Shown piece by piece: positions 1-36,906 of a DNA stretch of 36,906 nt (positions within the stretch are counted from its first letter, which is position 1; the number at the start of each line of letters is the position of its first letter). The notes beneath the pieces were generated by a model. The model was not told where the DNA came from, did no database searches, and was given only the letters and a program-made list of their open reading frames with translations. The stretch covers positions 1 through 36,906 of the IMG/VR virus record IMGVR_UViG_3300031565_000161; one strand, given 5' to 3'. The translations under genes were made by a program, and so were the position numbers. Source of the DNA: a virus.

Positions 1-510
1 CGGAAGACTCCAGCAGCGCCCATCGTTCCCGTTGTCCCTGAACCGGAACCTGAGCGCGTTGAGGTCCGGGAAGTGGTTCTTGGCGGGGGGCTCTTTTATA
101 AGCTTGTCCTGAAAATCATCATTTGGCATGAATCCAATATTGTTCATATAGAAGATAGGTCGATCGAAGGGATTCTATCCTATTCGTCGGAAGTGCTCAA
201 GTTAGGCAGGCTCCGTCACTGGATTCATCGTCTGGAATCTGGAAAGTACTATCAGGTGAGGAAGACTTTCCAACAGAACTTTTCCGGGCCTCCCAGAGTC
301 TGCGCCATTGGCGTTGGTCTCCATGAGAAGTATCTCCCCGATCGGAAGATGAATCCCAGAGTAGCTGAGGACTTTATTACTTCCATGGGATTCCCGGACT
401 GTATGTATGGTGTCATCATTAGCCTGAATGATAGAAGCTATAAGAGTTTCCAAGAGATTGCCACGTTTTTGCGTCAGTTCCTCCCCAACCAACAAGAAGT
501 CCTGTCATGA
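1..510 (+). CDS. Hypothetical protein, 5' end cut by window edge
   Basis: The reading frame is open from the first base, so the gene starts upstream of the window. The visible part begins with a Pro/Glu-rich linker (PVVPEPEPERVEVREVV) and continues into a mixed alpha/beta-looking domain with no motif I recognise. An internal GTG at 73 would give 145 residues, but the in-frame linker before it argues for a longer protein. The stop overlaps the next start by four bases (ATGA), so the two genes are probably translationally coupled. Base composition is clearly more AT-rich than the rest of the window. Function unknown. Confidence 0.6.
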   Translation, partial: RKTPAAPIVPVVPEPEPERVEVREVVLGGGLFYKLVLKIIIWHESNIVHIEDRSIEGILSYSSEVLKLGRLRHWIHRLESGKYYQVRKTFQQNFSGPPRVCAIGVGLHEKYLPDRKMNPRVAEDFITSMGFPDCMYGVIISLNDRSYKSFQEIATFLRQFLPNQQEVLS

Positions 511-1025
511 AGATTATCCCCACAATCAATTACAACCCGGCTGTCGTTTTTCGAGTGTTGGACATGCTAGAAGGTCGTGACGCTTCTTACAGCAGTGGCT
601 TTTCAGGCTACTTCATTTCAAACATGTCCCCCTTTAATCGTTGTGGTTGTGCTCGGGCTTGTATCCAACGGGATCAGTACGTTGCTTCGGGTCAGAGTAA
701 TGATGATTGGTACGACTCCTTTCGTGAAACCGGAATCTATGATCGTTGTCAGAACGAAGCTGCCCACATGGGTGTTCCCGTGAATATCATCTTGAGGATG
801 GAGGATATTTATGAAGCTTGTTTTGGGCGTCGGAGATCTGGCAAGCCTCAGTTTGTTAAGCCCTCATCGGATCCGAGAGTAAAGCATGGTTATCAACGCA
901 TTAAAAAGAACCATCATCATGATGCATCTTTCGTGGCTCGATTCTTGCGACGGGCTTTGAAGATCACCGAGCCCGTCCAGGCTGTTCCTGTTCCTACAGA
1001 AAATTTTCAAGAAGTTAATGGCTAA
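507..1025 (+). CDS. Hypothetical protein
   Basis: This 172-residue protein is not recognised. It is rich in aromatic and Arg/Lys residues, has a cluster of three cysteines near residues 47-55 (CGCARAC) and a His/Lys-rich stretch (IKKNHHHD) near residue 135, which could bind metal. It overlaps the upstream gene by ATGA and ends just before a new promoter, so it closes the left-edge operon. Composition is AT-rich like its neighbour, which suggests that this pair was acquired from a lower-GC source. Confidence 0.55.
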   Translation: MKIIPTINYNPAVVFRVLDMLEGRDASYSSGFSGYFISNMSPFNRCGCARACIQRDQYVASGQSNDDWYDSFRETGIYDRCQNEAAHMGVPVNIILRMEDIYEACFGRRRSGKPQFVKPSSDPRVKHGYQRIKKNHHHDASFVARFLRRALKITEPVQAVPVPTENFQEVNG

Positions 1026-1038
1026 GACCTTCGGGGTG

Positions 1039-1047
1039 TGTTATACT
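1039..1047 (+). promoter_or_regulatory. Extended -10 promoter element
   Basis: TG-T-TATACT (TG at 1039-1040, hexamer 1042-1047) is an extended -10 lying 31 bases before the ATG at 1079. No good -35 is visible, which fits an extended -10 promoter. It sits in the 53-base gap after 1025. Confidence 0.45.
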
Positions 1048-1078
1048 GCCCCCATAATCCTTTGGAGGCAGGAGTAGC

Positions 1079-1288
1079 ATGACATTAGATAAACGTAGTG
1101 TCTATACTGAGCAACCACCAACAACACCGGGCTGGTATTACATCCTGTTGTGTGGAGCGGATGAGCCAATTATCTTGAATTGGGATGGCAACATCTGGAG
1201 CTGTTCTGATGGCTTGCCTTTCACTGAGGGGCTTTTGTTGGGCTGTCACTATGGTCCTTTAATACCAAAGCCAGATGAACTCACGTGA
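1079..1288 (+). CDS. Small Trp-rich phage protein (DUF551-like pattern)
   Basis: A 69-residue protein with the pattern PPTTPGWYYILL...PIILNWDGNIWSC. This resembles small phage proteins of the DUF551 kind, in which a Pro-Gly-Trp-Tyr segment precedes a Trp-Asp-Gly-x-x-Trp segment. No role is known. The start is well supported by GGAGG about 10 bases upstream and by the promoter element just before it. It is the last of the AT-rich left-edge genes. The family match is by pattern only. Confidence 0.55.
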   Translation: MTLDKRSVYTEQPPTTPGWYYILLCGADEPIILNWDGNIWSCSDGLPFTEGLLLGCHYGPLIPKPDELT

Positions 1289-1340
1289 TTATTGGGGCTA
1301 ATTATTTTCTCCATGCTAGGAGAGTATGTGATGCAAGCGC

Positions 1341-1360
1341 CGAGGGCTGAGACGTGAGCG
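1341..1360 (+). repeat. 20-bp leader repeat, copy 1
   Basis: CGAGGGCTGAGACGTGAGCG covers the Shine-Dalgarno (GAGGG), the GTG start and the first codons of the gene at 1354. An identical 20-mer spans the start of the next gene (1579-1598). Confidence 0.8.
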
Positions 1361-1575
1361 AGCCGGATGGCGTTCACGTCACGTCGGACGAGAGGCCGCA
1401 ACAGTGCGACTTGTGTGGCGTCGTGGCTGAGCTGCGGCCGTACGGCCCGAGAGGGGAATGCGTGTGCTTCGACTGCGGCATGAGGGACGAGCCCTCGGCG
1501 CGGCTGGCGTTTGAACGCCGTTCCCAAGACCCGGGGTCTCAACCCATGCGGAGACTCCTGGATCCGGAACGATGA
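1354..1575 (+). CDS. Small zinc-ribbon protein A
   Basis: A 73-residue protein with two cysteine pairs, C18-x2-C21 and C38-x2-C41 (a further Cys at 36), as in treble-clef/zinc-ribbon proteins. The C-terminus is Arg-rich and acidic. The GTG start has GAGGG eight bases upstream. Leader and start codon are duplicated exactly ahead of the following zinc-ribbon gene, so the pair probably arose by duplication followed by divergence. Such mini zinc ribbons in phages often act as adaptors or transcription modulators; here that is inference only. Confidence 0.6.
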   Translation: MSEPDGVHVTSDERPQQCDLCGVVAELRPYGPRGECVCFDCGMRDEPSARLAFERRSQDPGSQPMRRLLDPER

Positions 1576-1578
1576 CGG

Positions 1579-1598
1579 CGAGGGCTGAGACGTGAGCG
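1579..1598 (+). repeat. 20-bp leader repeat, copy 2
   Basis: Exact copy of the 1341-1360 element, again placing GAGGG and a GTG start (1592) in the same positions. Confidence 0.8.
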
Positions 1599-1834
1599 GA
1601 TCGAACCTGCCGCCGAGCATGTGCGTCGCGTGTGGCGAGTCGACAGGGCTTGCATGGGAGGCACTGTGCCAGCGATGCTGGGACAAGACGCCGCGAGCGA
1701 TGGTTCGTGCCCATGAGCGTGCGAAGTCGCCGACGGCCAAGCGGGAGGCTGCGATGCGCATCTGCAAGCATCTGGGCATCGACGCACCGGACGAGAACCT
1801 AGCGAGGGCATGCTGTGAAGTTCGAAATTGGTAA
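1592..1834 (+). CDS. Small zinc-ribbon protein B
   Basis: An 80-residue protein with cysteine pairs C11-x2-C14 and C26-x2-C29 (MCVACGE...LCQRCWDK), followed by a basic helical tail (REAAMRICKHLGI). It is a probable paralogue of protein A at 1354: same leader, same GTG start, same Cys-pair plan, but different spacing. The last 20 bases overlap the next gene. Role unknown; nucleic-acid or protein binding is plausible. Confidence 0.6.
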   Translation: MSGSNLPPSMCVACGESTGLAWEALCQRCWDKTPRAMVRAHERAKSPTAKREAAMRICKHLGIDAPDENLARACCEVRNW

Positions 1835-2327
1835 GACCTACGTATTTCCCGCTTCTGGGCGGAAGGTGACGATCGCTGGGGAGATTGATTCAAAGGTCCA
1901 TGGAAGGACTTTTGTCGGGGAAGAGGAGCATAGCGGGCGACTGTGCTACATGGGCATGGCTCCCATATGCGTTACAGGCTGGAAAGAAGTCGTTGCGGAT
2001 GTGCCCAACGTGGATGATCTGCGTATTTTGTTGTGCGATGTGCAGGCATTTATCGCCCGGGTTATTCATGAAGGGCCCAAGGCCATGGCCTTGTGTACTC
2101 GAATCGATAAGACAAGCGACGCCTTGGCTGATTGCGTGATCCTGCCCAAGCGTGTGTACGCCAGAGCCATGGGTTTGTTGGGTGACGTGTGTGAGGCTGC
2201 TGAGAAAAACCGCCATTCGGGTATAGCGACAATACCGTGGGAACTAAAGAAAGAAATTTTCAGTTTCTTGTTGGACGAGAACAAGGCGGCTGATGCCAAC
2301 AGGACGCTTATCAACGATAAGGAGTGA
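1815..2327 (+). CDS. Hypothetical protein, 170 aa
   Basis: The N-terminus (MKFEIGKTYVFPASGRKVTIAGEI) reads like a small beta-barrel of the kind seen in phage accessory proteins; the rest is helical. The GTG start at 1815 has GAGGG about eight bases upstream and overlaps the previous gene by 20 bases. Composition is noticeably lower in GC than that of the zinc-ribbon genes before it. No function can be assigned. Confidence 0.55.
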   Translation: MKFEIGKTYVFPASGRKVTIAGEIDSKVHGRTFVGEEEHSGRLCYMGMAPICVTGWKEVVADVPNVDDLRILLCDVQAFIARVIHEGPKAMALCTRIDKTSDALADCVILPKRVYARAMGLLGDVCEAAEKNRHSGIATIPWELKKEIFSFLLDENKAADANRTLINDKE

Positions 2328-2330
2328 TTG

Positions 2331-2615
2331 ATGCCAGCTAAGAAGAAGGAAGGCACAGATCGCAGGCTGACAACTGAACAGTCCCGGGAGTTGTTGGTGA
2401 AGATCGAGTTGCTAGAAGCTGATATCGAGATGAAGAACGAGTCGTTGGATGTTTTGACTAGCAGCTTGCGGCGGGCTCTTGAAGAGAGGGGCAAATATGA
2501 AAGGTTGTGGGATGAGACGTGCCGTAAGCTGGGTGCGGTGATTGTGCTGAACGATAACGCCGTGCTGTCCAAGGGTGTGTACGAGAAGCTGTACACCAGG
2601 GCTGGTGAAGGCTAG
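2331..2615 (+). CDS. Small coiled-coil protein
   Basis: A 94-residue, mostly helical, highly charged protein (SRELLVKIELLEADIEMKNESLDVLTSS) with heptad spacing of Leu/Ile, so a dimeric coiled coil is likely. The ATG at 2331 is chosen because GGAG lies six bases upstream. It begins three bases after the preceding stop. Function unknown. Confidence 0.6.
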   Translation: MPAKKKEGTDRRLTTEQSRELLVKIELLEADIEMKNESLDVLTSSLRRALEERGKYERLWDETCRKLGAVIVLNDNAVLSKGVYEKLYTRAGEG

Positions 2616-2654
2616 GTACCGTGAGCTGCTGGACATCCGCAACGAGGAGTACGC

Positions 2655-3023
2655 ATGAAGCACCCGATTCAAAAGATCCACACTGTCGATGGCGTGGTCC
2701 GGTTCGTCGAGAATCCCATCGTGCGCAAGCTGCTGGACGACGGCCCGTTCAGCCTGAACGACATCGCTACCTGGAACGTGTCCAGGGAAGATCGTGAGCA
2801 GTTTGCTCAGCTCATCGGTTACAGCGTGAAGGGCGCAGGTGAGCTGAACTATGTGTCTGACACAGTGTTCAACTGCGCCGCGAGGACGGACAGTGGTGGT
2901 GATCCCAATGAGCACGTTGTGACTGAGCTGACAGCGCATCTGGAGGGCGTGAAGGACGCTCTGCGATACGGGGTTGCGAAGCTGTATGGCATCCATCCTG
3001 ATGATCTGAATGGAACAGCATGA
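2655..3023 (+). CDS. Phage protein with LIGYSV...SDT motif, unknown function
   Basis: 122 residues. The core FAQLIGYSVKGAGELNYVSD matches a pattern I recognise from many phage replication regions, where it stays annotated as hypothetical; it usually follows a helical segment (WNVSREDREQ). The start has GAGGAG upstream. The last codons lie inside a 32-bp direct repeat (2993-3024) that recurs at 3188, so the C-terminal coding sequence is copied downstream of the small inserted gene. The stop overlaps the next ATG (ATGA). Confidence 0.65.
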   Translation: MKHPIQKIHTVDGVVRFVENPIVRKLLDDGPFSLNDIATWNVSREDREQFAQLIGYSVKGAGELNYVSDTVFNCAARTDSGGDPNEHVVTELTAHLEGVKDALRYGVAKLYGIHPDDLNGTA

Positions 3024-3024
3024 G
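2993..3024 (+). repeat. 32-bp direct repeat, copy 1
   Basis: The perfect 32-base repeat begins CCATCCTGATGATC and ends CAGCATGAG. It covers the last codons and stop of the preceding gene and the start of the next. The second copy is at 3188-3219, exactly 195 bases away. Confidence 0.85.
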
Positions 3025-3196
3025 TAGAGAGGAAGAGGCGGCGTTGGTCACTGTCTTTATAGGACTTCTATCCCCACTTGCGTTTATGGTTGGGCTTTGG
3101 TGCTTAGAATTTATTTCTGATCTTAATTGGACAAATTACGCTGGTTGTTTTTTAGTTCTGCTAGCAATACGTGGATGGTTTGTTGACCCATCCTGA
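3020..3196 (+). CDS. Two-helix small membrane protein (insert)
   Basis: A 58-residue protein with two hydrophobic segments (about residues 8-29, ALVTVFIGLLSPLAFMVGLW, and 41-54, AGCFLVLLAIRGWF) separated by an acidic/Asn-rich loop, so two membrane passes are likely. It starts in an ATGA overlap and sits almost entirely between the two 32-bp direct repeats; its last three codons run into copy 2. Its base composition is far richer in AT than the neighbours. This looks like a recent insertion that restored the end of the upstream gene. Function unknown. Confidence 0.6.
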   Translation: MSREEEAALVTVFIGLLSPLAFMVGLWCLEFISDLNWTNYAGCFLVLLAIRGWFVDPS

Positions 3197-3219
3197 TGAT
3201 CTGAATGGAACAGCATGAG
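3188..3219 (+). repeat. 32-bp direct repeat, copy 2
   Basis: Exact copy of 2993-3024. Its ATGAG no longer starts an obvious gene, because the following sequence encodes the leftward regulator. Confidence 0.85.
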
Positions 3220-3223
3220 CAAC

Positions 3224-3745
3224 CTAGCTCTTCGTTTCGAAGTGCCGTGTGTGCCCACCGCCCAGTCGGACGTGTTCCATGTCACCGGCCAAGGCCTTGT
3301 TGATCGTCTCCCTGGAGACGCCGAGCGCGTGCCGGATCCGATTGTAGGAAACACCTTGTTCCCGCAGCGAGACGATGCTGGTCTCCAGCTGCTCCAAGTT
3401 CCTGTTCTGATGGATGCGCAGCATCCGTCGGGCGATGTTGTAGAGCAGCCCGATGTCGCCAGCGCCTCGAACCGTGGGCTGCCCGAAGCTGTCCTTCGGC
3501 AACGTGCCCTTGACCTCCTGGATGGCTTGGCTCAAGGGGCACCCGATGTTCGGAGACTGGTTCACCGAAGACGCAACAGGTCCGCCGTGTGGGGCCGCAT
3601 GCCACGGGGCCTTCATGTGGAAGCGGCTGGGCTTGCGGTGGTCTCGTTGTGGATGGTGCTTGTGGTGGTCGGTTCCGTCGTCAGGGTCTCGTTGCCGTGC
3701 CGGGACACGCTTGTCCCGGGGGTCCTTCGCACTGTGGAACCACAT
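3224..3745 (-). CDS. Helix-turn-helix DNA-binding regulator
   Basis: 173 residues on the opposite strand to every other gene in the left half. Residues about 127-153 (LREQGVSYNRIRHALGVSRETINKALAG) form a clear helix-turn-helix of the resolvase/Hin type. The N-terminal 40 residues are His/Arg/Asp-rich and look disordered. I prefer the ATG at 3745 because GGGAGGGG lies just upstream; an ATG at 3826 would add 27 residues. It diverges from the DUF932 gene, with a TTGTTT-G-AAACAA palindrome between them, so it may be an autoregulated repressor of early promoters. No recombinase catalytic domain is visible. Confidence 0.6.
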   Translation of the reverse strand: MWFHSAKDPRDKRVPARQRDPDDGTDHHKHHPQRDHRKPSRFHMKAPWHAAPHGGPVASSVNQSPNIGCPLSQAIQEVKGTLPKDSFGQPTVRGAGDIGLLYNIARRMLRIHQNRNLEQLETSIVSLREQGVSYNRIRHALGVSRETINKALAGDMEHVRLGGGHTRHFETKS

Positions 3746-3763
3746 CCAGCCCCTCCCCAGGGA

Positions 3764-3776
3764 TTGTTTGAAACAA
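3764..3776. promoter_or_regulatory. Palindromic operator candidate
   Basis: TTGTTT-G-AAACAA is a perfect 6-1-6 inverted repeat between the divergent regulator and DUF932 genes. Related sequences occur at 5173-5185, 6834-6844 and 12662-12672, each inside or touching a promoter. Confidence 0.5.
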
Positions 3777-3781
3777 AGATC

Positions 3782-3810
3782 TTGCTGACTTCCGCCGCCT
3801 GGAGTATACT
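3782..3810 (+). promoter_or_regulatory. Promoter of the DUF932 gene
   Basis: TTGCTG (3782-3787), a 17-base spacer and TATACT (3805-3810) form a sigma70-type promoter 54 bases before the ATG at 3865. The operator candidate lies just upstream of the -35. Confidence 0.65.
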
Positions 3811-3864
3811 GATGGGCGTGGCGCAAACGAAGCGTCAGGACACTCCTTCGAAAGGCTTAGAACC

Positions 3865-4989
3865 ATGACCACAACGACATTTTCCTCGAAGTCCCTCTCC
3901 GTCATCGCCCCCAAGCTGGCTGCTCGTCTGGAGGGTGGCAAGGAGCGTGCCGCGCAGCTGCTGCACCGCCTCACGGTGAACGAGATCACCGATGAGCTGG
4001 GTGTCGTCGGGCCCACGGCCAACGGTGGCCGGTTCGCCGTCGCCTACGACGAGGGCAGCGACCGCGTCGCGGCGAGCACCGGGGGCGGCAGCTGGCGTGG
4101 CTTCCACCCGCACGCTGTCTCCCAGATGGGTGAGCGCCTCGGGATCCCGGGCAAGTTCATCAAGGACCAGATGGCCGGCGCACCGTGGCAGAAGGCGGGC
4201 ATCGCCGATCTGCTGGCGAACCACCTCGGCAACACGCCCAAGCACGACCGGTTCCTCGTGCGCTCGGTGGGCAACGAGGTGCGGGGCATCCTGTCGGACA
4301 GCTACCGCCGGCTGTCGTCCCCGATGATCGCCCAGGCCTTCCAGGAGGCCATTGACACCGCGGGCATCGTCCCCTTCGAGACCCAGGTGTCCGATCTCAA
4401 GTGGGTGGTCCGGGCCATGCTGCCCACCCCCATCGAGGTTGTTTCCAACAACCACGGCACCGAGTACATCGGGGCCAGCTTGCGGCTGGGCAACAGCGAC
4501 TTCGGGGCCGGGGCGCTCGACCTCGCGCTGGAGATCACCCGGATGTCCTGCACCAACGGCATGACGACGGAGTCGGTGATGCGGGCCATCCATCTCGGCA
4601 GCCGGCTGCCCGCGGACATCCAGTTCGCCGAGGACACCTACGCCGCGGACACCCGGGCGCAGTGCATGGCGCTGCGCGACATGGTCCCGCAGCTCATCAC
4701 GCCCGAGCGCATCCAGGCTCAGATCGCTCCGATCCAGGAAGCGATGGACACCCAGGTCGACGCGGCCGTCGCGATCAAGGGTCTCATCAAGGCGGCCCGC
4801 ATCGGCAAGCTCCAGGGTGAGCAGGTCATGGGCATGATCCTGAACCGGGACGGGTCGATCGTCCCCGAGGGTCCCGTGACCCGCTGGACGCTCTCCCAGG
4901 CGATCTCCGGGCTCGCGAACGACGCCACGCTGGACGACGCCGAAGACTTGCGTCGCACGGCACAGCGCGTCATGCTCTCTCTCAACTGA
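3865..4989 (+). CDS. DUF932-type phage/plasmid protein
   Basis: 374 residues. The centre (FLVRSVGNEVRGILSDSYRRLSS) and a later RMSCTNGMTTES segment match the DUF932 (phage/plasmid-like) family, which is common in plasmids and phages and has no established biochemical role. The length is typical. It is monocistronic: its own promoter lies upstream, preceded by a palindromic operator candidate, and three hairpins follow, ending in a T-tract. The start has GAAAGG 10-15 bases upstream in a leader related to those of the right-arm genes. It is among the most strongly signalled genes here, so high early expression is likely. Confidence 0.75.
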   Translation: MTTTTFSSKSLSVIAPKLAARLEGGKERAAQLLHRLTVNEITDELGVVGPTANGGRFAVAYDEGSDRVAASTGGGSWRGFHPHAVSQMGERLGIPGKFIKDQMAGAPWQKAGIADLLANHLGNTPKHDRFLVRSVGNEVRGILSDSYRRLSSPMIAQAFQEAIDTAGIVPFETQVSDLKWVVRAMLPTPIEVVSNNHGTEYIGASLRLGNSDFGAGALDLALEITRMSCTNGMTTESVMRAIHLGSRLPADIQFAEDTYAADTRAQCMALRDMVPQLITPERIQAQIAPIQEAMDTQVDAAVAIKGLIKAARIGKLQGEQVMGMILNRDGSIVPEGPVTRWTLSQAISGLANDATLDDAEDLRRTAQRVMLSLN

Positions 4990-4998
4990 TTGCAGGTC

Positions 4999-5016
4999 CC
5001 GCTCCTTCGGGAGCGG
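4999..5016 (+). terminator. UUCG-loop hairpin
   Basis: CCGCTCC-TTCG-GGAGCGG is a perfect 7-bp stem with a very stable UUCG tetraloop, nine bases after the DUF932 stop. There is no T-run, so it could serve mainly to protect the 3' end. Confidence 0.55.
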
Positions 5017-5022
5017 TATGGT

Positions 5023-5058
5023 CGGCAGGGCTGGGGTTTGGTCGCCTCAGCCCTGCCG
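5023..5058 (+). terminator. Second hairpin after DUF932 gene
   Basis: CGGCAGGGCTG pairs with CAGCCCTGCCG across a 14-base loop. It lies between the UUCG hairpin and the T-tailed terminator. Confidence 0.5.
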
Positions 5059-5112
5059 GTGCCCCTCGGTACTCCCATTCCGAGCGAGGCACTCCTTTCG
5101 AAGTGGGGATCT

Positions 5113-5161
5113 GGCCCCTGGGTGGTGCTCGCGTTCCAACCCAGGGGCCGGGTCTTTTGTT
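5113..5161 (+). terminator. Rho-independent terminator
   Basis: GGCCCCTGGGT and ACCCAGGGGCC form an 11-bp stem (5113-5149), followed by GGGTCTTTTGTTT. This is a classical intrinsic terminator that insulates the DUF932 gene from the next promoter. Confidence 0.75.
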
Positions 5162-5167
5162 TGAAAC

Positions 5168-5195
5168 TTGCTTTGTTTGCAACAATGTGTATAAT
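5168..5195 (+). promoter_or_regulatory. Promoter of the Cys-rich gene operon with embedded palindrome
   Basis: TTGCTT (5168-5173), a 16-base spacer and a consensus TATAAT (5190-5195). The spacer contains the palindrome TTGTT-TGC-AACAA (5173-5185), so a repressor bound there would block polymerase. TTTGAAAC lies just upstream (5160-5167). The transcript leader closely resembles the leaders of the leftward cassettes of the right arm. Confidence 0.7.
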
Positions 5196-5225
5196 GAGGG
5201 CATCTCTCGAAAGGAGACCGTGACC

Positions 5226-5441
5226 ATGACCACCCCCAGCGACAAGAGCCCGGAGATGGCCGAGCACCTGGAGCGGCTGTACGGCCGCACCACGGCCATC
5301 AAGGCCGACACCTGTGCTGCTTGCCAGGGTCCGGTGACGGCCTTCAGCGACGAGCTGAGCCGTACGGAGTACACGATCAGCGGCCTGTGCCAGACGTGCC
5401 AGGACATCGCATTCGCAGACACTGAGGAGGAAGACCAATGA
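5226..5441 (+). CDS. Small zinc-ribbon protein C
   Basis: 71 residues with C30-x2-C33 and C55-x2-C58, a four-cysteine zinc ribbon behind a short charged helix. The ATG at 5226 is preceded by AAAGGAG with good spacing. It is the first gene of an operon driven by the consensus-like promoter at 5168-5195. The stop overlaps the next start (ATGA). Unknown function; its position right after a strong early promoter suggests an early host-interaction or regulatory peptide (inference). Confidence 0.65.
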   Translation: MTTPSDKSPEMAEHLERLYGRTTAIKADTCAACQGPVTAFSDELSRTEYTISGLCQTCQDIAFADTEEEDQ

Positions 5442-5734
5442 CCACCAAGATGCCCAGCAGGACGACCAGCCACACGATCAACCCGATCGTCAACATCAAC
5501 GGGGACAGCATCGTGACGCTGTTCAATCAGCAGCAGGCCATCCGTGAAGCATGGGAGGCGCTGATGCAGGCGCTGCGTGAGGCCCACCCGCACGGGCGCA
5601 ACTTCCAGTGCAACCCGAAGGGCGACTACGAGGCGGCCGTCGTGGAGATGAACCGCCGCATGCAGCTGCTCTGCGATCTGCGCGTGGCGTTCGATGACGA
5701 CATCAAGCACCTCTTCGACCAGGAGCGCAAGTGA
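5438..5734 (+). CDS. Small phage protein, NxNG...PHGR family
   Basis: 98 residues. The pattern NPIVNINGDSIVTLFNQQQAI...ALMQALREAHPHGRNF matches a family of roughly 90-100-residue proteins seen widely in phages, where a short beta-hairpin (N-x-N-G) is followed by an amphipathic helix and a Pro-x-Gly-Arg turn. No function is established. Start and stop are both coupled to the neighbours by one- or four-base overlaps. Confidence 0.65.
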   Translation: MTTKMPSRTTSHTINPIVNINGDSIVTLFNQQQAIREAWEALMQALREAHPHGRNFQCNPKGDYEAAVVEMNRRMQLLCDLRVAFDDDIKHLFDQERK

Positions 5735-5883
5735 TGGCACGCGACTACTGGGGGCGCTTAGTCGTCCTCGTGGAGGTCTTCGCGTACTGCACGGTGTGCG
5801 GGCGTGAGTGGTACGGCGAGCGCCGGAACATTCCACGGATCTGTGTCTGTGGAGGCACCATCGAGATCGAGAGGGGGTACTGA
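5734..5883 (+). CDS. Mini zinc-finger protein (49 aa)
   Basis: A 49-residue protein, MARDYWGRL..., with C19-x2-C22 and C37-x-C39, consistent with one small zinc-binding knuckle. The ATG shares its A with the stop of the upstream gene, and its own TGA overlaps the next ATG, so it fits the operon without gaps. Unknown role. Confidence 0.6.
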   Translation: MARDYWGRLVVLVEVFAYCTVCGREWYGERRNIPRICVCGGTIEIERGY

Positions 5884-6068
5884 TGGCACGCCGCAAGAAG
5901 CAGGGACTCGAAGGCGTGTCACGGCCGGTACGGGTGACGTGCCGAGCGAAGCGGAACAAGGCGTACGTTGCGAACCTGTCCGGGGCTGGTACCGAAGGCA
6001 TCTGTATCTGTTGCGGGGCGGAGTTCCCAGTCAAGGGCAGCATCAAGCATCCCGTCGAGAGGGAGTGA
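5883..6068 (+). CDS. Small Cys-containing basic protein (61 aa)
   Basis: 61 residues, with a strongly basic N-terminus (MARRKKQG) and cysteines at 20, 41, 43 and 44 (ICICCGAEF), which could hold one metal. GAGAGGGGG lies just upstream of the ATG. The arrangement of a MAR start and an I-C-x-C-x-G hairpin echoes the preceding 49-residue gene, so the two may be diverged duplicates. Function unknown. Confidence 0.55.
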   Translation: MARRKKQGLEGVSRPVRVTCRAKRNKAYVANLSGAGTEGICICCGAEFPVKGSIKHPVERE

Positions 6069-6072
6069 GCTG

Positions 6073-6324
6073 GTGGTCAACGATGAGCTGGCCCTCAGGG
6101 AACGGTTCCGGCTGTTCTTGTCGCAGCGCAGCGGTGTCCAGGTCGTGCCCGGCGGGCGGTGTGATCTGGTGACGGTCGTCGACGGTGACGACGAGTTGGT
6201 CGTCGGCTGCTGGGTGCGCTGCGACGTGTACCAACCGATGTCCGAGCTACCGAAGCCGCGGCGTGCGCGACGCAAGGTCAAGGCCCGCAAGCGCAGGAAG
6301 GTGGGGAGTAGGAAACTCGCATGA
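6073..6324 (+). CDS. Small protein with basic C-terminal tail
   Basis: 83 residues from the GTG at 6073, with GAGAGGGAG about 10 bases upstream. The first 55 residues look like a compact alpha/beta domain (VQVVPGGRCDLVTVVDGDDELVVG). The last 25 are extremely basic (PKPRRARRKVKARKRRKV), which suggests nucleic-acid binding. It overlaps the next gene by ATGA. Not recognised otherwise. Confidence 0.55.
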   Translation: MVNDELALRERFRLFLSQRSGVQVVPGGRCDLVTVVDGDDELVVGCWVRCDVYQPMSELPKPRRARRKVKARKRRKVGSRKLA

Positions 6325-6830
6325 GCAAGGTCAAGAACGATCCGACGAAGGTGGCCTCGTGCGGCGGCTGCACGGCGTGTTGCAAAGTCATGGGGGCCAA
6401 GGTTGAGGAGGGCGAGCGCCGGCTGTCTGACAGCATGGAGGACGGCAGCAAGCCGCCGGGGGAGTGGTGTGTGCATTGCGCCTTGGGAGGTGCGGGCTGC
6501 ACGATCTACACCGAGCCCGACAAGCCGGAGGTGTGCGACACGTTCGAGTGCTGGTGGCTCCAGTCCCAGCGGACGGACTCCCCGATGGCTGAGAACCTGC
6601 GCCCGGACAAGAGCCGGGGCATCTTCGTGTCCCAGGACGACATCGTCACGCTCAACGTCGACAAGGCCTACTGGGGCAACTGGCGTAAGGGCATCCTGTC
6701 TCAGGTGATCCTGACGCTGGGCCGGGCTGGCCTGCCGGTCTTCGTGGTGTGTGGCCAGGATCGCTACGCCGTATCACCGGCCGCGGCTCAAATGGTCGTC
6801 AAGGCGAACGGGGGTTCGAAGCCCGGTTGA
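6321..6830 (+). CDS. YkgJ-type CxxCxxCC protein
   Basis: 169 residues. C14-x2-C17-x2-C20-C21 followed by further cysteines (CVHC, GGAGC, VCDTFEC) is the signature of the YkgJ family, thought to bind an Fe-S cluster or zinc; the enzymatic role is not settled. The Cys-rich half is followed by about 80 residues without cysteines. It ends an operon of small Cys-rich proteins. Its 3' end overlaps the -35 of the next promoter (6827), so the following GHKL gene has separate control. Confidence 0.7.
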   Translation: MSKVKNDPTKVASCGGCTACCKVMGAKVEEGERRLSDSMEDGSKPPGEWCVHCALGGAGCTIYTEPDKPEVCDTFECWWLQSQRTDSPMAENLRPDKSRGIFVSQDDIVTLNVDKAYWGNWRKGILSQVILTLGRAGLPVFVVCGQDRYAVSPAAAQMVVKANGGSKPG

Positions 6831-6855
6831 CCGTTGTTTCAAACTTTGATACAAT
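6827..6855 (+). promoter_or_regulatory. Promoter of the GHKL ATPase gene
   Basis: TTGACC (6827-6832), a 17-base spacer and TACAAT (6850-6855), one of the best sigma70-like promoters in the window. The spacer carries TTGTTT-C-AAAC (6834-6844), a partial version of the operator palindrome. Confidence 0.75.
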
Positions 6856-6900
6856 GCAGCCGTCGGGTAGGAGCCCGGCACCCACAACGCGAGAGGAACC

Positions 6901-8370
6901 ATGACCACCACCAGCAGGTTGGAAGTCGATCACAAGGGCTGGGCCAAGCAGTACGCCGAGACGCCGAAGAGTAAGCTCATCGAGGAGCTGGTGCAGAACG
7001 GTATCGACGAGCCGGGCGTCACCCGCATCGACGTGACCATGAAGCACGAGGGGCCCGGCGTCCACCGTATCATCGTTCGCGATGATGCCCCGGATGGGTA
7101 CCACGACATCCGCCACGCCTGGACGCTCTTCGCCCCGAGCAAGAAGGCGCAGAACCCTGAGCTGCGGGGCATCTTCAACATGGGCTGCAAGATGGTCGTC
7201 GCCCTGGCCATCGAGGCCCGCATCACCAGCACGAAGAGCGCCGTCGAGTTCAGCAAGGAGGGCGGCCGGAAGCTGCTCAAGCACCGCACGAAGGAGGGCA
7301 CCGCGTTCAACGGGACGTTCCGCATGTCGATCGGGGAGGCCATCGAGGCGGTCGCAGCGGCGCGTCGGATGATCGTGCCGTCAGGCATCGCCGTGTGGGT
7401 CAACGACGAGCGCATCCAGGACAGGGAGCTGCTCAAGGACATCGAGCTGACGCTGCCCACGCGCTACGCCGACGAGGAGGGCAACTTCCGCAACACGCAG
7501 CGGAAGACCGTGGTCAACGTCTACAAGCCGTTGCGGCATGAGGTGCCCACGCTCTACGAGATGGGCATCCCGGTGGTCGAGCTGACCGGCAGCTTCCCCT
7601 GGCACGTCGACGTTCAGCAGCGCGTGCCGCTCAACATGGACCGGGACAACGTGACCCCGGCGTACCTGACGAAGCTCAGGGTCGCCGTGCTCAACACCAT
7701 GTACGACGTGCTGGACAACGAGCAGGCCACGGACACCTGGGTCACGGACGCGACCAGCAGCCCGGAGGCGGCTCCTGAGGCCGTCTCAGGGGTGATCACG
7801 AAGCGGTTCGGCGAGAAGCGGGTGGTCTACGATCCCAGCGATCCCGAGGGCAGCAAGCTGGCCATGTCCAAGGGCTACACCGTGGTCCACGGCGCGAGCC
7901 TCACCAGGGGCCAGTGGGACAACGTGCGCCGGGACAGCGTCATGCTCCCGGCAGGCAAGGTGACCCCGAGCCCGAGTGTGCTGTCCAGCGCGGACGGCAT
8001 CCCGCCGGTGGAGCGGGAGGACTGGGCTCCGGTGTGGGTGGATGTCACGAGCTTCACCGAGTGGTTGTGGTCGAAGATCGGCAAGCCCGGGAGCACGTCG
8101 CGCCGTCCCAGCATCAAGTGGTTCAAGCACGGCAAGCTGTGGTGGGCCGCGTGTTGGGGCGTGGGTGTCAACCTGAACTTCAATGCCGCCAAGATGCCCG
8201 ACATCCTGGCGTCCTGGCAGGAGGGTGACAAGCGCCCGCTCATCAAGCTGCTCGTCCACGAGTTCGCCCACGAGGTCAGCGGGGACCATCTCAGCGAGCG
8301 GTACCATGACGAGCTGTGTCGCATGGCCAGCGAGCTGGCCTACTTGGACGTGGAGGGCTTGCCCCGATGA
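6901..8370 (+). CDS. GHKL (Hsp90-like) ATPase with C-terminal HExxH motif
   Basis: 489 residues. The N-terminal domain shows GHKL landmarks: the N-box ELVQNGID with N33, the G1 motif DDAPDG at 61-66, and a G2-like RGIFNMGCK at 89-97. This is an Hsp90/MutL/histidine-kinase-type ATP site. The C-terminal end holds H453-E454-x2-H457-x5-H463 (HEFAHEVSGDH), a zinc-metallopeptidase-like signature close to the metzincin pattern. ATP-driven conformational change coupled to proteolysis or metal binding is possible, but neither activity is shown. It has its own promoter and leads an operon running into the DnaB-like helicase. The start has GAGAGGA upstream. A phage rIIA-like relation is an alternative for the N-terminal half. 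Confidence 0.65.
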   Translation: MTTTSRLEVDHKGWAKQYAETPKSKLIEELVQNGIDEPGVTRIDVTMKHEGPGVHRIIVRDDAPDGYHDIRHAWTLFAPSKKAQNPELRGIFNMGCKMVVALAIEARITSTKSAVEFSKEGGRKLLKHRTKEGTAFNGTFRMSIGEAIEAVAAARRMIVPSGIAVWVNDERIQDRELLKDIELTLPTRYADEEGNFRNTQRKTVVNVYKPLRHEVPTLYEMGIPVVELTGSFPWHVDVQQRVPLNMDRDNVTPAYLTKLRVAVLNTMYDVLDNEQATDTWVTDATSSPEAAPEAVSGVITKRFGEKRVVYDPSDPEGSKLAMSKGYTVVHGASLTRGQWDNVRRDSVMLPAGKVTPSPSVLSSADGIPPVEREDWAPVWVDVTSFTEWLWSKIGKPGSTSRRPSIKWFKHGKLWWAACWGVGVNLNFNAAKMPDILASWQEGDKRPLIKLLVHEFAHEVSGDHLSERYHDELCRMASELAYLDVEGLPR

Positions 8371-8486
8371 GTAACAAACCACCGTTGGTGAAGTGTACGA
8401 AGGCCGAGGTCGTTGTCGTGTTTCTTGTTCCGGTGCTGATGATCATCGTGCTGCTGCTGGCAGCATTCTTTGGAGGAGGTTCATGA
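8367..8486 (+). CDS. Single-pass membrane microprotein (39 aa)
   Basis: 39 residues: a short cationic N-terminus (MSNKPPLVKCTK), one hydrophobic helix (residues 15-35, VVVVFLVPVLMIIVLLLAAFF) and a GGGS end. It starts in an ATGA overlap with the GHKL gene, and its coding sequence supplies the Shine-Dalgarno (GGAGGAGG) of the next gene. It may anchor a complex at the membrane or act on the host envelope; that is inference. Confidence 0.55.
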   Translation: MSNKPPLVKCTKAEVVVVFLVPVLMIIVLLLAAFFGGGS

Positions 8487-8779
8487 GGACGTACGCTTAC
8501 CCGGTGGGGATGCTCTCCCCTGTCGAGGCCGCCTTTCTATCCGTGGTGCGCTCGGAGCCGATGGGCACGCTCGATGCACAGTCCCAGTTGAAGAGCGTGT
8601 TCGGGCTCAACGTCAAGCACCAGTCGCTGTACGTCACGGCGCAGCGGATGCGGGATCAGGGGTACATCCGAACGGCTCGTGCGCAGCCGGACTTCACGAA
8701 GCCCCACACCATCACGCGCAAGGGCCTCCAGGTTCTGGTACGGGCATGCGTGTTCTGGCAGACGGTGGCTGATGTCTGA
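8483..8779 (+). CDS. Winged-helix DNA-binding protein
   Basis: 98 residues. LSPVEAAFLSVVRSE, then LKSVFGLNVKHQSLYVTAQRMRDQGYIRTARA and an ITRKGLQVL tail, form a helix-turn-helix plus wing like small PadR/MarR-type regulators without an effector domain. The start has an excellent GGAGGAGG. It overlaps the genes on both sides. It probably regulates transcription within this operon or contacts replication DNA. Confidence 0.6.
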   Translation: MRTYAYPVGMLSPVEAAFLSVVRSEPMGTLDAQSQLKSVFGLNVKHQSLYVTAQRMRDQGYIRTARAQPDFTKPHTITRKGLQVLVRACVFWQTVADV

Positions 8780-9236
8780 GCGTTCCTTCGACGACGTGAT
8801 GGCTGCACTGCCCGGTATGTCACCGGAGCAGCGTCGTTGCGTGGTCGTTGCGTGTAACGTGCTGGGCATGGAGGTCGGCGGCGGTGTCGACGCTCCTGAA
8901 GACCTGCTCTGGAGGGGGTATACCCGGTACGCCGAGGAGTGTAGGGTGCTGCTCCCCTCGGTGGGCTACGCTCGCAAGATGCGGGATTGGGCGAAGCTGA
9001 AGCGGGCATGCCAGGACCTCGACCCGTGGGTGCGCAAGCACTTCGAGATCGAGGACGAAACGGAACGAGCCGCGGCCTACCGTTTGGTAGCTCGCTGCGT
9101 CATGCGGATGGTCGATGACATGGAACTGAGCTGGCTCCCTCGCATCCTCATGCAACAGGCCGCGAACGCGACGCAGGCCGTCGAGCGTCAGTTCCCGGGG
9201 TATGCCCAGGGTGGGTTGTTGCGGACCGTCCTGTAG
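8772..9236 (+). CDS. Hypothetical protein upstream of the helicase
   Basis: 154 residues, mainly helical, with no recognisable motif; rich in Arg, Glu and Trp. It overlaps the winged-helix gene by eight bases and the helicase start by one (TAGTG). Its fixed position directly before a DnaB-like gene raises the possibility of a helicase loader or partner, but nothing in the residues proves it. Confidence 0.55.
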   Translation: MSERSFDDVMAALPGMSPEQRRCVVVACNVLGMEVGGGVDAPEDLLWRGYTRYAEECRVLLPSVGYARKMRDWAKLKRACQDLDPWVRKHFEIEDETERAAAYRLVARCVMRMVDDMELSWLPRILMQQAANATQAVERQFPGYAQGGLLRTVL

Positions 9237-10624
9237 TGAAGCTCCAAGCCGCCGTGCAAGAGGCCCTCGTAGCCCTGTTGTGCTACGACCAGGAGGCTGG
9301 GGCCCAGGTCATCACGATGGTGGAGGGCCGGGACTTCGATCCGGTCTACCGGGAGATCGCCGAGATGGCGATCGAGTACCGGCAGCGGCATGGGAGCCCA
9401 CCCGGGGAGCACACGCTCGACCTGTTCGACGCGCTCAAGGAGCGCAACCCCTCCCGGGAGGCGGCCTTCGATCAGGTCTTCTCCTCGGTCGAGCACACGG
9501 CGACCGAGATCAACCCGGCCTTCATCGTGGAGCGGGCCGCGGCCTTCGTCCGCTACCAGCGGTTCATGAACGCCATCCAGCGGGCGCTCCGGGACCTGTC
9601 CCGGGGGGACGAGGAGGGCCTTGACGCCGCAGAGGCTGTGATCGCGTCTGCGCTCAAGCAGACAGCCCCCACCTTCCGGGCCGGGACCTACTTCGCCGAG
9701 GATCTGGCGGGCTCCACGCGCTTCCTGGAGGAACCTGAGGCCAGCTTCCCAACGGGGATCCCGGAGTTCGACCGCCGGGGCCTCGGCCCGGTCCGCGGCC
9801 GGCTGCATCTTCTGATGGCGGCATCGTCGAAGGGAAAGAGCTGGTGGTTGATCCATCTTGCGGCCGAGGCCTGGAAGCACGGGCTCTCGGTGCTCTACGT
9901 CACCTTCGAGCTGAGCGAGGTCGAGGTCAGCCAGCGGTTGACCCAGAGATCGTTGTCCATGACCAAGCGACCCTTGGAGGATCTGTCCTGGGAGGAGTTC
10001 ATCGAAAGCCAGGACCCCGCGGACGCCGGGCTGCGCACGCGGCCCAGGAAGATGGGCAAGCGCCCGTCCTTCGCCGATCGTGGAGCCGCCGTGCATGTTA
10101 GAAAGTCCCTGCGTGGGTTGGCCTCCCAGGCTCGGATCCTGATCCGGGACTTTCCGCAGGGCACGATGTCCGTGCAGCAGCTCGATGACTTTCTCACTGT
10201 GCTCTCCGAGCGTGACAAGTTCATGCCGCAGCTGCTGCTCGTGGACTACGCCGACATCATGAAGCGTGCCTCGGGGATGGACCGGTGGGAGGCGCTCATC
10301 GAGATCTTCGAGGGGCTGCGCTCGGTCGCGCAGCGCCGGCACATCGCCGTGGCCACCGTGGGGCAGGTCAAGCACTCCGCGATCAAGGCCAAGCGAGTCG
10401 ATGTCGAGCACACGTCCGGGGCGTGGGACAAAGTCGCGACGGCCGACACGGTCATCACGTACAGCCAGACGGATGAGGAAGAACGCCGCGGGATGGCACG
10501 GCTGCTCGTGGCCAAAGCCCGCACGGAAGAGGGGCGCTTCTCCGTGTTGATCTCCCAGTCGTACGCGACGGGGCAGTTCGTCATGGACAGCACGCGCATC
10601 GGTTCCAACTATGGAGAGACCTGA
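9236..10624 (+). CDS. dnaB: DnaB-like replicative helicase
   Basis: 462 residues. The first 100 resemble a DnaB N-terminal helical domain (AAVQEALVALLCYDQEAGAQVI). The RecA-like core carries a Walker A-type loop AASSKGKS (about 196-203), FELSEVEVSQRL as motif H1a, and LLLVDYADI (about 333-341) as Walker B, followed by TVGQVKHSA as the H3 region. It should unwind the fork 5'-3' with the primase encoded at 28800. The first glycine of Walker A is replaced by Ala, as happens in some phage helicases. The GTG start overlaps the previous TAG. Confidence 0.85.
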   Translation: MKLQAAVQEALVALLCYDQEAGAQVITMVEGRDFDPVYREIAEMAIEYRQRHGSPPGEHTLDLFDALKERNPSREAAFDQVFSSVEHTATEINPAFIVERAAAFVRYQRFMNAIQRALRDLSRGDEEGLDAAEAVIASALKQTAPTFRAGTYFAEDLAGSTRFLEEPEASFPTGIPEFDRRGLGPVRGRLHLLMAASSKGKSWWLIHLAAEAWKHGLSVLYVTFELSEVEVSQRLTQRSLSMTKRPLEDLSWEEFIESQDPADAGLRTRPRKMGKRPSFADRGAAVHVRKSLRGLASQARILIRDFPQGTMSVQQLDDFLTVLSERDKFMPQLLLVDYADIMKRASGMDRWEALIEIFEGLRSVAQRRHIAVATVGQVKHSAIKAKRVDVEHTSGAWDKVATADTVITYSQTDEEERRGMARLLVAKARTEEGRFSVLISQSYATGQFVMDSTRIGSNYGET

Positions 10625-10731
10625 TGGACGAAGACGTGGTGACGGAGGTCGTCAGCTTCAGGTGGCGTGGGGTGATCATCAGCGTGATCCTGGGGGCGGT
10701 GTTGTGGTGGATGATCCTGGAGGCATGGTGA
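10624..10731 (+). CDS. Single-pass membrane microprotein (35 aa)
   Basis: 35 residues: an acidic N-terminus (MDEDVVTEVV) and one hydrophobic helix (GVIISVILGAVLWWMIL). It starts in a TGATG overlap with the helicase stop, and its 3' end contains the GGAGG used by the next gene. It has the same plan as the 39-residue microprotein at 8367: a tiny membrane protein wedged between replication genes. Confidence 0.5.
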   Translation: MDEDVVTEVVSFRWRGVIISVILGAVLWWMILEAW

Positions 10732-10735
10732 CGTC

Positions 10736-12322
10736 GTGGTGATCGCGAAGGCTGCGCTCAAGGAGTACCTGGAAGCGCCGATGCGCGACACGTCGGTGAA
10801 GGTCAAGGTACTGCCCGACGAGAAGCTCGACGCGATCATCGCCAAGCAGGGGCTCCAGTTCTTGACGCCCCCGCGTCGAGCGCAGAAGGTGTGCATGGTG
10901 CTGGGCTGGAAGTTCTCGCGGTTCTTGTTCTTGTTAGGCATGGGAGGTGGGAAAACCAAAATCTGCCTGGACTTGTTCAGGAACAAGCGCCGCGAGGGTG
11001 AATCGGCTCGCATGCTCGTGCTCGTGCCCAACATCGTCAACTTGGATGCTTGGGCCGAGGAGGTCAGGCTGCATGCCCACGACACGCTGTGCGGTGTCGT
11101 GGACCAGTCCGGGGCTGCGAGTCGTTGGGCGATGCTGGAGTCGAAGGCCGAGATCGTCGTCATGACGTACGCAGGTCTGGTCAGCTTGTTGTCGAAGAGC
11201 AAGAAGCCCGACCCCGAAGCGATCAAGCGTTTGGGTGTGGCTTTCGAGATGCTCGTGCTCGACGAATGTACGTCGGTGAAGAATCCCAACACGTCGACGT
11301 TCAAGATCATCCGCAAGCTGCGCAAGTACATCGCTTCGATCTACGGGCTGACGGGCACACCGTTCGACAAGAACCCGATCGATCTGTGGAGCCAGTTCTT
11401 CGCGATCGACGGTGGGGAGACGCTGGGCGAGACGCTGGGCATCTACCGTGAAGCGTTCTTCCGCCAGGAGCGCCAGTACTTCGGTGGCGTGGACTACGTC
11501 TTCCGCAAGCGCAAGTGGCGCGAGCTGTCCCAGCGGTTGACCAACCGGTCCATCCGGTACAGCGAGGCCGAGTGCCAGGACCTGCCCCCGGCTGTTGGCG
11601 GGCTCGACGGCAACTTGATGCTCGTCCCGGTGCGGCTCTCCAAGGACGTGCTGCCGTACTACACACGAATCGACACCGAGCTGACGGAGTCCAAGGGCGA
11701 CTACCAGCTCGTGAACAATGCCTACATACGAATGCGGATGTTGTGCTCGGGCTGGCTGGGCGCGAAGACAGAAGATGGTGAACGGGTGGAGATCGTGTTC
11801 CCGACGAACCCGACCTTCGATGCCGTGGAGGACCTGCTGGGCAGGATCCCCGAGGAGGAGAAAGTGATCGTCGTGACGTGGTTCAACACGACGGGCCGGT
11901 TGCTCATGGAGCGTCTGGGCAAGGGGGCCGTGTTGATCAATGGAACCACGTCGCCGAAGTCGAAGCGAGAAGCCATGGAAGCGTTCCGGGGTGACGGCGG
12001 CCCGCGTGTCCTGGTGGGATCGACGGCGATCAGCAAGGGGGTCAACTTGCAGGCGGCATCGAGGCATATGATCTTCGTGGAGTCTCCAGACTCTGTCATC
12101 GAGCGCAGCCAGCTCGAAGCACGTATCCGCCGCGAAGGTGGAGGCGGCAAGACGGTGTACTACTACGACATCGTGCCGCGGCTGAACGGGTTGCCGACGG
12201 TCATCGAGAAGATCTTGGAGTCACTGACGACCGGCAGGAAGTTGCACGACGTGCTGATCAACAGGAAGAAGCGGACGGACTACGACGGCTTCGACGCGAT
12301 ACCATTGTTCGGAAAGGACTGA
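10736..12322 (+). CDS. SNF2/DEAD-like superfamily 2 helicase
   Basis: 528 residues. Motif I is GMGGGKT (68-74), motif II DECTS (176-180) and motif III LTGTP (205-209). The C-terminal RecA domain has VLVGSTAISKGVNLQAASRHMIF (motif V) and SQLEARIRREGG (motif VI). The DECT box and the overall plan fit SNF2-type ATPases found in phages, which remodel protein-DNA complexes rather than unwind long duplexes. It is the second helicase in this operon, after the DnaB-like protein. The tandem GTG start at 10736 has GGAGG about 12 bases upstream. Confidence 0.8.
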   Translation: MVIAKAALKEYLEAPMRDTSVKVKVLPDEKLDAIIAKQGLQFLTPPRRAQKVCMVLGWKFSRFLFLLGMGGGKTKICLDLFRNKRREGESARMLVLVPNIVNLDAWAEEVRLHAHDTLCGVVDQSGAASRWAMLESKAEIVVMTYAGLVSLLSKSKKPDPEAIKRLGVAFEMLVLDECTSVKNPNTSTFKIIRKLRKYIASIYGLTGTPFDKNPIDLWSQFFAIDGGETLGETLGIYREAFFRQERQYFGGVDYVFRKRKWRELSQRLTNRSIRYSEAECQDLPPAVGGLDGNLMLVPVRLSKDVLPYYTRIDTELTESKGDYQLVNNAYIRMRMLCSGWLGAKTEDGERVEIVFPTNPTFDAVEDLLGRIPEEEKVIVVTWFNTTGRLLMERLGKGAVLINGTTSPKSKREAMEAFRGDGGPRVLVGSTAISKGVNLQAASRHMIFVESPDSVIERSQLEARIRREGGGGKTVYYYDIVPRLNGLPTVIEKILESLTTGRKLHDVLINRKKRTDYDGFDAIPLFGKD

Positions 12323-12325
12323 GTC

Positions 12326-12685
12326 ATGGGCAAGCAGAGCACGTTGTTCGACTACGTCAAGGTCGTGGCTCGTAAGCGCGGTCAGGATGAGGCACGGCGG
12401 TTGGCCAGGAAGACGGATCCCAAGACAAGCAAGGCCGCAGCCAACGCGATCGTGGAGGACTTGGGCCGCCTGCAGCAGTGGGCGTTGGCGGTTGTGCGGG
12501 ACCATCCGTCGAGCACTGTCAACGAGATGGCGCACAAGCTCAGCCTTCGAGATCCTCGCAAGCTGGGGCGACGGATGAACGAGCTGGTTGCTCGTGGGTG
12601 CATCGTGGAGATGGGTTCCAGGAAGTGCCGCATCACGGGCCGGCAGGCTACGATTTACGATGTTGCAAACAAGGCGAATGTTTAG
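12326..12685 (+). CDS. Winged-helix protein with DPKTSKAAA motif
   Basis: 119 residues. The segment ARKTDPKTSKAAANAI is a hallmark of a phage family whose remainder is a winged helix (here WALAVVRDHPSSTVNEMAHKLSLRDPRKLGRRMNELVARGCI). It probably binds DNA as a regulator or replication accessory. It follows the SNF2 gene after three bases. Its stop lies inside the next promoter, so this gene closes the first replication operon. Confidence 0.65.
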   Translation: MGKQSTLFDYVKVVARKRGQDEARRLARKTDPKTSKAAANAIVEDLGRLQQWALAVVRDHPSSTVNEMAHKLSLRDPRKLGRRMNELVARGCIVEMGSRKCRITGRQATIYDVANKANV

Positions 12686-12691
12686 TACAAT
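12663..12691 (+). promoter_or_regulatory. Promoter inside the 3' end of the winged-helix gene
   Basis: TTGCAA (12663-12668), a 17-base spacer and TACAAT (12686-12691). GTTGCAAACAA at 12662-12672 is the reverse complement of the half-operator TTGTTTGCAAC seen in the 5173 palindrome. Confidence 0.7.
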
Positions 12692-12741
12692 GCATGGGTG
12701 AACGGGGCGTCCCCGTTAGTATGCAACCCGAGGAGTTTCAA

Positions 12742-13434
12742 ATGGCAGCAACGACGGAACGCAAGCGCCGCACAGTCGGCAGCAACGGAACCAACCGTGT
12801 GCCCGAGGACACGACGTCCAACGTGGTCATCCAGGCCCCGCGGATGCGGGTGGCCGCTTTCAAGATCCGGGGCACGTCCCCGTTGGTCATGCACAACTTC
12901 AGCCAAAAGTCCCGGAAGGAGATGATGGACAAGATGGCCGCCGGCTCGCAGGCCAAGAGCAAGAAGGTGCGCACGCCCCGTGACTACGATGACGACTTTG
13001 AGAAGGCCAAGCACGTCAGCACGGCGGGCTGGTACGGCATCCCGGCCAAGGCCTTCAGCTGCGCGATGATCAGCTCGTGCAAGATCGCCAGCTTCGTCAT
13101 GACCCGGGCGAAGATCAGCGTCTTCATCGAGGCTGACGGGTACGACGTCTCGGACGGGACACCCCTCGTGCGGATGGAGTCTCCGAACGAGCCCGAGCGC
13201 GTTGAGCACTATGTCCGCCCGGAGAAGGGGGGTACCGACATCCGCGTGCGCCCCATGTGGCGGGAGTGGAGTGTATCCCTGCGTGTGCGGTGGGACGAGG
13301 ACATCCTCTCGGCCGCGGACATCACGAACCTGCTGATGCGGGCCGGGATGCAGGTCGGCATCTTGGAAGGTCGCGCCGATAGTCGAAAGTCCAACGGCAT
13401 GGGCTGGGGCTTCTTCGAGCTGGTGCAGGACTGA
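12742..13434 (+). CDS. Conserved phage protein of unknown function, GTSPLVMH type
   Basis: 230 residues. The order is FKIRGTSPLVMHNFS, an STAGWYGIPAKAFSCAMI stretch, VRPMWREWSVSLRVRWDE and a C-terminal MGWGFFEL. I recognise this as a widespread phage family without a settled function; the glycine-rich end and beta-rich core recall RAMP/Cas7-like folds, but that is speculation. I chose the ATG at 12742 because GAGGAG is 8-10 bases upstream and the promoter lies at 12663-12691. It is followed by a long terminator, so it is probably monocistronic. Confidence 0.65.
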   Translation: MAATTERKRRTVGSNGTNRVPEDTTSNVVIQAPRMRVAAFKIRGTSPLVMHNFSQKSRKEMMDKMAAGSQAKSKKVRTPRDYDDDFEKAKHVSTAGWYGIPAKAFSCAMISSCKIASFVMTRAKISVFIEADGYDVSDGTPLVRMESPNEPERVEHYVRPEKGGTDIRVRPMWREWSVSLRVRWDEDILSAADITNLLMRAGMQVGILEGRADSRKSNGMGWGFFELVQD

Positions 13435-13444
13435 TACAACACAG

Positions 13445-13512
13445 TGGGTGCGGGGGAAGACAGCTCGTCGTCCTCGTTGGCCGGCGGTCTGGGGGCCCTT
13501 CCCCTGCACCCA
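13445..13512 (+). terminator. Long-stem terminator
   Basis: A 15-nt arm (13445-13459, TGGGTGCGGGGGAAG) pairs with 13498-13512 (CTTCCCCTGCACCCA) with one G-U wobble and a 38-base loop, followed by AGTTTGT. It separates the upstream gene from the first pentamer array. Confidence 0.6.
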
Positions 13513-13520
13513 GTTTGTAA

Positions 13521-13726
13521 CAAGGCAGGTATGGTGCGGTTCGGTTCGGTATGGTGCGGTGCGGTCGGGTGTGGTATGGCAGGTTGGATATGGTGAGGTT
13601 TGGTCCGGTCGGGTTGGGTAGGGCAAGGCAGGTTCGGTTTGGTGCGGTAGGGCAGGGTTGGGTAGGGCAAGGCAGGTGTGGCGAGGTCCGGTCCGGTCCG
13701 GTGGGGCCCGGTAGGGCAAGGCAGGT
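13521..13726 (+). repeat. Degenerate GGYNN pentamer array 1
   Basis: 206 bases made almost wholly of pentamers GGYNN (mostly GGTNN). They are organised in four blocks of 54, 49, 44 and 49 bases, each ending in GGCA; three of the four end in the fixed tail GGTAG-GGCAA-GGCA. Each 4-base GGCA resets the phase. GG dinucleotides recur every five bases on the coding strand, an ideal layout for two-tetrad G-quadruplexes. It accounts for most of the 312-base gap between 13434 and 13747 and ends 20 bases before a start codon. A long open frame on the opposite strand is an artefact of the 15-base codon period. Confidence 0.9.
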
Positions 13727-13746
13727 AAAAACAAGGGGGTAGCAGC

Positions 13747-14211
13747 ATGAGGTGGAACTCGATCACGCACGACATCCGTGCCGAGTTGGATGCTATCAAC
13801 AAAGCAAACGACGGGCTGACGGAAGAGCTGGTCGTGCAGGCCAGCAAGAAGAAGAGCAGTGCGCTCCACCCGTTGTTTCTGTGGGACAACCCAGAAGAGG
13901 CGGCGCACATTGGTCGGCTGGAGATTGCTCGCAAGCTGATCATGCGGGTGCGCATCATCGCCTACGAAGTCCCGGACACGAAGATCGTCGTGGACGTCCG
14001 CAAGTACCACGGAACAGGCAATGGGTACAACGACATCGACACGGTGATGTCCAGCGAAGCGTTGCGGGCACTGGTCGTGCAGAACGCGATCCGGGATCTG
14101 GAGAATCTCGAACACAAGTACGCGCACATCCGGCAGATCGCCGCGGTGTTCGCTGGTGGCGTGCGAGCTTTGAAAGAAGAGATCAAGCGGCTGGAAGAAG
14201 CTGCTGTTTGA
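13747..14211 (+). CDS. Conserved phage protein with W-D-N core
   Basis: 154 residues. The pattern IRAELDAINKAN..LTEELVVQASKKKSSALHPLFLWDNPEEAAHIGRLEIARKLI matches a family common in phages and prophages (helical domain, a Leu-His-x-x-Phe-x-Trp-Asp turn, then an Ala-Arg-rich helix). Function is unknown. It ends in a coiled-coil helix. It is the first gene after pentamer array 1, with AGGGGG upstream of the ATG, so the array would lie in its 5' untranslated RNA if transcription runs through. Confidence 0.65.
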   Translation: MRWNSITHDIRAELDAINKANDGLTEELVVQASKKKSSALHPLFLWDNPEEAAHIGRLEIARKLIMRVRIIAYEVPDTKIVVDVRKYHGTGNGYNDIDTVMSSEALRALVVQNAIRDLENLEHKYAHIRQIAAVFAGGVRALKEEIKRLEEAAV

Positions 14212-14244
14212 TAGACTCGACGTGATCGTGGACGAGGAGAACTG

Positions 14245-14499
14245 ATGACTGGCTGGGTTGTGGTGAACATTCCGTTCGGTACGGTTTACGAGCCTACTCC
14301 CAACGACGGTAAGAGGCACTTGCTCGTCGAGGCTGACAGTCTTACTAAGCGGGGGTTGGCCAAGCCTGGGGTAGTCATCGAAGTAGATGGTTCCGAGTAC
14401 CTGATCGGCGACATCAACACATTAGGAGGTGTGTGTGATGATTGTGCGGATGTTCGGAGTCATGAGATCGTGACAAGGTACAAGGTGGTGTACCCGTGA
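14245..14499 (+). CDS. Hypothetical 84-aa protein between the two arrays
   Basis: 84 residues, beta-rich, with a C-x2-C (VCDDCAD) near residue 66 and no recognised family. GAGGAG precedes the ATG. Composition is lower in GC than average. Only six bases separate its stop region from pentamer array 2, so array 1, two genes and array 2 form a compact module. Confidence 0.5.
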   Translation: MTGWVVVNIPFGTVYEPTPNDGKRHLLVEADSLTKRGLAKPGVVIEVDGSEYLIGDINTLGGVCDDCADVRSHEIVTRYKVVYP

Positions 14500-14504
14500 T
14501 GTGT

Positions 14505-14803
14505 CAAGGCAGGTTTGGCAAGGTTTGGTCTGGTCGGGTCTGGTCGGGTTTGGTCCGGCAAGGCAGGTGCGGTGAGGTCCGGTCCGGTCCGGTCCGGCAG
14601 GGTCTGGCAGGTGAGGCAAGGTGAGGTTGGGTGAGGTTTGGTTTGGTGAGGTAGGGCAAGGCAGGTCTGGTTTGGTGCGGCATGGTTCGATGTGGTGCGG
14701 TAGGGCAAGGCAGGTGCGGCAGGGTTAGGTCTGGTCGGGTTGGGTAGGGCAAGGCAGGTGTGGTTCGGTGCGGTCGGGTAGGGTCGGGTAGGGCAAGGCA
14801 GGT
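14505..14803 (+). repeat. Degenerate GGYNN pentamer array 2
   Basis: 299 bases with the same grammar as array 1. There are six blocks of 54, 44, 54, 49, 44 and 44 bases, each a run of 8-10 pentamers GGYNN plus the 4-base phase-breaking GGCA. The tail GGTAG-GGCAA-GGCA ends four of the six blocks; of the other two, one ends GGTCC-GGCAA-GGCA and one GGTCT-GGCA. Departures from GG at the pentamer start are rare (for example GATGT). It ends 14 bases before the GTG at 14818. It fills the 318-base gap between 14499 and 14818. Confidence 0.9.
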
Positions 14804-14817
14804 AAGGGGGACAAAGT

Positions 14818-15063
14818 GTGAAACGTGGCGTTGATGCAGAGCTGAAGAAGTCGTGGAAGGGCTGGACGACAACGCTGCCGACGAAGCCATCGCAGCGATG
14901 GTTCAAGCTGACGCTCAGCTGTCCCATGGAGCCGTGCGAGGTCTTCGAGGTCCCCGGTGAGGGGCTCTTCGTGGAGACCATGTCGTCCCGGGTGAGCAAG
15001 CCGGTTTCTAAGATGACCGGCTCGATCTGGGGCCCGAAGCTCGTTCGGCCGAAGGAACCCTGA
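14818..15063 (+). CDS. Hypothetical 81-aa protein
   Basis: 81 residues from the GTG at 14818, with AAGGGGG upstream. It is beta-rich with several Trp residues (KKSWKGWTTTLPTKPSQRWFKLTL) and one C-x3-C (CPMEPC). Not recognised. It lies directly downstream of pentamer array 2 and is coupled to the next gene by a TGATG overlap. Confidence 0.5.
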   Translation: MKRGVDAELKKSWKGWTTTLPTKPSQRWFKLTLSCPMEPCEVFEVPGEGLFVETMSSRVSKPVSKMTGSIWGPKLVRPKEP

Positions 15064-15221
15064 TGGTGTACGGCGTGGTGCTGGAGCAGCAGGGCAAGGA
15101 GTTAGAAACGGTGGTCAAGTCGTTGACGTTGCCAGATGCCAAGCGGAAGTTGATCGCAGAGTTCCGCAAGCAGCGGCCCGGCAGCAAATACTGGATCGTC
15201 AAGCTGGCAGAGCCCAAGTAG
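15063..15221 (+). CDS. Hypothetical 52-aa protein
   Basis: 52 residues, MVYGVVLEQQGKELETVVKS..., a beta strand, a basic helix (DAKRKLIAEFRKQR) and a final strand (KYWIVKLAE). This is a small alpha/beta fold of unknown role. The ATG overlaps the stop of the previous gene. It is followed by the promoter-like palindrome at 15227. Confidence 0.5.
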   Translation: MVYGVVLEQQGKELETVVKSLTLPDAKRKLIAEFRKQRPGSKYWIVKLAEPK

Positions 15222-15226
15222 AAACT

Positions 15227-15243
15227 GTACCGTTTGGTACAAC
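15227..15243 (+). promoter_or_regulatory. Possible promoter with GTACC/GGTAC palindrome
   Basis: GTACC-GTTT-GGTAC (15227-15240) overlaps TTTGGTACAAC, which resembles the -10 regions TTTGATACAAT (6850) and TTTAGTACAAT (12686). No convincing -35 is present. It lies 17 bases before the start of the acidic protein gene. Confidence 0.4.
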
Positions 15244-15259
15244 CCGAGGAGTTATAAAG

Positions 15260-16200
<941 letters not shown>

Positions 16201-16201
<1 letters not shown>

Positions 16202-17244
16202 TGGACCGCCAGGAGTTGGCCGACGTGCTGCGGCACGGGTACGAGGCCGTCACCCTGCACCCGTTGTCTCCGGCATTCGGGGCCGTCTTCTTCGACGGCA
16301 GGGTGGCGACCTCGTACGATGGTGAGCTGGCCGTCATCTCCCCGTGCTCGTTGCCGGTGGCGGGTGGTGTTGACGGACGGATGCTCAAGAACTGGGTGCT
16401 CTCGTGCTCAGGGTCCGATGTCAAGGTCGACGAGTCGTCCACGGAGGTTGTCTTCAAGTGCGGGCGCTCGACGCTGCGGCTTCCCAAGTTGGATCCCACA
16501 CAGCTCGTGTTCGAGCTGCCAGCTGGATCGGGCGTGGCGCTGACGGATGTCGAGGAGCTTCTGGGGATGATGGCGAAGGCCCTGCCGTTCGTCGGGGCCG
16601 ACGACGCTCACCTGTGGCGTGTCGGGATGACCATGGACGTCGATGACGTGGCGACGCTCTACGCGACGGACAATGTCTCGATGATCTCCTGCTCGGCCGT
16701 CGTGGACTCGGAGGGGCCGACGCAGACCGTGCTGCCTGCTCGGTTCGTCAAGGCGCTCCTGGCCCAGGTCAAGCGTTCCTCGTTGGCTGCCATCGAGATC
16801 GGTGACGGCTGGGTGCTTGGTGTCTTTGATGATGGCCGGCTGCTCTTCGCGCAGACGGGCGTCGAGTTCGGGGCCGACCAGTACCTGGAGGTCCTCGGGT
16901 CCTGCACGCACGGGGTCGCGTGCTGGAGGCCGGTGACCGAGGAGCTGGGTGAGGCTCTGAACCGGGTTGCCGTGACGCTCAAGATCCTGGGCAGTGATGA
17001 GTGCCAGTTGTCGGTGACCGAGGACGGGCTCACGATCACGACCGACCCGGAGAACATGGCTGTCGCCAGGGAAGAGGTCCCGTTCGTCCTGGACGAGGAC
17101 GTGGAGATGTGGGTGTACGTGCAGGAACTGCTGCGCGTGCTGGAGGACGGGGAACTCATCACGATCCAGCCTCAGTTCGTGGTTGTCACGGGCGAAGGCT
17201 TCACGGCTGTGGTTTCCGCGGCTGTGGCAGACGAGGACGACTGA
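16201..17244 (+). CDS. Probable DNA polymerase sliding clamp (DnaN-like)
   Basis: 347 residues, close to the usual size of about 370 for bacterial beta clamps. It has three beta-rich repeats, ATLYATDNVSMI resembling the conserved clamp strand (A-T-D-x-x-R-L), and a C-terminal TGEGFTAVVSAAV strand. Acidic content is typical. The strongest argument is position: directly before the DNA polymerase and in the same operon as a clamp loader. The sequence is divergent, so the call is by pattern and context. An alternative is another beta-rich processivity factor. Confidence 0.6.
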
Positions 17245-17249
17245 GCCTG

Positions 17250-19829
17250 ATGGCTAGACGAGCCGGACTCTTCACGCGGCAGTCGGCCAAGGAGGTCCGC
17301 AAGGAGAAACACAGGCCAGCCCGGCCAACGGCAGAGACGCTCCAGGCCCTCGGTCCCGAGGGTGCGCGGCAGATGAACCCGGATGCCGTGACACCGATGA
17401 TGGAGCCCCAGGGTGCCGAGGATCCGTTGGTCTACATCTTGGGCCCGTACCCACGGGCTGTTGATGACTCCAGCGGTCAGCACTACGCCGGGGCTCCTGG
17501 CGAGTACTTGTTTGATGCTCTTCCGAACTGGGCCCCCGACGTGACCCGGTACGGGTACTGCGTGCGGACGTTGCCCAAGCGGAAGAAGGGGAGCTACGTC
17601 GTCAAGCCTCAGTACATCGAGTGCTTCCGTGCAGCTGTGCGGGCTGACATCGCGAAGAGCAAGCCGAAGGTCGTCCTCGGACTGGGTGAGCTGCCGCTGT
17701 CGTGGATGCTGGGGCTGAAGAACGTCGCGGGTCTGCGCGGCAAGCGTTACCCGGTGGACATCGAGGGCCACCAGTGCTGGTTCCTCCCGACGATGGCCCC
17801 CGAGTGGCTCGTCGCTGCCAAGATGCAGGAGGACCAGCGGATCCACAAGGTGCCCCTTCAGGAGTGGGAGCGGTTCTGGAAGATGGACCTGCGCAACGCC
17901 TACGAGCTGGCGGATCGAGGTGAGCCTCCGGTCCTGCTCTCGGAGCAGGACATCTGGAAGGGCGTGACGACGTGCTCGACGTTGGGCGAGGTGCTCACGG
18001 CCATCGCCGTGATGTGCCGGTCGAAGGTCGTCGGGTTCGACACGGAGACACACAGGTTCCGTCCGTACCACAAGGACTCGAAGCTGCTCACGTTGGCGCT
18101 GTCGAACGGGGACCACACGTACGCCTTCTCGATCGATCACTCAGGGCATGTGTGGACCAAGGAGGAGCGCAGGCAGATCGTGGACGCCCTGCGAGGCCTG
18201 TTCACTTCGAAGGTGACGTGCGTGGCCCACAACCTGTCCCACGACCTGGAGTGGCTGGCGTGGTTGTGTGGCAATGGCGTGCTCACGGGCACGTACGGGT
18301 GCTCCCAGGCCGCGGCGTTCGTGCTGAACCCTGGTCCGCCTGGGATGGGTGCGGCAGGACACGCGCTCGATGACCTCTGCCAGGAGGCGTTCGGGCTGCC
18401 GCTCAAGTCGATGACCCCCGGGGCCAAGTTCGTCGCCCGCTTGCAAGAGCTGCCTGTTCAGCAGGTGCTGGAGTACAACGCGCTGGATGCCAAGTGGTGC
18501 AGGGCGTTGTGGCACCACCTCATGCACGAGGTCAAGGAGCAGCGGCTCACGAGGTCGTACAAGATCCAGGTTGAGCGTGTGCCGACGTTGGTCAACGCCC
18601 AGATCGTCGGCGTCCCCATTGATCAAGACGCCCGGCAGGTCATGGACGTGGAGCTGACCAAGCAGATCGCGCTCGTCGAGGCCGAGATCATGGAGGACTC
18701 GGTCGTCGTCAAGTGGAAGAAGAAGCACCCGGACTTCTCGCCGACGTCTCCCAAGATGTACGGGGAGTTCCTGGACAAGTGCTTGAACGTCCCCAACGTC
18801 CGGTCGTTCAAGGGGGTCTCCACGTCGGCGCTCATCCTGGATCCCATCCGGCGTGACTACCCGACGATCGACGCCGTGCTCCGGCTGCGGGGCCTGGAGA
18901 AGTTGCTGGGTACGTACGTGCGGCGCTTCGACCCGTCCTTCCCGGACAGCTACGTCTTCCCGGACGGGAAGATCCATTGCAAGTTCACGACGATGCGGGC
19001 TCGCACAGCACGCCTCGCGAGTGAATCACCGAACAATCAGAACTGGCCAGCGCGGCGCAACAAGGAAGTGCGCAAGCAGCTGGCGGCCCCCGATGGGTGT
19101 GTCTGGGTTGCGGCCGACCAGGGTCAGATCGAGGCCAGGGTGTTGGCGATGGAGAGCTGCGACCCGACGTGGGTCGGCATGATCGAGAAGAACTACGACG
19201 TCCACCAGGAGTGGGCACAGAAGATCGCCGGCATCAGCGAGCCGTTTGCCAAGCTGCTCGACGAGGAGCCGAAGAAGGCCCGGCACAAGAGCAAGAACGG
19301 CTGGGTCTTCCCGGCGTTCTACGGCAGCTCGCTCGGATCCATCATCCGCAACTTGGAGTTGGACGAAGTCGCTGCATCCGCGGACGACTTGTTCCACGAG
19401 TTCTGGGACACGTTCAAAGGCGTGAAGCGGTGGCAACGAAGACAGGCACAGAAGTACGAGCGCATGGGCTACGTCACGAGCTTGACGGGCCGGCGACGTT
19501 GGGGACCACTGTCGTACAACATGTGCATCAACTCCCCGATCCAATGCACGGCGAGCGACATTTGCGTGGACGCGATGGTGCGCTTGTTCAACCGCAGTCT
19601 GGAAGAGAACAAGCCGTGGTTGGCGGCCGTGCTCCAGATCCACGATGACCTGTCTTTCCTCGTGCCTGAGGATGCTTTGTCTGATACAATAGCGGCCGTC
19701 GTCGAGGAGCAGCTGGGCTTCGACGCACCGTGGGTGAACGTACCGTTGTCCGTCGAGGTCAAGACGGGAAAGAACCTCGCCGAGATGCAAGTCGTCGGTG
19801 AGTGGACCAGTTACGACTTGGAGGATTGA
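17250..19829 (+). CDS. polA: DNA polymerase I with N-terminal UDG-like domain
   Basis: 859 residues. About 35-215 look like a family 4/5 uracil-DNA glycosylase fold (LVYILGPYPRAVDD..GAPGEYLFDALP, KPKVVLGLGELP), but the usual catalytic His-Pro motif reads MAPEW. The 3'-5' exonuclease has D264-T-E266, H327-N328...D332 and Y409-x3-D413. The polymerase A motif is D623-QGQIEAR, motif B R678...K682...F687...Y691-G692, motif C I-H798-D799-D800 (Glu in most PolI is Asp here). No 5'-3' exonuclease. Phage SPO1 polymerase is, to my knowledge, a comparable UDG-like fusion. It should be the main replicative polymerase, served by the clamp and loader next to it. Confidence 0.85.
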   Translation: MARRAGLFTRQSAKEVRKEKHRPARPTAETLQALGPEGARQMNPDAVTPMMEPQGAEDPLVYILGPYPRAVDDSSGQHYAGAPGEYLFDALPNWAPDVTRYGYCVRTLPKRKKGSYVVKPQYIECFRAAVRADIAKSKPKVVLGLGELPLSWMLGLKNVAGLRGKRYPVDIEGHQCWFLPTMAPEWLVAAKMQEDQRIHKVPLQEWERFWKMDLRNAYELADRGEPPVLLSEQDIWKGVTTCSTLGEVLTAIAVMCRSKVVGFDTETHRFRPYHKDSKLLTLALSNGDHTYAFSIDHSGHVWTKEERRQIVDALRGLFTSKVTCVAHNLSHDLEWLAWLCGNGVLTGTYGCSQAAAFVLNPGPPGMGAAGHALDDLCQEAFGLPLKSMTPGAKFVARLQELPVQQVLEYNALDAKWCRALWHHLMHEVKEQRLTRSYKIQVERVPTLVNAQIVGVPIDQDARQVMDVELTKQIALVEAEIMEDSVVVKWKKKHPDFSPTSPKMYGEFLDKCLNVPNVRSFKGVSTSALILDPIRRDYPTIDAVLRLRGLEKLLGTYVRRFDPSFPDSYVFPDGKIHCKFTTMRARTARLASESPNNQNWPARRNKEVRKQLAAPDGCVWVAADQGQIEARVLAMESCDPTWVGMIEKNYDVHQEWAQKIAGISEPFAKLLDEEPKKARHKSKNGWVFPAFYGSSLGSIIRNLELDEVAASADDLFHEFWDTFKGVKRWQRRQAQKYERMGYVTSLTGRRRWGPLSYNMCINSPIQCTASDICVDAMVRLFNRSLEENKPWLAAVLQIHDDLSFLVPEDALSDTIAAVVEEQLGFDAPWVNVPLSVEVKTGKNLAEMQVVGEWTSYDLED

Positions 19830-19833
19830 GAAC

Positions 19834-19977
19834 ATGGAACTGATGAAGCGTGCAGAAAATGCGATCAACGCCGTGTTCGGCGACACGAGTGTTGACCGGG
19901 CAACGACCCTGGAGCGCATGGAGGAGCTGCTGGACTTGATCCAAACGAACATCGCTGCTTTGGATGACGAGGGTTGA
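19834..19977 (+). CDS. Small helical protein (47 aa)
   Basis: 47 residues (MELMKRAENAINAVFGDTSVDRATTLERMEELLDLIQTNIAALDDEG), two amphipathic helices joined by a short turn. GGAGG lies 9-13 bases before the ATG. It overlaps the next gene by four bases. Proteins of this size and charge next to polymerases can be partners, but no specific family is recognised. Confidence 0.55.
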   Translation: MELMKRAENAINAVFGDTSVDRATTLERMEELLDLIQTNIAALDDEG

Positions 19978-20234
19978 AGTCCATCTGGAAGTTTTCGTTG
20001 TCGTACGGTCCGCGGTCTGTCGTCGAGATTCCCTCGGACGCAGAAGTGCTGAGCGTGCAGGAGCAGGCCGGCATCATTCAGCTGTGGGCCTTGGTGGACC
20101 CGGAGCGTCCGACGGTGGAGCGTGTGTTCAGCGTCCTGGGCACGGGTTGGTCCTTGGACGACGAGCCTGGGAAGTACACGGGAACGGTCGTGGTGGGCAT
20201 GTTTGTCTGGCACATCTTCGAGGTCACGGGGTAG
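19974..20234 (+). CDS. Conserved phage protein, DUF7352-like
   Basis: 86 residues from a TTG start at 19974 (overlap TTGA). The series IWKFSLSYGPRSVVEIPSDAEVLSVQEQAGIIQLWALVDPE, then LGTGWSL and a terminal GTVVVGMFVWHIFEV matches a small beta-rich family present in very many phages, which I believe is listed as DUF7352. It has no known function. The TTG start is inferred from the conserved N-terminal Trp strand and the lack of other starts. Confidence 0.7.
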   Translation: MKSIWKFSLSYGPRSVVEIPSDAEVLSVQEQAGIIQLWALVDPERPTVERVFSVLGTGWSLDDEPGKYTGTVVVGMFVWHIFEVTG

Positions 20235-20304
20235 GCAAACGAGTTGGGCCCTTTCGACAAAAATCCCGCCGTTACGTTTTTTCCCATTTTGGCGATTTGA
20301 AACA

Positions 20305-21246
20305 ATGGCTGTGCTGCACACGAGCTACCGCCCGAAGACCTGGGACGACGTTGTCGGCCATGACCGGGCTGTCGACATGGTGAAGTCGGCACTTGCTAAC
20401 GACACGGCGCGGGCCTTCCTCTTCGTCAGCCCACCGGGCCTTGGCAAGACGACGTTCGCCCGGCTCATCGCCAGAACGGTCGGGGCCGACCCCGAGACGG
20501 GCCGCGGTTGCACCGAGTACGACGGGGCCGTGAACACGGGTGTCGACGAGATGCGCCTGATCTTGGCCAGGGCCAACCACCGGCCGCTGGGTGGTGGTAA
20601 CCACGTCATCATCATCGACGAGTGCCACATGCTCAGCAAGGCAGCCTGGAACAGCGCCCTTAAGGCCGTCGAGGAGCCGCCGGTTGGCGTGTACTGGGTG
20701 TTCTGCACCACCGAGGGCATGAAGGTCCCGCCGGCCATCCGTTCCCGGTGCCCGCCCTACTACCTGGAGCCGATCCACGAGGAGGATCTCGCGGCTCTCG
20801 TAGACAGGGTGGCAGAGGCCGAGCAGTACGCGCTCAGTGAAGAGGCCTTGGATGCCATCGTCTCCTTCGCTCAGGGCAGCCCCAGGGCCGCCCTGGTGGG
20901 CCTGGGCAAGGTCATGGGCATGGAGAGTCAGGATGACGTCGCCAGGGCCCTGGGAAGCTCTGAGGGCATCGAGGACGATCCCCAGGTCATCGACTTCGTC
21001 CGGGCACTCGGCACCAAACCCTCGATCAAGGCTTTGGTCAAGAAGCTCCATGCGCTTCAAGGCAAAACGACGGCCGAGGGCATCCGAGTCGTTGTTTGCA
21101 ACTACTACTTCAAGGTCGCCGCGAGCAACCCGGGGGTGGCACTGCCGCTGCTGGCTGCGTTCGGCACGATGTACCCACCGGGACTGGGCAACGCACTCTA
21201 CCCGGTGCTTGTTTCTCTTGACGCCGTGGAGTTCCGCGATGGCTAG
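20305..21246 (+). CDS. Clamp loader AAA+ ATPase (DnaX-like)
   Basis: 313 residues. The N-terminus LHTSYRPKTWDDVVGHDRAV is typical of DnaX/RfcS. Walker A is SPPGLGKTT (42-50), Walker B IIIDECH (102-108, D105/E106), sensor 1 CTTE, then the SRC arginine-finger motif (IRSRCPPYY) and sensor 2 (GSPRAALVGL). The zinc module of bacterial DnaX is absent, and the size is that of a phage/RFC-like subunit. It should load the clamp encoded at 16201. The ATG at 20305 is the only sensible start, yet has no Shine-Dalgarno; the leader is AT-rich with a weak hairpin. Confidence 0.85.
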   Translation: MAVLHTSYRPKTWDDVVGHDRAVDMVKSALANDTARAFLFVSPPGLGKTTFARLIARTVGADPETGRGCTEYDGAVNTGVDEMRLILARANHRPLGGGNHVIIIDECHMLSKAAWNSALKAVEEPPVGVYWVFCTTEGMKVPPAIRSRCPPYYLEPIHEEDLAALVDRVAEAEQYALSEEALDAIVSFAQGSPRAALVGLGKVMGMESQDDVARALGSSEGIEDDPQVIDFVRALGTKPSIKALVKKLHALQGKTTAEGIRVVVCNYYFKVAASNPGVALPLLAAFGTMYPPGLGNALYPVLVSLDAVEFRDG

Positions 21247-21430
21247 TGACAGAGTGTGGGTGAGCGTCGAGCGGACGGTCAACCTGGGCAACTACCAGAA
21301 CATCAAGCTGTCCGCAGGCCTGTCGATGGACGTTGGCGACACGCAGGATGACTTGGAACTGGTCGACAGCCTGCTGGACAAGTACGAGGCTCTCATCGGC
21401 AAGCATGCCGACGAGTACGAGGAGGAATAG
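21239..21430 (+). CDS. Small conserved phage protein (63 aa)
   Basis: 63 residues. The pattern VWVSVERTVNLGNYQNIKLSAGLSMDV matches a short beta-sheet family (E-x-T-x-N-x-x-N-Y-x-x-x-K) often encoded near phage recombination or SSB genes. Function is unknown. It overlaps the clamp loader by eight bases and is followed directly by the next ATG. Confidence 0.6.
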   Translation: MASDRVWVSVERTVNLGNYQNIKLSAGLSMDVGDTQDDLELVDSLLDKYEALIGKHADEYEEE

Positions 21431-21898
21431 ATGAAGCCCGAGGATGTGCGCAAGGAACTCGCGATCGACAAGCACCAGCTCGACATCGAGCTGGAGTCGC
21501 AGCCTGATCTTGTCTACCGTGTCGGCATGGAGCTGGCGCGGGCGATCAGTGCGCGGGACGGACAGAAGGAGGAGATCCGCAGGACCGAGGCGGACGCTGC
21601 CGTGGAGGCGCGAGACAAGATCGCCAAGCCGACGGAGAAGGCCGTCCAGGCCGAGGTCGAGAAGCACGAAGGCGTCGTGGAATCCAGGGCGACGCACTTG
21701 GAGCTGGCCAACGCCGTGCGGCGCTGGGAGGTGTGCCTCGATGCCGTGAAGGCCAAGGGCTACGCCATCCACAAGATCTGCGACATCATGCTCAGTGAAG
21801 GACGGGCCGTCGTCGGCCAGTCGGAGCGTGTGCGCAAGCAGGAGGAAGCGGATGATGTTGTGCAGGAAGCTCGGCGACGTCGTCGCCGGGTCGGATGA
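21431..21898 (+). CDS. Coiled-coil phage protein upstream of SSB
   Basis: 155 residues, almost all helical. The opening LAIDKHQLDIELESQPDLVYRVGMELARA, followed by KIAKPTEKAVQAEVE and WEVCLDAVKAKGYAIHKICDIM, resembles a family placed next to single-strand DNA-binding proteins in many phages. A recombination-mediator role is possible but unproven. The tail is Arg-rich. The stop overlaps a possible upstream start of the SSB gene (ATGA at 21895). Confidence 0.6.
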   Translation: MKPEDVRKELAIDKHQLDIELESQPDLVYRVGMELARAISARDGQKEEIRRTEADAAVEARDKIAKPTEKAVQAEVEKHEGVVESRATHLELANAVRRWEVCLDAVKAKGYAIHKICDIMLSEGRAVVGQSERVRKQEEADDVVQEARRRRRRVG

Positions 21899-21903
21899 CC
21901 TTA

Positions 21904-21933
21904 GAAAGCGAGAAAGCGAGAAAGCGAGAAAGC
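21904..21933 (+). repeat. 8-bp tandem repeat at SSB start
   Basis: About 3.75 copies of GAAAGCGA lie between the two candidate ATGs (21895 and 21934) of the SSB gene. The period of 8 is not a multiple of 3, so changes in copy number would switch the upstream start in and out of frame. Confidence 0.75.
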
Positions 21934-22884
21934 ATGACTCCAACACGACCGAAGAAGAAGGCCAGCCGGGGCTACGCCGGCTACAGGGACAACGATCCCA
22001 ACGAGACCCGCCGCGGGGCCCAGAAGCGCGGTGGCGGGTTCGACAACCCGCTGGAAGGCGACGTCCGCGTGTGGACGCCCAGTGAGGGCAAGCACACGAT
22101 CCGCATCCTGCCCAGGACGTGGGAGGGTGACCCGAAGCACTGGGCCTACGAGGCGTTCTTCCACTACTCGATCGGGCCCGACAACGCCTCCTACTTCTGC
22201 CTCGACCGCATGAAGAACGAGGCGTGTCCCATCTGCGAGGAGCGGGCGAAGCTCGCGGCCGATGGTGACGAGGACGGAGCGCAACAGATCCGGCCAGTCC
22301 TGACGAAGCTCTGCTACATCATCGACCGCCGGGCGGAGGACGAGGGGCCGATGATCTGGAAGATGCCGGCGGCGTCTGTGCATTCGGAGATCTGCGATCG
22401 TTCTGAAGACAGCTCGACTGGTGAGCTGCTGAAGATCGACCACCCGGACGATGGGTACGACATCACGTTCAAGCGGGAGGGCACCATGCTCACGACCCGA
22501 TACAAGAGCGTGGACATCGCCCGGAACCCGTCGGCACTGTCGGACAACGACGACGACTACAACGACTGGCTCGACAAGATCGAAGCCCAGCCGATCCCGT
22601 CGTTGTTCAAGTTCTACGACTACGACTACATCCTGCGTGTGTTCGGTGGCAAGGCGGCGTCCAGCAAGGCCAGGGGTCGGGACGACGACGACGACGACGA
22701 GGACGACGAGGAGGACACGCCACCCCCGCGGACTCGCCGGTCGCGATCCCGTCCGGCCGCTGAGGATGAGCGGAAGATCGAGGACCTCGACGAGGACGAC
22801 GAGGACGACGAGGACGAAGACGAGGCCCCCGCTGATCTGCGCACGAGCGTGGACAAGGGTCTTCGTCGTCGACGTCGGAGCTGA
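21934..22884 (+). CDS. gp32-like single-stranded DNA-binding protein
   Basis: 316 residues from the ATG at 21934 (an in-frame ATG at 21895 would add 13). H77-x11-C89-x8-C98-x2-C101 reproduces, one residue shorter at two gaps, the zinc ligand spacing of T4 gp32. The N-terminus is basic (TRPKKKASRGY). The C-terminal 80 residues are extremely acidic with interspersed Arg (DDDDDDEDDEEDT, RTRRSRSRP), the tail type used by SSBs to recruit partners. It lies between the clamp loader and RecA-like genes as in a T4-style replication-recombination set. Neither start has a good Shine-Dalgarno. Confidence 0.75.
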   Translation: MTPTRPKKKASRGYAGYRDNDPNETRRGAQKRGGGFDNPLEGDVRVWTPSEGKHTIRILPRTWEGDPKHWAYEAFFHYSIGPDNASYFCLDRMKNEACPICEERAKLAADGDEDGAQQIRPVLTKLCYIIDRRAEDEGPMIWKMPAASVHSEICDRSEDSSTGELLKIDHPDDGYDITFKREGTMLTTRYKSVDIARNPSALSDNDDDYNDWLDKIEAQPIPSLFKFYDYDYILRVFGGKAASSKARGRDDDDDDEDDEEDTPPPRTRRSRSRPAAEDERKIEDLDEDDEDDEDEDEAPADLRTSVDKGLRRRRRS

Positions 22885-23918
22885 TGACGATGGCCACGGG
22901 AAAGAAGAAGACGCCGCGAAAGCGGCGTGCGGTGAAGTCTGCCTCTCCGCCTGACCCGTACCAGATGGTGGAGCCCCGTACGGAGGTCTTCTCCTCGGGG
23001 TGCTGCCTGCTGGATCAGGTTCTCGGTGGAGGCTGGGCGTACAACCGGGTCTCTAACATTGTCGGTGACCGAAGCACTGGGAAGACGCTGCTGGCGATCG
23101 AAGCCAGTGCCAACTTCATCAACTCCAATCCCGATGGCCATGTGGTGTACGTGGAGGCCGAGGCTGCGTTCGACAAGGACTACGCTGGCAGTCTCGGCCT
23201 CCACCTCGACCGTGTCGAGTTCCCCGAGATGACGACGATCGAGGACGTGTTTGAGGACCTAGAAGCGCGGCTTGTCGAAGGCTGCCCCAGGACGCTGATG
23301 ATCATCGACAGCTTGGACGCCCTGAGTGACCGGGCTGAGCAGGGTCGGAAGATCGACGACGGCAGCTACGCGATGACGAAGCAGAAGAAGCTGTCGGAAC
23401 TGTTCCGGCGGATGATCAAGCGGCTCCAGTCGTCCAACGTGACGCTGATGATCGTGTCCCAGGTTCGGGACGCCATCGGCGTGGCGTTCGGGGAGAAGCA
23501 CAAGCGGTCGGGTGGCCGTGCGCTGGACTTCTATGCTTCGCAGGTCATCTGGTTGGCGAGCCTCGGGCAGATCCACAAGACCGTGAAGGGCGTGAAGCGC
23601 ACGACGGGGATCCGGGTCAAGGCCCGCTGCAAGAAGAACAAGGTGGCCAAGCCGTTCCGTGACGCTGAGTTCCCGTTGGTGTTCGAGTACGGTGTCGAAG
23701 ATCTCCAGGCCAGCTTGGACTGGCTCATCCAGGTCAAGCGGACAGAGATGGTCGGGATGACGTTGGAGGATGCTGGCAAGCTGTCGAAGCAGGTCAACAA
23801 GCTGACAGCCGAGGAGTACGCAACCGAGCTGGCTCATGTGAACGAGAAGGTGGTCCAGGTCTGGCGGGAGATCGAGGACGACTTCAAGCCAACTCGCCGG
23901 AAGTATCCCAATGAATGA
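22884..23918 (+). CDS. recA: RecA/UvsX-like recombinase
   Basis: 344 residues. Walker A is GDRSTGKT (61-68) after LLDQVLGGGW, an E-x-E segment (YVEAEAAFD) supplies the catalytic Glu region, Walker B is RTLMIIDSLDAL, and MIVSQVRDAIG is the RecA L1 region. The length and the basic N-terminus fit phage RecA/UvsX proteins that pair homologous strands on SSB-coated DNA. The ATG at 22884 overlaps the SSB stop; an ATG at 22890 is possible. It is likely to work with the SSB just upstream and the gp46/47-like pair downstream. Confidence 0.8.
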   Translation: MTMATGKKKTPRKRRAVKSASPPDPYQMVEPRTEVFSSGCCLLDQVLGGGWAYNRVSNIVGDRSTGKTLLAIEASANFINSNPDGHVVYVEAEAAFDKDYAGSLGLHLDRVEFPEMTTIEDVFEDLEARLVEGCPRTLMIIDSLDALSDRAEQGRKIDDGSYAMTKQKKLSELFRRMIKRLQSSNVTLMIVSQVRDAIGVAFGEKHKRSGGRALDFYASQVIWLASLGQIHKTVKGVKRTTGIRVKARCKKNKVAKPFRDAEFPLVFEYGVEDLQASLDWLIQVKRTEMVGMTLEDAGKLSKQVNKLTAEEYATELAHVNEKVVQVWREIEDDFKPTRRKYPNE

Positions 23919-24432
23919 GAAGTGGAAATCGGTTCCAGGCTGGTGGGCCTATGAGGTCTCTGACCATGGACGTGTTCGGTCAATCGACCGAATCGTGGAG
24001 CACGCGGGCGACGGTCGTGTGCGGCGTTTCGCGGGTCGGGTTCTCAAGATTGCGTACGATGGAAACGGGTACCCGAAGGTAGCTATGTCTGCGCCAGGTT
24101 TGCGACGAAGTCAACCGAAGGTCCACCAGTTGGTTCTGCTGGCGTTTCGTGGGAAGCCCAAGGTTGGGGAAGAGTCTTCCCATCTGAATGGCGTCCGGGA
24201 TGACAACCGATTGGCGAATCTGATTTGGGAAACGCATCGGAGCAACGTGGTCCGACAGGTCGAGCACGGGACGGACACGCGAGGATCCAAGAACGGCAAC
24301 GCCAAGATGACAGCAGACGACGTTGCAGCCATCAGGGCAAGCCACGCCACAGGCGTGATTCTTGCTAGGCGTTATGGAGTTAGCCAGAGCACGATTTCAA
24401 TGGTACGGAACGGACATACGTATGGAGACTGA
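23911..24432 (+). CDS. NUMOD4/HNH endonuclease
   Basis: 173 residues. Residues 5-24 (WKSVPGWWAYEVSDHGRVRS) are a NUMOD4 module; VHQLVLLAFRGKP and SHLNGVRDDNRLANLIWETHRSN form the HNH active site; the end (DVAAIRASHATGVILARRYGVSQSTISMVRNG) is a helix-turn-helix. This is a free-standing homing-type endonuclease. It overlaps the recombinase by eight bases and is lower in GC than its neighbours, as expected for an invader. Immediately downstream lies a truncated RusA-like gene, so its arrival may be tied to the loss of that gene. Confidence 0.85.
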   Translation: MNEKWKSVPGWWAYEVSDHGRVRSIDRIVEHAGDGRVRRFAGRVLKIAYDGNGYPKVAMSAPGLRRSQPKVHQLVLLAFRGKPKVGEESSHLNGVRDDNRLANLIWETHRSNVVRQVEHGTDTRGSKNGNAKMTADDVAAIRASHATGVILARRYGVSQSTISMVRNGHTYGD

Positions 24433-24442
24433 GGATTTTCAG

Positions 24443-24577
24443 ATGACAGAGTGGGTCATCGGGATTCCGAAGGCCCAGCCTCGGGCCCGCGCCTTCGCTG
24501 TTGGGGGTCGTGCCCGGATGTACAACCCGGGCACGGCCGAGGCCTGGAAGGCCGACATCATCCGGACGCTGGGATGA
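24443..24577 (+). pseudogene. Truncated RusA-like resolvase remnant
   Basis: 44 residues, MTEWVIGIPKAQPRARAFAVGGRARMYNPGTAEAWKADIIRTLG. The G-x-P-x-x-Q-P-R-x-R segment, Y-N-P and E-x-W-K match the N-terminal third of RusA Holliday-junction resolvases (about 120-140 residues when complete). The frame then stops, and no downstream frame continues RusA: the RuvC-like gene starts in the ATGA overlap. It appears to be a relic, although a 44-residue protein could still be made (GAGG eight bases upstream). An ATG at 24422 would add seven residues. Confidence 0.55.
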
Positions 24578-25041
24578 GCAGGACGCGGCGGCAAGTGCCA
24601 GCTCTTGTTCCGGCTGGTGGATGCGTCGGTGTCGACCCGGGTCGCAGCAGCGGGTCGATCGCCTACGTCGTTGGTGACCGTGGATGGGCGTGGCCGCTGT
24701 CGAAGATGACGGACCGGGACATCTGGGACAAGGTGTCGTGGCTGGCTGGGCTGGCGGACCGTGCCGTCCTGGAAAAGGTCAACGCCATGCCGAAGCAGGG
24801 CGTGGTGTCGATGTTCAAGTTTGGATCCAGCTACGGAGAACTGAAGATGGCTCTGGTGGCTGCCGGGATCCGGTTCGAGCAGGTTTCACCTGTCAGTTGG
24901 CAGACGGCTTTGAAGTGCCGCACGAAGGGGGACAAGAACGTATCCAAGTCCAGGGCACAGGAACTGTTCCCGGACATGAAGATCACTCACGCCATCGCAG
25001 ATTCTTTGCTGATCGCAGAATACGCACGGAGGGCAACATGA
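24574..25041 (+). CDS. ruvC: RuvC-like Holliday-junction resolvase
   Basis: 155 residues. RNase H-fold catalytic acids are visible: D21 in GCVGVDPGRSSG, E67 in AVLEKVNAMP, and H139/D143 in THAIADSLLIAEYA. VSWQTAL is the usual beta-strand turn before the basic helix. The length fits phage/RuvC resolvases. It starts in the ATGA overlap with the RusA remnant, so it may have replaced that enzyme. It should resolve junctions made by the RecA-like protein and branched DNA before packaging. Confidence 0.8.
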   Translation: MSRTRRQVPALVPAGGCVGVDPGRSSGSIAYVVGDRGWAWPLSKMTDRDIWDKVSWLAGLADRAVLEKVNAMPKQGVVSMFKFGSSYGELKMALVAAGIRFEQVSPVSWQTALKCRTKGDKNVSKSRAQELFPDMKITHAIADSLLIAEYARRAT

Positions 25042-25448
25042 TCTTGGCATTCGCGGATTACCAAGCACGGGCGATGGAGACTGCCGCCCCGGCCAACGAG
25101 GCCGTTGATCGGATCATCGATGCCCTGGGATCGGTTGACGTAGCCATCCAGCCGGCCGTGGAGCGGATCCGGTTGTTGCTGCGCCTGTCGTACTCGCAGG
25201 CGGGGCTGTCCAACGAGCCCGGGGAGTTCGCGGGCAAGTACAAGAAGTTGATCAGGGACCAGGACGGCAACCTGGACCCGGAGTTCCTCGACAGCATGGT
25301 GGGCGAGTTGGGTGACGTGCTCTGGTACCTCGCTGACGCTTGCTCCACCCTCGGTGTGTCCTTGGCGGACGTGGCCCAGGCCAACCTGAACAAGCTGGCG
25401 GATCGCAAGGCCCGCGGCGTGCTCAAGGGAAGCGGAGACAAGCGATGA
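25038..25448 (+). CDS. MazG-like nucleotide pyrophosphohydrolase
   Basis: 136 residues. YSQAGLSNEPGEFAGKYKKLIRD and the later DSMVGELGDVLWYLADACSTLG reproduce the two helical metal-binding segments of MazG-type enzymes (E-x2-E...E-x2-D type); the end is DRKARGVLKGSGDKR. Such phage enzymes hydrolyse nucleoside triphosphates, possibly to alter the host (p)ppGpp or dNTP pool. Here the first metal segment is partly degenerate. It overlaps the resolvase and the next gene by four bases each. Confidence 0.75.
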   Translation: MILAFADYQARAMETAAPANEAVDRIIDALGSVDVAIQPAVERIRLLLRLSYSQAGLSNEPGEFAGKYKKLIRDQDGNLDPEFLDSMVGELGDVLWYLADACSTLGVSLADVAQANLNKLADRKARGVLKGSGDKR

Positions 25449-25705
25449 GCAACACGATTCCAGTTAGAAGCAGCGTGCAGGTCCATGTCGAATCGGTGGT
25501 CAGGGACGTCGGTGTCCTGGTCGCTCGGGACATTCTGCTTGATGAGGTGATCGCGACATTGTCGCTGCCCGAGAACCATCCGTACATCGATGAGAAGTTG
25601 CGCCCGTACGTCGATCAGTGGCGCAAGCGTCTGGGCTTGGCACCGGTGGTGTGGCCCGTCGATGAGCTTGCCGATGAGGAAGACGAGGACGGTGGGCCTG
25701 CATGA
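25445..25705 (+). CDS. Hypothetical 86-aa protein
   Basis: 86 residues, with a beta-rich start (VRSSVQVHVESVVRDVGVLVARDILLDEVIATL) and an acidic end (DELADEEDEDGG). Not recognised. It overlaps both neighbours by ATGA. Its place between a MazG-like gene and the SbcD-like nuclease suggests an accessory role in nucleotide or end processing, nothing stronger. Confidence 0.5.
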   Translation: MSNTIPVRSSVQVHVESVVRDVGVLVARDILLDEVIATLSLPENHPYIDEKLRPYVDQWRKRLGLAPVVWPVDELADEEDEDGGPA

Positions 25706-26718
25706 TCGTCACAACGGATCTGCACTGGACGGACAAGGACAAGGATGCCTACCGGTGGAGCATCGTGCCGTGGGTCGATGAGCAACTCAGCCCCGAGGAG
25801 GACTTGTTCGTGCTCGGTGACATCACGGATGCCAAGGACGGGCACAGCTCGAAGCTGGTGAACGCAGTCGTCGAGGCCTTCGCCGCCTGGGTGGATTCGG
25901 CGCGGTCGGTTGTCGTCGTGATGGGTAACCACGACTACATAGATCCTGAGCGCCCCTACTTCGAGTTCCTCACCCAGATAGGTGTGACGTTCGTCAAGAA
26001 GCCGACGGTTCTCCTTGAGGCCGAGGTGGGACGTGTTCTGGCCCTGCCGAACACGAAGTACCCGATGCCTGTTTGGAACGAGATCGCTTTGGAGGACGTC
26101 GACGTGATCGTGTGCCACCAGACGTTCCACGGGGCGAAGTCCCACAACGGGTTTGAGCTGTCTGGTGTGGGGTCCAGGTACTTCAGTGAGCGCAGCTACG
26201 ACGGGCTCGTCCTCTCTGGGGACATCCACACGGCGCAACAGTGCGGGGATGTGCTCTACGTCGGGACGCCGTACCCGGTTCATTTCGGTGAGGAACACAA
26301 GCCTCGGGTGCTGCGTGTTTTTGTGGAGGACTCCGGTGCGACGATGACGGAGCTGTTCCCGCCGACGATCCGCAAGTGGACCGTGACCTTGGATGGGCTG
26401 TCCCCGGAGTTCCCGGAGGTCTCGGAGGGTGACCAGCTGAAGGTCAAGCTCGTCTTCCCCGCGGACACGTCGGGCTACGACTGGAAGGCCGGTGAGGCCA
26501 TGGTCCAGGACTGGTGTCACGATCAAGGACTTGTGCTGGCCTCTCTGGAGGTCAGCTACGAGGACGGCCCCGGTGGCTCTGAGACGCCCGCCGAGCAGCA
26601 CACGCACACAGGGACACCCCGACAGATCCTGGAGCGGTACGTGGAGTCTCAAGGCCTCTCCGAGAGCGAGCACGCCGCTGGGTGCGAGTGTCTAGACGAC
26701 CTGGGAGTGAGACCATGA
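25702..26718 (+). CDS. sbcD: SbcD/gp47-like nuclease subunit
   Basis: 338 residues of calcineurin-type phosphoesterase: D6-L-H8, GD40-x2-D43, G-N76-H77-D78, C-H139-x3-H143 and GD174-I-H176 supply the two-metal site. Length matches T4 gp47/Mre11. With the SbcC-like ATPase encoded at 26966 it should process double-strand ends to 3' overhangs for the RecA-like protein. The two genes are separated only by one 84-residue gene. The start overlaps the previous stop (ATGATC). Confidence 0.85.
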   Translation: MIVTTDLHWTDKDKDAYRWSIVPWVDEQLSPEEDLFVLGDITDAKDGHSSKLVNAVVEAFAAWVDSARSVVVVMGNHDYIDPERPYFEFLTQIGVTFVKKPTVLLEAEVGRVLALPNTKYPMPVWNEIALEDVDVIVCHQTFHGAKSHNGFELSGVGSRYFSERSYDGLVLSGDIHTAQQCGDVLYVGTPYPVHFGEEHKPRVLRVFVEDSGATMTELFPPTIRKWTVTLDGLSPEFPEVSEGDQLKVKLVFPADTSGYDWKAGEAMVQDWCHDQGLVLASLEVSYEDGPGGSETPAEQHTHTGTPRQILERYVESQGLSESEHAAGCECLDDLGVRP

Positions 26719-26969
26719 GGAAAATGCCGCCGGACCGGTTCGAGTGGTGCCAAGCGATCATCAACGATCGCGACGGGTCGATGGACATCCACGTCAAGTG
26801 GACGTACGAGGAGCACTCCAAGGTCATCCACTACACCGACGAGGACATGTGGGGTTGGAAGGAGGGCGAGGTCAAGCGTCTCGTGGCTGAGCTGCTCGGC
26901 AAGAAGGGGGATCGTTCCGTGGCTGATCGTGTCGTCGTGTGCAAGCGTTCCGATGGCGGTCGTCAGTGA
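26715..26969 (+). CDS. Hypothetical 84-aa protein between SbcD and SbcC
   Basis: 84 residues with several Trp (FEWCQAIINDRDGSMDIHVKWTYEEHSK, MWGWKEGEVKRLVAELL). It is an alpha/beta protein with no family I recognise. It lies between the two subunits of the end-processing complex and overlaps both by four bases, so it is made in step with them and might be a partner. Confidence 0.5.
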   Translation: MRKMPPDRFEWCQAIINDRDGSMDIHVKWTYEEHSKVIHYTDEDMWGWKEGEVKRLVAELLGKKGDRSVADRVVVCKRSDGGRQ

Positions 26970-28798
26970 AGATCAAGTACATCGAGATCGAGGGGTTCAG
27001 CTCGTTCGCAAAGAAGACGAAGCTGAAGTTCCCCGACGGTCCGGGGCTGTTCATCGTGCGCGGGCAGAACCTGCTGGAGCCGGCGCTGGGTGCCAACGGA
27101 AGCGGCAAGTCGACGGTTTTCGACGCGCTCGTCTGGTGCTTGTACGGCAAGACGACCCGCGGGCTGTATGGCCCCTCGGTTGAGTCGTGGTCGACGGACG
27201 ATCCGACCATCGTGACCGTCCAGTTCGCCACGCACGTCGTGACCCGGGGCCGCCGGCCGAACACGCTGTCCCTCGATGGTCAGATCGTGGAGCAGCCGGC
27301 TGTCGATGACACGGTGGGCATGACCTTCGATCGGTTCACGCAGACAGTCGTGCTGCCACAGTTCGGCTCGTTGTTCCCCGACATGAAGCCGACAGCTCGG
27401 CTGGACCTCGTGTCCAGTGTGCTCGACCTGGAGGTGTGGTCGGCAGCGTCACGGGTTGCCGTGGAGCGGTTGGCCCGGTTCGGTCGGGAGATGGTCGACG
27501 CCGAGCGCGTGCTGCATGGCATCGAGGCCAAGAAGCAAACGCTCATCGAGCAGCAGCAGCAACTGAACAGCGAGCGACTGACGTGGGCGGACAAGCACCG
27601 CGAGCAGATCGAGCAGACGAAGGTTTCTTTGGGTGAAGCGAACGCAACCGCGTCCGAGGCGGCAGCGCACTTGACGTTCCTGCGCACGGAGATGGACGAG
27701 GCCACTGCCACGCGGGACTCCTACCGCAAGGAGTTGTCCGCCATCGTCACCAAGAAGCATGCGCTCAAGGTGGAGCACGCCACCAAGCGTGCTGAGGTCT
27801 CGCACATCGCCACGGAGATGTCTGAAGCTCACCAGGAGGAGGATGACGTCGAGGCAGACCTGCTCGACAAGTCATGCCCGACGTGCTTTCAGCCGGTGTC
27901 CGCTGAGCAGATCGAGACCGTGCTCGCTGCGATCGACGTGGCCATCACGGAGATCGAGTCCAGGCACGCGCAGGCCAAGAAGGAACTGCGTTCCCTGGAG
28001 GACGAGATCGACGCCGTGGACAAGGAGTTCCGCAAGCGTGACGCCGCCTGTGACAAGCGTGAGCAGGATGCGGTGGCTGCCACCGACGCCCACGTCACCC
28101 AGCAACGTGCCGTGGACCGGACGATGGAGCGCGTCAAGTCGTGGAAGAACAAGCTGAAGGCGCTCCAGGACGAGGACAACCCGCTGGAGCATGCGCTGGA
28201 GGAGATCACGGACAAGCTCGACGACATCGACGAGGACATCGAAGACGCCGAGATGCGGTACTACGAGGCCGTGACGCACGTCGACCTCGTGAAGGAATGG
28301 CCGGTCTGGTTCAAGCACTTGCGTCTCTGGTTGATCGACACGACACTCAACGAGTTGACGATGCGCGTGAACAACGCGCTCGTGACGTTGGGGCTCGTCG
28401 GATGGGAGATCAACTTCGTGATCGAGCGAGAAACTAAAGCTGGGACAGTGTCTAAGGGGTTCGAGATCCTGGTGCGCTCGCCGGCCAGCCCCGCGGGCGT
28501 GCCCTGGGAAGCCTGGAGCGGCGGGGAGACCCAGCGGTTGCGCGTGGCTTGCGCCACGGGGCTCGCCGAGTTGATCCGCTTGCGCAATCCGCGCACGCCG
28601 GCCGTGGAGGTGTGGGACGAACCGACGGCCCACCTCGACCGGGAGGGTGTGCGGGACCTCGCGCAGTTCTTCAAGGACCGCTCGGTGCACCGGCAGGTCT
28701 GGCTCGTGGATCACCGTGCCTTGGATGGTGTCGCCGAGGACGGCTCGGTGCTGGTGGTCAAGGACAAGGCCGGCTCGTCGTTGCAGTCGAGCTTCTAA
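26966..28798 (+). CDS. sbcC: SbcC/gp46-like ATPase
   Basis: 610 residues from GTG. Walker A is GANGSGKST (42-50), coiled-coil arms flank a zinc hook C304-PTC307, the ABC signature is SGGETQRLRVA (518-528) and Walker B is VWDEPTAHLD (D551/E552). The size is near T4 gp46 (about 560), much shorter than E. coli SbcC, so the arms are short. It should bind DNA ends and gate the SbcD-like nuclease. A phage-specific insert EPALGA follows the first strand. The start overlaps the preceding gene. Confidence 0.85.
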   Translation: MKIKYIEIEGFSSFAKKTKLKFPDGPGLFIVRGQNLLEPALGANGSGKSTVFDALVWCLYGKTTRGLYGPSVESWSTDDPTIVTVQFATHVVTRGRRPNTLSLDGQIVEQPAVDDTVGMTFDRFTQTVVLPQFGSLFPDMKPTARLDLVSSVLDLEVWSAASRVAVERLARFGREMVDAERVLHGIEAKKQTLIEQQQQLNSERLTWADKHREQIEQTKVSLGEANATASEAAAHLTFLRTEMDEATATRDSYRKELSAIVTKKHALKVEHATKRAEVSHIATEMSEAHQEEDDVEADLLDKSCPTCFQPVSAEQIETVLAAIDVAITEIESRHAQAKKELRSLEDEIDAVDKEFRKRDAACDKREQDAVAATDAHVTQQRAVDRTMERVKSWKNKLKALQDEDNPLEHALEEITDKLDDIDEDIEDAEMRYYEAVTHVDLVKEWPVWFKHLRLWLIDTTLNELTMRVNNALVTLGLVGWEINFVIERETKAGTVSKGFEILVRSPASPAGVPWEAWSGGETQRLRVACATGLAELIRLRNPRTPAVEVWDEPTAHLDREGVRDLAQFFKDRSVHRQVWLVDHRALDGVAEDGSVLVVKDKAGSSLQSSF

Positions 28799-28799
28799 G

Positions 28800-29738
28800 T
28801 TGGACTGGCCTCAGTTCTTCGAGTCTCACGGGATCGACTACGTCACGGGTCCCGCGGAGAACGTCCGCGCCGGGCACCTGGGCATCAACTGTCCGCTGTG
28901 TCCCGACGACACGAAGCACCACTACTCGGTCTCGTTGGACGGCAAGGTCCGCGGCTGTTGGCGGAGCCCCGATCACTGGATGGGTTCTGCCGCTCTCGTG
29001 GCGACGCTCTCGGGCGTCTCGTTCAGCAAGGCCCGGGAGATGATCGGGACGGGGGACTTGATGGCGACGGGCACATCACCTGCGGCGCTCTTGGCGCAGC
29101 TGACTGCGGGGAATCTAAAGATGGTGAGAAAGTCGTTACGCATGTGCACGAGCTTTGAAAGGTTTCATGTGGAACCGTCACGGCCAGAGCGTCGTTTCCA
29201 CGACTACATGAAGCAGCGCGGGTTCCCCCATCCCGGACGAGTCGCCCGTGAGCACGGCCTGCGCTGGTGCGCCGAGGGCGAGTGGAAGGGGCGCATCATC
29301 TTCCCCATCTGGGTGGACGGGAAGCTCGTGGCCTGGACCGGGCGCACGATCTCGTCCAGGGCCCAGCCGCGGTACAAGGCCGAGCCCCCGGGAGACGGCC
29401 TGAGCGGCCTCCTGTGGGAGAGCAGGGAGGTGGCACCCAAGGACACCCTGGTCATCGTCGAGGGCCCGTTCGACGCGCTCAAGGTGGCCTGGAGCTTGGA
29501 CGTGACCGTGGTCGCGCTCATGACCAACAGTGCCGGAGCCGAAAAGCTCGAACGCCTCGTGCATCTGGGCAGCCGGGCCAGCCGGACGGTGATCCTGCTC
29601 GACCAGAACACCGAGGCCCAGGCCTTGCGTCTGGCGTCGGACCTCGCTGTCATCCATCCCGAGGTGCTGTACCTGCCGGCGGGGGTCAAGGACCCGGGCG
29701 AGATGACGCCCGAACAGGTGCTCTTCACGGTCGGCTGA
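28800..29738 (+). CDS. dnaG: DnaG-type primase (zinc + TOPRIM)
   Basis: 312 residues from a TTG at 28800, one base after the SbcC stop. Zinc ligands are C31-x2-C34...C53 with H59 or a nearby residue as fourth; the TOPRIM domain has IVEGPFDALK with E221 and VILLDQN with D268 (D-x-N rather than D-x-D). No helicase domain is fused, so it should cooperate with the DnaB-like helicase. An internal ATG at 29121, preceded by GAATCTAAAG, could give a 205-residue form lacking the zinc domain. The TTG start is inferred from the close junction. Confidence 0.75.
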   Translation: MDWPQFFESHGIDYVTGPAENVRAGHLGINCPLCPDDTKHHYSVSLDGKVRGCWRSPDHWMGSAALVATLSGVSFSKAREMIGTGDLMATGTSPAALLAQLTAGNLKMVRKSLRMCTSFERFHVEPSRPERRFHDYMKQRGFPHPGRVAREHGLRWCAEGEWKGRIIFPIWVDGKLVAWTGRTISSRAQPRYKAEPPGDGLSGLLWESREVAPKDTLVIVEGPFDALKVAWSLDVTVVALMTNSAGAEKLERLVHLGSRASRTVILLDQNTEAQALRLASDLAVIHPEVLYLPAGVKDPGEMTPEQVLFTVG

Positions 29739-29742
29739 AAGG

Positions 29743-29753
29743 AATCTAAAGCT
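29743..29753 (+). repeat. AATCTAAAGCT motif, copy 1
   Basis: This 11-mer sits immediately before the ATG at 29754. The same 11-mer is immediately before a GTG at 30061 and twice in the hexamer array at the right end of the window. Confidence 0.7.
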
Positions 29754-29987
29754 ATGCATGGACCTGTCCGAGGGATGAACACCGTCGACGTGGAGCTGCT
29801 GGAGGGCCCGCTCGACGGGCAGTGGCTGAGGATCACGGTCATACAGGCCAGCATGCCCAGGCTGCTGGTGCCCGGCTCGTGCGACCTCGCGCCGATCAAC
29901 CCGGACACGTCGCTGCACGAGTACCGCAAGGACTCGTGGGGAGCCTACCGGTACCACGACACCGTGCTCCGGCGGGACGTCATCTGA
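29754..29987 (+). CDS. Small protein at the end of the replication operon
   Basis: 77 residues, VDVELLEGPLDGQWLRITVIQASMPRLLVPGSC, then YRKDSWGAYRYHDTVLRRDVI. It is a beta-strand protein of a type common in actinophages (G-P-x-D-G-x-W...), function unknown. A second ATG at 29775 (MNTVDVE) may be the real start, because the ATG at 29754 follows the AATCTAAAGCT motif directly with only AAAGGAA as ribosome site. It is the last convincing rightward gene. Confidence 0.55.
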   Translation: MHGPVRGMNTVDVELLEGPLDGQWLRITVIQASMPRLLVPGSCDLAPINPDTSLHEYRKDSWGAYRYHDTVLRRDVI

Positions 29988-30049
29988 CGTCGATCGAGGC
30001 CCGGCGCTCGGCTCGCCCTGGCCACTCGTCGCGGGCCACGCGGGGCTGA

Positions 30050-30060
30050 AATCTAAAGCT
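30050..30060 (+). repeat. AATCTAAAGCT motif, copy 2
   Basis: Same 11-mer as 29743-29753, directly before a GTG. The wider match AAATCTAAAGCTGT (30049-30062) recurs at 36841-36854. Confidence 0.7.
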
Positions 30061-30261
30061 GTGGCGAAACCTGTAGCGGCGGTCGTGGTCGCTGGCCGCG
30101 GCCGGCCGCCGGCTGTCGCTGCCGCCGTGTCGTTCCTGGAACGTCGTCGAAACCACGACACGCCCAGGCGGGCACGAGCCCTGGAGGGCACGGGCCCCGG
30201 CGGGCATGCCCTCCAGGGCTCGATCCACGGCCCCGGCCACGGCTCCGGCACGCCGGCCTGA
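30061..30261 (+). CDS. Doubtful 66-aa open frame
   Basis: A possible 66-residue Ala/Gly/Arg/Pro-rich product from the GTG at 30061. I doubt it is a gene: there is no Shine-Dalgarno, the composition follows GC-rich inverted repeats, and a 15-bp perfect hairpin lies inside it. The region between 29988 and 30335 is better read as a convergent, hairpin-rich junction. Confidence 0.2.
   Translation: MAKPVAAVVVAGRGRPPAVAAAVSFLERRRNHDTPRRARALEGTGPGGHALQGSIHGPGHGSGTPA
30176..30221. terminator. 15-bp perfect hairpin at convergent junction
   Basis: GAGCCCTGGAGGGCA (30176-30190) and its exact complement (30207-30221) enclose a 16-base loop. It lies between the last rightward gene and the end of the leftward operon, so it can stop transcription from both sides. 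Confidence 0.65.
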
Positions 30262-30275
30262 GAGCCTTTCTAAGG
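30257..30275. repeat. TTTCTAA-loop element, inverted copy of 34952-34970
   Basis: CCTGAGAGCCTTTCTAAGG (19 bases) occurs here and, in opposite orientation, at 34952-34970. Surrounding bases can form an imperfect hairpin with TTTCTAA in the loop. It lies left of the leftward operon's last gene, where a terminator is expected. Confidence 0.55.
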
Positions 30276-30335
30276 GCCTCGCCGGGCGGCAGGCATCCAG
30301 GCATGGCCACGAGCCCCGGCGGCCCGCAGAGAGGC

Positions 30336-30560
30336 TCACAGCTTGCCACCCTGGAGCACGCGGTGGTAGGCGGAGCGGGCGTCCGCCTCGCCGGAGGCGT
30401 AGCGCCGGGCCAGCTCCAGGCCGACGACGGCCACGCGGCCCGGGCAGGTGCAGAGCGGGGGCTCGCCGCAACGCCAGCGGAGGTCGCAGGCGGCCGCGTG
30501 CCCCAGGCCCTCCGCCCGGCGGAGCCAGCGCTGGGCGGCCCGGAGGTCGGTGGCCGTCAT
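30336..30560 (-). CDS. Small Cys/Arg-rich protein
   Basis: 74 residues, MTATDLRAAQRWLRRAEGLGHAAACDLRWRCGEPPLCTCPGRVAVVGLELARRYASGE. There are four or five cysteines in the middle (C25, C31, C37, C39) that could bind zinc. It is the last gene of a four-gene leftward operon and overlaps the gene before it by ATGA. Not recognised. Confidence 0.55.
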   Translation of the reverse strand: MTATDLRAAQRWLRRAEGLGHAAACDLRWRCGEPPLCTCPGRVAVVGLELARRYASGEADARSAYHRVLQGGKL

Positions 30561-30790
30561 GACTGGCCCTTCGGCCGCGGCTGGCCGGAGCGGACCGGCC
30601 CGTCGGGGTGGTCCTCGTCGAGCCACTCGACCAGGGACATGATCGTGTCCACGAGGTCGGGCCCGTACTCGGTCCATTCGGGGTCGTCGACCAGCTCGGC
30701 CATCCAGGTCTGGCGGGTGTAGGCGGGGGCCCGGGTGGCGCGGATGTGCCAGCCCCTGTAGGTGCTGTTGATCACGTCGGGCAGCTTCAC
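30557..30790 (-). CDS. Small hypothetical protein, STYRGWHIRA start
   Basis: 77 residues from a GTG at 30790 that overlaps the previous stop (GTGA). The beta-strand STYRGWHIRATRAP and a following DPEWTEYGPDLVDTIMSLVEWLDE helix resemble small actinophage proteins with a Y-R-G-W-x-I strand; no function is known. The C-terminus is Pro/Arg-rich. Confidence 0.55.
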   Translation of the reverse strand: MKLPDVINSTYRGWHIRATRAPAYTRQTWMAELVDDPEWTEYGPDLVDTIMSLVEWLDEDHPDGPVRSGQPRPKGQS

Positions 30791-31014
30791 TGGTTCGTCT
30801 CCTCGGCCTTGTCGGCGTCCCGCTGGGCTACGCGCTTCGCGTCCCGCTGCGTCGGGCAGTACCGGTTGATCTTCCGGGGTGGTGATTCGTCGTTGCAGTA
30901 GACCGCGTACCCCTGCGGGGTCGTGCGACCGATGAAGTACGCCTCGATGCTGTAGCGGCCGCACTTGCTGTCGGTGAACCCGTCCTCGCTGCGGTTCCAT
31001 CGGAGCGTGGTCAT
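30787..31014 (-). CDS. WNRSE...SKCGRYSIEA domain protein (duplicate)
   Basis: 75 residues, MTTLRWNRSEDGFTDSKCGRYSIEAYFIGRTTPQGYAVYCNDESPPRKINRYCPTQRDAKRVAQRDADKAEETNQ. It is a clear paralogue of the C-terminal half of the next gene upstream (31011-31457), with nearly the same start, Cys-Gly-Arg-Tyr core and DKAEETN end. A tandem duplication is the simplest explanation. It starts in an ATGA overlap. The fold is a small beta domain used alone in other actinophages; its function is unknown. Confidence 0.65.
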   Translation of the reverse strand: MTTLRWNRSEDGFTDSKCGRYSIEAYFIGRTTPQGYAVYCNDESPPRKINRYCPTQRDAKRVAQRDADKAEETNQ

Positions 31015-31457
31015 CGGTTCGTCTCCTCGGCCTTGTCGGCGTCCCACTGGGCGTATTGCTTGGCGTCACGCTGCGTCGAGCAGTACCTGTTGACGGTCAC
31101 CCGGGTGCCGTCGGACTCGTTGCGGTACACGCCGTAGGCTTGCGCCGTCGTGCAGCCCATGTACTGGGCCTCGACGCTGTAGCGGCCGCACTTGCTGTCG
31201 GTGTTCCCGCCTTCGCTGCGGTTCCATAGGAGCGTGGTCATTGGTTCGTACTCCTCGGTCGGTGTCCAGGTCAGCTCGTGCAGGCTGACGCCCGGCGCGT
31301 TGCTGCGCATCGGGCGAACGCGCACGGCGTAGCGGGTGCGGCAGGCCGGGCAGGTCCGGCGCACGACCTCGGTCGCGCACTGGTGCCCGGTGTAGAACCC
31401 GCGGACGGCGCGGCCGCAGCACGGGGTCTGTCCGTTCGTCGTGGCTGCAGTGGTCAT
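31011..31457 (-). CDS. Zinc-ribbon plus WNRSE-domain protein
   Basis: 148 residues in two halves. Residues 1-50 are Cys-rich (PCCGRAVRGFYTGHQC, RTCPACRTRYAVRV), a zinc ribbon. From about 73 (MTTLLWNRSEGGNTDSKCGRYSVEA) to the end it is the same domain as the downstream 75-residue gene. An internal ATG (31241) begins exactly where the downstream paralogue begins, so a short form may also be made. It has a full TTAGAAA-type promoter and AAAGGAG leader and heads a four-gene operon. Confidence 0.65.
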   Translation of the reverse strand: MTTAATTNGQTPCCGRAVRGFYTGHQCATEVVRRTCPACRTRYAVRVRPMRSNAPGVSLHELTWTPTEEYEPMTTLLWNRSEGGNTDSKCGRYSVEAQYMGCTTAQAYGVYRNESDGTRVTVNRYCSTQRDAKQYAQWDADKAEETNR

Positions 31458-31538
31458 GGTCAGGGTCTCCTTTCGAGATGCCCCTATTTTACCGTCTGTT
31501 TCTAACTTTTCCAGACCTTTCTAAGAAAAGTTTCTAAC
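31458..31538 (-). promoter_or_regulatory. Cassette promoter A (TTAGAAA type)
   Basis: Reading leftwards: GTTAGAAAC (31538-31530), TTAGAAA (31524-31518), GTTAGAAAC (31506-31498), then TAAAAT as -10 (31491-31486) and a leader with AAAGGAG before the ATG. A weak -35 (TGGAAA/CTGGAA) lies 16-17 bases before the -10, with a TTAGAAAC site inside the spacer. Confidence 0.7.
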
Positions 31539-31545
31539 CGTCCAG

Positions 31546-31571
31546 GGCCCCGCCCCCGGAGGGGCGGGGCC
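31546..31571 (-). terminator. Cassette hairpin 1
   Basis: GGCCCCGCCCC-CGGA-GGGGCGGGGCC, an 11-bp perfect stem 11 bases past the stop of the 31583-32419 gene on the leftward strand. Confidence 0.65.
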
Positions 31572-31582
31572 GGGTCCCCGGG

Positions 31583-32419
31583 TCAGCGCAGGCCGGGGAG
31601 GCCACGGCGGGTCCCGAGGAAGACCTCCGGGTCCGCCAGCAGCTCGGCGGCGTGCTGACGCAGGCTCTCGGGCAGCTCGTCGGCGGCCTCCCAGGTCTCC
31701 ACGGCCTGCTGGCGCTTCTCGTCTGCCAGGACCCGCTGGGCGGCCTGGAGCTGGGCCTGGAGCTGGGCAACAGCCAGGGTGGCCTGGGCCAGCGTCGGCG
31801 TGTCGGTCCAGGTGTAGGCGGACTCGGACACGATCCAGCTGTCCCAGGTGCTCTGGACCTCCTCGTTGTGGCGCGTGATGACGTTGCCGGCCCGCTCCAG
31901 CAGGTCGGCGACGGCCTTGGCCATCAGGCCGGGCAGCTTGGCCCTGGCGGCCTCCTTGGCCGCCTGGAGGCGCTCATGACGCTTCGGGCTGTCCTTGGGC
32001 AGCCCGCGGTAGCTGACGCGAGAGGTCACGCTGGCGCGGCCTTGCAGGCCCAGCTCGCTCAGCTCACTGTTGAAGCCGCGCAGCTCGGGCATGCGGAAGC
32101 CGGGCAGCTCGGCCGTCGCCCAGGCCTTGACCTCGACCGTGGACAAGTCGGTGCTGACGTCGCCCACGATGTTGACGGCTCTGCCCAGGTCTTCCATGGT
32201 GGGCATGGGCAGGAAGTCGGCGGCGTCGGCGGTCAGGAACGGGTCCCGCTCGACGACCTCCAGGTCGGCGACGTTGGCCGTGTCGACCGAGCCACCCCAG
32301 CGGTTGGGGGAGAAGATGCGGGTCGTGTCCCCGTCGGTCTGCCAGTCGGTGCGACCGTTCAGGATGGTGGCGATCTTGCCGGTGGTCGTGTTGCGGACGA
32401 AGATGGTCTTGTTGGTCAT
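31583..32419 (-). CDS. Hypothetical 278-aa helical protein
   Basis: 278 residues. A beta-rich N-terminus (MTNKTIFVRNTTTGKIATILNGRTDW) is followed by a helical body with Ala/Gln-rich heptads (TLAQATLAVAQLQAQLQAAQRVLADEKRQQ), probably a coiled coil. It is the largest gene of the right arm apart from the 282-residue one at 33419. It has its own promoter and ends at a GC-rich hairpin, so it is a single-gene cassette. Not recognised. Confidence 0.6.
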   Translation of the reverse strand: MTNKTIFVRNTTTGKIATILNGRTDWQTDGDTTRIFSPNRWGGSVDTANVADLEVVERDPFLTADAADFLPMPTMEDLGRAVNIVGDVSTDLSTVEVKAWATAELPGFRMPELRGFNSELSELGLQGRASVTSRVSYRGLPKDSPKRHERLQAAKEAARAKLPGLMAKAVADLLERAGNVITRHNEEVQSTWDSWIVSESAYTWTDTPTLAQATLAVAQLQAQLQAAQRVLADEKRQQAVETWEAADELPESLRQHAAELLADPEVFLGTRRGLPGLR

Positions 32420-32500
32420 GGTCAGGGTCTCCTTTCGAGATGCCCCTATTTTACCGTCTGTTTCTAACTTTTCCAGACCTTTCTAAGAAAAGTTTCTAAC
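32420..32500 (-). promoter_or_regulatory. Cassette promoter B (TTAGAAA type)
   Basis: Nearly identical to promoter A: three TTAGAAA sites, -10 TAAAAT at 32453-32448, leader with AAAGGAG. Confidence 0.7.
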
Positions 32501-32506
32501 CCTCCA

Positions 32507-32534
32507 GGGCCCCGCCCCTCCGGGGGCGGGGCCC
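32507..32534 (-). terminator. Cassette hairpin 2
   Basis: GGGCCCCGCCCC-TCCG-GGGGCGGGGCCC, a 12-bp perfect stem after the 32544-32933 gene. Confidence 0.65.
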
Positions 32535-32535
32535 G

Positions 32536-32569
32536 GCGTGGGGTCAGTCGAGCTGGTCGAGCTGCTGCT
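32536..32569 (-). repeat. 34-bp repeat: gene tail, copy 1
   Basis: Covers the last codons (QQLDQLD) and stop of the 32544-32933 gene. An exact 34-base copy at 33048-33081 abuts the stop of an unrelated gene. Confidence 0.8.
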
Positions 32570-32933
32570 CGATCTCGGCCATCAGCTCGCGGGCCTCGTC
32601 GACGGTCATGTGGCGGCCGCGGACGCAGATGGGCTTCTCGGCGGCGATCTCGGCGGCGCGGCGATCCCGAGCGGCTGCGCGGGCCGCCTTGCGGGCCTGG
32701 AGCGTGTCGAGCCGGGCCACCAGCGACTGGATGCAGCGCACTTTGGAGTTCCGGTCGCCGGTGAGCGTCTCGATGCAGACCTCGCCCCGGCGGTCGTCGA
32801 TGTACAGGTGCCCGATGCCCCTCACCGAGAACCTGTCGGAGTTGATGCTGGTGAGGTCGTATCCGGCGGCGGTCAGCGCGTTGCTGATGAGGACGCGGGC
32901 GAGGTCGAGGTCGTGGAGGGCGTTCGTGGTCAT
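32544..32933 (-). CDS. Hypothetical 129-aa protein with basic coiled coil
   Basis: 129 residues, MTTNALHDLDLARVLISNALTAAGYDLTSINSDRF, then IGHLYIDDRRGEVCIETLTGDRN, then a long Ala/Arg-rich helix (LQARKAARAAARDRRAAEIAAEK) and an acidic end. A nucleic-acid-binding helix is possible. The ATG at 32933 is preceded by AAAGGAG; a TTG two codons upstream is less likely. Single-gene cassette. Its 3' end exists twice in the window (also at 33048). Confidence 0.6.
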   Translation of the reverse strand: MTTNALHDLDLARVLISNALTAAGYDLTSINSDRFSVRGIGHLYIDDRRGEVCIETLTGDRNSKVRCIQSLVARLDTLQARKAARAAARDRRAAEIAAEKPICVRGRHMTVDEARELMAEIEQQLDQLD

Positions 32934-33014
32934 GGTCAAGGTCTCCTTTCGAGATGCCCCTATTTTACCGCCTGTTTCTAACTTTTCCAGACCTTTCTAA
33001 GAAAAGTTTCTAAC
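32934..33014 (-). promoter_or_regulatory. Cassette promoter C (TTAGAAA type)
   Basis: Three TTAGAAA sites, -10 TAAAAT at 32967-32962, leader with AAAGGAG. Confidence 0.7.
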
Positions 33015-33020
33015 CCTCCA

Positions 33021-33044
33021 GCCCCGCCCCCGGAGGGGCGGGGC
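33021..33044 (-). terminator. Cassette hairpin 3
   Basis: GCCCCGCCCC-CGGA-GGGGCGGGGC, a 10-bp perfect stem. Confidence 0.65.
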
Positions 33045-33047
33045 CAT

Positions 33048-33081
33048 GCGTGGGGTCAGTCGAGCTGGTCGAGCTGCTGCT
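33048..33081 (-). repeat. 34-bp repeat: orphan gene tail, copy 2
   Basis: Exact copy of 32536-32569 located beyond the stop of the 33080-33295 gene, not within it. It is a leftover end of a duplicated copy of the neighbouring gene. Confidence 0.8.
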
Positions 33082-33295
33082 ACTCGCAAGGCTCCACAAT
33101 GTCGTACTCACCTGCCTCCAGTAGCAGTTCTGGTGCGTTACCAGGAGACTCAACGAATATGAGGCCCCGGGCTTCCCAGTCCGGCTGATTCATCGCTCGC
33201 ACCGCACTGTAAACCTTTGTGGGGTCCAGAGCTGTGCTAGTGGGGTAGTGAGCGTGCCGGTAGGCCCGGTGGGGCCTGATTTTGAGGTTCTGCAT
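33080..33295 (-). CDS. AT-richer 71-aa gene swapped into a cassette
   Basis: 71 residues, MQNLKIRPHRAYRHAHYPTSTALDPTKVYSAVRAMNQPDWEARGLIFVE, with no recognised family. It is less GC-rich than the cassettes around it. Its stop codon lies at the edge of the orphan 34-bp tail of the neighbouring gene, so it seems to have replaced most of a duplicated gene while using the existing promoter and hairpin. The ATG at 33295 has AAAGGAG; a TTG at 33301 is an alternative. Confidence 0.55.
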   Translation of the reverse strand: MQNLKIRPHRAYRHAHYPTSTALDPTKVYSAVRAMNQPDWEARGLIFVESPGNAPELLLEAGEYDIVEPCE

Positions 33296-33376
33296 GGTCA
33301 AGGTCTCCTTTCGAGATGCCCCTATTTTACCCTACGTTTCTAACTTTTCCAGTACTTTCTAAGAAAAGTTTCTAAC
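33296..33376 (-). promoter_or_regulatory. Cassette promoter D (TTAGAAA type)
   Basis: Three TTAGAAA sites, -10 TAAAAT at 33329-33324, leader with AAAGGAG. The spacer differs slightly (ACGTAGGG in place of ACAGACGG). Confidence 0.7.
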
Positions 33377-33382
33377 CCTCCA

Positions 33383-33410
33383 GGGCCCCGCCCCCGGAGG
33401 GGCGGGGCCC
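33383..33410 (-). terminator. Cassette hairpin 4
   Basis: GGGCCCCGCCCC-CGGA-GGGGCGGGGCCC, a 12-bp perfect stem after the 33419-34267 gene. Confidence 0.65.
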
Positions 33411-33418
33411 GGCGCGGG

Positions 33419-34267
33419 TCAGCCGATGATCTCGGCCTTCGTCGGCCGCTTGAAGAAGCCGAAGTGCTCATCGCGGCCGCCCTTGGTCACCGTGGCCATG
33501 AGGCGCACCCGGTGGCCCTTGAGCGGGCCCGTGCAGAGCCCGCGGGGCTCGGTGCCGTTGACCAGCCACGATCCATCGGGCGTCTCGACCTTGACCGTCA
33601 TGCGGCAGGTCATGCCGTAGTACCCTTCGGAGACCTTGGTCGAGACTACGAGGCCCTCGACCATGATGCGCTCGCCGTCGACCGGCACGGGGACGTGCTT
33701 CTCGGCCTCGGCCGGCGGGGCCAGGGCCGCGGCGTGGAGCCGCTCCAGCAGCGCGACCTGCTTCTCGGAGGGGATGCAGCGGAACGGCGAGGACTTGAAC
33801 CGTGCCCGGACGTCGCGGGCGATCGGGTGGTCGACGCGCAGCAGCTGGCGCAGCTCGGGCTGTGCAGCGAGCACGGCCCGGTACTGGCCCCAGCGGTTGG
33901 CCCTGTCCCGCTTGGCCATGGACAGCGCCTTGCGCTCGCGCCGCGCCGCCTCCAGGCCCTCCAGGTCGCCGGCGTAGAGGTCGACCTTGTCGGCGCAGAT
34001 GTTGCCGATCTGGACGTACTCACCCGTGGGCTGGTGCTGGAACACCGAGCCCTCCAGGTACCAGCTGCCGCAGACGTCGCAGCCGCAGACCTCGTCGTCT
34101 GCGGCACGCTGGAAGAAGCGGCCCGGGTTCGCGGCCCGCAGGGCCCCCAGCTCGGCCATGTGATAGCCACGGTCGCCGCTCGGGCCCGGGTAGGCGAAGG
34201 ACAGGACCCAGCGGTACTCGCTCGGGTTCATGATCGAGGGGCGGTGGTTGTCGGTGCGCGTGGTCAT
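33419..34267 (-). CDS. Zinc-knuckle phage protein, 282 aa
   Basis: 282 residues. Residues about 55-95 hold C-G-C-x2-C (VCGCDVCGSWYLEGSVFQH) and IGNICADKVD, a zinc-binding segment seen in a family shared by actinobacteria and their phages. A helical middle (LEAARRERKALSMAKRDRANRWGQY) and a beta-rich end (VEGLVVSTKVSEGYYGMTCRMTVKVETPDG) follow. The end resembles an OB-like strand set, so nucleic-acid binding is plausible. Single-gene cassette with its own promoter and hairpin. Confidence 0.6.
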   Translation of the reverse strand: MTTRTDNHRPSIMNPSEYRWVLSFAYPGPSGDRGYHMAELGALRAANPGRFFQRAADDEVCGCDVCGSWYLEGSVFQHQPTGEYVQIGNICADKVDLYAGDLEGLEAARRERKALSMAKRDRANRWGQYRAVLAAQPELRQLLRVDHPIARDVRARFKSSPFRCIPSEKQVALLERLHAAALAPPAEAEKHVPVPVDGERIMVEGLVVSTKVSEGYYGMTCRMTVKVETPDGSWLVNGTEPRGLCTGPLKGHRVRLMATVTKGGRDEHFGFFKRPTKAEIIG

Positions 34268-34348
34268 GGTCAGGATCTCCTTTCGAGATGCCCCTATTTT
34301 ACCCTACGTTTCTAACTTTTCCAGACCTTTCCAAGAAAAGTTTCTAAC
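34268..34348 (-). promoter_or_regulatory. Cassette promoter E (TTAGAAA type)
   Basis: -10 TAAAAT at 34311-34306. The middle TTAGAAA site is changed to TTGGAAA; the outer two are intact. Confidence 0.7.
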
Positions 34349-34356
34349 CCTCCAGA

Positions 34357-34380
34357 GCCCCGCCCCTGAAGGGGCGGGGC
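34357..34380 (-). terminator. Cassette hairpin 5
   Basis: GCCCCGCCCC-TGAA-GGGGCGGGGC, a 10-bp perfect stem after the 34392-34784 gene. Confidence 0.65.
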
Positions 34381-34391
34381 CGGGTTCTGGG

Positions 34392-34784
34392 TCAGTCGAG
34401 GTCGGAGTCGCGGCAGTAGCCCTCTTCGAGGTGCGCGAACGGGCCGTCGTCGCGGTCCGGGGATGCCCAGTCGGGCGCGGCGGTGTCCTCGACGGCCCGC
34501 CACGCATCGTCCAGTGACGGGGTGACAGTGATCTGCTGGATCACCGACGTCGGCAGGCCGGTCTCGGCGTCCGGCGTCTCGGCGTCCCAGATGAACCACT
34601 CCATCGGCGTCGCGCCGCCGGAGAAGTTCCCCAGGCTGCGGCCGCGGACGATGGCGATGGCGAAGCGGCCGTGCCAGCCGAACGTGCGCTTGGGCGTGAC
34701 GACCTGCCCGGGGCGGAAGCTGTGTCCCGTGCGCATCGCGCTGTCGAGGTCGGCGGCCAGGGTGCTGCGGGTGATGATGGTCAT
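34392..34784 (-). CDS. Hypothetical 130-aa protein
   Basis: 130 residues, MTIITRSTLAADLDSAMRTGHSFRPGQVVTPKRTFGWHGRFAIAIVRGRSLGNFSGG, then acidic segments. The N-terminal part looks beta-rich and basic, the C-terminal part acidic. Not recognised. The start has AAAGGAG and a cassette promoter with an extra upstream element. Confidence 0.55.
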   Translation of the reverse strand: MTIITRSTLAADLDSAMRTGHSFRPGQVVTPKRTFGWHGRFAIAIVRGRSLGNFSGGATPMEWFIWDAETPDAETGLPTSVIQQITVTPSLDDAWRAVEDTAAPDWASPDRDDGPFAHLEEGYCRDSDLD

Positions 34785-34884
34785 GACGGTCTCCTTTCGA
34801 GATGCCCCTATTTTACCCTACGTTTCTAACTTTTCCAGCACTATTCTTAGAAAGTCGAAAACAGGCAGCAAACAGGCTCTAGGT
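34785..34884 (-). promoter_or_regulatory. Cassette promoter F with long upstream element
   Basis: -10 TAAAAT at 34815-34810 and GTTAGAAAC at 34830-34822. The bases 34836-34884 (49 bases with CAGCACTATTC, two AAACAGGC and CTCTAGGT) are identical to 36745-36793 upstream of promoter H, and replace the usual third TTAGAAAC site. Confidence 0.65.
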
Positions 34885-34938
34885 ACCAGAAAACGTGGTC
34901 GATTCATTTAGATTAGAAACAGGCCCTAGGGTACGCAA

Positions 34939-34975
34939 GACGCCCCGAGCGCCTTAGAAAGGCTCTCAGGGCGTC
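34939..34975 (-). terminator. TTAGAAA-loop hairpin
   Basis: GACGCCC (34939-34945) pairs with GGGCGTC (34969-34975), and inside it GAGCGCC with GGCTCTC (one mismatch). The loop is exactly TTAGAAA. It follows the stop of the 34990-35490 gene in the leftward direction. An inverted 19-base copy of its core is at 30257-30275. Confidence 0.6.
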
Positions 34976-34989
34976 TCGCGGGGTCAAGC

Positions 34990-35490
34990 CTATTCTTGGC
35001 TCGCGGCGGTGTGCAGCAGGGCGAGGCACCGCCCGATGGCCTCGCCGTCACCAGCCAGCGCCCGCCGGCACAGGTGAGCCTGCTCGGTGTCACCGGCCTC
35101 CGCGGCCTCGCGCCGGAACGCCGCGACGCGCTCGGCCTCCTCGGGGGACAGGGGGTCGACGCCGCCAAGCACGATGGGCTCGCACTCGGTGCCGAACACG
35201 GTGCAGTCCGCGTTGCCGGTCTGCTTGACGTACCACTCGGGCGGGGTGAGCAGCTTCACGAGCAGGCCCAGGAAGCCGTGCGTGTCGTTCGTGCCGCAGA
35301 CGTGGTAGCCGGTGACTAGCCCCGCGCCCAGGCCGTTCATCCGCACGAGGACGTGCGACCCGACAGCTGGGATGCTCTTGGTCGCGCTCCAGACGATCGC
35401 CGGGACGTCGGGCCGGTCCTCGTGCCGGATGACGATGCCGTCGGCGAAGCGCTCTTCGAGGGTCGTGTTCGTGTTCGTGTTCGTGGTCAT
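34990..35490 (-). CDS. Hypothetical 166-aa protein without own promoter
   Basis: 166 residues, MTTNTNTNTTLEERFADGIVIRHEDRPDVPAIVWSATKSIPAVGSHVLVRMNGLGAGLVTGYHV, a beta-rich protein with a Thr/Asn N-terminus, then an acidic helical end. It is not recognised. Its leader keeps the AAAGGAG, but a GC-rich hairpin lies directly upstream in place of the usual promoter. Expression must therefore come from read-through past that hairpin or from another signal. Confidence 0.55.
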   Translation of the reverse strand: MTTNTNTNTTLEERFADGIVIRHEDRPDVPAIVWSATKSIPAVGSHVLVRMNGLGAGLVTGYHVCGTNDTHGFLGLLVKLLTPPEWYVKQTGNADCTVFGTECEPIVLGGVDPLSPEEAERVAAFRREAAEAGDTEQAHLCRRALAGDGEAIGRCLALLHTAASQE

Positions 35491-35506
35491 GATGATCTCC
35501 TTTCGA

Positions 35507-35532
35507 GGCCCCGCCCCCGGAGGGGCGGGGCC
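35507..35532 (-). terminator. Cassette hairpin 6, fused to a gene leader
   Basis: GGCCCCGCCCC-CGGA-GGGGCGGGGCC, an 11-bp stem after the 35546-36004 gene. It directly abuts the AAAGGAG leader of the next leftward gene (start 35490). Confidence 0.65.
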
Positions 35533-35545
35533 GGGTGGCGATGGG

Positions 35546-36004
35546 TCAGGCGGGGAGGACGTGCGAGTGGGACTCGTATCCGACCCAGGTCTCGGAGGTC
35601 GACCAGCCGTTGCGGTTGCTCGTGCCCGTGATCTTGGGGTTGAGGCGCACCCAGCAGACTGGGCACTGCTTGCGGTAGTCGGGCTCCTGGCCCTCGGGCC
35701 AAACGGTTTGGGAGGCCTCGAACGAGGTGCCGTCGGCCAGCGTGCGAGTCGTCCAGACGATGGTGGCCTCGACGGGCTCGAAGGCCGCCTGCTTGAGCGT
35801 GACGCGCTTGTAGCGGCGCAGGTCGTCGATGTTGCCGTGCAGCGTGATGATGCGGTCGGCCTTGAGCCACCGCTCGCGGGTCGAGCCGTCGTTGATGCGG
35901 TACTGGATCAGCAGCTGCGAGCCCAGGCGGCCGATGGCGATCCCGTCGGTCGTGTGCCCGCCCTGCCGGCGGAAGGTCACAGGCGCGGTCGTGTTCGTGG
36001 TCAT
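35546..36004 (-). CDS. Hypothetical 152-aa protein with C-x2-C
   Basis: 152 residues, MTTNTTAPVTFRRQGGHTTDGIAIGRLGSQLLIQYRINDGSTRERWLKADRIITL, a Tudor/SH3-like run of beta strands, then a C-terminal half with C-P-V-C (KQCPVCWVRLNPK) as one Cys pair. Not recognised. The start has AAAGGAG and cassette promoter G. Confidence 0.55.
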   Translation of the reverse strand: MTTNTTAPVTFRRQGGHTTDGIAIGRLGSQLLIQYRINDGSTRERWLKADRIITLHGNIDDLRRYKRVTLKQAAFEPVEATIVWTTRTLADGTSFEASQTVWPEGQEPDYRKQCPVCWVRLNPKITGTSNRNGWSTSETWVGYESHSHVLPA

Positions 36005-36080
36005 GATGGTCTCCTTTCGAGATGCCCCTATTTTACCTATCGTTTCTAACTTTTCCAGACCTTTCTAAGAAAAGTTTCTA
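36005..36080 (-). promoter_or_regulatory. Cassette promoter G (TTAGAAA type)
   Basis: -10 TAAAAT at 36035-36030. The distal site reads GTAGAAAC rather than GTTAGAAAC. No hairpin separates it from the upstream gene (36078-36293), whose stop lies within the promoter region. Confidence 0.65.
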
Positions 36081-36293
36081 CCTCACCAGCCAGACCTCCA
36101 GGGACCGCTCGCCGGTGCCGACGAACAGCGCCGGGCCGTCGGGGTCGGCCAGGACAGCGGCCTCCATCCTGTCGAGCAGCTGGCCCGCTGACTCGGTGCT
36201 CATCCGCTCGGAGAAGGCCAGCGCGTGGACTGCGGCTGCCCGCGGCACCCGGGCCACGAACCCGTCACCGAACGTCACCTTGTGGACGAACAT
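36078..36293 (-). CDS. Hypothetical 71-aa protein
   Basis: 71 residues, MFVHKVTFGDGFVARVPRAAAVHALAFSERMSTESAGQLLDRMEAAVLADPDGPALFVGTGERSLEVWLVR. It is an alpha/beta protein of unknown function. I choose the ATG at 36293 because GGAGG lies nine bases upstream; the ATG at 36302 would add three residues. It is the last gene of a three-gene operon. Confidence 0.55.
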   Translation of the reverse strand: MFVHKVTFGDGFVARVPRAAAVHALAFSERMSTESAGQLLDRMEAAVLADPDGPALFVGTGERSLEVWLVR

Positions 36294-36294
36294 A

Positions 36295-36453
36295 TCAGGC
36301 ATCCTCCATGTTGGCCAGCTTGGCCTTGAGCTTGCGGCGGATGGTGCGGCGCTCCAGGGCCTTCCAGCGTCGGGGGTGGCCGGGCGTGCAGCAGGTGCAG
36401 GTGATGCCACCAGGGCCCAGGTGGAATCGGTTGCGCTTCCAGGGGCAGGTCAT
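36295..36453 (-). CDS. 52-aa Cys-rich basic protein
   Basis: 52 residues, MTCPWKRNRFHLGPGGITCTCCTPGHPRRWKALERRTIRRKLKAKLANMEDA. There are Cys at 3, 19, 21 and 22 with nearby His (H11, H26), a likely metal site, followed by a strongly basic helix. It could bind nucleic acid or a protein. It lies three bases after the previous gene of the operon. Confidence 0.55.
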   Translation of the reverse strand: MTCPWKRNRFHLGPGGITCTCCTPGHPRRWKALERRTIRRKLKAKLANMEDA

Positions 36454-36456
36454 GGG

Positions 36457-36693
36457 TCAGCTCCGGTACCAGGGGCGGGTCGTCTTGCAGATGGGGCACA
36501 GGCCCAGGGAGCCGAGGCCGTCGAGGGTGGCGTCGCAGGGGCCGCTGGTCGCAGTGTAGCCGGGCTCACCGTGGTGGTGGTCGGCGCAGGCGCGGAAGCC
36601 GTTGCTGGCCCGCACGTCGGCCGGAGCGTTGCACCGGGTGGGAGGGTCGAGGCGCTTGCCGTGGGGGCACAGGTTGGGGTTGGCCATGGTCAT
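36457..36693 (-). CDS. 78-aa zinc-binding protein
   Basis: 78 residues, MTMANPNLCPHGKRLDPPTRCNAPADVRASNGFRACADHHHG, and at the end LGLCPICKTTRPWYRS. Cys/His at CPHG, RC, ACADHHH, GPC and CPIC suggest one or two zinc sites. The start follows AAAGGAG and promoter H. First gene of a three-gene leftward operon. Confidence 0.6.
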   Translation of the reverse strand: MTMANPNLCPHGKRLDPPTRCNAPADVRASNGFRACADHHHGEPGYTATSGPCDATLDGLGSLGLCPICKTTRPWYRS

Positions 36694-36793
36694 GATGGTC
36701 TCCTTTCGAGATGCCCCTATTTTACCTATCGTTTCTAACTTTTCCAGCACTATTCTTAGAAAGTCGAAAACAGGCAGCAAACAGGCTCTAGGT
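36694..36793 (-). promoter_or_regulatory. Cassette promoter H with long upstream element
   Basis: -10 TAAAAT at 36724-36719, GTTAGAAAC at 36739-36731, and the 49-base upstream element shared with promoter F (36745-36793). Confidence 0.65.
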
Positions 36794-36798
36794 TCTCG

Positions 36799-36852
36799 AA
36801 ATCTAAATCTAAATCTAAATCTAAATCTAAATCTAAAGCTAAATCTAAAGCT
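36799..36852. repeat. AAATCT hexamer array
   Basis: Nine hexamers: six AAATCT, then AAAGCT, AAATCT, AAAGCT. The last two contain the AATCTAAAGCT motif found before two starts at 29754 and 30061. Confidence 0.85.
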
Positions 36853-36864
36853 GTCGGCCCCGGC

Positions 36865-36896
36865 GGGGGGGGGGGGTGCGTACGCACTAGTGCGTA
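36865..36896. other. 12-G run and nested palindromes near window end
   Basis: Twelve G (36865-36876), then GTGCGTACGCAC (36876-36887) and TACGCACTAGTGCGTA (36881-36896), two perfect palindromes that share a half-site. The rest of the window to 36906 has no gene. Possibly near a genome end or packaging site. Confidence 0.6.
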
Positions 36897-36906
36897 TTCC
36901 GTTCAG

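Follow-up and report, generated by a model that had tools for sequence, protein, structure and literature searches.

Organization of the locus

The window, a 36,906-nucleotide (nt) stretch of viral DNA, carries two arrays of GGYNN pentamers in the company of a RAMP-family gene, here called vipr, a probable accessory gene and a small open reading frame (ORF), all on the same strand (Table 1). vipr is situated directly upstream of array 1, and the gap between its stop codon and the array holds a strong hairpin with a 15-bp stem, which may act as a terminator, a processing site or a leader element. In other loci, the array usually starts a few bases past the stop codon. Array 2, overlooked by an earlier sequence-only reading that had correctly singled out array 1, is placed behind two small genes that separate it from array 1. 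The second of these, an ORF of 84 amino acids, occurs in the window only, is not conserved in the set of 120 array loci described below, and has no match in Pfam or PHROG.

Table 1. Features of the vipr locus and of the replication-type genes around it (positions in the window)
Feature	Position	Strand	Basis and remarks
DnaB-like helicase gene	9236-10624		replication-type gene
SNF2-like helicase gene	10736-12322		replication-type gene
vipr gene, RAMP-family protein, PHROG 4652	12721-13434	+	profile and fold; first in-frame ATG at 12721 or 12742
Strong hairpin in the gap from vipr to array 1	13444-13514	+	RNA fold (flanks included) -46.2 kcal/mol, z -2.47
Array 1 (vrRNA array), four guide blocks of (GGYNN)8-10 + GGCA	13524-13728	+	sequence, GGYNN parser
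Probable vipr accessory gene (vap-like), PHROG 15946	13747-14211	+	homologues in 75/120 array loci and 76/80 protein-fetched Vipr loci
Small ORF between accessory gene and array 2	14245-14499	+	window only
Array 2 (vrRNA array), six guide blocks	14508-14807	+	sequence, GGYNN parser
DNA polymerase gene	17001-19829		polymerase A with exonuclease domain

Replication-type genes stand on both sides of this locus. The DNA polymerase also bears a uracil-DNA-glycosylase-like domain toward its N-terminus (Pfam UDG, E 2.4e-7). No cas gene was matched among the neighbouring genes tested against Pfam and PHROG, and a repeat search of the window found no spaced identical repeats of the CRISPR type. The end of the window (36827-36906) holds short repeats of the CTAAATCTAAAGC type together with 12 consecutive G, which could be a genome-end feature or an assembly artefact.

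Grammar of the two arrays

The arrays were delineated with a parser that accepts GGYNN pentamers and the tetramer GGCA. Array 1 begins with GGCA (13524-13527) and continues with blocks of 10, 9, 8 and 9 pentamers, 54, 49, 44 and 49 nt long with the GGCA that closes each; by the parser its end falls at about 13724-13728. A single pentamer, GATAT in block 2, departs from GGYNN. The tail GGTAG-GGCAA-GGCA closes three of the four blocks; in array 2 it closes four of the six, and its shorter form GGCAA-GGCA five. The block lengths, the closing GGCA and the fixed tail in array 1 are thus as the sequence-only reading had described them. Altogether, the ten blocks of the window contain 8-10 pentamers plus GGCA each, that is, 9-11 GGY units, and the two arrays are the only runs of at least six GGYNN units on either strand. 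ORFs antisense to the arrays were dismissed as by-products of GC-rich repeat sequence.

Written as successive NN pairs, with units lacking a perfect GGY in brackets, the blocks of array 1 decode as AT.GC.TC.TC.AT.GC.GC.CG.GT.AT, TG.(at).GA.TT.CC.CG.TG.AG.AA, TC.TT.GC.AG.AG.TG.AG.AA and GT.GA.CC.CC.CC.GG.CC.AG.AA. Those of array 2 read TT.AA.TT.CT.CG.CT.CG.TT.CC.AA, GC.GA.CC.CC.CC.CC.AG.CT, GA.AA.GA.TG.GA.TT.TT.GA.AG.AA, CT.TT.GC.AT.TC.(gt).GC.AG.AA, GC.AG.TA.CT.CG.TG.AG.AA and GT.TC.GC.CG.AG.CG.AG.AA. The constant NN end of the blocks reaches AG-AA.

The RAMP protein and its probable accessory partner

The sole family match of the vipr product is PHROG 4652, of unknown function; Pfam yielded nothing. 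Searched against the PDB, the profile of the family returned one significant match, the Vipr protein of Escherichia phage SUSP1 (36pp_D, E 2.7e-17), and in the opposite direction SUSP1 ALH47069 scores 85 bits against the HMM of the window's family. The AlphaFold (AF2) model of the window protein has a pLDDT of 90.8, its top Foldseek matches are all Csm, Cmr or type VII RAMPs (E about 2e-5), and the alignment contains a C-terminal G-rich loop. The window protein is hence a RAMP homologue with the RRM core and G-rich loop of a Vipr. A TRAP-like ring protein, at one time entertained as the partner of the arrays, was dropped when the partner gene proved to encode a RAMP.

VIPR (Viral Interference Programmable Repeat) is a CRISPR-like RNA-guided system reported in a preprint of April 2026 (PMC13142463). 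It consists of the ancestral RAMP protein Vipr and of vrRNAs built from alternating GGY and NN motifs, with 9-16 YNNGG repeats in which GGY is fixed and the hypervariable NN form a non-contiguous guide (PMC13142463). The NN pairs recognize double-stranded DNA, each pair leaving one base unread that is mostly the wobble base, and the ribonucleoprotein (RNP) silences transcription, its natural targets being competing phages and satellites (PMC13142463). Accessory genes are named vap1-6, and the experiments were done on the SUSP1 and P. fulva systems (PMC13142463). The sequence-only reading knew of no described element with the grammar of array 1; the vrRNAs are such an element. Its description was accurate nonetheless, and its sense that the grammar resembles no textbook element was fair.

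A tree of 81 Viprs places the window in a branch of 71 members that includes every system with a PHROG 15946-like accessory gene, while SUSP1 and nine others lie outside (support 94/96, with long branches noted). Three loci (L053, L037 and L029) have Viprs on the SUSP1 side of the tree, yet their arrays are head-to-tail and joined by GGCA, so array layout does not strictly follow the Vipr tree. The accessory protein of the window is predicted with a pLDDT of 91.8; it has no fold match in the PDB, and its only good matches are uncharacterised viral proteins. It has no detectable similarity to SUSP1 vap1, the one vap compared, and cannot be aligned with it.

Arrays and vipr across viral genomes

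The pattern (GGYNN)8GGCAGGY matched at least 119 stretches in viral contigs, and a rearranged control with equal number and degeneracy of specified bases, (GYGNN)8GCGAGYG, matched one. The grammar is beyond chance, and the sequence-only reading was right to treat it as real. Contigs of bacterial genomes (257 Gb) gave 16 matches to a stricter pattern with two junctions; the patterns differ, and with this reservation the arrays are largely viral. Searches with blastn and repeat queries returned no matches, probably owing to the low-complexity filter. Across 120 array loci, in which no contig has arrays on both strands, GGY hardly varies, NN are free to vary, and both GGY and the GCAGGY junction are retained over GC contents of 36-73%.

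A vipr gene, found by iterated search, is encoded in 92 of these 120 loci, in every case on the array strand and at most 1.5 kb away; in many of the loci without one, the array abuts a contig edge or the stretch of DNA is short. The linkage was also approached from the opposite side, with 80 viral loci fetched by the Vipr protein alone and without use of the array pattern. A same-strand array is present in 58 of the 80 (one also has an array on the other strand) vs none in shuffles; block lengths peak at 44-54 nt and the joint is GGCA. Thirteen of the remaining 22 hold weaker arrays, some with constant separators of their own. Such longer separators, TTTCTTGGCAGGC and GAGTTGCAGGY, were seen at L179:3539-3814 and in L194 after 4085, all ending in GCAGGY. 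Protein searches found at least 529 Vipr relatives. The loci thus combine vipr and vrRNA genes in a minimal, mostly phage-borne set, as VIPR systems do.

Two named phages, Cyanophage Cy-LDV1 and Gordonia phage UmaThurman, have the layout of the window. In the former (BK059895.1, L141:4128-5075), the Vipr is 53% identical to that of the window, and array, accessory gene and second array follow in the window's order. In the latter (NC_031249.1 33362-33685, L142:4083-4406), gene 40, annotated as a hypothetical protein (YP_009302876.1), is placed on a GGY/NN array flanked by gene 39, which is vipr-like, and by gene 41, and is probably a non-coding array misread as protein.

Turnover and statistics of the NN letters

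Contig pairs whose vipr genes are 85-95% identical differ in NN content within a fixed GGY frame. The arrays of L052 and L099 have whole blocks in common, in the same order, with one block absent in L099, which makes the GGCA-bounded block the unit of gain and loss. The same two contigs (L052 at about 1624-1956, in array orientation; L099 at 5-199) also contain near-duplicate guide blocks one NN letter apart (CA.AA.TT.TC.AA.AT/CT.GG.AC), as if tracking a changing target. The NN before GGCA is more constant among the blocks of one contig (0.48 vs about 0.29 for inner NN). As in VIPR, the NN are hypervariable between related systems, both among relatives and in the position frequencies of the protein-fetched set. 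The sequence-only reading held that only GG and the pyrimidine are kept. Conservation of GGY agrees with this, but the NN are not mere unkept letters: these variable positions carry the information, and the sequence pattern is that of guides rather than of binding sites.

In 62 of 85 contigs, codon positions 1-2 (sense or antisense) gave the best fit to the NN frequencies, by a small margin over background; a code that skips the wobble base should produce such a fit. Sense positions 1-2 taken by themselves were not significantly above plain background.

Searches for targets

Only two window blocks have enough letters (18-20) for an exact search of the whole collection, the others offering 12-16 letters outside the constant end. 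The guide of array 1 block 1 (20 specified bases) had no match in viral contigs; that of array 2 block 1 (18 bases) had one, on the antisense strand of a low-complexity gene and roughly what chance would give. Within the collected array and Vipr loci, no target of the window guides was found. A skip of 1 nt gave 30 near-matches in the collected loci vs 10-19 for other skips, a small excess that is no more than suggestive of the 1-nt rule. Microbacterium guides searched against 296 genomes of the genus produced one match with one mismatch, where a carboxylase-like host gene starts, and near chance.

Weighing the explanations

It is very probable that the locus is a phage VIPR system and that the two arrays are its guide-RNA (vrRNA) arrays. 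This identification is built on the matches to the Vipr profile, to SUSP1 and to the RAMP fold, on a GGY/NN chemistry identical letter for letter, and on a linkage of array and vipr that is strong in both search directions. The sequence-only reading had instead proposed a replication origin or a regulatory 5′ leader, neither of which is supported; the arrays follow a RAMP-family gene (92/120; 58/80). An origin, with the pentamers as an iteron array bound by the initiator or helicase-loader of the phage replication module, would suit the position of the arrays between the helicase genes and the DNA polymerase gene. It is nevertheless highly improbable, as the arrays track vipr rather than replication genes across phages, occur twice in one genome on one strand, and change their NN completely between relatives with near-identical neighbouring genes, a change needless for a binding-site array. 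Association with an initiator and a conserved binding sequence, the marks of an iteron array, are replaced here by association with vipr and by NN that are not conserved.

A regulatory or structural element acting as RNA only, such as the leader of a TRAP-like ring protein or a G-quadruplex tract, would have no guide function. One GG per 5 nt does suit a protein that takes a triplet plus a 2-nt spacer as well as a two-tetrad quadruplex, and the arrays occupy gaps just past stop codons, as judged from crude gene calls. Still, the partner belongs to the RAMPs and has a homologue that is guided by GGY/NN RNAs, block-wise NN turnover and coding-like NN statistics would be unexpected, and two window guide blocks fold no better than shuffles in a program without a G-quadruplex model, which together leave this account very unlikely. 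Repeated reading by a protein, which the sequence-only reading had offered for the periodic GG, survives as the best explanation of the GG triplet, whereas its G-quadruplex alternative is not supported. Functionless low-complexity or microsatellite-like DNA, or a translated repeat protein, could appeal to the GGC form, which reads G-x-A-(W/R/G)-x in all three frames, and to records that annotate ORFs there, as for gp40 of UmaThurman; long ORFs over GGC-form arrays arise precisely because all three frames read in this way. The window arrays, however, have stops in two or all forward frames, in keeping with non-coding arrays; arrays of the GGT type elsewhere contain many TGA and TAA; and GGY with the GCAGGY junction is kept over the whole GC range and tied to one gene family. 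Linkage and conservation already contradict both versions, and there is hardly any likelihood left for either.

Under the VIPR reading, arrays 1 and 2 would be transcribed together with vipr and the accessory gene beside them, and each block would give one guide RNA. The repeated junction (GGTAG-)GGCAA-GGCA followed by GGY would close one guide with a short constant end and open the next. Vipr, related to Cas7/Csm backbone subunits, would coat the guide, each subunit gripping one GGY and presenting its NN. By analogy with the SUSP1 and P. fulva experiments (PMC13142463), from which RNA processing, RNP assembly, DNA recognition with a 1-nt skip and silencing are carried over, the NN pairs would jointly read a double-stranded DNA target, skipping one base after each pair, usually the codon wobble position, and the most likely effect of the bound complexes would be to silence genes of rival phages, prophages or satellites.

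Comparison with known systems

The window system is of a kind already described, though very recently, and is a real, well-formed example of it. VIPR has been put forward as an RNA-guided way of recognizing DNA that preceded CRISPR; to this the window contributes a clean head-to-tail array of a sort common in uncultivated phages (at least 119 contigs by DNA pattern), whose block structure offers a natural set for studying guide processing, the origin of new guides and phage targets.

Class 1 CRISPR-Cas, with its Cas7/Csm3 backbone on the crRNA, resembles the window in its RAMP protein, predicted here to have a Csm/Cmr-type fold, and in its programmable guide logic. The window differs in lacking palindromic repeats, spacers and cas genes, and its guide consists of NN pairs that a GGY scaffold keeps apart. 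Class 1 is marked by a cas operon and by unique spacers set between identical direct repeats; the repeat search of the window showed no such repeats, and the neighbouring genes tested no cas match. TIGR-Tas (tandem interspaced guide RNA) shares phage-borne tandem guide arrays and a small RNA-guided protein, but, by its published description, has another protein family and another array grammar.

The SUSP1 system (PDB 36pp; KT454805 28031-29061) is closer, with a RAMP-fold Vipr, same-strand GGY/NN RNA genes adjoining it, a small accessory gene and a phage genome. The window likewise contains a non-coding RNA gene of tandem repeats within the 9-16 range and with conserved GGY. In SUSP1, however, every vrRNA stands alone, with about 11-15 repeats and, behind them, a conserved structured tail, which is a pseudoknot (PMC13142463), whereas the window blocks run head-to-tail, joined at GCA-GGY, without a structured tail. 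The accessory protein is also unrelated to that of SUSP1 (vap1), and the Viprs lie on different branches of the tree. VIPR type II, the SUSP1 clade, has a structured 3′ tail per repeat tract and a Vipr within the SUSP1 branch; the contiguous blocks of the window and the tree (94/96, with a long-branch warning) place it elsewhere.

A tentative proposal, rated at somewhat below even likelihood, is that a large branch of VIPR, separate from that of SUSP1 and exemplified by the window, would store its guides head-to-tail in CRISPR-like fashion without separate repeats; the GCA-GGY junction would end one guide and start the next, blocks would be gained and lost whole, and a distinct, uncharacterised accessory family would take part. 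If so, guide cutting and the possible target pairing of the constant AG-AA-A end would amount to a new mechanism. The preprint mentions seven VIPR types, among them "staggered arrays with overlapping vrRNAs" (PMC13142463, fig. S18). To judge from this description, the layout of the window, with blocks that move the phase by one and have their junction in common, is probably this one.

Follow-up and report, generated by a model that had tools for sequence, protein, structure and literature searches.

The window analysed here is the whole 36,906-nucleotide stretch of the IMG/VR virus record IMGVR_UViG_3300031565_000161, and all of the features of the locus lie on its plus strand. The vipr gene (12742–13434; phrog_4652, PHROG E-value 5e-15) encodes the 230-residue Vipr protein, and its start codon was chosen from a GAGGAG Shine-Dalgarno sequence together with homology. 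A strong GC-rich hairpin (13445–13512; the fold of 13430–13535 has −47.7 kcal/mol, z −2.66) lies past the vipr stop codon and ahead of array 1, and may act as a terminator or as a processing or capping element. It is followed by array 1 (13521–13726), a putative vap gene encoding a 154-residue Vipr-associated protein (13747–14211; phrog_15946, PHROG 3.3e-14, with a profile match in the window of 8e-34), a small 84-residue ORF without a family match (14245–14499) and array 2 (14505–14803). The 81-residue ORF on the 3′ side of array 2 (14818–15063), also without a family match, is probably the next gene of the operon, which does not imply membership in the VIPR system. Elsewhere in the window, the ORF at 15260–16201 contains an acidic GAC/GAG repeat tract (15578–15819) and would encode an Asp/Glu-rich, low-complexity protein, a 227-base unit is tandemly duplicated in about two copies at 30792–31258, and the hexamer AAATCT is repeated 8.5 times near the contig end (36799–36849).

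By direct parsing, the 299 bases of array 2 resolve into the opening CAAGGCA, six blocks of 54, 44, 54, 49, 44 and 44 bases (14512–14565, 14566–14609, 14610–14663, 14664–14712, 14713–14756 and 14757–14800) and a final GGT, in agreement with the preliminary description, which had divided this array without remainder into six blocks of 5n+4 bases. Array 1 is built in the same manner, from CAAGGCA, four GGYNN blocks of 54, 49, 44 and 49 bases (13528–13581, 13582–13630, 13631–13674 and 13675–13723) and a closing GGT. Inside the blocks of both arrays, GGY (Y = C or T) recurs with a period of five bases, leaving two free bases (NN) between the triplets, and the last unit of every block is one base short, reading GGCA before the next GGT. 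Each block contains 9–11 GGY triplets, and a degenerate triplet (GAT) occurs once per array. The opening CAAGGCAGGT and the closing GGCAAGGCAGGTAA are common to both arrays, as had been described, and the constant part amounts to only 7–14 bases. The arrays end 20 bases upstream of ATG 13747 (array 1) and 14 bases upstream of GTG 14818 (array 2), as was also noted earlier, and a Shine-Dalgarno-like run, AAGGGGG, lies a few bases after the final GGT of each. This placement before start codons arises because the arrays occupy intergenic space on the coding strand.

The pattern is far from what chance would produce. The sequence GGCAAGGCAGGT occurs in eight exact copies, as compared to 0.23 expected with up to one mismatch allowed, and the longest chain of GGY triplets in steps of four or five bases reaches 37 units, while shuffling gave at most 6 units when the window was permuted (100 replicates) and at most 10 when the array itself was permuted (1000 replicates). 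Scanning the whole window on both strands yielded arrays 1 and 2 only, both on the plus strand, and no third array. No Rfam match was found in the window, in the UmaThurman and Felixounavirus loci, or in 13 further array loci. Two long antisense ORFs over array 2 (14504–14890 and 14460–14999, minus strand) are probably artefacts of the GGY-rich strand, and may mislead gene callers.

The protein encoded at 12742–13434 is Vipr, a Cas7/Csm3-like RAMP protein with a C-terminal glycine-rich loop. The profile of the larger family matched a single solved protein, SUSP1 Vipr (PDB 36pp; E=4.4e-37), to which the Felixounavirus homologue is nearly identical. The model of the window Vipr (pLDDT 86) superposed on Csm3/Cas7 with a Foldseek E-value of 1.9e-5 (Z 11.8, 3.8 Å, 151 residues), and the region of the glycine-rich loop contains invariant G, R and W positions across the family. 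The product of the candidate vap gene was modelled with a pLDDT of 90. Foldseek returned no match with an E-value below 1 for this model, comparison with PDB folds gave only weak, mostly helical matches, and the protein as a lone query retrieved no related loci. A profile comparison with SUSP1 vap1, for which P0002 was taken from its position beside vipr, revealed no similarity.

To place the locus in a wider context, we picked 42 Vipr relatives by protein sequence only and compared them with 80 control viral loci. Within 3 kb of vipr and in the same orientation, 35 of the 42 relatives carry a GGYNN array, as against none of the 80 controls. A vap-like gene accompanied 39 of the 42 relatives, again against none of the 80 controls, while the three exceptions have a contig cut near vipr or a broken vipr match; the ORF at 13747–14211 is the window's copy of this conserved partner gene and a candidate vap. 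Within the relatives' arrays, GGCA leads directly into GGC or GGT at 243 of the 258 four-base steps, and the distances from junction to junction are 5n+4, mostly 39–59 bases with peaks at 44, 49 and 54. Since GGCA junctions and 5n+4 distances recur among the relatives, the block rule of the preliminary description is a rule of the family.

A pattern scan of viral contigs with seven GGYNN units plus GGCAGGT recovered at least 118 stretches. Among the matches listed, the contigs range in G+C from 0.35 to 0.74, the arrays reach 228 units and many loci hold more than one array. Of the listed arrays with a called upstream gene, 120 of 141 share the strand of that gene, as judged with a crude gene caller, and many start within a few bases of that gene's stop codon, on its far side. 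The flanking proteins in these matches belong mainly to two families, of ~155 and ~200 residues, and the two genes bordering array 1 in the window (phrog_15946 and phrog_4652) are members of them; the genes on the 3′ side of the listed arrays do not form a single family. The phrog_4652 gene of Felixounavirus phages is likewise adjoined by short arrays of the same kind. When flanking proteins were tested against known CRISPR or defence families, no match was obtained, and no cas genes were noted beside the window arrays. In six loci (L013, L029, L049, L086, L112 and L123), a third flanking family of ~225–250 residues appears ParB-like by eye and is possibly another accessory gene; one member gave no significant match in Pfam. 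Five other loci (L012, L077, L079, L091 and L098) carry long GGYNN arrays, on both strands in L091, and their guides are not visibly separated, because four-base steps are nearly absent.

These features correspond to a system reported only in 2026, the Viral Interference Programmable Repeat (VIPR) of Escherichia phage SUSP1 and Felixounavirus, a phage RNA-guided DNA-recognition system that is related to CRISPR and has been proposed as its forerunner (PMC13142463; bioRxiv 2026.04.26.720920; Vipr structure, PDB 36pp). Vipr itself is a RAMP protein with an RRM core and a G-loop, and the RNAs bound by it consist of 9–16 units, in which GGY alternates with NN, and are encoded beside vipr and vap; the vrRNA is expressed as a Vipr-bound species of ~100 nt (PMC13142463). 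GGY holds Vipr and the NN dinucleotides specify the DNA target, so that the vrRNA recognises double-stranded DNA while leaving out one base of the target for every unit, and the omitted base usually falls at a codon wobble position (PMC13142463). For the two clades that were examined there, most predicted targets belong to a satellite phage and to prophages (PMC13142463).

Given that the neighbouring protein is Vipr and that the published RNAs share the GGY/NN grammar, we conclude with high confidence that the two arrays are guide-RNA arrays, encoding VIPR guide RNAs (vrRNAs) that would bind Vipr, read DNA with a skip and repress the genes of rivals. The preliminary description had viewed each array as a leader of the downstream start codon, a view that found no support, as the arrays read as non-coding guide RNAs for the neighbouring RAMP-type protein. 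By analogy with the published system, from which Vipr–RNA binding, the skip rule and repression are carried over to the window locus, each five-base unit of the RNA would be occupied by one copy of Vipr in a row of such copies, holding the GGY triplet and leaving NN exposed. The successive NN dinucleotides would then pair with double-stranded DNA, passing over one target base per unit. Competing phages or prophages would have their genes repressed by the bound complexes, and the vap-like protein may assist in this. We further infer that each block of 44–54 bases constitutes one separate guide, and that the one-base-short GGCA before the next GGY would serve as a fixed guide boundary, replacing a structured RNA tail.

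The free dinucleotides themselves provide a test of the decoding rule that requires no known target. We collected 7137 NN dinucleotides from array loci among the matches listed, and compared them with the neighbouring genes in the 93 loci with enough coding sequence. The fit of NN to codon positions 1–2 surpassed that to positions 2–3 by 615 bits and that to positions 3–1 by 1763 bits, and the composition-corrected dinucleotide odds correlated with r=0.90 for positions 1–2, as compared to 0.71 and 0.74 for the other phases. This codon-phase signature is the trace expected of a wobble-skipping code and supports the one-base-skip rule for the array family, although part of it could stem from Vipr binding some NN dinucleotides in preference to others.

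The division into guides is less firmly set than their nature. Staggered arrays with overlapping vrRNAs are named for some types in the preprint, which also gives seven VIPR types and vap1–6 (PMC13142463), and the same junction motif stands at the start and the end of each array, so that neighbouring guides could share a junction. A functional guide spanning the junction, a variant within VIPR, is therefore possible, but we hold it to be rather doubtful, as blocks of 9–11 GGY fit the published 9–16 repeats per vrRNA (PMC13142463).

Readings outside VIPR fare considerably worse. If a TRAP-like protein with a five-base footprint bound the array as a regulatory mRNA leader and controlled translation of the next gene, the period of five, the triplet with two free bases, the 9–11 units per block and the position before start codons would all be accounted for. 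Nevertheless, the partner protein is a Vipr/Cas7 relative and not TRAP, the listed arrays reach up to 228 units and precede genes that do not form one family, and the codon-phase signature is not expected of a passive spacer, which together make such a leader very unlikely. A role at the DNA level, as an origin, a partition site or an R-loop former with a G-rich non-template strand, would suit the G-rich coding strand and the few flanking genes that look ParB-like; however, it predicts neither the junction, nor the Vipr partner, nor the codon phase, and many loci hold several arrays, so we regard it as highly improbable. Neutral pentamer slippage, yielding a repeat tract without function, is hardly credible: direct repeats whose lengths differ by whole units would suit it, but the GGY triplets are conserved, whereas NN is close to random (3.89 of 4 bits), and the strand of vipr and the identical junction across unrelated contigs, forming a conserved cassette, already contradict it. 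The slippage and leader ideas were dropped after the Vipr family emerged. Thus, the earlier proposal that selection acts on spacing rather than on sequence stands in part: one grammar and a maintained block end are kept while the pentamers differ, indicating that the frame of GGY and spacing is constrained, whereas its alternative of growth by slippage is opposed by the near-random NN, which differ between blocks.

On the reading of the arrays as VIPR guides, we searched for their targets. When each of the ten window guides was compared with its own genome, it exceeded the reversed control by one base at most, a result that favours the guide reading. Exact scans with three window guides gave chance-like counts and no convincing target: block A1-1 (18 bases) had five viral matches, all in unrelated sequences, block A2-1 had one viral and four genome matches without shared context, and block A2-3 (16 bases) matched 86 stretches, in which the next dinucleotide was not enriched (AG in 5 of the 80 examined, equal to the chance rate of 1 in 16). 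In an all-against-all search of ~700 guides in 1.8 Mb, a skip of one base gave no excess over the controls. A skip-3 excess in that search came from unmasked arrays.

A more suggestive case came from the Gordonia phage UmaThurman. For one of its blocks, a run of nine dinucleotides gave nine viral matches at 18/18, seven of them in the same small head gene, with a one-base skip and the skipped base at the wobble position. In the mycobacterial phages and prophages concerned (L267, L268, L269, L270, L271, L272 and L274), this gene adjoins the one for the major head protein. The guide had no match among 394 genomes of the class or in UmaThurman itself, and the other UmaThurman guides had no matches at the head-gene loci. 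The sequence matches suggest that the small head gene is a target, and suggest no more than this because the seven matches are mutually homologous, about two matches are expected by chance and the other guides miss these loci. Nearly all of the annotated UmaThurman gene gp40 (L127:5969–6292; NC_031249.1, 33362–33685) coincides with a VIPR guide array, and a protein-coding role for it is improbable.

Among known systems, class 1 CRISPR-Cas (Csm3/Cas7) shares with the window locus the RAMP fold and the glycine-rich loop of the protein, as well as guides divided by a constant motif that stands at both ends. In contrast, the window arrays use a gapped pentamer code instead of contiguous spacers and contain no palindromic repeats. 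A CRISPR array was ruled out, since the constant part is much shorter than the identical ~25–40-base repeats of CRISPR. TRAP sites consist of NAG triplets with two-base spacers in ~11 units, bound by a ring protein. The triplet, the spacer and the number of units are alike, but the window triplets are GGY, the arrays have multiple blocks, no TRAP homologue was recognised and the partner is Vipr; on the triplet and the partner, the arrays are not classed as a TRAP-regulated leader.

The closest likeness is to the VIPR system of SUSP1, with which the window locus shares the Vipr family, the coding-strand GGY/NN repeats beside vipr, a block size within the published range (PMC13142463), a small accessory gene and the setting in a phage genome. 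This phage is a new VIPR carrier, and the array grammar allows VIPR loci to be found from raw sequence. In the SUSP1-type (type II) system, a structured 3′ tail follows each repeat tract, whereas the window arrays show none by sequence: the blocks adjoin directly at GGCA-GGY, and the Shine-Dalgarno-like run follows the final GGT. Such junction arrays raise the question of how a multi-guide RNA is cut without a tail. The accessory gene differs as well, being vap1 in SUSP1 and a member of a different family without a recognised fold in the window. Because its blocks abut without a tail, we do not class the window locus as SUSP1-type. Tailless head-to-tail guides, a GGCA unit serving as the repeat and a phrog_15946 accessory of unmatched fold could conceivably mark, as we tentatively propose, a distinct VIPR type outside those described in the preprint text.
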